A DNA stretch of 39,030 bases from Candidatus Cloacimonadota bacterium. GTDB lineage: Bacteria > Cloacimonadota > Cloacimonadia > JGIOTU-2. The position numbers were made by a program, and so were the translations under genes. Below, piece by piece: positions 1 to 39,030 of this stretch (the stretch's first letter is position 1; each line of letters starts with the position of its first letter). The notes under the pieces are model-generated. The model worked only from the letters and a program-made list of their open reading frames with translations, made no database searches and was not told where the DNA came from. The stretch covers positions 1 to 39,030 of the forward strand of contig JAUWMT010000025.1 in NCBI GenBank assembly GCA_030613025.1, written 5' to 3'.

Positions 1-150
1 GCGAAGAGGGAAGAGAGAAAAGCGAAGAGAGAAAAGAGAAAAGAGAAAAGTGAAGAGGGAAGAGGGAAGAGGGAAGAGGGAAGAGGGAAGAGCGTGGAGC
101 GAAGAGAGAAAAGAGAAGAGAGAAGAGAGAGGAGAGACAAAAGAAGAAAA
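1..150. repeat. Polypurine GA-rich low-complexity tract
   Basis: About 150 bases are almost entirely A and G on the plus strand, built from degenerate 6-7 base units of the GAAGAGG and AGAGAAA type. The only pyrimidines are isolated (GCG, GTG, GAC). The tract starts at the window edge, so its full length is unknown. No coding function is visible. Such mirror-like purine tracts can form triplex DNA and are prone to slippage. Confidence 0.9.
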
Positions 151-154
151 GTAG

Positions 155-361
155 AGACGGGTTTATCCCATCGGTAAAAAAAGCACAACAAACAGATCCT
201 TCGAATGGTCTTCATTTCATTACGCCCAAGTGGCTGGCTCGGTGGAAATCTCTTTTGCTCTTGATTATGCTTTTGTAAAAATTCGTGGTGGGAACGAACC
301 TCAACTCCTCGCTGCGATTAGGAGTCGAAAAAGCATTGTGACCTATACTTCTACGCTCTAA
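155..361 (+). pseudogene. Possible relic reading frame without start codon
   Basis: A 68-codon open stretch runs from just after a TAG at 152-154 to TAA at 359-361 and reads like protein (for example EWSSFHYAQVAGSVEI, then KIRGGNEPQLLAAI). It has no ATG and no ribosome binding site, and it follows directly on the polypurine tract. It may be the tail of a decayed gene or a translated repeat. I do not recognise the family. The rest of 1-377 holds nothing else I can name. Confidence 0.2.
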
Positions 362-377
362 ATATTTTTATGTTAAC

Positions 378-1277
378 TTAGAATCGTTCTACAGAATAAC
401 CTTTCGCTTCAAGAAGCTCGACCAAACCTTCTTCACCGGTAAGGTGTCCGGACCCAACTATTACCAGATAATTTTCATTATCCTTTGTGTATTCGATCAC
501 TTCATCTAACCAATTATAATTTCTAATAATAAATAAGGATTGCTTGAGGGCAGGATATTCCTCTAATCCCTTATTAAGAAGCTCATCCAGTTTCTCCAGA
601 TCTCCCGCATCCCACGCATCGACAAGGTTCTGGAAATCTGATTCCATATCATCGAACTGATCTATAGCTTGAATGATAAAGTCCTCCTGGTCTTCCCCGC
701 CCAAAGTTGAAAGCAGGTCGAGTTGATATTCCGGCGTCTCCAAGCTAATAATATTTTTTTGTGCTTCCTTTGCCCGCTCAAAGAAATGCATGTCCACACC
801 CAGTTTGGGATCAAATCCGAGCTTCTGCAAGTTAAGACTCAGCATCGTAATTGCAATGAACCACGGCTGGAATGTATTTAGTTTTTCTACAGGTACTCCC
901 AGTTCGAGAAACTTGGTCTTTACCAAAGTGTATGTGGAATCGCTTACCGATCCCTGAAAGGTTTCCCCCTGAGGATAAAATGCTTTCAGTACTGTATATT
1001 GCTGAAAAGCTGGTGTTTGTGTGCTGTCAAAATTCAATTCGAACACAACATTCTCTGCGTCTTCGAAGCATTTGTAATACCTGTCATCAAGTGGGTAATC
1101 CGCTTCTTTCAAAAAATGGATCGAGCCCATAAGATATACTGTATTACTGTCCGATTCAATCTTCCAGATACAGACATTTTCATTCTCGTTTTGGAGCTCT
1201 TCTGCATATAGAAATGATGTAAATACAATGATCAAAATAAATATGATTTCAATAATTCTAATAGGTTTCGTTTTCAT
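378..1277 (-). CDS. TraB/GumN family protein, secreted
   Basis: The product is 299 aa with an N-terminal signal peptide (basic start, hydrophobic residues 8-24, likely cleavage after LYA at about 25). The TraB/GumN hallmarks are both present: GSIHFL near residue 51 and GSGHLTGEEGLVELL close to the C-terminus, with conserved acidic and Glu-rich segments between. The family is related to the TIKI/EreA-like fold and some members are proposed metalloproteases; the bacterial function is not established. The start is supported by AAGGA just upstream of ATG. Length fits the family (about 280-300 aa). It is divergent from the methylase cassette that starts at 1457, with a 179-base gap. Identification is good, function unknown. 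Confidence 0.85.
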   Translation of the reverse strand: MKTKPIRIIEIIFILIIVFTSFLYAEELQNENENVCIWKIESDSNTVYLMGSIHFLKEADYPLDDRYYKCFEDAENVVFELNFDSTQTPAFQQYTVLKAFYPQGETFQGSVSDSTYTLVKTKFLELGVPVEKLNTFQPWFIAITMLSLNLQKLGFDPKLGVDMHFFERAKEAQKNIISLETPEYQLDLLSTLGGEDQEDFIIQAIDQFDDMESDFQNLVDAWDAGDLEKLDELLNKGLEEYPALKQSLFIIRNYNWLDEVIEYTKDNENYLVIVGSGHLTGEEGLVELLEAKGYSVERF

Positions 1278-1456
1278 GAAATTCCTTTTTGATACTAAAT
1301 GATAATGCGTTTACTCTTCAGATGAGTTTGATCAATGAGATGTCAATAAAATCCATTTTGATTATTTGAATTAATCTTCCTCATGTGATTAATATAAAAA
1401 TATTGACTAAAAAATTAATATTTTTTTTATTTTGTTATGGTAATAAGAAGAAAAAC

Positions 1457-2803
1457 ATGATTAGAAATAAATCAACAGATCAGATAATATCGAATGACAT
1501 TGCAAAATTTTCAAACTATAATGCTAAGTTAGAATCGTTACTGATTGATCCAACTATTTTGAATGAATTAAAATTTAATAAAATTATAAAACCTGAAATT
1601 ATTAATGGTGCTTCAACAAAAGAATTGATAAGATTAATTTCCTACGATATTAGGAAGAGGAAGGGATTATTTTTCACTAATAATGTGATTTCTAATATAC
1701 TGGCAGAAATGATATCTTCTATGTTGAGAAATGGATGTACAATTATTGATCCAGCATGTGGAGCTGGCAATCTTCTAATATCTTGTGCCAAGTATTTACC
1801 AAAAGGTAATAATATTGAAGAAACGCTATCAATTTGGTCAAAATCAATCATGGGTTATGATCTTTATGCTGAATTTATAAAAGCAGCCAAATTAAGACTA
1901 ATACTATTAGCAATAGGTATTCATTTAGAAGAAATTGTTACCCTACCTGACTTAAATTTATCTTCTTTTTTCGATGGTCTTAAAGTCGGCAATTCATTAA
2001 ATAACCTTACGTTTACGGAAGCTAAGTGTATTGTTGTTAATCCACCTTTTGGTTATACGCAATGTCCACCTAAGTGTAAATGGTCAAAAGGTAAAGTGCA
2101 AATGGCTGCCTTATTTATTGAGAATATAATTTGTAATGCTATAGAAAATCAACATATTGTTGCAATTTTACCAGATGTATTGAGAAGTGGAACAAGATAT
2201 AAAAAGTGGCGAGATATTATATCAACATATTGTAAAACAATAAAAGTTGAACCAATTGGCCGTTTCGATAAGAATACCGATGTTGATGTTTTCATTTTGC
2301 ATTCTATAATATCGAATAATAGAAATGTTTCAATGCACTGGCCCAAACTGAAAAGAAAATATAAAAAATATATTCACGTTATATCAGATTTTTTTAATGT
2401 TCATGTAGGTTCTGTTGTACCGCATAGAGATTCTCTCTCTGGATTGACCTATAATTATATTCATGCTAAAAATACACCAGCATGGCAGATTTTAAGAACA
2501 ATTAATGAAAAACGCAAGTTTTCAAAAACTGTTTTCAAACCACCTTTTGTTGTTGTAAATAGAACATCAAGTCCAAGTGATAAATACCGTTGTGTAGCTA
2601 CTGTTATTCACACAAAAAATTTTGTAGCTGTTGAAAATCATTTACTTATTCTAGCACCTAAAAATAAAAGTCTAAAAAGTTGTGTTGAATTAATTGATGT
2701 TCTAAGATCATCAGACACAAATAAATGGATGAACGGTCGAATTAGATGTCGTCACTTGACTGTGTCAGCTTTAAAAGATTTACCATGTAATAAAATATTT
2801 TAG
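1457..2803 (+). CDS. N-6 adenine DNA methyltransferase (stand-alone, Eco57I/type I-like)
   Basis: A 448-aa N6-adenine methylase. The S-adenosylmethionine motif is at about residues 96-106 (IIDPACGAGN) and the catalytic motif IV NPPF at 195-198; a KRKGLFFTNN segment at 67-76 corresponds to motif X. The C-terminal third (FVVVNRTSSPSDKYR, later RIRCRHLTV) resembles the target-recognition half of Eco57I-like enzymes. I chose ATG at 1457, preceded by AAGAAG, over an in-frame GTG at 1385 whose extra 24 residues are low-complexity and lysine/phenylalanine rich. No restriction subunit is adjacent; the next genes on the strand, 28 bases away, encode DUF262 and RelA/SpoT-like proteins. Base composition is markedly AT-rich compared with the flanking housekeeping genes, suggesting horizontal acquisition. 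Methylation is well supported; the target site is unknown. Confidence 0.88.
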   Translation: MIRNKSTDQIISNDIAKFSNYNAKLESLLIDPTILNELKFNKIIKPEIINGASTKELIRLISYDIRKRKGLFFTNNVISNILAEMISSMLRNGCTIIDPACGAGNLLISCAKYLPKGNNIEETLSIWSKSIMGYDLYAEFIKAAKLRLILLAIGIHLEEIVTLPDLNLSSFFDGLKVGNSLNNLTFTEAKCIVVNPPFGYTQCPPKCKWSKGKVQMAALFIENIICNAIENQHIVAILPDVLRSGTRYKKWRDIISTYCKTIKVEPIGRFDKNTDVDVFILHSIISNNRNVSMHWPKLKRKYKKYIHVISDFFNVHVGSVVPHRDSLSGLTYNYIHAKNTPAWQILRTINEKRKFSKTVFKPPFVVVNRTSSPSDKYRCVATVIHTKNFVAVENHLLILAPKNKSLKSCVELIDVLRSSDTNKWMNGRIRCRHLTVSALKDLPCNKIF

Positions 2804-2831
2804 AAATGATTAGTTTTAAAAAGGAGATAAA

Positions 2832-3908
2832 ATGGTTATAGAAAGACGAGTTTCAACTCAAGATTTAAGTTGGTTTCTGGATTTAGATGCTCATGGTCAA
2901 ATTGATCTAAATCCTCCATATCAGCGACGAAGTGTATGGAGTCCAAAAGATAGGAGGTTCTTTTTAGATACAATATTTCGAGGTTATCCAAGCCCATCCA
3001 TATTTCTGCACAAGCAAATTATAGAAGGTAAAACAATATACTTTGTTGTAGATGGGAAACAGAGACTTGAGACAATATTCAAATTTGTCAAAAATAAAAT
3101 AGCTATTGATAAAAGTTACGGTGATAACAGATTAGATGGTAAAAAATGGAAGGAAATAAGAAAAAATAATGAATTAGCACGTAATTTTTGGGATTATGTC
3201 ATTCCAGTACAGCTTACTAACATTATAGCAGATACTAAATTAATAAATGAGGTTTTTGATAGGCTAAATAGAAATTCAAGAAAACTTGTTGAGCAAGAGC
3301 TAAGACATGCTAAGTTTGATGGTTGGTTTATTTCTTTTGTTGAAAGAGAAACTGATTCATCAGATTGGGAAGAATTACATATTGTTACAACTTCTAGAAG
3401 AAAAAGGATGGCAGATGTTCAATTCTTATCTGAATTGCTTATAGTTATTTTAAAAAATAAGATCGGTGGTTTTAATCAAATTGAAATCACTGAGTTTTAT
3501 GCACAATACGATGATTTGGATGATTTAGATTTTACATTCGATGAAGAATTGCTTAAAACTAGATTTGCAAATACTAAAAAATTCATGATAGAACTTGAGC
3601 GGGGAAAATCTATTATTTCAACTTATTCGAAGGATTTTACAAATTTTTATAGCCTTTGGTCAGTTATAGCACTGAATAATGACAAGTTACCTTCGGTTGA
3701 TGAATTTGCTATTAAATATGCATTATTTATGGATGAAGTTTTAAAATTCAGAGAAAATGAGTATCTAAAAAATGCAATTGATGGTAAAGTAAAACTTGAT
3801 ATACCACAAAGCCTTAATTATCATCAAAACAGCATTGGAGCTAGGACAGAAGAACCTCAAAGGATTGAAAGAAATAGAGCACTTTTGTCATATTTATTCA
3901 GGGATTAA
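2832..3908 (+). CDS. DUF262 domain protein (GmrS/ParB-like), no HNH domain
   Basis: A 358-aa protein whose first ~180 residues match DUF262, the N-terminal domain of GmrSD type IV and SspE restriction enzymes, which has a ParB/Srx-like fold and in those proteins acts as an NTPase or sensor. Visible signature: NPPYQRRSVW at 27-36, RGYPSPSIFL at 50-59, DGKQRLE at 74-80, and the VFDRLNRNSRKLVEQELR segment. The C-terminal half carries no DUF1524/HNH nuclease motif, so this is not a complete GmrSD enzyme. A strong AAAGGAG lies 7 bases before ATG. It sits between the methylase (28-base gap) and the RelA/SpoT-like gene (4-base gap), so all three are probably one transcript. Role in sensing or regulating the neighbours is inference. 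Confidence 0.85.
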   Translation: MVIERRVSTQDLSWFLDLDAHGQIDLNPPYQRRSVWSPKDRRFFLDTIFRGYPSPSIFLHKQIIEGKTIYFVVDGKQRLETIFKFVKNKIAIDKSYGDNRLDGKKWKEIRKNNELARNFWDYVIPVQLTNIIADTKLINEVFDRLNRNSRKLVEQELRHAKFDGWFISFVERETDSSDWEELHIVTTSRRKRMADVQFLSELLIVILKNKIGGFNQIEITEFYAQYDDLDDLDFTFDEELLKTRFANTKKFMIELERGKSIISTYSKDFTNFYSLWSVIALNNDKLPSVDEFAIKYALFMDEVLKFRENEYLKNAIDGKVKLDIPQSLNYHQNSIGARTEEPQRIERNRALLSYLFRD

Positions 3909-3912
3909 TACA

Positions 3913-4893
3913 ATGATGAAAATCCCAAAATCACTAAGAGATATTTATTCTGAAAACGAGATAAAATATAGAAAATTAAAAAAACAAGTCGATAAATACA
4001 TAAATTTATATAAAGATAAACGTTGGCACTATGAAAGCCGAATAAAAAAACGTGAAAGTTATGCTCTTAAAGTTGAGACAGGTCGCTTTTCAGAACCAAT
4101 AGAAATTGATGATTTCCTAGCATGTACTATTGTTGTTGAGAATTTGGAGTCCTTGAATAAAGCTGAGAAGCGTATAAATAAAAGATTTAATGTTGTAGAA
4201 CGTAGACCGCCTGATAAATATCTTACTACAAAGCCCTCTGAATGTTTTATGTTTGATGACACAAGACTTTATATAAGATGGAGAGACAATCCTAATATAC
4301 GTCCAACAAGTTTAAATGGTCTATTGTTCGAAGTACAGATAAAAACTTTTCTTGCTCATGCATGGAGTGTAGCAACTCATGATCTTACTTATAAAACGGA
4401 TGAAAAAAGTTGGTCAAAAGAAAGAATAGCTTTTCAAATAAAAGCTATGTTGGAACATGCTGAAATATCTATTTATGAAGCAAAAAGGTTAGCTAAATCT
4501 AAATCTCTTAAAAAAACTAATAAATCTTCTGTAAGTATATCAGAAATAATAAAATTAATGAATGAATTATGGCCCCCGGAAGTTTTACCAAAAGATAAAA
4601 AACGACTTGCTGAAAATATTGATAAGCTTATCAAGAATATTGGAATTGAAATAAATATACTGAAAAAAATATTGATTAAAGAAACTGAATTAGGAAGAGG
4701 TACAAAAACATTAAATCTATCCCCTTATTCAACTGTGATACAATCTTTATTTAACCAAAGAAAAAATAAAATTACAACTTACTTGATTGGTCGTAGTAAA
4801 AAATTTAAAATTTATATCCCAAGTGAGATCGAAATTCCTGAATCTTTATTAGATATAGAATTAAAAAATGCAATCTTAGATAAAGGTAATTAA
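3913..4893 (+). CDS. RelA/SpoT-like nucleotidyltransferase (putative toxSAS-type effector)
   Basis: A 326-aa protein. Residues ~40-165 follow the RelA/SpoT synthetase order: R43-x-K45, ES at 48-49 and K53 (ATP-binding pattern), D66/D67 in DDFLACTIVV, then EVQIKT at 140-145 followed by W151, H156 and YK at 160-161. The G-loop region (GYxSLH in ppGpp synthetases) is replaced by KPSECF around 107-112, so the usual guanine-stacking tyrosine seems absent. No HD hydrolase, TGS or ACT domain is present. Residues ~170-326 are Lys-rich, largely helical and unassigned. The start is ATG ATG at 3913/3916, 4 bases after the DUF262 stop; the longer open frame from 3796 overlaps that gene and is rejected. 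Domain assignment is good; product and substrate are unknown. Confidence 0.78.
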   Translation: MMKIPKSLRDIYSENEIKYRKLKKQVDKYINLYKDKRWHYESRIKKRESYALKVETGRFSEPIEIDDFLACTIVVENLESLNKAEKRINKRFNVVERRPPDKYLTTKPSECFMFDDTRLYIRWRDNPNIRPTSLNGLLFEVQIKTFLAHAWSVATHDLTYKTDEKSWSKERIAFQIKAMLEHAEISIYEAKRLAKSKSLKKTNKSSVSISEIIKLMNELWPPEVLPKDKKRLAENIDKLIKNIGIEINILKKILIKETELGRGTKTLNLSPYSTVIQSLFNQRKNKITTYLIGRSKKFKIYIPSEIEIPESLLDIELKNAILDKGN

Positions 4894-4924
4894 ATTCTTT
4901 ATTTGCTTGTATTTTAACCAACAA

Positions 4925-5677
4925 TTATTGAGTATTTTTTGCCCGATACCAATATTTATACTGCTCTTTAAAACCAAGTTTCTCATAAAGATGTCGCGCA
5001 ATTTCATTCTCTGTCATAACTTGCAGATACGCAATGGCTGCTCCTTTTGTTTTCCCCCACTGCAGGATAGATGTCACAATATAATAGCCAAAACCCACAC
5101 CCCGATATTTCTTATCCACAACAATATCAAAGAGTCCGATATAATTTCCCTGTTTCACTCCAAGCCCACATCCGATAATTCTGTTACTTATCGAATAACC
5201 GGCAAAGGCGGTTTTAGGAATTATATTTTCCAGGATCGAGTTATAGGTTTGGATCTTATCCTCATCAAACTCATTCAGCTCTACAAAAGCTTTCACCCAT
5301 TTTTCATCAAGCTCGTTCTCAATTTTGATCGCAGGAAAAATATCGAAATCCGCATCCTTCAGATCGAATATTTGTACTGAGGTTTCAGCTTGTTTGATAT
5401 ATCCTTTCTTTTCAAGCACAGCATCTAGCTCAGGTTGACATACAGCAGAAGTCATCTTAAATATCGTCGGAAGGTTCTTTTGGGAATATTGTTTTTCACA
5501 AAATGCAATTTTCTCTTCTATATCAATAGTGGAATCATAGATCGGATTAACTGAATTTGCTCTGCGAGTTACACCATATGCAAATCGAAGTACCCAGCCG
5601 TCATACAGCATGGTTTGAATAAAGGGCCACGCATTCATGGTGATTTGTTCTAAAATTTGAATATTTTTCTTTTTCAT
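4925..5677 (-). CDS. GNAT family N-acetyltransferase
   Basis: A 250-aa GNAT acetyltransferase. The acetyl-CoA binding segment is VVDKKYRGVGFGYYIV near residues 186-201 (R-G-V-G-F-G), followed by the usual C-terminal pattern ENEIARHLYEKLGF and KYWYRAKN. The N-terminal ~120 residues are a divergent half-GNAT, as often seen in paired-fold members. Substrate cannot be told. It converges with the RelA/SpoT-like gene across 31 bases with no visible terminator, and lies 59 bases downstream of the metallophosphoesterase on the same strand, so co-transcription is plausible. Confidence 0.88.
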   Translation of the reverse strand: MKKKNIQILEQITMNAWPFIQTMLYDGWVLRFAYGVTRRANSVNPIYDSTIDIEEKIAFCEKQYSQKNLPTIFKMTSAVCQPELDAVLEKKGYIKQAETSVQIFDLKDADFDIFPAIKIENELDEKWVKAFVELNEFDEDKIQTYNSILENIIPKTAFAGYSISNRIIGCGLGVKQGNYIGLFDIVVDKKYRGVGFGYYIVTSILQWGKTKGAAIAYLQVMTENEIARHLYEKLGFKEQYKYWYRAKNTQ

Positions 5678-5736
5678 TTTATATTATCTTATAATATCCT
5701 TAAGAACAGCTATAAACCATTTTTTGTGTTCCTCTT

Positions 5737-6771
5737 TTATCCTGAAAATTCACTCAATTTGCCTCTCTCGTAGATATCAAAGAAAGGTTCAACTTTCTTG
5801 TCATTATCCCATTTTACCAATCTGATTTGATCATTTTCTATTTCAAGACAGGTAATCCCTGTGGTGAAGAGTCCGCAGCCGGTGTTGAAATAGCAGGGCA
5901 ATGGTTTGCTTCCCGGTTCTGTGGGATCGATATCTCTGCTCTTTTTCTTCTCATCTTTCAGTTTTATGTTTAATTCTTTGATTTTCTTTTTGTTTTCTTT
6001 TACCCGTTCAAGATCATCCTTGTGAGCTGTATTTTCTTCACGCAAAGCTTCGATTTCGTCTTCCAACCTTCTTGCATAGGAAGTGGAAGCAAATATTGCT
6101 CGATGTGAGTGTCCGCAAATAAGAATTACCTTATTCTCTTTTGCCCATGCATACATGATCTGTTCGTAATCTTTTGTGACCTGCGATTTTATTGCAGGCG
6201 GGTGTGTGCCTATTTTCAGTTTTTTCAACCATGGCTCGATGACTTTATAAGCTCTCACAAAAAACTTGCTGGACCAGCTATTTTTATCTGATTCGATATT
6301 TCCCTGGTGACCATGCACGAGAAGGATGCAAGGATCGTTTTTACCATCTTTCATTTTCAGGGCTTCCGGCGCTCCTTGTGTTTTTTCGGGATTGCTCATT
6401 ACCGGATCGTGTGGATAATCCCAGTCTTTGTCGTGATTACCGAACACTCGTATGACACGTTTATTATCGAATTTTCTGAATAAGTTATATATTTCCGTAT
6501 CGTATCTTTTTTTGATCATATCCAGATCGAATTGCCACAATTCTTCGATATCACCGAGTAATATTATCCGAAAATCGTTCTCACTATAATGATGGAGCAA
6601 CCGCTTCATGGCTTCGATATTGTTCCGAAAATCATCAGCGGGTCCACCATCACCGAAATGCAGATCACTTAATATTGCGTACTTTTTACTCTTCGTTTCC
6701 AACACACTTATAGTATTATCCTTCCACAAACAGGAAAGTTGTCTGAAGGTTTGTTCTCTATCCTGTGCCAT
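5737..6771 (-). CDS. Calcineurin-like metallophosphoesterase with coiled-coil insert
   Basis: A 344-aa cytoplasmic metallophosphoesterase. All five blocks are visible in order: SDLHFGD (about 33-39), LLGDIEE, VFGNHDKDWD, LLVHGHQGN and ICGHSHRA. This order resembles LpxH/YbbF-type phosphoesterases, but the substrate is unknown. Between GHSHRA and the C-terminal beta strands lies a charged helix of about 45 residues (EDEIEALREENTAHKDDLER and on) that is a likely coiled coil and is not typical of the family, perhaps an oligomerisation element. The start is supported by AAAGGAGG upstream of ATG. Upstream begins the hairpin cluster at 6820. Confidence 0.88.
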   Translation of the reverse strand: MAQDREQTFRQLSCLWKDNTISVLETKSKKYAILSDLHFGDGGPADDFRNNIEAMKRLLHHYSENDFRIILLGDIEELWQFDLDMIKKRYDTEIYNLFRKFDNKRVIRVFGNHDKDWDYPHDPVMSNPEKTQGAPEALKMKDGKNDPCILLVHGHQGNIESDKNSWSSKFFVRAYKVIEPWLKKLKIGTHPPAIKSQVTKDYEQIMYAWAKENKVILICGHSHRAIFASTSYARRLEDEIEALREENTAHKDDLERVKENKKKIKELNIKLKDEKKKSRDIDPTEPGSKPLPCYFNTGCGLFTTGITCLEIENDQIRLVKWDNDKKVEPFFDIYERGKLSEFSG

Positions 6772-6819
6772 TTCTGCCTCCTTTTTATTTGTGCTTTTGT
6801 TTCATCATTCTTCTCAACT

Positions 6820-7263
6820 CGCACCTACGGCGCTAATATTATGATTGGTTTTTTGTTCCAAGCGCTTACGCTCCTTTTTACAAACATATCGTTCCTAACG
6901 GAACTTTTGTAATTGGGGGATATATAATTTCATCTTACATCCATATCGTTCCTGACGGAACTTATTAATAAGTTATTCTTCATCTCTAATCATAAACACC
7001 GGCTATGTTTGGTTTTTTTGTTCCATGAGCTTACGCTCATTATTACAAACATCTCGTTCCTAACGGAACTTATTAATAAATCGTACATTCATTTCATTTA
7101 AACAAGGGCTAACGCCCTTTACTACAAAGATTTCGTTCAGAATGGAACTTATGAATAAATTACACATTTATTTCAGCTAACACCATCGGTGTGACACATT
7201 CTAAACCAGATGCGTAAGCGTCTGGAACGTAATATAAAACCGATGCAAAGCACCATAGGTGCG
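6820..7263. repeat. Left mini-hairpin cluster
   Basis: Successive small stem-loops: 6821-6833 (GCACC/GGCGC, imperfect), 6861-6872 (AGCG/CGCT), 6891-6904 and 6948-6961 (GTTCC/GGAAC), 7025-7040 (ATGAGC-TTAC-GCTCAT), 7056-7069 (GTTCC-TAAC-GGAAC), 7104-7119 (AAGGGC-TAAC-GCCCTT), 7135-7148, 7180-7192 (ACACC-ATC-GGTGT), 7206-7225 (CCAGATGC-GTAA-GCGTCTGG) and 7250-7262 (GCACC-ATA-GGTGC). Stems differ but loops are short and alike. This accounts for the gene-free stretch 6772-7268. Confidence 0.85.
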
Positions 7264-7268
7264 ACATC

Positions 7269-7721
7269 TTATTGGAAAATATATCGTTCATCATATTCTA
7301 TTCCAAATAAATCCAATAATTTTTTATATTCCTCTTTGAAAGATATTTTCTTATGATGTTCCTTCTGATTTTTAATATAGTGGATAACGTCGTCGATATG
7401 AGAGCGGGAATAGGAAAACGCCCCGAATCCTGTCTGCCAATGAAATTTGTCAGTGAACCATTTTTTTTCATTAATGAATTTGGACGAATTTGATTTAATA
7501 TCTCTTACCAAATCGGATATCGATTTATCCGGTTTTAGACTGGCTAGAATATGGATATGGTCGGGCATTCCATTGATCTGTAATAATTTTTGTGCTTTGT
7601 TTCTAATGATTCCAGAAATATATTTGTAAATTTCATCTTCGTGCTCAGCAGTTATGAAGTTTCTCCTTTGCTTTGTCCCGAAAACCAGCATTACATAGAT
7701 TTGTGTGTATGTATTTGCCAT
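7269..7721 (-). CDS. REP-associated tyrosine transposase (RAYT, Y1_Tnp/IS200-like)
   Basis: A 150-aa single-domain Y1 HUH transposase. The metal-binding HUH motif is MPDHIHIL with H55 and H57; the catalytic tyrosine is Y115 in HYIKNQKEHH; the FHWQTGFGAFSYS segment at 93-105 and the C-terminal IEYDERY are typical of this branch. Such enzymes cleave and rejoin single-stranded DNA at REP-type hairpins. Length matches intact family members, and no frameshift is seen. The gene ends 6 bases from hairpin 7250-7262 and is preceded by hairpin 7740-7752, so it is embedded in the repeats it may act on. It carries no accessory TnpB. Confidence 0.92.
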   Translation of the reverse strand: MANTYTQIYVMLVFGTKQRRNFITAEHEDEIYKYISGIIRNKAQKLLQINGMPDHIHILASLKPDKSISDLVRDIKSNSSKFINEKKWFTDKFHWQTGFGAFSYSRSHIDDVIHYIKNQKEHHKKISFKEEYKKLLDLFGIEYDERYIFQ

Positions 7722-7738
7722 AGTACTCCTTTACATTC

Positions 7739-8217
7739 CGCACCTAGGGTGCTAATATCCTGTTTGGTTTTCTCTTTTCCATGAGCTTACGCTCATTATT
7801 ACAAACATCTCGTTCCTAACGGAACTTATTAATAAATCGTACATTCATTTCATCCCTTTATTATGACCATTAAGTTCCTGATGGAACTTTTGAATAAATG
7901 ATTTATTCATTTCAACTAATAGGTAAACACCAGCGGTGTGTAATATTTGTAAGTAGTTGTTTTAGTATCTGGAAAATTTATAATAGCCGACTTACCATTC
8001 ACTTTAGCATCCTTCATATTTCGCACCTACGGCGCTAATATTATGATTGGTTTTTTGTTCCAAGAGCTTACGCTCCTTTTTACAAACATATCGTTCCTGA
8101 CGGAACTTTTAATCGACATTTCATTCATTTCCATTAACACCAGCGGTGTTTAATATTTATAACCGGATGCGTGAGCATCTGGTTTATGAAAAAAATATAC
8201 AAAGCGCCGTAGGTGCG
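7739..8217. repeat. Right mini-hairpin cluster
   Basis: Stem-loops in nearly the same order as the left cluster: 7740-7752 (GCACC-TAG-GGTGC), 7781-7796 (ATGAGC-TTAC-GCTCAT), 7812-7825 and 7874-7887 (GTTCC/GGAAC), 7927-7939 (ACACC-AGC-GGTGT), 8023-8035, GAGC-TTAC-GCTC around 8064-8075, 8092-8105 (GTTCC-TGAC-GGAAC), 8136-8150 (AACACC-AGC-GGTGTT), 8163-8182 (CCGGATGC-GTGA-GCATCTGG), 8204-8216 (GCGCC-GTA-GGTGC). 7777-7853 repeats 7021-7097 exactly (77 bases); 8022-8110 repeats 6820-6908 with two differences. This accounts for 7722-8243. Confidence 0.85.
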
Positions 8218-8243
8218 GTATGTTATTCGTTTCTGCATCTTTA

Positions 8244-10886
8244 TCAATCCAGATCAGAAACCCTTGAAACAGGACCCTTGAAAGTTACATCCTCAAATTC
8301 TCTAAAATGAGCCTTACCGCATTTAATCTTTTGAGTTTCACTTTCCCGCAATTGTTGACCTTCAGATTTTGTTTCTGCAACGAAATAAACTTTTGTTTCA
8401 TTCTTTTTTATTAAAGCCCAATCAGGATTATATTTGCCGATAGGTGTTTTTATATGAAACCAGAAAGGAAGTTTGAAATAAAACTCGATATCATCTCTCG
8501 TTTCACATTCTTTCGCAAACTCATACTCAACATTTGAATCGAGTGGAATTATGTTATCGTATATTGTTTTCTTATTATTTTTAACTTCGAATTTTAATCT
8601 ATCTAAATAAATATTAATTTCATCTTCTTCAAAAAGATGCATTTCGTATTCTTTATTCCCAATTTTTTCGTATTTAATCCCATCAATAATTAAATCATTC
8701 AAAACTTTATTTATCTTTTCTGCAACAAAATCCATGAAGAGTTGCGGATTGGTGAGAGAATCCGGTAAACGACTGGAATTTTTCAATATCTGTAAAATAG
8801 TAAAACGGGTTAAACCGGTTTTGTTCTGAATATAATTTAGAATATCTGGTATTGAAAAACTACTCTTAATATATATTTTCTTTGTACCTTTAAGGTCACC
8901 ATCGACGCCTTCATATTCATATTTCAGTAACTTTTTTGTGAATTTTATAAAAGTTTCAGTAATTTCAGGCATATCTTTAATTGCTTTAGATGCTTTATCA
9001 ACTAAATTGGAAGTTTGATAATTCACGCAATAGGTTGTCTTATATTTTATCCTTTTCCAGATTTCTTTGAAATTCTCATCGAGTTCAAAGCCTTTACGAT
9101 ATTCAACTTTTACTCTATCCTGTTTGTTCTTAATTCTACCTTTGAAAGAAACTCCGCAATCATCTTCGATCTCTTTTTGAAGCTGCTTGGCAAAATCTTC
9201 ATAACTCTCATTGGCAATCACGGTTAAGCGATTAATGTTATTATCAAATATTCTTTCACCTTCCTGATTTACCGAAAGTCTTAAACCTCTGCCGATTTCC
9301 TGTCTTTTCTTCAATTCGGATTTAGTTTCATTTAAAGTACAGATCTGAAAAACATTTGGATTATCCCAACCTTCCCTTAAAGCTGAATGACTGAAAATAA
9401 ATCTCAAAGGTTCATCTGAATCCAAAAGTTTCTCTTTTTCTTTCATTATTAATTTGAAAGTATCGATGTCCGCTTGAGATTTTGCTGCTTTTTGAGAATC
9501 TTTAAAATGACCCTTTTTATCCTGAGCAAAATAACCATTGTGAACTTCTTTTATGGAAAAAGGAATTAAATCTTTATATGCTGATTTCTCTGTATATTTA
9601 TTAAATATCTCCTCAAACCAAACTGCAAATTTGCCTTTCAATAAATTCCCCAATTCATCATACTTTCTGTAATTAGCAACTCGATCTATGAAAAAAAGCG
9701 AAAGAACTTTTATCCCTTTTTTCTGCAAAATTCTTTCTTTTTTGAAATGTTCCTCGATTGTTTTTTCAATCTGGAATTTCATTATTTCATCTGTTATTCC
9801 ACCACGAGATTCACCAACAAAAATATCATCTCCATTCGATAAAGAAATACATTCATTGGAAACATCTATTTCATTGATGATATAACCATTTTTGTAAATT
9901 TCCCGATAATTGGAAAGTTTAAAAAGGTCATCCCCAACTTTTACAGACACAGCTTTTTTGATAACTCCTTTATCTGTGTTTTGGATTATGCGGATTCTGG
10001 CAGAAGTTCGGGTTGCAGTTGAACTCACTATTTCCAAACTTATAAAAGCATCGTTAAAATCATTTTCCGAAACTACGGAATCCACTTCGATATGTTTTAC
10101 CAAACCGAGATCATAAGCCTGAACCGGGTTCAAGCTGTAAACCAAATTATAAAAATTTGTGTGCGTTGCTGAATAACGAAGAGTGCAGTAATAATTCAAA
10201 TTTTTGATCGCTTTCTTACGAATGGATGTTTCCATATTTTGCGGTTCATCCACAATTACTATCGGGTTTGTGTATTGAATGAATTCTATCGGTTTTTTAC
10301 CGGTCAGTTTATCATTCGGTTTATTGATTATATTTTCATCTTTGGCAAAGGAATCTATATTGATAACCAAAATTTGAATATTATTATTTGTAGCGAATGA
10401 ACGTAGATTGGAAACTTTCCTGGAATCATAAACTTCAAAATTTACAGGAGTTTTATCATATAGGTTTTGGAAATGTTCATGAGTGATTTGCAGATTTTTG
10501 ATCACACCTTCACGAATAGCAACACTCGGAACAACTATCACAAATTTCTTGAACCCATAATTTTTATTAAGTTCGTAAATGGTTCGCAGATAAACATAAG
10601 TTTTGCCGGTTCCTGTTTCCATCTCAACTGAAAAGTGCATTCCATCTAATTTTTTAGAGATCGGTTCTATTCCATTCTGCTTTTGAACAGATTGCAGATT
10701 TTTCAGGATTTGTTCATCATTCAAAACAATTCTATTACCAACGCCAGTTTCTGAAAATTGCAGACTTGTATCTAAAAATGTGAAATCCAATTCGCTTTGA
10801 TTTAACGGCTGTCCTTCAAATAAATCTACGATTGATTTTATTGCATCTAATTGGAAGGATTGATTTGGGTCAAATTGGAGGATCAT
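8244..10886 (-). CDS. res: Type III restriction enzyme, Res subunit
   Basis: An 880-aa superfamily 2 translocase/nuclease. FQLDAI at 11-16 and LFEGQP at 22-27 are the usual type III Res start. Walker A is TGTGKT at 91-96, motif II is DEPQ at 213-216, and the late helicase block SALREGWDNPNVFQI is followed by RQEIGRGLRL (motif VI). The C-terminal PD-(D/E)xK nuclease is visible as P821-D822 and E838-x-K840 (PDW, AETK). It cuts DNA when it meets unmethylated sites together with Mod. It is the last gene of a six-gene minus-strand operon, 8 bases after vsr, and about 3.8 kb from its mod partner, which is unusual because res normally follows mod directly. All key motifs are intact. Confidence 0.93.
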   Translation of the reverse strand: MILQFDPNQSFQLDAIKSIVDLFEGQPLNQSELDFTFLDTSLQFSETGVGNRIVLNDEQILKNLQSVQKQNGIEPISKKLDGMHFSVEMETGTGKTYVYLRTIYELNKNYGFKKFVIVVPSVAIREGVIKNLQITHEHFQNLYDKTPVNFEVYDSRKVSNLRSFATNNNIQILVINIDSFAKDENIINKPNDKLTGKKPIEFIQYTNPIVIVDEPQNMETSIRKKAIKNLNYYCTLRYSATHTNFYNLVYSLNPVQAYDLGLVKHIEVDSVVSENDFNDAFISLEIVSSTATRTSARIRIIQNTDKGVIKKAVSVKVGDDLFKLSNYREIYKNGYIINEIDVSNECISLSNGDDIFVGESRGGITDEIMKFQIEKTIEEHFKKERILQKKGIKVLSLFFIDRVANYRKYDELGNLLKGKFAVWFEEIFNKYTEKSAYKDLIPFSIKEVHNGYFAQDKKGHFKDSQKAAKSQADIDTFKLIMKEKEKLLDSDEPLRFIFSHSALREGWDNPNVFQICTLNETKSELKKRQEIGRGLRLSVNQEGERIFDNNINRLTVIANESYEDFAKQLQKEIEDDCGVSFKGRIKNKQDRVKVEYRKGFELDENFKEIWKRIKYKTTYCVNYQTSNLVDKASKAIKDMPEITETFIKFTKKLLKYEYEGVDGDLKGTKKIYIKSSFSIPDILNYIQNKTGLTRFTILQILKNSSRLPDSLTNPQLFMDFVAEKINKVLNDLIIDGIKYEKIGNKEYEMHLFEEDEINIYLDRLKFEVKNNKKTIYDNIIPLDSNVEYEFAKECETRDDIEFYFKLPFWFHIKTPIGKYNPDWALIKKNETKVYFVAETKSEGQQLRESETQKIKCGKAHFREFEDVTFKGPVSRVSDLD

Positions 10887-10894
10887 ATCATTAC

Positions 10895-11308
10895 CTAAAT
10901 AACTAAAAAAGATTTAATCTTTTGTTGTAAATATTCTGTGTTTTTTGTTTTGATTTCACATTGCCAGACTACTAAAACACTCCATCCAAGTTCTTTAAAT
11001 TTATCATAATTTTTCTTATCTCTTTTTACATTTCCCAAAATCTTTTTTTCCCAGAATTCTTTATTTGTTTCCGGTAATTTACCTCGTTTACAAATGTGAT
11101 GATGCCAAAAACATCCGTTAATAAAAATGACTTTTTTATATTTTGGGAACACTAAATCGGGTTTCCCGGGTAAATCATTACTATGTAAACGATAACGATA
11201 GCCCAATGAAAAGATTAATTTTCGAATAAACAACTCTTGCTTTGAATTCTTAGGTCCAATTTTTTTCATTATATCGGAACGTTTATTTGAATTAAAAATA
11301 TCAGTCAT
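10895..11308 (-). CDS. vsr: Very short patch repair endonuclease Vsr
   Basis: A 137-aa Vsr nickase, full length for the family. The opening MTDIFNSNKRSDIM is the usual signature; catalytic D51 lies in GKPDLVF and H69 in GCFWHHH, at the same positions as in E. coli Vsr. It nicks beside T:G mismatches that arise when 5-methylcytosine deaminates. The gene starts inside the end of the C5 methylase (8-base overlap, 11301-11308), the classical pairing, so the protein should serve the mutagenic cost of that methylase. Translational coupling is likely. Confidence 0.95.
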   Translation of the reverse strand: MTDIFNSNKRSDIMKKIGPKNSKQELFIRKLIFSLGYRYRLHSNDLPGKPDLVFPKYKKVIFINGCFWHHHICKRGKLPETNKEFWEKKILGNVKRDKKNYDKFKELGWSVLVVWQCEIKTKNTEYLQQKIKSFLVI

Positions 11309-12341
11309 TTAGATAAACTTTCAAATGATTATAAATATTTTTTGATTGTATTTCGCTAAATTTTGGAGGTAAAGCATTACCAATCATAAGTGCTAATGAT
11401 GTTTTTGATATATCAGTTGGAAACTTATAATTTCTTGGAAAAGTTTGTAATAATGCAGCTTCTCGCGCTGAAATACAACGATTTTCTTCCGGATGCAGAA
11501 ATCGACCTTTTGAAGGATTTAAACATCCACCGGTGATTGTTGAAGATTCTTTATCCCATCTTAAACGACCGTAAATATCATTGAAACCTACATTATTCTT
11601 CTTGTGACACTCAAGTATATATCGTTTTGGTAAATCCTTTCTACTGCCGCCATCTTGAGGAATTCTTTTTATAATATTTTGGATTCTCTTTGTATGGTGA
11701 GCTACAATCTTATGAATCGGATCTTCAGTTTGATTTATAGATTCTAATGAACCTATCGCATCTCTCACCGTAATAATTTCATCATTTCCATTAGATACTG
11801 TTATTTCCCCTAATTTAGAACCTAGTAATACAAGGCGTTTTCTTCTTTGCGGAACTTTATAATTTTTTACATTTACTACCTTATAATCTATATGGTATCC
11901 TAATTTAATAAGTTCTTTAACAAGTTTTTTAAAAAGATAATAATTTATAATTCCCGGAACATTTTCAAGCATAATTGCTAAAGGATTTAATTCTTTTACA
12001 TACTTTAAAAAATCAATAATTAATTTATTTCTTTCATCGGGACTGCTATACTTTTTATTTCTTCTTCTAATCGAAGAAAAACCCTGGCAAGGTGGACAAC
12101 CTGCAAGTAAATGAAGTTGTGTTCCATTAAGTTTGTTTTTTAATTCTCTCAAAACAGAAATATCTCTAATATCCTTAACGATCAAATTAGTTTCAGGATG
12201 ATTTAATGCATAGCATTTTGCAGCATCTTTATCAATCTCAACTGCAGCAATTACTTTAAAACCAGCTTGTTTTAATCCTTCTGTTAAACCACCACATCCG
12301 GAGAAAAGGTCGATTGCATTTAACGTATGATTTTTATTCAT
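11301..12341 (-). CDS. dcm: C5-cytosine DNA methyltransferase
   Basis: A 346-aa C5 methylase with all main motifs in order: I (DLFSGCGGL, 11-19), IV with catalytic C85 (GCPPCQGFSS), VI (ENVPG, E126), VIII (QRRKRL), then a short target-recognition region, and IX/X (ARLLQTFP-like REAALLQTFP and MIGNALPP). Length suits Dcm/Vsr-associated enzymes. It starts 14 bases after the GHKL ATPase gene and overlaps vsr. No cognate C5-specific restriction nuclease of conventional type is seen nearby; the GHKL protein may be the partner. Target sequence cannot be read from the protein; the symbol denotes the family, not CCWGG specificity. Confidence 0.93.
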   Translation of the reverse strand: MNKNHTLNAIDLFSGCGGLTEGLKQAGFKVIAAVEIDKDAAKCYALNHPETNLIVKDIRDISVLRELKNKLNGTQLHLLAGCPPCQGFSSIRRRNKKYSSPDERNKLIIDFLKYVKELNPLAIMLENVPGIINYYLFKKLVKELIKLGYHIDYKVVNVKNYKVPQRRKRLVLLGSKLGEITVSNGNDEIITVRDAIGSLESINQTEDPIHKIVAHHTKRIQNIIKRIPQDGGSRKDLPKRYILECHKKNNVGFNDIYGRLRWDKESSTITGGCLNPSKGRFLHPEENRCISAREAALLQTFPRNYKFPTDISKTSLALMIGNALPPKFSEIQSKNIYNHLKVYLND

Positions 12342-12355
12342 CTATTTCTCTTTTG

Positions 12356-13996
12356 CTAAATACCGGAAGATGCGTTCACCTTAGCATTATCCATTCGAGT
12401 TATTAAATATGAAACCAAACTCAAAATATTCAAACAATCAAGTTCAGTAAACAAAGCAGGGACATTGGTGTCAATTGGTCCGTGTGATATGGGGTTCCTA
12501 AAGCCCGTTACTACTCCTCTGGATAAATGACCTTGCCCTTCCTGAATGTTTTTCAAAGATTCTGTGTCTAAGTCATTTAATTGGATCTCTGGGATGGTAT
12601 CAAATGGGCTACTCCCGAATATTCTATTGACTAAATCTCTCCCGTCCTCTCTTCTGTCTGTCAGTTTTCTGATTATCTCGCAATATATCTGAACTCCTTG
12701 GCTTGCAGCATCCCCGTACTGCTTATGCTCGTAATATGATTTAATTCTTTCTCTTAGGTCATTGTGCAAATGTCGCCAATGAAGAAGAGGGTACTCTGGG
12801 ATTATGTCGTGAAGAGCTTTGATTACAGGAGTGTATTTTTCAAGCGCATCTTCTCCGCCCAATGTTGCTATAATTCGTTTGGTGTTTTCTTTTACGTCAT
12901 CCGGTAAAGTATTTGTCCAATTTTCTGTATCAATACCTGTCTTTTCCTTTAAATCAGCAGCTTTTTTTTCTTTTCTTCTCTCTCGCCAATCTGCATTAAC
13001 TTGTGAAACTATTCCGGAAAGAAATTTTCTTAATTTGGCCATATCGGGATGTTCCCAGTCTATGGATTGACGATTCGTTGATATAACATCATCATCTAAG
13101 AGATCTATAAAATCTACATTTATCCAGCCAGTAAGGTATTGGAAAAAGTGGCTTGAGGTGCTACTGGAAAAAAATTCTGGAGCGTTTACAAGTTTTCCTC
13201 TCGAAAAAAGAGTAATTCCTCTTAAACCGGAATAAGGTGTAATTGGTTTTTCCGAAGTTATTAGATGACCGTTTATTTTCTCGTGATATTCAGATTCTGA
13301 AGGTACCAAAAATGTGGATTCAAGATTCCACTCAAATTCTTTATTAAGTAGACCGTACTTTCTTTTATTATCTATTGAGATTATGTCTCCTGAGGGTGAT
13401 TCAAGCACCAAATTAAAATTTTTAGCAAAAATAAATATTCGAGACAAACTGTCTGCTAACCCATTAAAATCAAATGGCGTTTTTCTTTTTAGCCCTGTCA
13501 TAGTAATAACCGTACCATCAGCATCACTTGTATCAGTGTTAATACTATTTGCCCTAGGTCGATAACTACCTTTAGCTGTCATTAAATCATCCCAGTCTAA
13601 TACAAATTCATTTTGTTTTCCAGATTGCCTTGTTGAAATAGTAATTGTTTTGGCAAGTCCAAACAGAGCAAGTTTCCCAAGGCCTTTTTTACCTGTAGGC
13701 AAGCGATTATATTTTTTTGAAGGCTTGTCCCCTTCATCATCACGCCTATTTCTACCAATTACTAGAAATTTGCTATTGATTTCATCATGTGGGATTCCTG
13801 TTCCATCATCTTCAATCCGTATCTCTTTTGGAATTCCATTTTCTTCAGTCAAAACAATGGTGACATTATTTGCATCGGCATCATATGCATTTGAAATAAT
13901 TTCCGCTAATGCGGGTGCAAGCCTGGAATACATTCTTACACCAAGATGCTTGATTGTTTGAGGGTCAAACCTCATTTCAAATGGTGACTCAGTCAT
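12356..13996 (-). CDS. GHKL (HSP90/MORC-like) ATPase with C-terminal TIGR02391/Ymh-like domain
   Basis: A 546-aa protein. The GHKL ATP-binding fold occupies about residues 1-220: N-box EIISNAYDADA (E32, N36), G1 box DDGTGI (63-68), and G2 box GKKGLGKLALFG (102-113). The middle is MORC/MutL-like with a lysine/arginine-rich segment near 340-350. Residues ~410-540 match the pattern of the Hypoth_Ymh (TIGR02391) domain, ending RGVVTGFRNPISHGP, which resembles HEPN-type RN(x)xxxH motifs. GHKL ATPases of this type are known companions of restriction systems, where they may act as DNA clamps. It lies between the HEPN-like ORF and the C5 methylase, 14 bases from the latter, with GGATAT upstream of ATG. 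Domain call good, mechanism inferred. Confidence 0.82.
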   Translation of the reverse strand: MTESPFEMRFDPQTIKHLGVRMYSRLAPALAEIISNAYDADANNVTIVLTEENGIPKEIRIEDDGTGIPHDEINSKFLVIGRNRRDDEGDKPSKKYNRLPTGKKGLGKLALFGLAKTITISTRQSGKQNEFVLDWDDLMTAKGSYRPRANSINTDTSDADGTVITMTGLKRKTPFDFNGLADSLSRIFIFAKNFNLVLESPSGDIISIDNKRKYGLLNKEFEWNLESTFLVPSESEYHEKINGHLITSEKPITPYSGLRGITLFSRGKLVNAPEFFSSSTSSHFFQYLTGWINVDFIDLLDDDVISTNRQSIDWEHPDMAKLRKFLSGIVSQVNADWRERRKEKKAADLKEKTGIDTENWTNTLPDDVKENTKRIIATLGGEDALEKYTPVIKALHDIIPEYPLLHWRHLHNDLRERIKSYYEHKQYGDAASQGVQIYCEIIRKLTDRREDGRDLVNRIFGSSPFDTIPEIQLNDLDTESLKNIQEGQGHLSRGVVTGFRNPISHGPIDTNVPALFTELDCLNILSLVSYLITRMDNAKVNASSGI

Positions 13997-14038
13997 TTTT
14001 ATATCCTTTTACTAAGTTAAATTCTATCTCAGAATCTT

Positions 14039-14134
14039 TCAAATATCATCAGGTTCTTGAAAATATTTATTAAGATACATTTTAAACAAATGATTTATTT
14101 CACAGCCAGTTACATTTCGTCGTAAAACAGCCCA
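14039..14134 (-). other. In-frame open extension after TGA of the HEPN-like gene
   Basis: Directly after the TGA at 14135-14137 the frame continues for 31 codons, beginning WAVLRRNVTGCEINHLFKMY, to a second TGA at 14039-14041. There is no start codon near its beginning apart from an internal ATG. It may be the true C-terminus of the protein lost through a nonsense mutation, or chance in AT-rich DNA. Confidence 0.3.
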
Positions 14135-14719
14135 TCATTTAGGCAATTCTTCTTTATTGCCATTTATTTTAGTCCAATTTGAAGGAAACCCCAATTCGGT
14201 CTCAGCTTCAGAAATAGTTTTATTTAGCATTTTAAAATTGTTTTGTGTATAATACCATTTAGCGCTTAGAGTAAGTTTAAACTCTTGATAACAATCAAGA
14301 ATTAGTTGTAGCAATTCAATAAAATATTTGTTACAGATAATAAATACATCATCATTAAATTGAATGTCTTTAATTGTACCAAAATACCATGATATTTTAC
14401 CATTTTTCATGTCTCCACGTTTAATAAAATATTGTCCTTCATGTATAGACAAACGCCTATATTCATTAAAAAAACGAAAAAAAATATTCTTTTTCATATA
14501 CTCTTGTTTTTCATTATACCAAACATGAAACCTCTCGGAGTTATGTAAAACATATTGAAGTGCAAAAGTAATATTTCTACACGATGAGACAAAGGCATTT
14601 ACTAAACTGTTGATAATCAAAACATCAACTTTACTATTTTTTATTTCATTAAGGAAATAATCACTTTCGGCAACCTTCATATCGATTAATTGTGCACTTT
14701 TATAACTCACTATTTTCAC
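14135..14719 (-). CDS. HEPN-like hypothetical protein in the R-M operon
   Basis: A 194-aa mostly helical protein that I do not recognise by name. NAFVSSCRNITFALQYVL (41-58), then WYNEKQEYMKK, FFNEYRRLSIHEG (83-95) resembles small HEPN-like proteins of defence loci; R88-x4-H93 fits the HEPN RNase motif, although the usual Asn/Asp after Arg is Arg here. It starts with GTG overlapping the mod stop by 4 bases (GTGA, 14716-14719), so it is translationally coupled to mod. After its TGA (14135-14137) the same frame stays open for 31 codons to 14039. A role as RNA-targeting toxin or abortive module is inference. Confidence 0.6.
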   Translation of the reverse strand: MKIVSYKSAQLIDMKVAESDYFLNEIKNSKVDVLIINSLVNAFVSSCRNITFALQYVLHNSERFHVWYNEKQEYMKKNIFFRFFNEYRRLSIHEGQYFIKRGDMKNGKISWYFGTIKDIQFNDDVFIICNKYFIELLQLILDCYQEFKLTLSAKWYYTQNNFKMLNKTISEAETELGFPSNWTKINGNKEELPK

Positions 14720-16851
14720 ACCGCCTTAAATTCAATCCCCGCATCTTTCATCTGCAAGATCGTATTGGTTTTTAATTTATCGTTTCCCTCGAAAAGTTTG
14801 TCAAGAGTAATTACTTTCTGCGGTTTTGCTTCAATGATGTTTTTTATAATTTCTTCATTGATTTTTGATAATGCAATTATCAATTCATTTTCGTTGATTA
14901 AATAATAACACACCCCGTCTTCCGACAAGTCGGGATCCACCCCTCTTCCGCCTTTGCAACGCTCCGGCGTGACAAGCGAGAGGGGAATTTTCTCAATTTT
15001 ACAATTCAAATCTATCCCGGATTTTAATAGAAGTTCATACAGCATATTCTCTTCGGTTGATCCTTCTTTTACCGGGTTTACAAATGTTTCTAACTGTTTT
15101 TCCAGTTCTTGTTCAGTTTCAAATTTATCACCACGCCAGATCTTGAAATTGGACTCATGCAACTTGAACACTTTGAAACCGAGATCTTGTTTTGAAAACA
15201 CGGATTTACTCGAATTATCACTAATTTTGTCCTCATTTTTGAATATATCGGGCTGCTCCTTTTCGTGTTTATTCGTGTCAATTCGTGGTTCCGATTGTAT
15301 CTTCTTTATTACTCTTCTGATTCGTTCTTTACCAATGTCTGCAATTGTTTCAAATCCCGCTTTATATGCTTCCGATTTTTCGTCTGTTTTTTCGGGTAGT
15401 TGCACCATTATGAATTTACGGCTGCCATAAACTTGTGCTGAGCCTGCCTGCTGCGCCATAGCGGAGCATAGGCGAGTCGAAGCATCTTCTTTGTTTAAAT
15501 CAAGAACTGCGTGAGCTGTTGAGGAAGAACCGGAGAAGAAATCGAGAATTATATCGTTATTTTTTAATTGTGATATCTTTAATAAATACTTAATTAATTT
15601 TTGAGGTTTTGCAAAATCAAAAGGAATATCTAATTCTTTCATTTCTTGAGAGCTATGTCTATTCTCAAATTTAGTTATAAAGTCTGTTGGTATTCTTCCT
15701 TCTTTCAGCCTATCTTTTAGCCAAATTTTTGTATAAATATTCCAAATTGATTTTTCGCCTTTTTCGTTAATTAAGCTTGAAGTTTTTGTTTTTTTAAAAA
15801 GAATATTATTTTTATTCATCTCATTTACAAAAGTTTCGTAAGTCCAGCGCCACACACCATCTCCATTATGTGGTGTAGTTTTATTGCCATCTTTTATTTT
15901 TAGAGGTATGCTACTTCCAGGGGGTATTACATAACTGCAATCGGGACACTTAATCCAGTATCTTTGATTGGGACGTACATCTAATCCAGCTTGATAAAGC
16001 CCCATTATTCTGTATTTCTCTCCTTTTTTCGGGCCTTTATCTTCAATTTGTGTATATACTTTTTTTATTAAACTTTCGGGTAAATCATCTCTGAATCCAT
16101 TTAATTCGTTTATGTGTTTAGCATAAATCACAATATATTCTGTGTTTGGAGAAAAAAAAGTACCTTTATTTCCTCCAGTTTTCATTAACCTAACGAAATT
16201 GCCTATATGGTTTTCTTCACCAAATATTTCATTCATTATCAAAATTAAATTGTGTATTTCATCTTGTCCGATACTAATAAAAATAACCCCATCATCACGA
16301 AGCAGGTTGCGAGCAAGGAACAAACGAGGATACATCATTGTAAGCCAGTTGGAATGGTAATGTCCGCTTTCTTTGGAATTTTTTCGATACAGATTTTCAT
16401 TTGTTAAAAGTCCTTCTTCATCTTTTTCACCGGAACGAAGAAGATATTCATCTCTCTTTTCGGCAAATTTGTCATTATAAATAAAATCATTTCCAGTGTT
16501 GTAAGGCGGATCGATGTAGATCATTTTAATTTTGCCGTAATATGCTTTTTGCAAAACTTTCAGTACTTCCAGATTTTCACCTTCAATAAAGAGATTTCCG
16601 GTTTCATCAAAATTTACAGATTCTTCTTTATCGGGAATCAATGTTGCAGTCGTTTGTGTTTGAATTGCTCTGAAAGCATCTGATTTTCCTGCCCAGTTTA
16701 AGACATATCTTTCATCGGCAAAATTTATATCATCTCCAAAAGTGGATTTGAGTTTTTCCCAATCGATTTTATCTTCGTTAAAAACCTGCGGTGCGATTGT
16801 TCTTAATTTTTTTATTACATCTTCTTTCGTATCTAACGATTTTCCATTCAT
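14716..16851 (-). CDS. mod: Type III DNA methyltransferase, Mod subunit, with repeat-derived insertions
   Basis: A 711-aa N6-adenine methylase of the beta class: catalytic DPPYNTG at 114-120, and after the target-recognition region (~215-425) the SAM motif DFFSGSSSTAHA at 437-448, where FxGSG is altered to FSGSS. The Res-interacting C-terminus follows (DLGFKVFKL, LETFVNPVKEGSTEE, GNDKLKTN). Three stretches interrupt normally conserved Mod sequence: ~457-477 between NKED and RKFIMVQLPE, ~521-541 between IRRVIKKIQS and the DLGFKVF block, and ~625-648 before YYLINENELI. Two are clearly GC-rich at DNA level (about 60-65%, hand counted) and carry hairpins. The frame is kept in all. First gene of the operon; AAGAGG precedes ATG. 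Confidence 0.92.
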   Translation of the reverse strand: MNGKSLDTKEDVIKKLRTIAPQVFNEDKIDWEKLKSTFGDDINFADERYVLNWAGKSDAFRAIQTQTTATLIPDKEESVNFDETGNLFIEGENLEVLKVLQKAYYGKIKMIYIDPPYNTGNDFIYNDKFAEKRDEYLLRSGEKDEEGLLTNENLYRKNSKESGHYHSNWLTMMYPRLFLARNLLRDDGVIFISIGQDEIHNLILIMNEIFGEENHIGNFVRLMKTGGNKGTFFSPNTEYIVIYAKHINELNGFRDDLPESLIKKVYTQIEDKGPKKGEKYRIMGLYQAGLDVRPNQRYWIKCPDCSYVIPPGSSIPLKIKDGNKTTPHNGDGVWRWTYETFVNEMNKNNILFKKTKTSSLINEKGEKSIWNIYTKIWLKDRLKEGRIPTDFITKFENRHSSQEMKELDIPFDFAKPQKLIKYLLKISQLKNNDIILDFFSGSSSTAHAVLDLNKEDASTRLCSAMAQQAGSAQVYGSRKFIMVQLPEKTDEKSEAYKAGFETIADIGKERIRRVIKKIQSEPRIDTNKHEKEQPDIFKNEDKISDNSSKSVFSKQDLGFKVFKLHESNFKIWRGDKFETEQELEKQLETFVNPVKEGSTEENMLYELLLKSGIDLNCKIEKIPLSLVTPERCKGGRGVDPDLSEDGVCYYLINENELIIALSKINEEIIKNIIEAKPQKVITLDKLFEGNDKLKTNTILQMKDAGIEFKAV
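14908..14985. repeat. Palindromic element in frame within mod (third insertion)
   Basis: GC-rich segment with CCGACAAGTCGG at 14922-14933 and a larger stem CCCCTC (14940-14945) with GAGGGG (14980-14985). The first hairpin is the same motif as the intergenic hairpin at 22485-22500. It encodes Mod residues about 625-648. Confidence 0.7.
15229..15291. repeat. ACCACGAA-type repeat in frame within mod (second insertion)
   Basis: At 15262-15290 the plus strand reads TTCGTG, ATTCGTGTCA and ATTCGTGGTT in series, i.e. the ACCACGAA/CACGAA repeat seen in the gaps at 20773, 27676-27735 and 33582. It encodes Mod residues about 521-541. Confidence 0.6.
15421..15484. repeat. Palindromic element in frame within mod (first insertion)
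   Basis: About 60% GC in an AT-rich gene. Nested stem blocks pair in order: TGCT (15436-15439) with AGCA (15481-15484), GCCT with AGGC, TGCT with AGCA, CGC with GCG. The outer sequence (TGTGCTGAG, GAGTCGAAGCA) is like a dispersed hairpin repeat common in environmental bacterial genomes. It encodes Mod residues about 457-477. Confidence 0.7.
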
Positions 16852-16965
16852 AACAAAAACCTCTTATTCATGTTGTAAAATATTGAGTGTGCTAATTTTA
16901 TAGCAAGAAATTTCTGATGAATCTTCTTTATGAAGTTGGGTTGTATTGTAAAGCTTAAAAAAAAA

Positions 16966-17041
<76 letters not shown>

Positions 17042-17054
17042 ACCTAAAATGTAT

Positions 17055-20000
17055 TTACTTGATCAATAATAATCTTTTTACGCCGGACTCGTAATTCTCT
17101 GTCAATAATTTGTAAAGATAAACGCCATTTGCCAGCGCTCTGCCGCTGTGATCCCTGCCATCCCATTGAACGGAATAAGAGCCGATTGCAAATGGAATTT
17201 CACAAACCATTTGCCCTTTGATATTGAAAACCGCCACCTTTGCCTGTTCAAAATGGAATGTGCCGGGATTATATGAGATCACTGTAGAATTTTTGAATGG
17301 ATTCGGGAAATTTTGATAAAGGGCAAAATCATTGGATGAAATTTCCGGTTCAACTGCATAAGTCATATTATCTGCATAGTTGCCTGTTCTCTGTATGTTG
17401 CCGCGATAGATCGTCCATGGATGGAACGAGCCGTAAAGCCCTTTATAATCCCAAACCGAAATACCTGAAGTGGAGCCGGCTATGATCTCGTAGTCACCAT
17501 CGTCATCAAGATCGTGAAGGGCAATTGGTGAAGTAACTGAGGTCGGATTGCAAATTGGAAATTCCGGAAGCAGTGTGCCGTCATAGGCATAGCAATAGAT
17601 TTTTCCACCAAATGTTGAAGCAAGTATTTCCACACTGCCGTCATTATTGATATCTGCTGCAACCGGGCTTGTTTTTGAGGAGCTATTCATACTCTGGGGC
17701 CAGCCGTCAATCGTTGCGCCGTTAGCTTCGAGCAGCTTTACCTCTCCATCCAAAGATGAATAACCAATATTGAAAATGCCACCCGGATTTTTTGTAAAGG
17801 CAATTGGTGAGGAGAACAAGCTTGCAGAGAGATATTCCTCATGAATGATCGCACCTGTGTGATCTATAATGTACAGTTTGTTGCTGCTATTTCCAAAGGT
17901 GATATAATTCGTATCAAAGATTATCGGAGATGCCCAAACATGGGATTCTGTCTGAACTGGAAATCCTGTGAGCACCTCGGCATTGCTGTCAATGGCATAT
18001 ATTTTCCCATTTGTTAATCCGACAACCATATCTATCACACCATCTTCATTGATATCACCAACTGCCACATCAGAACAGAGCGGTGCATCAAACTCATGCG
18101 GGAAATTCAGGAAATCATTTCCTTCGTGGTCAATCACGTAGAGCTTGCCGTCAATGCAGGAAATGATCGTTTCAAGATAGTTATCATTATCGAGGTCGGC
18201 AAGAGCAGGAGTGGTAATTATCTGACCGCCGGTTGTATAAGTAAAGACCTGCGAGCCATCGTGATTAAGCGCATATACAGTACCGTTTCTGCCGGCTATG
18301 ACAAGTTCGAGTTCATCGTCATTATCAACATCACCTGCAGCGAGAGATTCCCAAACCTCATCCTCGAGTGCGATCGGGAAACCGGGTTTTGTCTGGGCAT
18401 CAGCAGTGATGGCATAGATATTTCCCATACGATCCACAGTCACGATCTCCTCTTCTCCGTCGTTATCAAGATCAATAACAATGGGTGAAGATTTCACTTC
18501 CACGCCGAGATATATAGGCCAGTTATACTGCAACAGAGAAACCTGGAATGTATCGTAATACATCTTATCAAAAGGATAGGTAGCAGTCTGATTTGCAGTG
18601 ATATGCAGTTGGAAATGAATGTCCTCATACCCGCAGCTATTGCTCACAGTAAAGGTAAAAGGATTGGAACTATTATCTGCGGTGTTGCCTGCAGCAAGAG
18701 AGCCGTAATTGTGCGTGCTGTTCTGAATCACAATGAAGCTGCTGTCACAAATGAACTCAACTTCGATATTTTCGGCAAGCTGCCAGTCCGGCAAATTTTG
18801 TATCTCGACCACCATTTCGATCTCTTCGCCTGGATTGATTATGCCGTCATTATCTCCTGAAGTATCAAAAAATTCAATATTGCTGACTTCCACATAAGGA
18901 AATTCACCATCTGTCATAATGATCGCAGTTCCGGGATCGCCAAAAACCACAAGCTCATAATAACACCAACGCATCCATGGACTATTAACAGTCGAAACAA
19001 GGGCTGTTTTTGAGTAGTCGTTTGCTTTTCCCAGCTCTGTGATATTCTCTATAAAAAGTGCATCAAAGAATGTTCGGTCAAATTGCTGTGAAGGTCCTTC
19101 TATCGAGCCGGGAGAATACCAGCCATAGCGGGTATTTCCGATGAATGCCATTGGACCGTGCTCAGCGATAACAAGACGTTCGCCCACACATTCTGAAGAG
19201 CCGCTTGTGCCGTTATCAAAGGCAGCGGGAAGGCAGCCCTGCGTATAGATAAAGCCATACTCGTCATTAATAAAAGTATCGGGTGTGTTCGGGCTCATTC
19301 CCATAAGAATACTGTAATTCGCATGTCCCATATGATTGATGATACCCATGCCTGAATTGATCGCATTCTTCACTGCAGTTCCGGAATAGGTTCCTTCGCG
19401 CTGATATAATGTATAAAAATGATAATTATCAACAGGAATACGGGTTGCAACATCGTCTTTATAATCGCCACCCCAGGTTACGGGATTCCAATTAAGATTT
19501 TCCCCAACCATACATGCCTTTTCAAGCGCAGGTTTTGGGATATCTGTATAACTCTGAATTTTATAAATAGCATTCACAAAATCCTGCTGAACATCTCCGG
19601 GAATTCGACCTACAGCAACTTCGGGATAGAAATCGGGATCATCTTCCATCTCACCAAATCTGTTATCGCCATCGGCGTTCCAGTTGCCATCCAGTCCGCC
19701 GTAATAGAGATCTGAAGGAATGTGACCTATTGTACTGCCTGCCTGGACATAAAATTTCACACTTGGTATGATCTCATCATCTCCGCCAAGAAGCACATAC
19801 TCAAGCGGATTACTTGAACCAAGCCAGGAAATATAGGCGAGGATAATGAAATTGCGAATTTTGTCAGCATTGGTCGTGCCGGAATAATTGTCATAAATAT
19901 CTTCAACTGTATATATCTCTGCTTGTACACCCCTGTTTATTTTCCAATCCCTAAAATCGGTAAAGGTGGGAAGAAAAATTTCTGAAGTAATAATAATATA

Positions 20001-20675
20001 GTCGTGAGGATCGGCAGGATCGATGAGATTATCACGGTAGAATGTTTGGGCTTCTTTTCCAATATATGAGTGCTTTTCGTGGGCATTATCAACCATATTA
20101 TCAAGCTCGCTGAGTATTGCATTGGTATTCTGCAGCATTTTTGATTGATGATCTGCAATCGCGGCATCTAATGCAGTTTCCACTTCCAGTGTCCAGTTCG
20201 AAGCATACTCAACCGTTCCTGTTCCGGGTATATATCTGATGGGATATATATTGATCAAAGCTATGGAATGACCTGTGTACATCTCAGTACTGATAAGCTC
20301 ATACTCTACAGCAGGATAAGGAACATTTGATTGATAAATCACTTCATTCTTTTGTGTGGGGATAACCTCTTGTACACTCGTGGGTTGCGGAGTTCTGGTA
20401 AAATCAATGTACATGTCGGAAGTAACGAGTTCCCAGTCTGAATGAATTATTTGGATATTAACTATCTTCTCGCCAAAGGGAAGAAGTATCTTTGCTCCGT
20501 AAAAAGGAATAAGCGGTTCGCCGGGAACCTGCTGCTTTGTAATGAAATCGGTTACAATACGATTTTCGGAAATTGAGGGTCTGTCAAAAGTGAAGTCCAC
20601 TTCAAGGTTTGATGCATGGGCAACGCTGAAGGTCAACAGCAGTGCACCGAGGGCTGCAAAAAAATATTTTTTCAT
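17055..20675 (-). CDS. Secreted C25 (gingipain-type) peptidase with beta-propeller and T9SS C-terminus
   Basis: A 1206-aa exported protein. Signal peptide 1-22 (cleavage near AHA-S). A propeptide-like region runs to ~220, then the C25 caspase-fold domain: DYIIITSEIFLPTF at 225-238, LLGGDDEIIP near 295-304, catalytic H451 in NHMGH and C481 in TQGCLPAAFD. An Ig-like segment (~595-705) follows, then at least six FG-GAP/VCBS-type repeats of the DLDNDGEEE kind (~720-1100) forming a propeller. The end (NFPNPFKNSTVISY, FNIKGQMV, DGRDHSGRALANGVYLYKL) is a FlgD-like type IX sorting domain. Likely a surface or secreted protease feeding amino-acid catabolism. GGAG precedes ATG. No secretion machinery genes are in the window. 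Confidence 0.93.
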   Translation of the reverse strand: MKKYFFAALGALLLTFSVAHASNLEVDFTFDRPSISENRIVTDFITKQQVPGEPLIPFYGAKILLPFGEKIVNIQIIHSDWELVTSDMYIDFTRTPQPTSVQEVIPTQKNEVIYQSNVPYPAVEYELISTEMYTGHSIALINIYPIRYIPGTGTVEYASNWTLEVETALDAAIADHQSKMLQNTNAILSELDNMVDNAHEKHSYIGKEAQTFYRDNLIDPADPHDYIIITSEIFLPTFTDFRDWKINRGVQAEIYTVEDIYDNYSGTTNADKIRNFIILAYISWLGSSNPLEYVLLGGDDEIIPSVKFYVQAGSTIGHIPSDLYYGGLDGNWNADGDNRFGEMEDDPDFYPEVAVGRIPGDVQQDFVNAIYKIQSYTDIPKPALEKACMVGENLNWNPVTWGGDYKDDVATRIPVDNYHFYTLYQREGTYSGTAVKNAINSGMGIINHMGHANYSILMGMSPNTPDTFINDEYGFIYTQGCLPAAFDNGTSGSSECVGERLVIAEHGPMAFIGNTRYGWYSPGSIEGPSQQFDRTFFDALFIENITELGKANDYSKTALVSTVNSPWMRWCYYELVVFGDPGTAIIMTDGEFPYVEVSNIEFFDTSGDNDGIINPGEEIEMVVEIQNLPDWQLAENIEVEFICDSSFIVIQNSTHNYGSLAAGNTADNSSNPFTFTVSNSCGYEDIHFQLHITANQTATYPFDKMYYDTFQVSLLQYNWPIYLGVEVKSSPIVIDLDNDGEEEIVTVDRMGNIYAITADAQTKPGFPIALEDEVWESLAAGDVDNDDELELVIAGRNGTVYALNHDGSQVFTYTTGGQIITTPALADLDNDNYLETIISCIDGKLYVIDHEGNDFLNFPHEFDAPLCSDVAVGDINEDGVIDMVVGLTNGKIYAIDSNAEVLTGFPVQTESHVWASPIIFDTNYITFGNSSNKLYIIDHTGAIIHEEYLSASLFSSPIAFTKNPGGIFNIGYSSLDGEVKLLEANGATIDGWPQSMNSSSKTSPVAADINNDGSVEILASTFGGKIYCYAYDGTLLPEFPICNPTSVTSPIALHDLDDDGDYEIIAGSTSGISVWDYKGLYGSFHPWTIYRGNIQRTGNYADNMTYAVEPEISSNDFALYQNFPNPFKNSTVISYNPGTFHFEQAKVAVFNIKGQMVCEIPFAIGSYSVQWDGRDHSGRALANGVYLYKLLTENYESGVKRLLLIK

Positions 20676-21059
20676 GTATGCTCCAAAAAAATAATATTCT
20701 ATTTAATTCTATTACAATTTAGGTTGGTAGTATTTTTTGTCAAAGTTAATGGAAATTTGAAATTGGAAATTTAACCACGAAACGCACCCGTCTCCGTTAC
20801 ATTACGACGAGGCAGGCGAAAAACACGAAAAAAATCAAGAAAATGGAAATGCAACACAGATTAACACTAATAAACACTGATCCAGAAAATAAAATGAATA
20901 TTTTTCTTAATATTTTCTCAGCGTGCTCTGCGAATTCTTTGTGATCTCTGCGTGAAAAAAAAGCCGTATTTTTTTGTCCGGCTGTAAAGGTTTTATGGAT
21001 GGGATTACTTCATATATGAATGATCTTCGATATTCTTTTTATAGAGAAATTAATTTGAT
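20676..21059. repeat. Gap with nested dispersed repeats
   Basis: From 20771 an ACCACGAA/CACGAAAA repeat is interrupted at about 20783-20818 by a GC-rich insert (CACCCGTCTCCGTTAC to GGCAGGCG). It is followed by AACACAGATTAACACTAATA (20850s) and by GCGTGCTCTGCG/TCTCTGCGTG (20920-20955). All are typical dispersed repeat text, not coding. A TTGACA on the minus strand at 20738-20743, with a weak TAAATT 16 bases on, could be the promoter of the C25 gene. The terminator at 20955-20983 closes the stretch. Confidence 0.6.
20955..20983 (-). terminator. Rho-independent terminator of the amidohydrolase gene
   Basis: Read on the minus strand: AGCCG, a 12-base loop, CGGCT, then a run of eight T. It lies about 75 bases past the stop at 21060. 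Confidence 0.6.
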
Positions 21060-22376
21060 TTAGTTTTTCTGCAGTTCTTTCTGATAATACTTTGCTTTTT
21101 CAAAGAGTTCATCTTCATCAATCTCAACTAACTTTCTGTCCCGCATGAGCACTTTGCCGTTAATAATTACATCCTGAACCGACTCGCTGTGCATTGTATA
21201 TACAAGATGAGAATACACATTATACATCGGCATATTCTCAAGCTTATCACGCTCAAGAAGAATAATGTCCGCCTTTTTCCCCACTTCAAGAGAACCGACC
21301 TCATCCTCTTTATTGAATATCTTTGCCGGTTCGATGGTAACCATGCGCACAACCTCTTCGGCAGGCAGGAATGTGGGATCGTTGTTTATGGCTTTATGCA
21401 CTTTTGAAGTCATATCCATCTCATCGAGAATGCTGAGATTATTATTACTTGCCACGCCATCAGTAGCCAGTGAAATCGTGACTCCATTCTCTTTATAGCC
21501 CTTGATGGGAGCAAACCCGGATGCAAGTTTCAGATTGCATTCAGTACAGATATTTACACCAACACCTTTTTTTGCGAGCAATTTCTGTTCATCATCATCG
21601 ATCCACACGCCATGAGCAATGGACACATCATTTCCAAGAAAACCGATAGAATCCAAATATTGTACCGGACGGACTCCATGAGCTTTCAGGCAGTCAACAA
21701 CTTCTTTTTTGGTTTCTGAGAGATGAGTATGAATTAGCATGTCGTGAGCGCGGGCTTCTTCCGCTGCAATAATAAGATTTTCCTTTGAACAGGTATAGAT
21801 GGAGTGAGGCATTAAAGCAAAATCTATCAGCTCATTATCCTTGAATTCTTCATGACCTTCAAGTGCATAATTAATCATACTTTCAGGAGTTTTATGAAAA
21901 GCCATTGGGAAATCAAGAATACCCTCTCCAAGAATTGCACGCATACCTGCTTTTGTCGCAGCTCGTGCAGTTTCTTTGGAATAAAAATACATGTCATCTA
22001 TCATTGTGATACCGTTCTTTATAAGTTCTGCACAGCCATGAATCGCTGCATCATACACGAATTGAGCTTTTACAAATCGTGCTTCGGCAGGCCAGATATG
22101 ATCTTCCAGCCATGCCCGGAGCAAAATATCATCTGCATAGCCACGCAGATAGGTCATGGCAATATGACTGTGTCCGTTTATCAAACCGGGCATAACTATT
22201 TTTGATGAAGCATCAATCACATTTTCGCTTGTATAATTTTTCTCAATTTCTTCAGTGTTTCCGATCGCCAGTATTTTTCCTTTTTCAATTGCAAGAGCGC
22301 CATTTTCTAGGATGTCCATTTCAGGATTGATCGTTACGATGTAGCCATTTCTAATTATAATATCGGTGTGTTGCAT
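21060..22376 (-). CDS. mtaD: Amidohydrolase, 5-methylthioadenosine/S-adenosylhomocysteine deaminase type
   Basis: A 438-aa metal-dependent amidohydrolase of the MtaD/TrzN/SsnA group. Zn ligands are readable: H69 and H71 (NGHSH), H216 with H218 (HTHLSET, E221 adjacent), H255 (IAHGVW), D306 (ATDGVASNN). The N- and C-terminal beta-sandwich halves are present (IDASSKIVMPG; GSLEVGKKADIILLE). MtaD enzymes deaminate MTA or SAH to the inosine forms, part of SAM salvage; the sub-specificity cannot be proved from sequence. Full length, isolated, with its own terminator. Alternative: a related purine or guanine deaminase. Confidence 0.88.
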   Translation of the reverse strand: MQHTDIIIRNGYIVTINPEMDILENGALAIEKGKILAIGNTEEIEKNYTSENVIDASSKIVMPGLINGHSHIAMTYLRGYADDILLRAWLEDHIWPAEARFVKAQFVYDAAIHGCAELIKNGITMIDDMYFYSKETARAATKAGMRAILGEGILDFPMAFHKTPESMINYALEGHEEFKDNELIDFALMPHSIYTCSKENLIIAAEEARAHDMLIHTHLSETKKEVVDCLKAHGVRPVQYLDSIGFLGNDVSIAHGVWIDDDEQKLLAKKGVGVNICTECNLKLASGFAPIKGYKENGVTISLATDGVASNNNLSILDEMDMTSKVHKAINNDPTFLPAEEVVRMVTIEPAKIFNKEDEVGSLEVGKKADIILLERDKLENMPMYNVYSHLVYTMHSESVQDVIINGKVLMRDRKLVEIDEDELFEKAKYYQKELQKN

Positions 22377-22406
22377 ATTCGCTCCCTAATTGAAGTTTCG
22401 TAGAAG

Positions 22407-22848
22407 TGGAAATTACTTAAATAGATCATATTTTACCTTTATAATATATACTTAGAAAGTTAAGTAAGATTTCAATTAATTTCTTCCCGACAAGTCGGGA
22501 CTAATGTCAAATAAAATGTCAAAACAATTTTTATTCGTTGGTTTAATTATAATTGATGAGAAAATTAAATTTACCCCGCTAGATAATTTCATATATATCA
22601 GAAAAAATATCTAATAGTATTAATATCTAATGTGATCAAGTTCATGAGCTTCTTTCCAATAAATTTTTGCTTCATTTTTAATTGTGGAACTGTTTTTGAA
22701 ATCATTCTCAACCAATGTTTTGAATCTTTAGATTTTTTTTATTCGTCATTTGAAATTTTATTAGTCCCGATGCATCGGGAGTAATTAGTAATTCAACTTT
22801 AACAGGATGGAAATTACTTAAATAGATCACATTTTACCTTTATAGTAT
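22407..22848. repeat. Gap bounded by a 41-base direct repeat, with two palindromes
   Basis: The sequence TGGAAATTACTTAAATAGATC and what follows occurs at 22407-22447 and 22808-22848 with two mismatches over 41 bases. Between them lie two hairpins: TCCCGACAAGTCGGGA at 22485-22500 and the perfect palindrome TCCCGATGCATCGGGA at 22765-22780. A short relic frame (22620-22727) is enclosed. This covers most of the 22377-22883 gap. Confidence 0.8.
22620..22727 (-). pseudogene. Possible C-terminal gene relic
   Basis: A 35-codon frame without start, ending TAA, with protein-like content (FKTLVENDFKNS, then IKNEAKIYWKEAHELDHI). It could be the tail of a decayed helical or TPR-like gene between the 41-base direct repeats. 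Family unknown; chance is possible. Confidence 0.25.
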
Positions 22849-22883
22849 CTGCTATAAAATCTGAGTTCTCTAACCAGAAATTT

Positions 22884-23705
22884 TCAGATATCCTTTATGA
22901 TATAATAGAGCTTATCACCCATAATGTGTACTTTTTTATTTTTATCGGAACGCCAATCTTTAATAGTGTTTCTTGTGAGAAGTGCAAAGTCACTGTTCTT
23001 CTCTTTGGAATTGGAGCTTTTCAAACTATTCGCCAATTTCTTCATTGAAACCCAGATAGTCTTCACTCTGCGGTCATCGGCTTCTTTGAGAAGTTCCTGC
23101 ACGTAGGGATACACTTCTGCGGGACGCGAACGTGCAATCTGAATGAGCGTGTGAGTGATCTTTTTCTGCACTTCGAGACTCTCGTCATCAATAATTTTGG
23201 TAATGAATTCCATTACAAAATGAGGATCTTTTTCAGAAAAGTTTTCCAAGCCATGAAAGGATAATGATCGCTTTCTTTCGTCATCGCTCTCGATCCATTT
23301 GAGCATATTCTGTTTCATAAGCTGTGGATAGTCTTTCCAGAATTGGTCCATTATGTTCTCTGCTTCCCATTTGATGGAATCGTAATAGTCGCTCACAATT
23401 TCGATCATTTCTTCCGGCTGCTTTTTATAATAATAGAGAAAAAAGAAGAGGGCGGTTGCACGTTTTGCATAGTTCTTGGAATCCAGCAATCCCCTCATCA
23501 GCTCTGCGAGTTTTTCTTTTTCTTCTGATTCAGCAGCAGTTTTGCCAACGATTTCTCTGCCAAAATAATTCTTGCAGGCAGCAAGTTCTTCTATTTTCTT
23601 CGTACCCTTTTTCACATTTGTATTATATATCTCAAGAGCAGCAATAGTCTCCTGCTGAAGTTCTTTTTCTTCTCGATCTGTTAAACGGCCGATTGTATTA
23701 ACCAT
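22884..23705 (-). CDS. HEAT-repeat protein, AlkD-like
   Basis: A 273-aa all-helical protein. From ~50 on it is built of HEAT-like helical pairs with repeated tryptophan/phenylalanine anchors (KRATALFFFLYYYKK, DYYDSIKWEAENIMDQFW, KRSLSFHGLENFSEKDP, VQKKITHTLIQIARSRP, VKTIWVSMKKLANS). This resembles the DNA alkylation repair AlkC/AlkD scaffold, but no catalytic Asp/Trp set can be assigned with confidence. It stands alone with GGAT upstream of ATG. It may act in alkylation repair or simply as a scaffold. The length is a little above AlkD (about 230). Confidence 0.6.
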   Translation of the reverse strand: MVNTIGRLTDREEKELQQETIAALEIYNTNVKKGTKKIEELAACKNYFGREIVGKTAAESEEKEKLAELMRGLLDSKNYAKRATALFFFLYYYKKQPEEMIEIVSDYYDSIKWEAENIMDQFWKDYPQLMKQNMLKWIESDDERKRSLSFHGLENFSEKDPHFVMEFITKIIDDESLEVQKKITHTLIQIARSRPAEVYPYVQELLKEADDRRVKTIWVSMKKLANSLKSSNSKEKNSDFALLTRNTIKDWRSDKNKKVHIMGDKLYYIIKDI

Positions 23706-24237
23706 GATAATCCTTTCGTGGAACTGAATGCATTTTTGTTTGATTAAACTGATTTATAGTTTACAAGAAATCCAAAAAATTACAAATTACTTATCCAATC
23801 TCCTCATGGGGTATGCTCGATTGCAATTTGTGGTTATCAAAAAAGAAATCGGGTTTTAGTTGTCAAGAATAAAATGAAAACTTTACTTAGCTTCATATTT
23901 AGAAATGATTGATACCATCGAAAAAAATATAATTCTATGTCTCATGAAATTTAGGAATCATCCCTTTTTAAAATTATTCAGGACAAATGTGAATCAAAAT
24001 ATAAAAAAAATTTGACAATATTAAAAATTAATTAATAAAATTGTTTTTAATAAATCGTAGCTTTGGGATTTGAAATAGATCTTGTTTTTGATTTTAATTT
24101 GATCTATAAAAAAACTAAATTCCAGTTGATTACATATAGTTGCTCAAACTATTACAGACATGATTATTCTCTATTTGTTTGATGTTTATATTTGTCTTAA
24201 TTAATAACCAATTATGAATTATTAGAAGGAGAAAAAA
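23706..24237 (+). promoter_or_regulatory. AT-rich gap with candidate promoter for the beta-helix gene
   Basis: No gene or repeat is apparent. A TTGACA (24012-24017) with TAAAAT (24036-24041) at 18-base spacing could be a sigma-70-like promoter about 200 bases before the ATG. A TATATTTG at 24187-24194 also fits the Bacteroidota-type minus-7 box, but no matching minus-33 box is at the right distance. The ribosome binding site is GAAGGAG at 24224-24230. Confidence 0.35.
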
Positions 24238-25929
24238 ATGTTAAAAAGAAACTTAGTTTTAGGAGTATTGCTGATAATGTTATTGGCAATGAGTACAAAC
24301 CTGTTGGCAACTACTTATACAGTTGGTGCAAGTGGCTGTAATTTCACCACGATTCAGGCGGCGATTAATGACGCAGGAACGTTCAACGGTGATATCATCA
24401 GCGTTGAAGATGCCACGCATACAGAAGCAGGTATCACTGTAAACAAAAACCTTACAATTCAGGGACAGGGTGCAGGTTCCACCATTGTTCAGGCTCATGC
24501 AAATCAAGGGTCTGCGACAGACAGAGTATTTGAAATTGCTTCAGGAAACACTGTAACTTTAAAAGATATGACCATACAGCATGGCAAGGTAGGCGGAGTT
24601 TTGGACGGCGGCGGTATCTTTAACAATGGAACGCTGGTGCTTATGAATTGCACTGTAAGCGGTAACTCTGCCGGCAGCGACGGCGGTGGCATCAGGAATA
24701 ATAGCACGCTGACGCTCGAGAATTGCACTTTAAGCGGAAACACTGCCGTCAACCACAACGGAGGCGGTATCTACAACGACGGCACGGTGACGCTCACGAA
24801 TTGCACTATAAGCGGAAACACTGCTGCCGCCGGTGCCGGCGGCGGTATCAGGAATAAAAGCACGCTGACGCTTACTAACTGCACCATAAGCGGAAACACT
24901 TGCAAATACAACGGCGGCGGTATCTACAACGACGGCAGCGAGCATCTTTATATCAAAAACACCCTCATTGCCAACAATAATACGTCAGATGGAATTTATG
25001 CTGATTTTTATAAAGATAGTGGAACGGTTACAAACAACGGCTATAATGCAGTGGAATCTTCAAATTATGATTTTTTAACCGGTACAGGATGTTATACGGG
25101 TACACAATGCGGTGATCATCTAAGTAATACTCTCGAAGAAAATCATACACTTAATGGAACCGAAACCCTCAAAACCACCTTAGGCAGCGTGGCAATTGAT
25201 GCAGGAACAAGCGGCGGCGCTCCGACTACCGATCAGCGCGGTGCAGGTAGAAATGGAACAACTGATATAGGAGCTTATGAATATTGGGATGATGCTGGTT
25301 CCCTCCCAGTTGAACTTTCCACCTTCACTGCTCAATTCATAGAAAATACTCCAACATTATACTGGTCAACTCAATCGGAAACTGACAACATGGGCTGGTT
25401 TGTTTATCGTAATGAAGAAAATGATTTTACCACATCAAAGAAAATATCAGAATTTATTGAAGGACATGGCACAACCACACAACAGCATTCATATCTGTAT
25501 GAAGACAATATTGAGAACCCGGAAGTTGGAGACATATACTATTACTGGTTGGAATCCATTGATTACAGCGGAATGGTAAATCATTATGATAAAGTGGCAC
25601 AACTTACTATTCCTGATCAACCTGATCCGGGAAGTGGTTTGATACCTGAACCGGTGCGTTATGGCTTATTCCAGAACGAACCCAATCCTGTTATTTCAAG
25701 CACTAAGATTTCTTTCAATCTACATCAAACAGCAAAAGTTGAACTGAAAATTTATAATCTTAAAGGTCAGCTTGTGAAATCGCTTTATTCCGGAGTGGCC
25801 TCATCAAAAACTTTGGATTGGGATGGCACAGATGAGAGTGGAAAAAATCTTCAAGCAGGTGTGTATTTGTATAAATTATTGGTGAATGGTAAAACAGCAG
25901 AGACGAAGAAACTGATAATAATAAAATAG
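24238..25929 (+). CDS. Secreted right-handed beta-helix protein with T9SS C-terminus
   Basis: A 563-aa surface protein. Signal peptide 1-24 (LLA-T). Residues ~70-240 form a parallel beta-helix of Pmp-like repeats of about 26 residues: GGGI at ~124, 149, 176, 201 and 226, alternating with NCT[VLI]SGN. The DNA of these repeats (about 24600-24935) is tandemly repeated and GC-richer than the rest, pointing to recent expansion. Residues ~315-345 hold the DAGTSGGAPTTDQRG...DIGAYEY closing motif, then a fibronectin-like segment, then a FlgD-like sorting domain (LFQNEPNPVISSTKISF, YNLKGQLVKSLY, GVYLYKLLVNGK). Adhesion or polysaccharide binding is plausible. A strong GAAGGAG precedes ATG. Confidence 0.9.
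   Translation: MLKRNLVLGVLLIMLLAMSTNLLATTYTVGASGCNFTTIQAAINDAGTFNGDIISVEDATHTEAGITVNKNLTIQGQGAGSTIVQAHANQGSATDRVFEIASGNTVTLKDMTIQHGKVGGVLDGGGIFNNGTLVLMNCTVSGNSAGSDGGGIRNNSTLTLENCTLSGNTAVNHNGGGIYNDGTVTLTNCTISGNTAAAGAGGGIRNKSTLTLTNCTISGNTCKYNGGGIYNDGSEHLYIKNTLIANNNTSDGIYADFYKDSGTVTNNGYNAVESSNYDFLTGTGCYTGTQCGDHLSNTLEENHTLNGTETLKTTLGSVAIDAGTSGGAPTTDQRGAGRNGTTDIGAYEYWDDAGSLPVELSTFTAQFIENTPTLYWSTQSETDNMGWFVYRNEENDFTTSKKISEFIEGHGTTTQQHSYLYEDNIENPEVGDIYYYWLESIDYSGMVNHYDKVAQLTIPDQPDPGSGLIPEPVRYGLFQNEPNPVISSTKISFNLHQTAKVELKIYNLKGQLVKSLYSGVASSKTLDWDGTDESGKNLQAGVYLYKLLVNGKTAETKKLIIIK
24603..24934 (+). repeat. Tandem coding repeats (about 78 bases) in the beta-helix gene
   Basis: Four to five units with shared text such as GCACGCTGACGCT and AAGCGGAAACACTGC encode the GGGI...NCTxSGN turns. 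Nucleotide similarity, not only protein similarity, indicates recent duplication or conversion. Confidence 0.8.
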
Positions 25930-26445
25930 AACTATGAAAAATATTACCGAACCATTGCGAAGGATTCCTACGTCAACCGTTCGCAAGGCTGGAAGGAACG
26001 AAGAAGCTCATCCTAATGAAATAATTCTTGTATGAACAATGCTTTACCAAGCTGGGGGCTTGTGTGAAAATGATTTTTTTAAGTTATAACGATCCCCATC
26101 CCTAACCCTTCCCCCTATCGAAGGGGAAGGGAACTGCCTACGGCAAAAGGAGATAGATTCTCCCCCTAAATGGGGGGAGTTAGAGGGGGTTGAGAAAATA
26201 TCGAGCATTTCATCAGTTTTCACACAGTCTGTGGGACTTGGTTAAGAGCAATAAATTGTAGGGGCTGAAAATTTTCAGCCCTTTTTTTCCACGATAGATC
26301 AATAACTTGGGAGATTCTTCGCTCCGCTACGCTCCACTCAAGAATGTCAATTTTGTTTTTTGGGTTTGCTTTTTTGATTATTGGAAATTTATTCGCCAGC
26401 CGGCGGATGCTATTCTCATTACGGAGACGATTCACGACTCGTGGT
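25930..26445. repeat. Gap packed with different dispersed repeats
   Basis: In order: TTGCGAA/TTCGCAA hairpin (25955-25986), a GC-rich C/G-run repeat (CCCTAACCCTTCCCCC... CCCCCTAAATGGGGGGAG, 26095-26195), the terminator-like hairpin at 26262-26288, a GAGATTCTTCGCTCCGC repeat (26311-26346) and a CGCC-AGCC-GGCG hairpin (26394-26405). No credible gene is seen. Confidence 0.7.
26262..26288 (+). terminator. Perfect hairpin with T-run
   Basis: GGGCTGAAAA/TTTTCAGCCC is a perfect 20-base palindrome followed by seven T on the plus strand. It can terminate transcripts from the beta-helix gene 330 bases upstream; the same text is also a dispersed repeat, so it may have arrived as one. Confidence 0.55.
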
Positions 26446-27549
26446 TTATTTCTTTATAGTCCCTTCTTTATAAAATGGCGGCTTGATGACCGTGGCAGGA
26501 TACATTTTCCCCCGGATGTCAATTTCGATCAGATTTCCTGATTTCATATAATCGCGATGCACATAACCCGTTCCGATACCGACTCCCAAACTCGGTGACA
26601 TTGTACCGCTGCGCACTTCTCCAATCTCTTCACCATCTTTGAAAATTTTATAATGTGGTCGTGGAATGCCTTTTCCATCCATTACAAAAGGAATAAGCTT
26701 TCTATGTATCTTTTCCTGCTTAACTCTTTCCAGCACTTCTTTTCCGATAAAATCACCTTTTTCAAACTTCACTGCCCAGCGGAGTCCTGCTTCCAGCGGA
26801 TTGGTATCTTTATCAATATCATTTCCATAAAGAGGATATTTCATTTCCAGACGGAGTGTGTCACGAGCACCAAGTCCGATCGGTTCGACATCAAATTCTT
26901 CGCCGGCTTTTTCCACTTTATGCCACAAATCTTCTGCCCTATCTAGGTCTGTGAAATATATCTCAAAACCATCTTCGCCGGTATAGCCGGTTCTGGAGAT
27001 CATTGCTGGCACACCATCTATCTCAGAATGTATAAAATGATAGTACACGAGTGTTGACAGATCATCCTTTATAAGCTTCTGCACCACCGTTTCTGCCTGA
27101 GGTCCCTGCACACCGATAAGGGCAGTATCATCGCTCACATTTATAAGCTCTACGTCATCAATAAGATTGCTCTTCAACCACTCAAAATCCTTTTCCAGAT
27201 TTGATGCATTTACAACAAGATAGTAAAAATTCTCATCTCTATAAACAAGTAGATCATCTACGATCCCTCCATCAAGGTAGCACATATTGCTGTATTGTAC
27301 CTGCCCGATCACAAGTTCGGAAACATCATTGATAGTTGTTTTCTGCAAAAATTCAAGGGCTTTGGAGCCCTTTACAATAAATTCCCCCATGTGGCTGAGA
27401 TCGAACATGCCAACAGATTCACGGACTTTTTTATGCTCATGAACGATACCGTTTTGGTATTGGATCGGCATTTCATAACCTGCAAAGGGCAATATTTTTG
27501 CTCCCTTTTCTTTGTGAATATTATAAAAGGGTGTCTTTTTGATCATCAT
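26446..27549 (-). CDS. gcvT: Aminomethyltransferase (glycine cleavage T protein)
   Basis: A 367-aa T protein: the start TPFYNIHKEKGAKILPFAGYEMPIQY, the folate-binding core (VGMFDLSHMGEF, YSNMCYLDGGIVDDLLVYR), RTGYTGEDGFEIY at the middle and the C-terminal DUF1989-like barrel (VRSGTMSPSLGVGIGTGYV) are all typical. It transfers the methylene group of glycine to tetrahydrofolate, releasing ammonia. Full length with no disrupted motif. The partners gcvH and gcvP are not in the window. No glycine riboswitch-like fold is apparent upstream; the upstream gap holds repeats instead. Confidence 0.97.
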   Translation of the reverse strand: MMIKKTPFYNIHKEKGAKILPFAGYEMPIQYQNGIVHEHKKVRESVGMFDLSHMGEFIVKGSKALEFLQKTTINDVSELVIGQVQYSNMCYLDGGIVDDLLVYRDENFYYLVVNASNLEKDFEWLKSNLIDDVELINVSDDTALIGVQGPQAETVVQKLIKDDLSTLVYYHFIHSEIDGVPAMISRTGYTGEDGFEIYFTDLDRAEDLWHKVEKAGEEFDVEPIGLGARDTLRLEMKYPLYGNDIDKDTNPLEAGLRWAVKFEKGDFIGKEVLERVKQEKIHRKLIPFVMDGKGIPRPHYKIFKDGEEIGEVRSGTMSPSLGVGIGTGYVHRDYMKSGNLIEIDIRGKMYPATVIKPPFYKEGTIKK

Positions 27550-27895
27550 TACTCCTTATATATAAATATTTTTACCACCCGTCTCCATTTCACTACGCCG
27601 TGGCATACAAAAAGCACTAAAAGCACGAAAACAGGTTTTAAGAGAAAATATTCTTTTAAACGTTATTTTATTAATTTCGTGCCTGCCTTGGCGTATCCGC
27701 CAGCTGGCGGAGAAGACTGGTGTTTCGTGGTTTAGCATTTTATTCCTTATATTTTATCAATATTTGGTTGTAAGAAATGTAATGCTATTGTAGATTGTCA
27801 AATTTGTTGGCTTACTCATTTCACATCAGCTCTTGCTGCCTTTTTCTACTTTTCGTATTTTCATAGAAAAATTAGCCCGAAAAGAAAACCATCGT
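27550..27895. repeat. Gap with two nested hairpin inserts in CACGAA repeats
   Basis: 27576-27606 is a CACCCGTCTCC...CTACGCCGTGGCAT insert followed by AGCACTAAAAGCACGAAAAC (27612-27633). 27675-27735 is an inverted ACCACGAA repeat interrupted by about 36 bases containing the perfect palindrome CCGCCAGCTGGCGG (27697-27710). No gene is seen in the rest. Confidence 0.7.
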
Positions 27896-29317
27896 TTATA
27901 CTCTATCCAATTTTATCATATTGACCTCCGTGCTGGTCTGCAATGGGATACCTGCAACAAAGACTATTATGTTATCTTTCTCAATAAGATGTTGCTCCAG
28001 AGCAAACTTCTTCACTTTTTGAAGCGTGACATCTGTCTCTTCGAGATTCGTTAACAAATAACAGTTCACACCCCAGACCAGTTGAAGAAAACTTATTGTG
28101 AGCTTGTTCTCTGTGAAGGCATAGATTGGTGTTTGCACGCGGAATTTGGAAAGATGTCGGGCAGTTCTTCCTGTTTTCGTGATTGCAAAGATCGCAGATG
28201 CGTTTGTATCCTGCGCGATCGCGCATGCTGCTTTTGATAGATCGATGGCGAATTGGTTAGTACGGAAGGATGAGCTGAAGAGTTCCGGATTTGGAGTACA
28301 TTCCCGCTCAGCGCGAGTAATGATCTTCTTCATCATTGCCACTGCAGCGCCCGGATGTTTGCCGATTGAAGTTTCTGCACTCAGCATAACCGCATCTGTA
28401 CCGTCAAAAACTGCATTTGCCACATCGCTGGCTTCCGCACGGGTCGGAAGCGAATTTTCCACCATAGATTCAAGCATCTGTGTTGCAGTGATTACAGGAG
28501 TACTTGCCTTCATGCACTTTTCTATGATCTTCTTCTGGAGAAGCGGCACTTCCTCTGTGGGCATCTCCACTCCTAGGTCGCCTCGAGCGATCATCACAGC
28601 ATCAGAATGGGAAATGATCTCATCAATATCTTCTATGGCTTCAGGTTTTTCAATTTTTGCAATTATAGGATTGTGAGCATTCTTTTGCAGCAAAATCTCT
28701 CTCAGTTCATCAATATCATGATAAGATCGTACAAAGGAGAGTGCAAAAAAATCAATGCCCTGTCCAAGTGCAAAATCAATATCCTTAATATCCTTTTCCG
28801 TGATAGTTGGTGTGCTAATTCGGACACCCGGCAGATTCATGCCTTTCCGGGATCTGATAATACCGCCATCCGTAACAATACAATGAACCTCATTTCCAAT
28901 TATATCTTTTACTTCAAGCGAGATATAACCGTCATCAATAAGGATAGCATCACCTTTTTTCACATCTTGCGGAAGATTGGAATATGAAGTGCTGATTTTT
29001 TGTGGAGAACCAATGATACTCTCAGTCGTAATAATGAGCGTGTCATTAGCTGCTACCTCGAACTCATTTTCAACATTCCCGATACGCAATTTTGGTCCGC
29101 TGAGATCTGCAAAGATGGGAATATGGCATCCAAGCTTCTTAGATGCAGTTCTAATGTTTCTGATATGCTGCTTGTGCTCTTCATGAGTACCGTGCGAGAA
29201 GTTCAAACGCGCCACGTTCATTCCGGCACGGGCAAGCTTCATTATTTGTTCAATGCTTGAAGTTGCCGGTCCAATTGTACAGATGATCTTCGTTTTTGTA
29301 AAGGATGCTTTATTCAT
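27896..29317 (-). CDS. pyk: Pyruvate kinase
   Basis: A 473-aa pyruvate kinase. Opening TKIICTIGPATSS, GMNVARLNFSHGTHEEH (PEP/ADP site), the B domain, AKIEKPEAIEDIDEI, the MIARGDLGVEMPTEEVP loop binding Mg2+, ATQMLESM and DAVMLSAETSIGKHPGAAV are all present, and the C-terminal allosteric domain follows. Makes pyruvate and ATP from phosphoenolpyruvate and ADP. Full length. Monocistronic judging by gaps on either side. Confidence 0.97.
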   Translation of the reverse strand: MNKASFTKTKIICTIGPATSSIEQIMKLARAGMNVARLNFSHGTHEEHKQHIRNIRTASKKLGCHIPIFADLSGPKLRIGNVENEFEVAANDTLIITTESIIGSPQKISTSYSNLPQDVKKGDAILIDDGYISLEVKDIIGNEVHCIVTDGGIIRSRKGMNLPGVRISTPTITEKDIKDIDFALGQGIDFFALSFVRSYHDIDELREILLQKNAHNPIIAKIEKPEAIEDIDEIISHSDAVMIARGDLGVEMPTEEVPLLQKKIIEKCMKASTPVITATQMLESMVENSLPTRAEASDVANAVFDGTDAVMLSAETSIGKHPGAAVAMMKKIITRAERECTPNPELFSSSFRTNQFAIDLSKAACAIAQDTNASAIFAITKTGRTARHLSKFRVQTPIYAFTENKLTISFLQLVWGVNCYLLTNLEETDVTLQKVKKFALEQHLIEKDNIIVFVAGIPLQTSTEVNMIKLDRV

Positions 29318-29483
29318 TCAAATTGCTCCGCAAATAGTGTTGATTATTAAGTGAAAAATTGTGAGCAGGTTGTCAATATTTATCGAATGTAATTTTTTGT
29401 TCTGCAAAATAAAAGAGTCTTATACCATGTATTCAGGAAGGAAATTGTACTATTTGCTCCTTGTTCCTACGTTCTAATCATTT

Positions 29484-29512
29484 CTCGTTTTCAAGTTGAA
29501 CTTGGGAACGAG
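29484..29512. repeat. Long hairpin repeat CTCGTT...AACGAG
   Basis: Arms CTCGTTTTCAAGTT and AACTTGGGAACGAG pair over about 14 bases with two G:T pairs. It lies between pyk and the saccharopine operon terminator, and looks like a dispersed palindromic repeat. Confidence 0.6.
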
Positions 29513-29523
29513 TAAAGACGAAT

Positions 29524-29557
29524 GAAAAAAAGCCCTCGAAGTTTTCCTTCAAGGGCT
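29524..29557 (-). terminator. Rho-independent terminator of the saccharopine operon
   Basis: On the minus strand AGCCCT, A, GAAG, a GAAAA loop, CTTC, G, AGGGCT is followed by TTTTTTC. It lies 26 bases past the SDH stop at 29583. Confidence 0.85.
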
Positions 29558-29582
29558 ATTAAATAATCTAAAAATGAAATTT

Positions 29583-30905
29583 TTACATGTCTTCAAAACG
29601 CTCCACACACTCGATGTTCTGATTTTTCAATTCATCAAGTACGGGTATATAGATTTCCGGCTCAACAGGGATCTTCACACCTTTTTCTTGAATTTTTCCC
29701 TGAAGGATGAGCTTCACTGCAATTGCTGCAGGTAGTCCCACAGTGCTTGACATCGAGGAATCACCATTTGGAATTCCATAGTCTATCATTGTTGAAGTAA
29801 TATGTTGTTTTTTATTCGGGAATTCTGCAATAAATTCATGATGAAGCACAAGAAGATCCCTCTCGCCCGGCTCATAAGTCAGTTTTTCATTAAGAGCATT
29901 GCAGAACACATCCATAGCAGTTCCCTTTTGTAATCCAACCTTTTCATCACCGAGGAGTCCAAGCCATTCTACTCTATACATAGGATTTGCATCAACTGGA
30001 ATATCCCACTGTTCGGCAAGGTCCTCTTTCAGTATTTTGTGAGATTTGACTGTGACTAATTTCTTCATAAAATCAGCATAGGTCAAACCATCAAGATCAT
30101 ATTCCTTTTCGTCATCAAGAAGCCCGAAGTCAGCGATCTTCTTCATAGTAGCACACCAGCCGGGATAGCGAAGCGTACCACGGAACATTGTTTTTGTATC
30201 CTTGATGGTGTATATGTCAACATATGGAACAGAATTTCTATTTGGATAACCTTCCAGTTTGCCGAATTCAGGAATTTCTATTTCCCAGTGATGGGCAAAC
30301 AGCTCTGGTCCGGGAACATCGATTATCTTTCCATCTTCAAGCCATTTAGCTGAGTTCTTCCCAGCCATGACAACGCCACGTGGACTCCACGAAAATTTGT
30401 ATCCCCAGGGATTTGTATTAGCTTCCTGTGCAGGAAGTCCGCCACAGAAGGATTTGAAACTCTCGATCCTGCCATTTTTCTCTTTCACTCCGTCAATAAC
30501 TCTCATTGCAGACATGTGGTCGATACCGGGATCGACGCCGATCTCGTTAAGAAGAAGCACATCTGCTTCACGTGCCTGGGCATCAAGCTCTCTCATTGCA
30601 TCGCTTACATATGATGTGGTGACCATATGCTTTCTGTGCTTGATACATAGCTTTGCCACTTTCACATGATAGGTATATGGCAGTAAACTTACAGAAAGGT
30701 CGTGCTCGGAAACGAGTTTATCCAGCATATCATCATCTTTGACATTAAGCTCGACAGGATTTCCGTTCGGGTGATCTGCAACAAGTTTTTCTGCCTTGCT
30801 AACTGTTCGGCTTGCCACTGTTACCAAAAAATCCTTTTGAGCAAGTAGATAGTTCACATGAGGTCTGGAAACAAGTCCAGCCCCCAGAATAAGTACTTTT
30901 TTCAT
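29583..30905 (-). CDS. Saccharopine dehydrogenase (glutamate-forming)
   Basis: A 440-aa enzyme starting at ATG 30905 (KKVLILGAGLVSRPHVNYLL, Rossmann GxGxxS). GVDPGIDHMSAMRVID, FCGGLPAQEANTNPWGYKFSWSPRGV and the closing SSTVGLPAAIAVKLIL are signature segments of the SDH half of alpha-aminoadipate semialdehyde synthase and of LYS9. It splits saccharopine into glutamate and aminoadipate semialdehyde. The start with AAAGGATA and a 19-base gap from the LKR stop is preferred over the longer frame from 30974, which overlaps LKR. The reverse, biosynthetic direction is possible but the neighbouring rocD suggests catabolism. Confidence 0.93.
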   Translation of the reverse strand: MKKVLILGAGLVSRPHVNYLLAQKDFLVTVASRTVSKAEKLVADHPNGNPVELNVKDDDMLDKLVSEHDLSVSLLPYTYHVKVAKLCIKHRKHMVTTSYVSDAMRELDAQAREADVLLLNEIGVDPGIDHMSAMRVIDGVKEKNGRIESFKSFCGGLPAQEANTNPWGYKFSWSPRGVVMAGKNSAKWLEDGKIIDVPGPELFAHHWEIEIPEFGKLEGYPNRNSVPYVDIYTIKDTKTMFRGTLRYPGWCATMKKIADFGLLDDEKEYDLDGLTYADFMKKLVTVKSHKILKEDLAEQWDIPVDANPMYRVEWLGLLGDEKVGLQKGTAMDVFCNALNEKLTYEPGERDLLVLHHEFIAEFPNKKQHITSTMIDYGIPNGDSSMSSTVGLPAAIAVKLILQGKIQEKGVKIPVEPEIYIPVLDELKNQNIECVERFEDM

Positions 30906-30924
30906 CGAATTATCCTTTCTTTCC

Positions 30925-32229
30925 TTATAAAAATTTCTTGATATAAGTATAATCTTTTGTAAGATTACCATCATGCAGGATCAAAGCAGTTTGAAATTCT
31001 TTCGGAAGCTCTATGACTTTCAGTCTTCCAGTACTTTGAGCTGCGAACAGGTTTGGAACAAAATCTACCAGCGCTTCACCAAAAGAGGTTGAGGCATCCT
31101 TTGGAATCTCGCAGGGCAGATTATCGCGACCCACAACAATGACCCCATTGCCTTCATTTCCATCAGTCACATTATCTGTCAGAGGATCATAAATGTAAGT
31201 CGGATTGTCCGGTTCTGTAATTTTGCTGGTGATCTCGATCGACCCCTCAATATCACAGCTTATGTCCCCTATCACCTTTAATTTAAGCTGTTTGCTGCCT
31301 GTAGTAAGTTCCTTCAAAGCAGCTTTTGTGACAAGTCTCGGACTACCGAGCGACCAATAAATACAGTTCATAAGAATGGTAAGGTGAGGTATATATTTAG
31401 TAAATTGGGACTTATATTTTTCTGGATGACTAAAATAGTTCTGTAGCTCAAACTTCGCGGATTCATCTTTGGGTTCAACAATGTCGTTTTCTTTGAACAC
31501 AACTTTGTAAAGATGATTTTTGGAAATATTGTTGTTCTTTTTCAATGAAAGAAGATCTTCAGGGATAATCTCAATAAAGGGGAAACAATCCAGGATTTCC
31601 TGTGCACCTTTAGAAACATTTCCGTAGCCGGTAAATCCAACCACGAGAGGGCAAATCTCATCTGGCAATCCCTTTTCAGATATTTCATTCCCCATCTTCT
31701 TTAAGGCAACCTTAATATCATCCACAGATTCATATTCATAAGCTTTTTTGATTCTTTCAAAAGCAGTGTGCATTCCCTCGTATTTGAGATGCTGTCCATA
31801 AGCCCAGAGTGAATCCACCATGCCAGCAATGCCTGCATGTCTGCCGAAAAATATCAATCTTTGACCTTTGTCATTCTCGATCTTTTCATATTCAATAAGA
31901 TTGCATTTCAGGTCCATCAAGCGTTGCAGCATCTTCATATTATATAGCTGTCCCTTGATCACATGGGAGAAAAACACATAGGTTTTTCCGGGCAGGAAAA
32001 AGGACGAGGGCATCTCTTTCACGCCAAAAATTACAGGACATTCAGAAAGGTCTTCCTGTATGATTGCCCCAGCGTTTTTGTACTCATCATCAGAAAAAAT
32101 GCGAATCTCAGATGGCTGTACAACCGTTTGAATACCAAATTTATCTTTCAGCAGTGCCACATGTTCAGGCGTGAGAGCTACTCGTCGTTCCCACTTGCTT
32201 TTATCTTCTCTGCGAATTCCTATTTTCAT
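30925..32229 (-). CDS. Lysine-ketoglutarate reductase (saccharopine dehydrogenase, lysine-forming)
   Basis: A 434-aa protein of the AlaDh/PNT fold ([20 protein letters not shown] at the start). [59 protein letters not shown] and the C-terminal [11 protein letters not shown] segment are those of the LKR half of animal AASS. It condenses lysine and 2-oxoglutarate to saccharopine with NADPH, the first step of lysine breakdown by this route. Its start overlaps the rocD stop by 4 bases and the SDH gene follows, so the two steps fused in animals are separate genes here in one operon. Ordinary alanine dehydrogenase is excluded by these motifs. Confidence 0.92.
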
Positions 32230-33473
32230 ATTTCGATCTCATCAAATACTGTTTTTATTCGTGCAAGCGAATCCCGGATCTGATTTTCCGTAATGACGAG
32301 AGGCGGGGCAAAACGAATAATAATTTCATGTGTCGGTTTGACAAGAATGCCTTTTTCTTTGAGTTTCAAACAGATTTTCCATGCATCAATGCCGTCTTTG
32401 GGAATGATGACTATAGCATTGAGCAGTCCTTTTCCTCTGACAGTTTCAATGAGCGGAGAGTCAATTGCTTCAAGCCCGGCACGGAATATTCTTCCCAGTC
32501 TTTCTGCATTTTCAGTAAGTTTTTCATCCTTTATAACGTTGAGTGCAGCAGTTGCCACCGCACATGCAAGGGGAAATCCTCCAAAGGTTGAGCCATGCTC
32601 ACCGGGCTTGATCGTGAGCATAATATCTCTGCTGGAAAGCACCGCAGAAACGGGAAGCACTCCACCGGAAATGGCTTTTCCAAGAATCAGCACATCAGGT
32701 TTGACATCTTCATAATCGCAGGCAAGCAAGCGACCAGTTCGTCCGATACCTGTCTGCACTTCGTCAGCGATAAAAAGTACATTATGTTTTTTGCAGATGT
32801 CATAGCAATTTTTGATATACCCTTCATCCGGCACAAAAACACCGGCTTCACCCTGAATCGGTTCTACTATAAATGCGCACACTTCATCACCTTGCTCCTG
32901 TAAAACTCGTTCGAGCGCTTCGGTGTTATTATAAGGTATTTTGATTATTCCGGGAAGGAAAGGACCAAACTGCCTGCGGCAGTCAGGATCTGTGGATGCG
33001 GAGATCGCACCGAGAGTTCGTCCGTGGAAATTATTTTCACAAAATATGATCTTCGCTTTATTGTCTTCAATCCCTTTTTGGGCATAGCCCCATCGACGTG
33101 CAAGCTTCATTGCAGTTTCCACACCCTCGACGCCTGTATTCATAGGCAGGACCATCTCAAATCCGAAGTATTCAGTAACGAATTTTTCATATTCGCCAAG
33201 TCTGTTATTAAAAAATGCCCGGGATGTTAAAGTTAAAATTTCTGCCTGATCTATAAGTGCATCAATAATTTTGGGATGACAATGTCCCTGGTTAACTGCA
33301 GAATATGCAGAAAGGAAGTCATAATATTTATTTCCTTCGGGGTCCCATACAAAAGGTCCATCGCCTTTTGCTATCACAACCGGAATGGGATGGTAATTGT
33401 GCGCCCCGTAGGTTTCTTCGAGTTCCATTGCTTTTTCGCTTGAAATATAACCAAATTCAAGTTTTTCAGCCAT
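32226..33473 (-). CDS. rocD: Ornithine aminotransferase (class III, PLP)
   Basis: A 415-aa class III aminotransferase. [48 protein letters not shown], the [21 protein letters not shown] block and GKAISGG with the PLP lysine are typical ornithine-oxoacid transaminase sequences; [16 protein letters not shown] follows. It turns ornithine and 2-oxoglutarate into glutamate semialdehyde and glutamate. First gene of the operon with LKR and SDH (4-base overlap). That context allows lysine-like substrates too, but the sequence itself points to ornithine. Confidence 0.93.
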
Positions 33474-33944
33474 GAGTCCTCCGGTAATTTTTTGTTCTTT
33501 TCTCTTGGAGGTTTTTGAAATGTCAAGGATAGTGAATACTTGATGCCATTAACATATAAAACCGATATTGCGTAGCATATTTACCACGAAAAACACGAAA
33601 GACGCGAAAAGGAATTTATTTGTTGCATGTAATAATTTGTTCCACAATTAGGGTTTTATAAATGCAAAATTCCGATTTTAGTTGTTACCAACCACGATTT
33701 AACGCAAATGAACACTAATAGAAATTGAATGATGAGTGAAGAACGCCGAATGGAGATTAATGAAGTACAACCGTTGCGAAGGTCTTCTGCGTCGACCATT
33801 CGCAAGGTCTCGAAAGTGCAGTAACGCAAGATTCCGATATTGCGTACTCAACATCTGCTTTTATTTCATTACACCTCAACATCGGAATATTGAGTTACTT
33901 TCCCAATTTTCCATTTTTAATTTTCAATTTTACATTGCGCAGCG
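33474..33944. repeat. Gap with CACGAA repeat and TTGCGAA hairpin
   Basis: 33580-33612 is an ACCACGAAAAACACGAAAG repeat; 33690-33720 is a related ACCACGATTTAACGCAAATG piece; 33774-33805 is the TTGCGAA/TTCGCAA hairpin also found at 25955-25986. 33556-33575 and 33838-33860 share a CCGATATTGCGTA string. No gene is seen. Confidence 0.7.
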
Positions 33945-35414
33945 TTAGCGAAGCAAGGTCATCTTCCTAACAACCGCATTCCCGTTATATTCCAGCTTAT
34001 AAAAATACGTTCCGGGTGCAACCTGCTTGCCCTGCTCATCCGTGCCGTCCCAGACTATTTCAGTTCTTACCCAGAAGTCGTCCTTTGATCCATAATATCT
34101 TTTTACAAGCTGCCCTTTGGTATTATAAATAGAAAGTGTGTAATCCTTTATTCTTTCATAATCTGCTGAAATAAAAGATATTGTTGTAGATTCCTTGAAA
34201 GGATTGGGAATATTTTTGAATAGATACAAATTATGAATAAATGATGTATCCGGCTCATCTATGCCATATCCTTGATACTCGTATGCTCCGATATCTATCC
34301 TCCCGTTATAAATTCTTTGATTCCCTGCTAAGTCCGTTGCAGGGAGATTTAAGCCGGTTGTATCAGGAGTGCCTGCATCTATGCAGGGAGAGTTCTCTGA
34401 TAACTCATAACTGAATGGATCTCCACCGACAAAGAGAGGATTTTCATCAATATTTCCGAATCCCCAGATAATGGTACCATTATTTTGCGGGAAAATTCCT
34501 GATAAACCATCCCTTATGTCACAATAGGACAATAAGATTGAATTAGGTTCCTCAGTTGAGAAAAAAACTATCTCATGGGGTAAATTATCCCATAAGATTG
34601 AGTTCAATAATTCAGGATGAGAATTATCAACACACAATATTCCAGCTCCAAGACCACCATGATTATCTGTTATTGTAGAATTGATTATTTGCAAATCCGC
34701 ACATCTAACTAACACTAGTCCGGCTCCATATGTTGCAGTATTTTCAAAAATCAATGTATTAGTAAAACAAGCAGTGCAATTCTGTAGATAAACCCCACCT
34801 CCAGCAGTACTACTATTATGGGAGATTTCTATATTGGTGAGGCTAAGATTTGAGTTGTCCCATATATGCATGCCCCCACCCATGTGAAGCTGACCAACCC
34901 CAGGATCGCTTATGCCTGTATTATTAGTAACCAAAAGATTTTTTAAAACCGAATAAGATTCACGAAAATATAGTCCCGTTCCAAGACTAAAGCCATAATT
35001 ATCTTTTACAATTAAATTCTCAAGTGTGGGGCTCGTCTCATGACAATAAATCCCCCTTTCACCATTCTGAATAGTCAAACCATTTAAAATTGCATCAGAA
35101 TTCTCATCATTATTAAAGCTCACAATATTGCCGGTTGTATTTCCATCAATTATGGTTGTATTAATATATATATCATTTCCCGTTAATAAATATTTACTAG
35201 CAACTGTAATAATTTTCCCGTTGAAATTAATGTTTTCAAAATAAGTTCCCGGATATACTAAAACTGTGTCTCCGTTTGCTGAATTGTCTATGCCCTGTTG
35301 GATGGAAGTGTAATCACCTTTGCCTTCAATATCAACTATGATCGTGTCGGATCGTAAAACATTTTTACTGAACAGCAGGATAAAAAATAAAATTATCAGA
35401 TACTTCATTTTCAT
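33945..35414 (-). CDS. Secreted parallel beta-helix protein with T9SS C-terminus
   Basis: A 489-aa protein started at ATG 35414 (an in-frame TTG precedes it by one codon). Signal peptide to about residue 22, then the pectate-lyase-like opening GKGDYTSIQQGIDNSANGDTVLVYPGTYFENI, successive beta-helix turns (NGLTIQNGERGIYC, LENLIVKDNYGFS, NSTITDNHGG), the DIGAYEYQGYG motif at the end of the helix, and a FlgD-like sorting domain (LFKNIPNPFKESTTISF, YNTKGQLVKRYY, GTYFYKLEYNGN). Lacks the tight tandem GGGI repeats of the other beta-helix gene. Polysaccharide binding or surface display is plausible; no catalytic acid set is recognised. Confidence 0.88.
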   Translation of the reverse strand: MKMKYLIILFFILLFSKNVLRSDTIIVDIEGKGDYTSIQQGIDNSANGDTVLVYPGTYFENINFNGKIITVASKYLLTGNDIYINTTIIDGNTTGNIVSFNNDENSDAILNGLTIQNGERGIYCHETSPTLENLIVKDNYGFSLGTGLYFRESYSVLKNLLVTNNTGISDPGVGQLHMGGGMHIWDNSNLSLTNIEISHNSSTAGGGVYLQNCTACFTNTLIFENTATYGAGLVLVRCADLQIINSTITDNHGGLGAGILCVDNSHPELLNSILWDNLPHEIVFFSTEEPNSILLSYCDIRDGLSGIFPQNNGTIIWGFGNIDENPLFVGGDPFSYELSENSPCIDAGTPDTTGLNLPATDLAGNQRIYNGRIDIGAYEYQGYGIDEPDTSFIHNLYLFKNIPNPFKESTTISFISADYERIKDYTLSIYNTKGQLVKRYYGSKDDFWVRTEIVWDGTDEQGKQVAPGTYFYKLEYNGNAVVRKMTLLR

Positions 35415-35947
35415 CAATTACCCCCAATTATTTTCGATTACCATTGTACTCCTTATATTATGTATTCTATTTTGAAGAGTAATTCCCACAAGTACTTGTT
35501 TCTGTTCCACTAACTTGCTCTCTCGTCCTAATTGCAGTCTTCAATAAGAAAAATCTCTCTATTCTGGGAAGTGTGATAGAGAGGTGGTCGCTAGGTGAAT
35601 TTGTTCTTAACAATATAATTCATACTTTTTCCTTTTATATATTTGAGTCCACTCTAAAAAGTTCAATTTAAGAAATCGAGAAACCGTTGAAACGGTTAAT
35701 GTATTTTTTTGTTTTATTAACCACCAACTTAAGTTGGTGGTTAATAGAAAGATAGCTAATTGTAACCGATTTATCGGTTTCCAAATATTTGATGCATTTT
35801 CTAACATATTTCTAATTACACACTTTTTAGAGTAAACTCATATTTATAAAAAATTAAAGTTATATTTTTTATGGTATACTGAAAATATTTTGTCAAATTT
35901 TTTATCTAAACTTAGATTAGATTTTCGATATTTCAACAAAAATTCGT
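35415..35947. other. Gene-free gap, AT-rich, holding the MITE-like element
   Basis: The left part (35415-35637) shows no feature that I can name. The centre is the element at 35638-35846. The right part is AT-rich with nothing clear. A 66-codon frame at 35607-35807 reads through the hairpins and is not credible as a gene. Confidence 0.6.
35638..35846. mobile_element. MITE-like element with inverted ends and three palindromes
   Basis: Left end 35638-35662 and right end 35822-35846 are inverted repeats (core ACTCTAAAAAGT/ACTTTTTAGAGT exact over 12 bases, about 4 mismatches over 25). Inside: AACCGTT-GA-AACGGTT (35682-35697), a perfect 30-base palindrome centred at 35730/35731 (half-site ATTAACCACCAACTT), and AACCGAT-TT-ATCGGTT (35764-35779), the outer hairpins in mirrored orientation. 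About 209 bases, no coding capacity: a non-autonomous element or a REP-pair unit. Confidence 0.65.
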
Positions 35948-37288
35948 CTAATACTTCAAACTACTTCCGCCAATAAATTCTCTTAATACTGAATGTTCTG
36001 GAACTGAAGAATCATCTTCAACCGGAATGACTTCCTGCAAAAATTCTCGGACCCGGTTTGCTCTTTTGAACGCATCCTCTTTTAATGGATCGTCTATGAA
36101 TTTTTCAGTCCATTCTTCAAATAAACTCAACATCCTGCTCGCATACAAGGCGATCTCATAAGGCATCGCGCTGTTTATGATGTAATCGGAAGTGTTTATA
36201 TAAGGAATGATATTTCGCAATTCACTGCTACGCACATAATGCCAGTGCTCTAGTGTTTGCTGTGGATTATATGCCCGGTGAGTGGCATCCCGAAGCATTC
36301 TACGGATCAGGCGGAGGTCTGTCCAGCGAATGAATTGCCCTTTTTCATTCTTCATCTGCAGCAAAGGTTCAAGGTAGAGTTTAAACTTGATCTCATCATC
36401 AACATCCTTTGTCATTGCAGGGAAAAGCCCGTGCAGACTGTCAATGAGCAATATTTGGTTTTCTTCCAACTTCAGATTTGTTCGATTTAAAAAGCGTGAC
36501 CCTGTTTTAAAATCATAGAAAGGTATTTTCACCTCTACGCCTTTGCACAGAGCGCTGACGTGTTCATTTATTAATGGCAGGTCGAGTGCCTGGGGTGTTT
36601 CAAAATCATAATCGCCGAACTCATCTTTCGGGTGCATTTCCAGGTCGAAGAAATAGTTATCTACATTGAGTGTTACAAAGCTCAAGCCATGTTTTTTCAG
36701 ACGCTGTTCCAGCTTTATGGTTGTCGTGGTTTTACCTGAAGAAGAAGGACCGCTTATCATCACAACCTTAATTTTATCTTCTCGTTCAAGAATAAGGTCT
36801 GATGCGACACTCACCTCGTTTTCATAGGCACTTTCGGACTCATGCACAATATGGGGAAACTCACCATTTTCTATACGGGCATTCATTTTGGGAATCGTAT
36901 TGAGATCATTTTTTGTAGCCCAATCGAGCACTTTCCAGAGTTTTGCCCATGGAATATTTTCAGAAGGATGGGATAATTTCTGATTTCTTTCTTCCCTCTT
37001 GCGGTTCTGCTCGTTGCGGTAAAGTATGTATTCTTTTGCCACTTCATCGTGCCCATTCTTTATCAAAACTTGCTCAACGATATCTTGAATTTCTTCCACA
37101 TGCGGAGGATTATCTTTAGAGAACTTGTTTTTTAGAATTTCCTCAACCTGATCTGCAAGAAGTTCTGCTTGTTTTTTGTCCCTGCCACCCACTGCTATCG
37201 CAGCTCTGTATATTGCATTTGCGACGCGGTTAGGATTGAACCGCACCTTTGCACCGCTTCTTTTTATTACATGAGTTATTTCAGCCAT
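35948..37288 (-). CDS. ATP-cone / uridine kinase-like fusion protein
   Basis: A 446-aa protein in two parts. Residues 1-~95 form an ATP-cone (VIKRSGAKVRFNPNRVANAIYRAA...HVEEIQDIVEQVLIKNGH), the nucleotide-sensing module of ribonucleotide reductases and NrdR. Residues ~170-430 are a P-loop kinase of the uridine kinase/phosphoribulokinase family: Walker A GPSSSGKTTTT, LNVDNYFFD, PFYDFKTGSR, and a C-terminal helix bundle (RRMLRDATHRAYNPQQTLEHW). Nucleotide-regulated uridine or related phosphorylation is inferred; the substrate is not proved. AAGGAG precedes ATG; two TTGACA boxes on the minus strand lie at 37329-37334 and 37337-37342. Confidence 0.85.
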   Translation of the reverse strand: MAEITHVIKRSGAKVRFNPNRVANAIYRAAIAVGGRDKKQAELLADQVEEILKNKFSKDNPPHVEEIQDIVEQVLIKNGHDEVAKEYILYRNEQNRKREERNQKLSHPSENIPWAKLWKVLDWATKNDLNTIPKMNARIENGEFPHIVHESESAYENEVSVASDLILEREDKIKVVMISGPSSSGKTTTTIKLEQRLKKHGLSFVTLNVDNYFFDLEMHPKDEFGDYDFETPQALDLPLINEHVSALCKGVEVKIPFYDFKTGSRFLNRTNLKLEENQILLIDSLHGLFPAMTKDVDDEIKFKLYLEPLLQMKNEKGQFIRWTDLRLIRRMLRDATHRAYNPQQTLEHWHYVRSSELRNIIPYINTSDYIINSAMPYEIALYASRMLSLFEEWTEKFIDDPLKEDAFKRANRVREFLQEVIPVEDDSSVPEHSVLREFIGGSSLKY

Positions 37289-37891
37289 TATGACTCCTTG
37301 GGAACCTTTTTAGGAGGAAGGTAATTTTTGTCAACTTGTCAACATGAGATCATGCTTCATTTTAGAAGGGAAATAATTGAATGCCGAATATCGATTAACG
37401 ATTTGAGATCTAAGAAGATGGACAAATATGACACTTCTAAAATCTAAAATCGGTGTTCGGTGTTCTTAAATAAAAAAATAAAGAATAGTACGCAGATTAT
37501 CGCTGATTCGCCAGTGGGCGAACAAGTTCATGCTGATAAACACAGATTTAAAAAATAAAATGGGATGATGATTTGAAAAGGAGATCGTGCACAGACTTGC
37601 TTCGTAGCGAAGTATGAAGCGAGGATGTGCATCCAGTCCTCCAACTTAAGACATGGTCTCCAACTCGCCTTCCAGCGCAGAAGGTATATCTCAAGTTTCT
37701 ATATGATAAAATTCAGAAATGATGATTTTTGCTTTTTATTGACAGAAAAAGTACAATCAAAATGAAAGAAATGTGAATAAAAATATGAGAAGCTCTTTTG
37801 ATAATATAGAAAATCTATAATGAATATCCACGAACTTGTTCGGAGATATATATATCATATGCCAATATAAAATTATGAGGAGGTTATATTT
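37289..37891. repeat. Gap with several dispersed repeats
   Basis: Around 37380-37470 an imperfect GCCGAATATCG/GGTGTTCGGTGTTC repeat. At 37485-37555 an ATTATCGCTGAT ... CTGATAAACACAGATTT repeat is interrupted by the perfect hairpin TTCGCC-AGTG-GGCGAA (37507-37522). At 37590-37690 a GC-rich text with CTTCG-TAG-CGAAG (37600-37612). The last 150 bases are AT-rich and should contain the promoter of the next gene. No gene seen. Confidence 0.65.
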
Positions 37892-38908
37892 ATGACAAAA
37901 TCAATAGCTACTTTCAAATTTCATAATGTAGGACAAGGATTATTTTATTCTGGTGAAATAGATTTATCCGTCTCAACCTTTCGATTTATCTATGACTGTG
38001 GTTCAAAAAGTCGTAAGTTAATCCAATCAACTATAAAACAATTTAAAAGAGATGTAACTGACAATAAAATAAATTTATTAATTTTATCTCATTTACATGA
38101 AGATCATATTAATGGATTAGAAGAATTATTTTTACAATTTAAGATTAGTGAAGTTATATTGCCATATTTCACCCCCGTTGAAAGATTATTAATCGCATCA
38201 AAACGATTATATTATCCTGAATGGTATTATAATTTTTTATCAGATCCAGTGAAGTACTTGGTTGAACATGATGTAAAAAGAATAATTTTTCTTGGCGGAA
38301 ACAAAGGAAGTGAAGTTGGAGCACCTCCATCTGAAATTGAACCATTTTCAAAAGAAGATATTTCTCAATTTAAAATAGAATTTGATAAACTTCCAAACGA
38401 TGAAATACTTATAGAACAAATTATTAAAAATGATAAAAACTGGAAAAAATATATTGATTCAAGAAGAATTTTAATAAAAAAACACGATTACAATGTTTTC
38501 TCAATGGGAAAATGGATGTTCAGGTTCTATAACTATAAAGTTCCATCTAAAGCAATCAATACATTTAATAATTGTTTAATCAAATTTGGATTAACATCTA
38601 TAGATTGTAAGCATTTAATTATCAATCAAAATGATCGGAAGAATCTAAAGGAATGTTATAAACGAATAAGCAGAAGTTTAAATTATGATTTTAATAATAC
38701 TTCTTTAGTAGTATATCATTCTCCGATAGGAAAAATTGATGTTGATTTTATTATAAGTTGCACTCCGAGTTGTTGTTTCTCACAAAATATAAATTATTAT
38801 TATTGTAGATATTATAACGACTTTAATAGAAATTTATTTGGGCAATTATTAACTGGTGATTTAAATCTTAATTTAAAATATGCTAAACTAATATTGAGTT
38901 CACTATAA
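37892..38908 (+). CDS. Metallo-beta-lactamase fold hydrolase (ComEC-like), possibly 3' truncated
   Basis: A 338-aa MBL-fold protein. FHNVGQGLFY at 10-19 and YDCGSKSRK precede the metal motif SHLHEDH (H67, H69, D71, H72). The C-terminal half has the pattern of ComEC-like and stand-alone MBL proteins: NTSLVVYHS, then QLLTGDLN near residue 320. In that family a further His-containing block (HHG type) usually follows; here the frame ends 17 residues after TGD, so the protein may be shortened. A strong GAGGAGG lies before ATG. Composition is very AT-rich, like the cassette at 1457-4893. Alone on its strand; 38909-39030 shows no further gene. Confidence 0.75.
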   Translation: MTKSIATFKFHNVGQGLFYSGEIDLSVSTFRFIYDCGSKSRKLIQSTIKQFKRDVTDNKINLLILSHLHEDHINGLEELFLQFKISEVILPYFTPVERLLIASKRLYYPEWYYNFLSDPVKYLVEHDVKRIIFLGGNKGSEVGAPPSEIEPFSKEDISQFKIEFDKLPNDEILIEQIIKNDKNWKKYIDSRRILIKKHDYNVFSMGKWMFRFYNYKVPSKAINTFNNCLIKFGLTSIDCKHLIINQNDRKNLKECYKRISRSLNYDFNNTSLVVYHSPIGKIDVDFIISCTPSCCFSQNINYYYCRYYNDFNRNLFGQLLTGDLNLNLKYAKLILSSL

Positions 38909-39030
38909 AAACCCCAGTTTTGAGTGAGTGATAAATTTCATATACTTCATATTTCAACAAAGCATAAATATCTAGATTTTGGATTTTGGAGTGTAATATA
39001 TAGAATTTTATTGGTAATTATTCGAAATAT

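Follow-up and report, generated by a model that had tools for sequence, protein, structure and literature searches.

Mirrored hairpin arms around a subclass 1.2 TnpA_Y1 gene in Candidatus Cloacimonadota suggest a REPIN/REPtron-like system with its tag 3' of the hairpin

We suggest that positions 6820–8217 of the 39,030-bp stretch of Candidatus Cloacimonadota DNA analysed here (the window) hold a REPIN/REPtron-like system of a TnpA_Y1 protein of subclass 1.2, in which the tag lies 3' of the hairpin. We put the probability of this reading at roughly two in three. The locus consists of about 22 short hairpins, slightly mismatched ones included, around a Y1 (HUH) gene of 150 aa. It is also reasonably likely that in many phyla each subclass 1.2 protein has its own cognate hairpins, short ones of a class not recognised before, with GNA or GNNA loops, an RTAG cleavage tag 9 nt 3' and mirrored multi-hairpin arms, and that the stems diversify by compensation since recognition by the enzyme depends on shape, loop and tag rather than on stem sequence.

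The gene lies between the hairpin blocks:
7269–7721, minus strand: Y1 HUH transposase-like gene of subclass 1.2 type, 150 aa (Pfam, NCBIfam, motif)

Its product matches Pfam Y1_Tnp (6.6e-27). Since it scores above the cut-off of NCBIfam transpos_IS200 (74.5 bits, cut-off 55) and below that of REP_Tyr_transpos (40.8 bits, cut-off 80), RAYT, the name given to it in a preliminary description of this DNA, is a loose label for this gene. The motifs DHIH, WQ and YIKNQKEHH and the length of 150 aa agree with TnpA_Y1 subclass 1.2, which is defined by Y---Q--HH, an HuH motif DH[IV]H, WQ and about 148 aa (Table 1 of Quentin et al. 2018, PMC6006769). Judged by these motifs, the protein is a TnpA_Y1 of subclass 1.2 and no canonical RAYT. 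We rejected a canonical class-2 RAYT identity on the same two grounds, the missed REP_Tyr_transpos cut-off and Y---Q in place of Y---NP. The nearest solved structures by sequence are the TnpA proteins of ISDra2 and IS608, and the closest relative in named genomes (93% identity) is from a Candidatus Cloacimonadota MAG (L061). The catalytic motifs are intact and the gene is the only copy of its kind in the 2.8-Mb draft genome (G000), of which the window is one entire contig (C93). Four canonical class-2 RAYT-like genes are found elsewhere in this genome (C95, C35, C60 and C86), thus two systems coexist.

Subclass 1.2 has been listed with REP = no, its members generally being without typical terminal IS200 structures (PMC6006769). 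In that study REPs were sought automatically by GT[AG]G at a hairpin's 5' foot, so a tag on the 3' side would escape the search. In contrast to the listing, we find tagged units and dense hairpins adjoining genes of this subclass.

The preliminary description had counted more than twenty stem-loops around the gene, and this count stands. Perfect hairpins (stem of at least 5, loop of 3–4, GC of at least 3) number 15 in the non-coding flanks, whereas 1000 dinucleotide shuffles gave 0.31 on average and never more than 3. All five stem kinds that it named are present within the coordinates given, namely GCACC/GCGCC, GAGC (also GGGC), GTTCC, ACACC and GATGC, as are the loops TAAC, TGAC, TTAC and GTAA. 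They are not five independent REP types, since they reduce to three hairpin positions (A, B and T) in two diverged, mirrored arms. Two such inverted arms, each with three hairpins, form a module of about 200 bp in the order T(GCACC)-B(GAGC)-A(GTTCC) facing A'(ACACC)-B'(GATGC)-T'(GCACC). Read in functional orientation, one arm is made up of hairpin A (5-bp stem, loop of 3–4 nt), 9 nt (GATATGTTT-like), GTAR, hairpin B and the terminal hairpin T. In the right arm A is GTTCC, B is GAGC or GGGC and T is GCACC; in the mirrored left arm A' is ACACC, B' is GATGC and T' is GCACC. The constant part, the hairpin-9nt-RTAR unit, is absent from the preliminary description. Tags in the window are mostly GTAA rather than GTAG. 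The T hairpins share the stem class of the other hairpins but carry no tag, and so may be binding-only ends.

Three modules in direct orientation are found at the locus, an internally expanded one 3' of the gene and two 5' of it, with DNA folding z-scores of −6.4, −6.25 and −4.8 for the three:
6820–7263, minus strand: module 1, 3' of the gene, T B A/A/B A/B A mirrored to A' B' T', internally expanded (repeats, hairpin map, fold z −6.43)
7739–7971, minus strand: module 2, 5' of the gene, T B A A mirrored to A' and a degenerate B' (repeats, fold)
8022–8217, minus strand: module 3, outermost 5', complete T B A mirrored to A' B' T' (exact 15-bp inverted ends, fold; gene-less relatives on C11, 80%, and C49, 69%)

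Their arms and hairpins, with scores from covariance model R1 where one applies, are as follows:
6859–6904, minus strand: arm A-9-GTAA-B with one mismatch in B (R1, 64.4 bits)
7024–7069, minus strand: arm of A (GTTCC-GTTA-GGAAC), 9 nt, GTAA and B (GAGC-GTAA-GCTC) (R1, 66.2 bits)
7103–7148, minus strand: arm A-9-GTAG-B with B = GGGC-GTTA-GCCC, the GTAG tag being kept (R1, 59.1 bits)
7780–7825, minus strand: arm A-9-GTAA-B (R1, 66.2 bits)
8061–8106, minus strand: arm A-9-GTAA-B (R1, 63.6 bits)
7180–7224, plus strand: mirrored arm A' (ACACC) - B' (GATGC/GCGTC), 31 bp from 7103–7148 (R1, 49.3 bits)
7927–7971, plus strand: mirrored arm A' with a degenerate B' (R1, 28.4 bits)
8137–8181, plus strand: mirrored arm A' (ACACC) - B' (GATGC), 30 bp from 8061–8106 (R1, 54 bits)
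6948–6961, minus strand: lone hairpin A (GTTCC-GTCA-GGAAC) (hairpin map)
7872–7889, minus strand: lone hairpin A (AAGTTCC-ATCA-GGAACTT) (hairpin map)
6821–6833, unstranded: terminal hairpin T (GCGCC-GTA-GGTGC, minus-strand reading) (hairpin map)
7250–7262, unstranded: terminal hairpin T' adjoining the stop codon of the gene (hairpin map)
7740–7752, unstranded: terminal hairpin T adjoining the start of the gene (hairpin map)
8023–8035, unstranded: terminal hairpin T of module 3 (hairpin map)
8204–8216, unstranded: terminal hairpin T' of module 3 (repeats)

Because one module recurs in direct orientation, the stems follow the same order on both sides of the gene, as had been noticed before. The outer ends, 6820–6834 and 8203–8217, are indeed exact inverted copies. 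They do not mark the boundary of the block, since 8022–8036 is just as exact an inverted copy of 8203–8217 and 7739–7753/7249–7263 are near-exact. Every module has T/T' ends, so the inverted ends bound each module and not the block as a whole. Next to the element, at 8244–12341, is a restriction-modification island with a type III-like helicase/endonuclease, a Vsr endonuclease and a C5 cytosine methylase. Far from it, at 35630–35800, three hairpins stand in a row (AACCGTTGAAACGGTT, ACCACCAACTTAAGTTGGTGG and AACCGATTTATCGGTT) in the style of the arms beside another subclass 1.2 gene (L226), and they are possibly an orphan module of another family.

Homologs of the protein are found in 61 of 148 related genomes and in named genomes of Flavobacterium, Chryseobacterium, Epilithonimonas, Hymenobacter, Verrucomicrobia, Acidobacteria, KSB1, Neomarinimicrobiota and others, and 110 loci were analysed. 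The motif Y...Q..HH is carried by 104 of the 110 homologs. Across these loci hairpins are densest next to the gene, with 6.86 per kb in the 500-bp flanks compared with 1.09 per kb distally (1.5–3 kb away). Hairpin-9nt-RTAG units reach 1.58 per kb beside subclass 1.2 genes, 0.01 distally and 0.0 per kb in 40 flanks of class-2 RAYTs from related genomes, which makes the unit specific. When GTAG follows a hairpin on its 3' side within about 20 nt, it is exactly 9 nt away in 105 of 158 cases. GTRG within 6 nt of the 5' side, as in a canonical REP, accompanies only 28 of 1460 hairpins. A unit with RTAR lies within 400 bp of the gene at 80 of the 110 loci, and most of the other 30, where no exact unit lies in that range, still have hairpin arrays. 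On the functional strand, GTA and GTTA predominate among the loops of the family. Upstream of the gene the functional strand is the coding strand and downstream it is the complement; thus the flanks are inverted around the gene.

This strand switch bears on the idea that the hairpins act as RNA, being terminators, attenuators or processing sites for the gene and its neighbours. The hairpins do flank the gene closely, some would form in a transcript, and one module is just upstream of uvrA. In an RNA role, however, neither mirroring across the gene, onto the complement strand downstream, nor a constant tag at a constant 9 nt would be expected, and gene-less arrays exist. A search of Rfam gave one chance-level match and no family above the gathering score, and the U-runs typical of terminators are absent. 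We regard an RNA role as very improbable.

Between the two arms, as well as across the family, the stems covary strongly: they change by compensation, whereas loops, tag, spacing and order are kept. This agrees with the preliminary description, which had proposed compensatory stems with constant loops and order. Matches to the linker-plus-RTAG motif, chosen blind to pairing, are preceded by a perfect stem in 174 of 338 cases in the flanks and in 2 of 151 distally. After removal of redundancy, 126 of 286 matches have a perfect stem, with 24 distinct stems among them, compared with a mean of 12 and a maximum of 23 when the 3' arms are re-dealt. This motif-only permutation is the non-circular test of covariation, since the alignment across the family (A1) was chosen for perfect pairing and its 100% is circular. 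Left and right arms can be aligned with one loop gap. In the alignment of Cloacimonadota arms (A2), which was assembled by eye from arms of the genus and so leans towards structure, 97.5% of paired cells pair, compared with 79.0% when the 3' letters are shuffled, and 50 cells hold double changes compared with 17.7. Strong covariation means that the single-strand structure is under selection, and it can be used to find such elements in other genomes.

Such upkeep of stems across phyla would not be expected if the locus were a decayed IS200/IS605 element, with hairpins that are old ends duplicated by slippage and a gene in the course of being lost. This reading has some appeal: the protein is closest to IS200/IS605 TnpA, the modules are locally duplicated in direct orientation, and in G005 the gene is gone, with one module and a gene relic left. 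On the other hand, IS200/IS605 ends are one same-strand hairpin each and not mirrored arms, the catalytic residues of the protein are intact, and there is a single copy per genome. We therefore consider decay improbable and favor a REPIN/REPtron-like system.

Modules also occur away from the gene. Complete gene-less modules were found by BLAST on C11 (80%) and C49 (69%), and four contig ends, those of C13, C15, C18 and C79, break inside the element. The genome search did not give the outcome that the preliminary description named as its refutation, stem types never found near each other: they occur together and in the same order at C11, at C49 and in sister genomes. With a covariance model of the A-9-RTAR-B arm, 13 of 15 related genomes were found to hold dispersed arms; G002 is one of the 13, and no gene of the Y1 subclass 1.2 kind was detected in it. 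Since loops vary, the count is too low when an exact pattern with GTA loops is searched across the genome. Facing arms are exactly 31 bp apart in 14 adjacent pairs. Upstream of uvrA, G000 and G001 have a module that G004–G006 lack, and both flanks align; comparison with the empty site gave no base-exact boundary and no target duplication. The gene-less copies at uvrA, on C11 and in G005 keep a relic of the 3' end of the gene next to T', so T is subterminal.

Many of the dispersed modules of the genus sit inside a separate MITE with TACCCCC ends. This MITE-like repeat of 300–600 bp, with ends TACCCCCAAAA ... TTTTGGGGGTA, is found in several species of the genus, and its copies occur with and without the hairpin module (L003 at C11:12410-13012, L148, L149 and L205–L218). 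When MITE copies that hold the module were aligned by MAFFT with those that lack it, no base-exact insertion point emerged. Modules inside the MITE spread with it, so copy number overstates movement by the Y1 protein. It could be argued from these copies, which are most of the dispersed ones, that the modules are ordinary MITE material moved by another transposase and that the Y1 gene is there by chance. We think this quite unlikely, since hairpin-9nt-RTAG units flank homologs in Bacteroidota, Verrucomicrobia, Cloacimonadota and others without such a MITE, and copies at uvrA, on C203 and on C76 are outside it. The organisation is REPIN-like, with dispersed inverted units, a spacer between them and one HUH gene, and the MITE accounts for part of the spread.

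Gene-less arrays are present outside the phylum as well, as tandem 51-bp units in Epilithonimonas and as A-T mirrored to T-A in a Verrucomicrobium. The array of Epilithonimonas tenax (L167, 2430–2840) stands between DNA-repair genes, and no Y1 gene was found within the 5 kb examined. With units whose length is divisible by three, the array forms one long open frame of 17-residue repeats. In G008 (genus g2; L222, L220) there are dispersed and tandem A-GTAG-B-T arms with GCACC stems; they are unlike the arms at the two surviving subclass 1.2 genes of this genome and are thus orphan arms.

In three species of the genus the gene is single-copy and stands at the same locus, with unchanged neighbours. 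The number of modules at this home locus varies between sister species, which fits local copying or recombination, and the copy number of modules in the genome itself is low. The protein could accordingly be one domesticated for processing of host ssDNA, with arrays that are fixed binding sites and little or no mobility today, all the more as module numbers change locally more than modules spread. The insertion polymorphism at uvrA and the gene-less copies in several genomes speak against fixed sites, however, as does G124, where the gene is at a different locus with flanking modules that are 95% identical. Domestication is an unlikely reading, though one to be kept in mind, and we prefer a REPIN/REPtron-like system that may still move on occasion.

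In such a system the HUH protein would bind the hairpins as single strands and would recognise them by stem shape and loop (GTA, GTTA) more than by stem sequence. Cleavage may fall on the RTAR tag, 9 nt from hairpin A on the 3' side, much as IS200/IS605 TnpA cuts a tetranucleotide that follows its right-end hairpin on the 3' side, with the T hairpins possibly acting as ends for binding only. Modules could in this way be copied or rearranged around the gene and occasionally elsewhere. The hairpins are the apparent DNA partner of a widespread HUH protein group that is listed as having none, and this orphan group becomes testable with short oligonucleotides. The open literature that was searched, with subscription papers outside its scope, held nothing on the commonest hairpin (GCTCCGTAGGAGC) or on follow-ups of subclass 1.2.

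Among known systems, TIRYT/TIRtron elements are similar in having a Y1 gene within long inverted repeats, some of them self-complementary, with members elsewhere (PMC3733652). Their proteins are mostly of subclass 2.1, with GGGGWSAS repeats, and no hairpin-9nt-RTAG unit is described for them (PMC3733652). TnpA_Y1 of subclass 1.2 shares motif, length and low copy number with the protein of the window, but cognate hairpin units are present here, unlike in the published description (PMC6006769). The organisation of the locus works like that of a REPtron/REPIN, but its protein falls outside the class-2 RAYTs and its tag is on the opposite side. Like TnpA_REP/RAYT (class 2) systems, it has an HUH Y1 protein, a single gene copy, a GTAG-like tetranucleotide, inverted pairs of short palindromes in the flanks and gene-less copies elsewhere. 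It differs in that the protein is class 1-like (Y...Q..HH) where a RAYT has Y...NP, the tag is 9 nt 3' of the hairpin and not at its 5' foot as in a REP, and the arms hold two or three different hairpins.

IS200/IS605 TnpA proteins (IS608, ISDra2; subclass 1.1) are the closest structures by sequence and share the Y...Q motif. At its right end, IS608 is cleaved at a tetranucleotide about 10 nt from the hairpin on the 3' side, and the hairpin-9nt-tag order found here resembles this. An IS200/IS605 insertion sequence, which is multicopy with one subterminal hairpin at each end, was considered and rejected. Its left and right hairpins are on the same strand, whereas we find mirrored multi-hairpin arms, a single gene copy, low copy number and no TnpB adjoining the gene. 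Thus, the tag on the opposite side and the multi-hairpin arms place this system between IS200/IS605 and REP, and it bears on the origin of REP.
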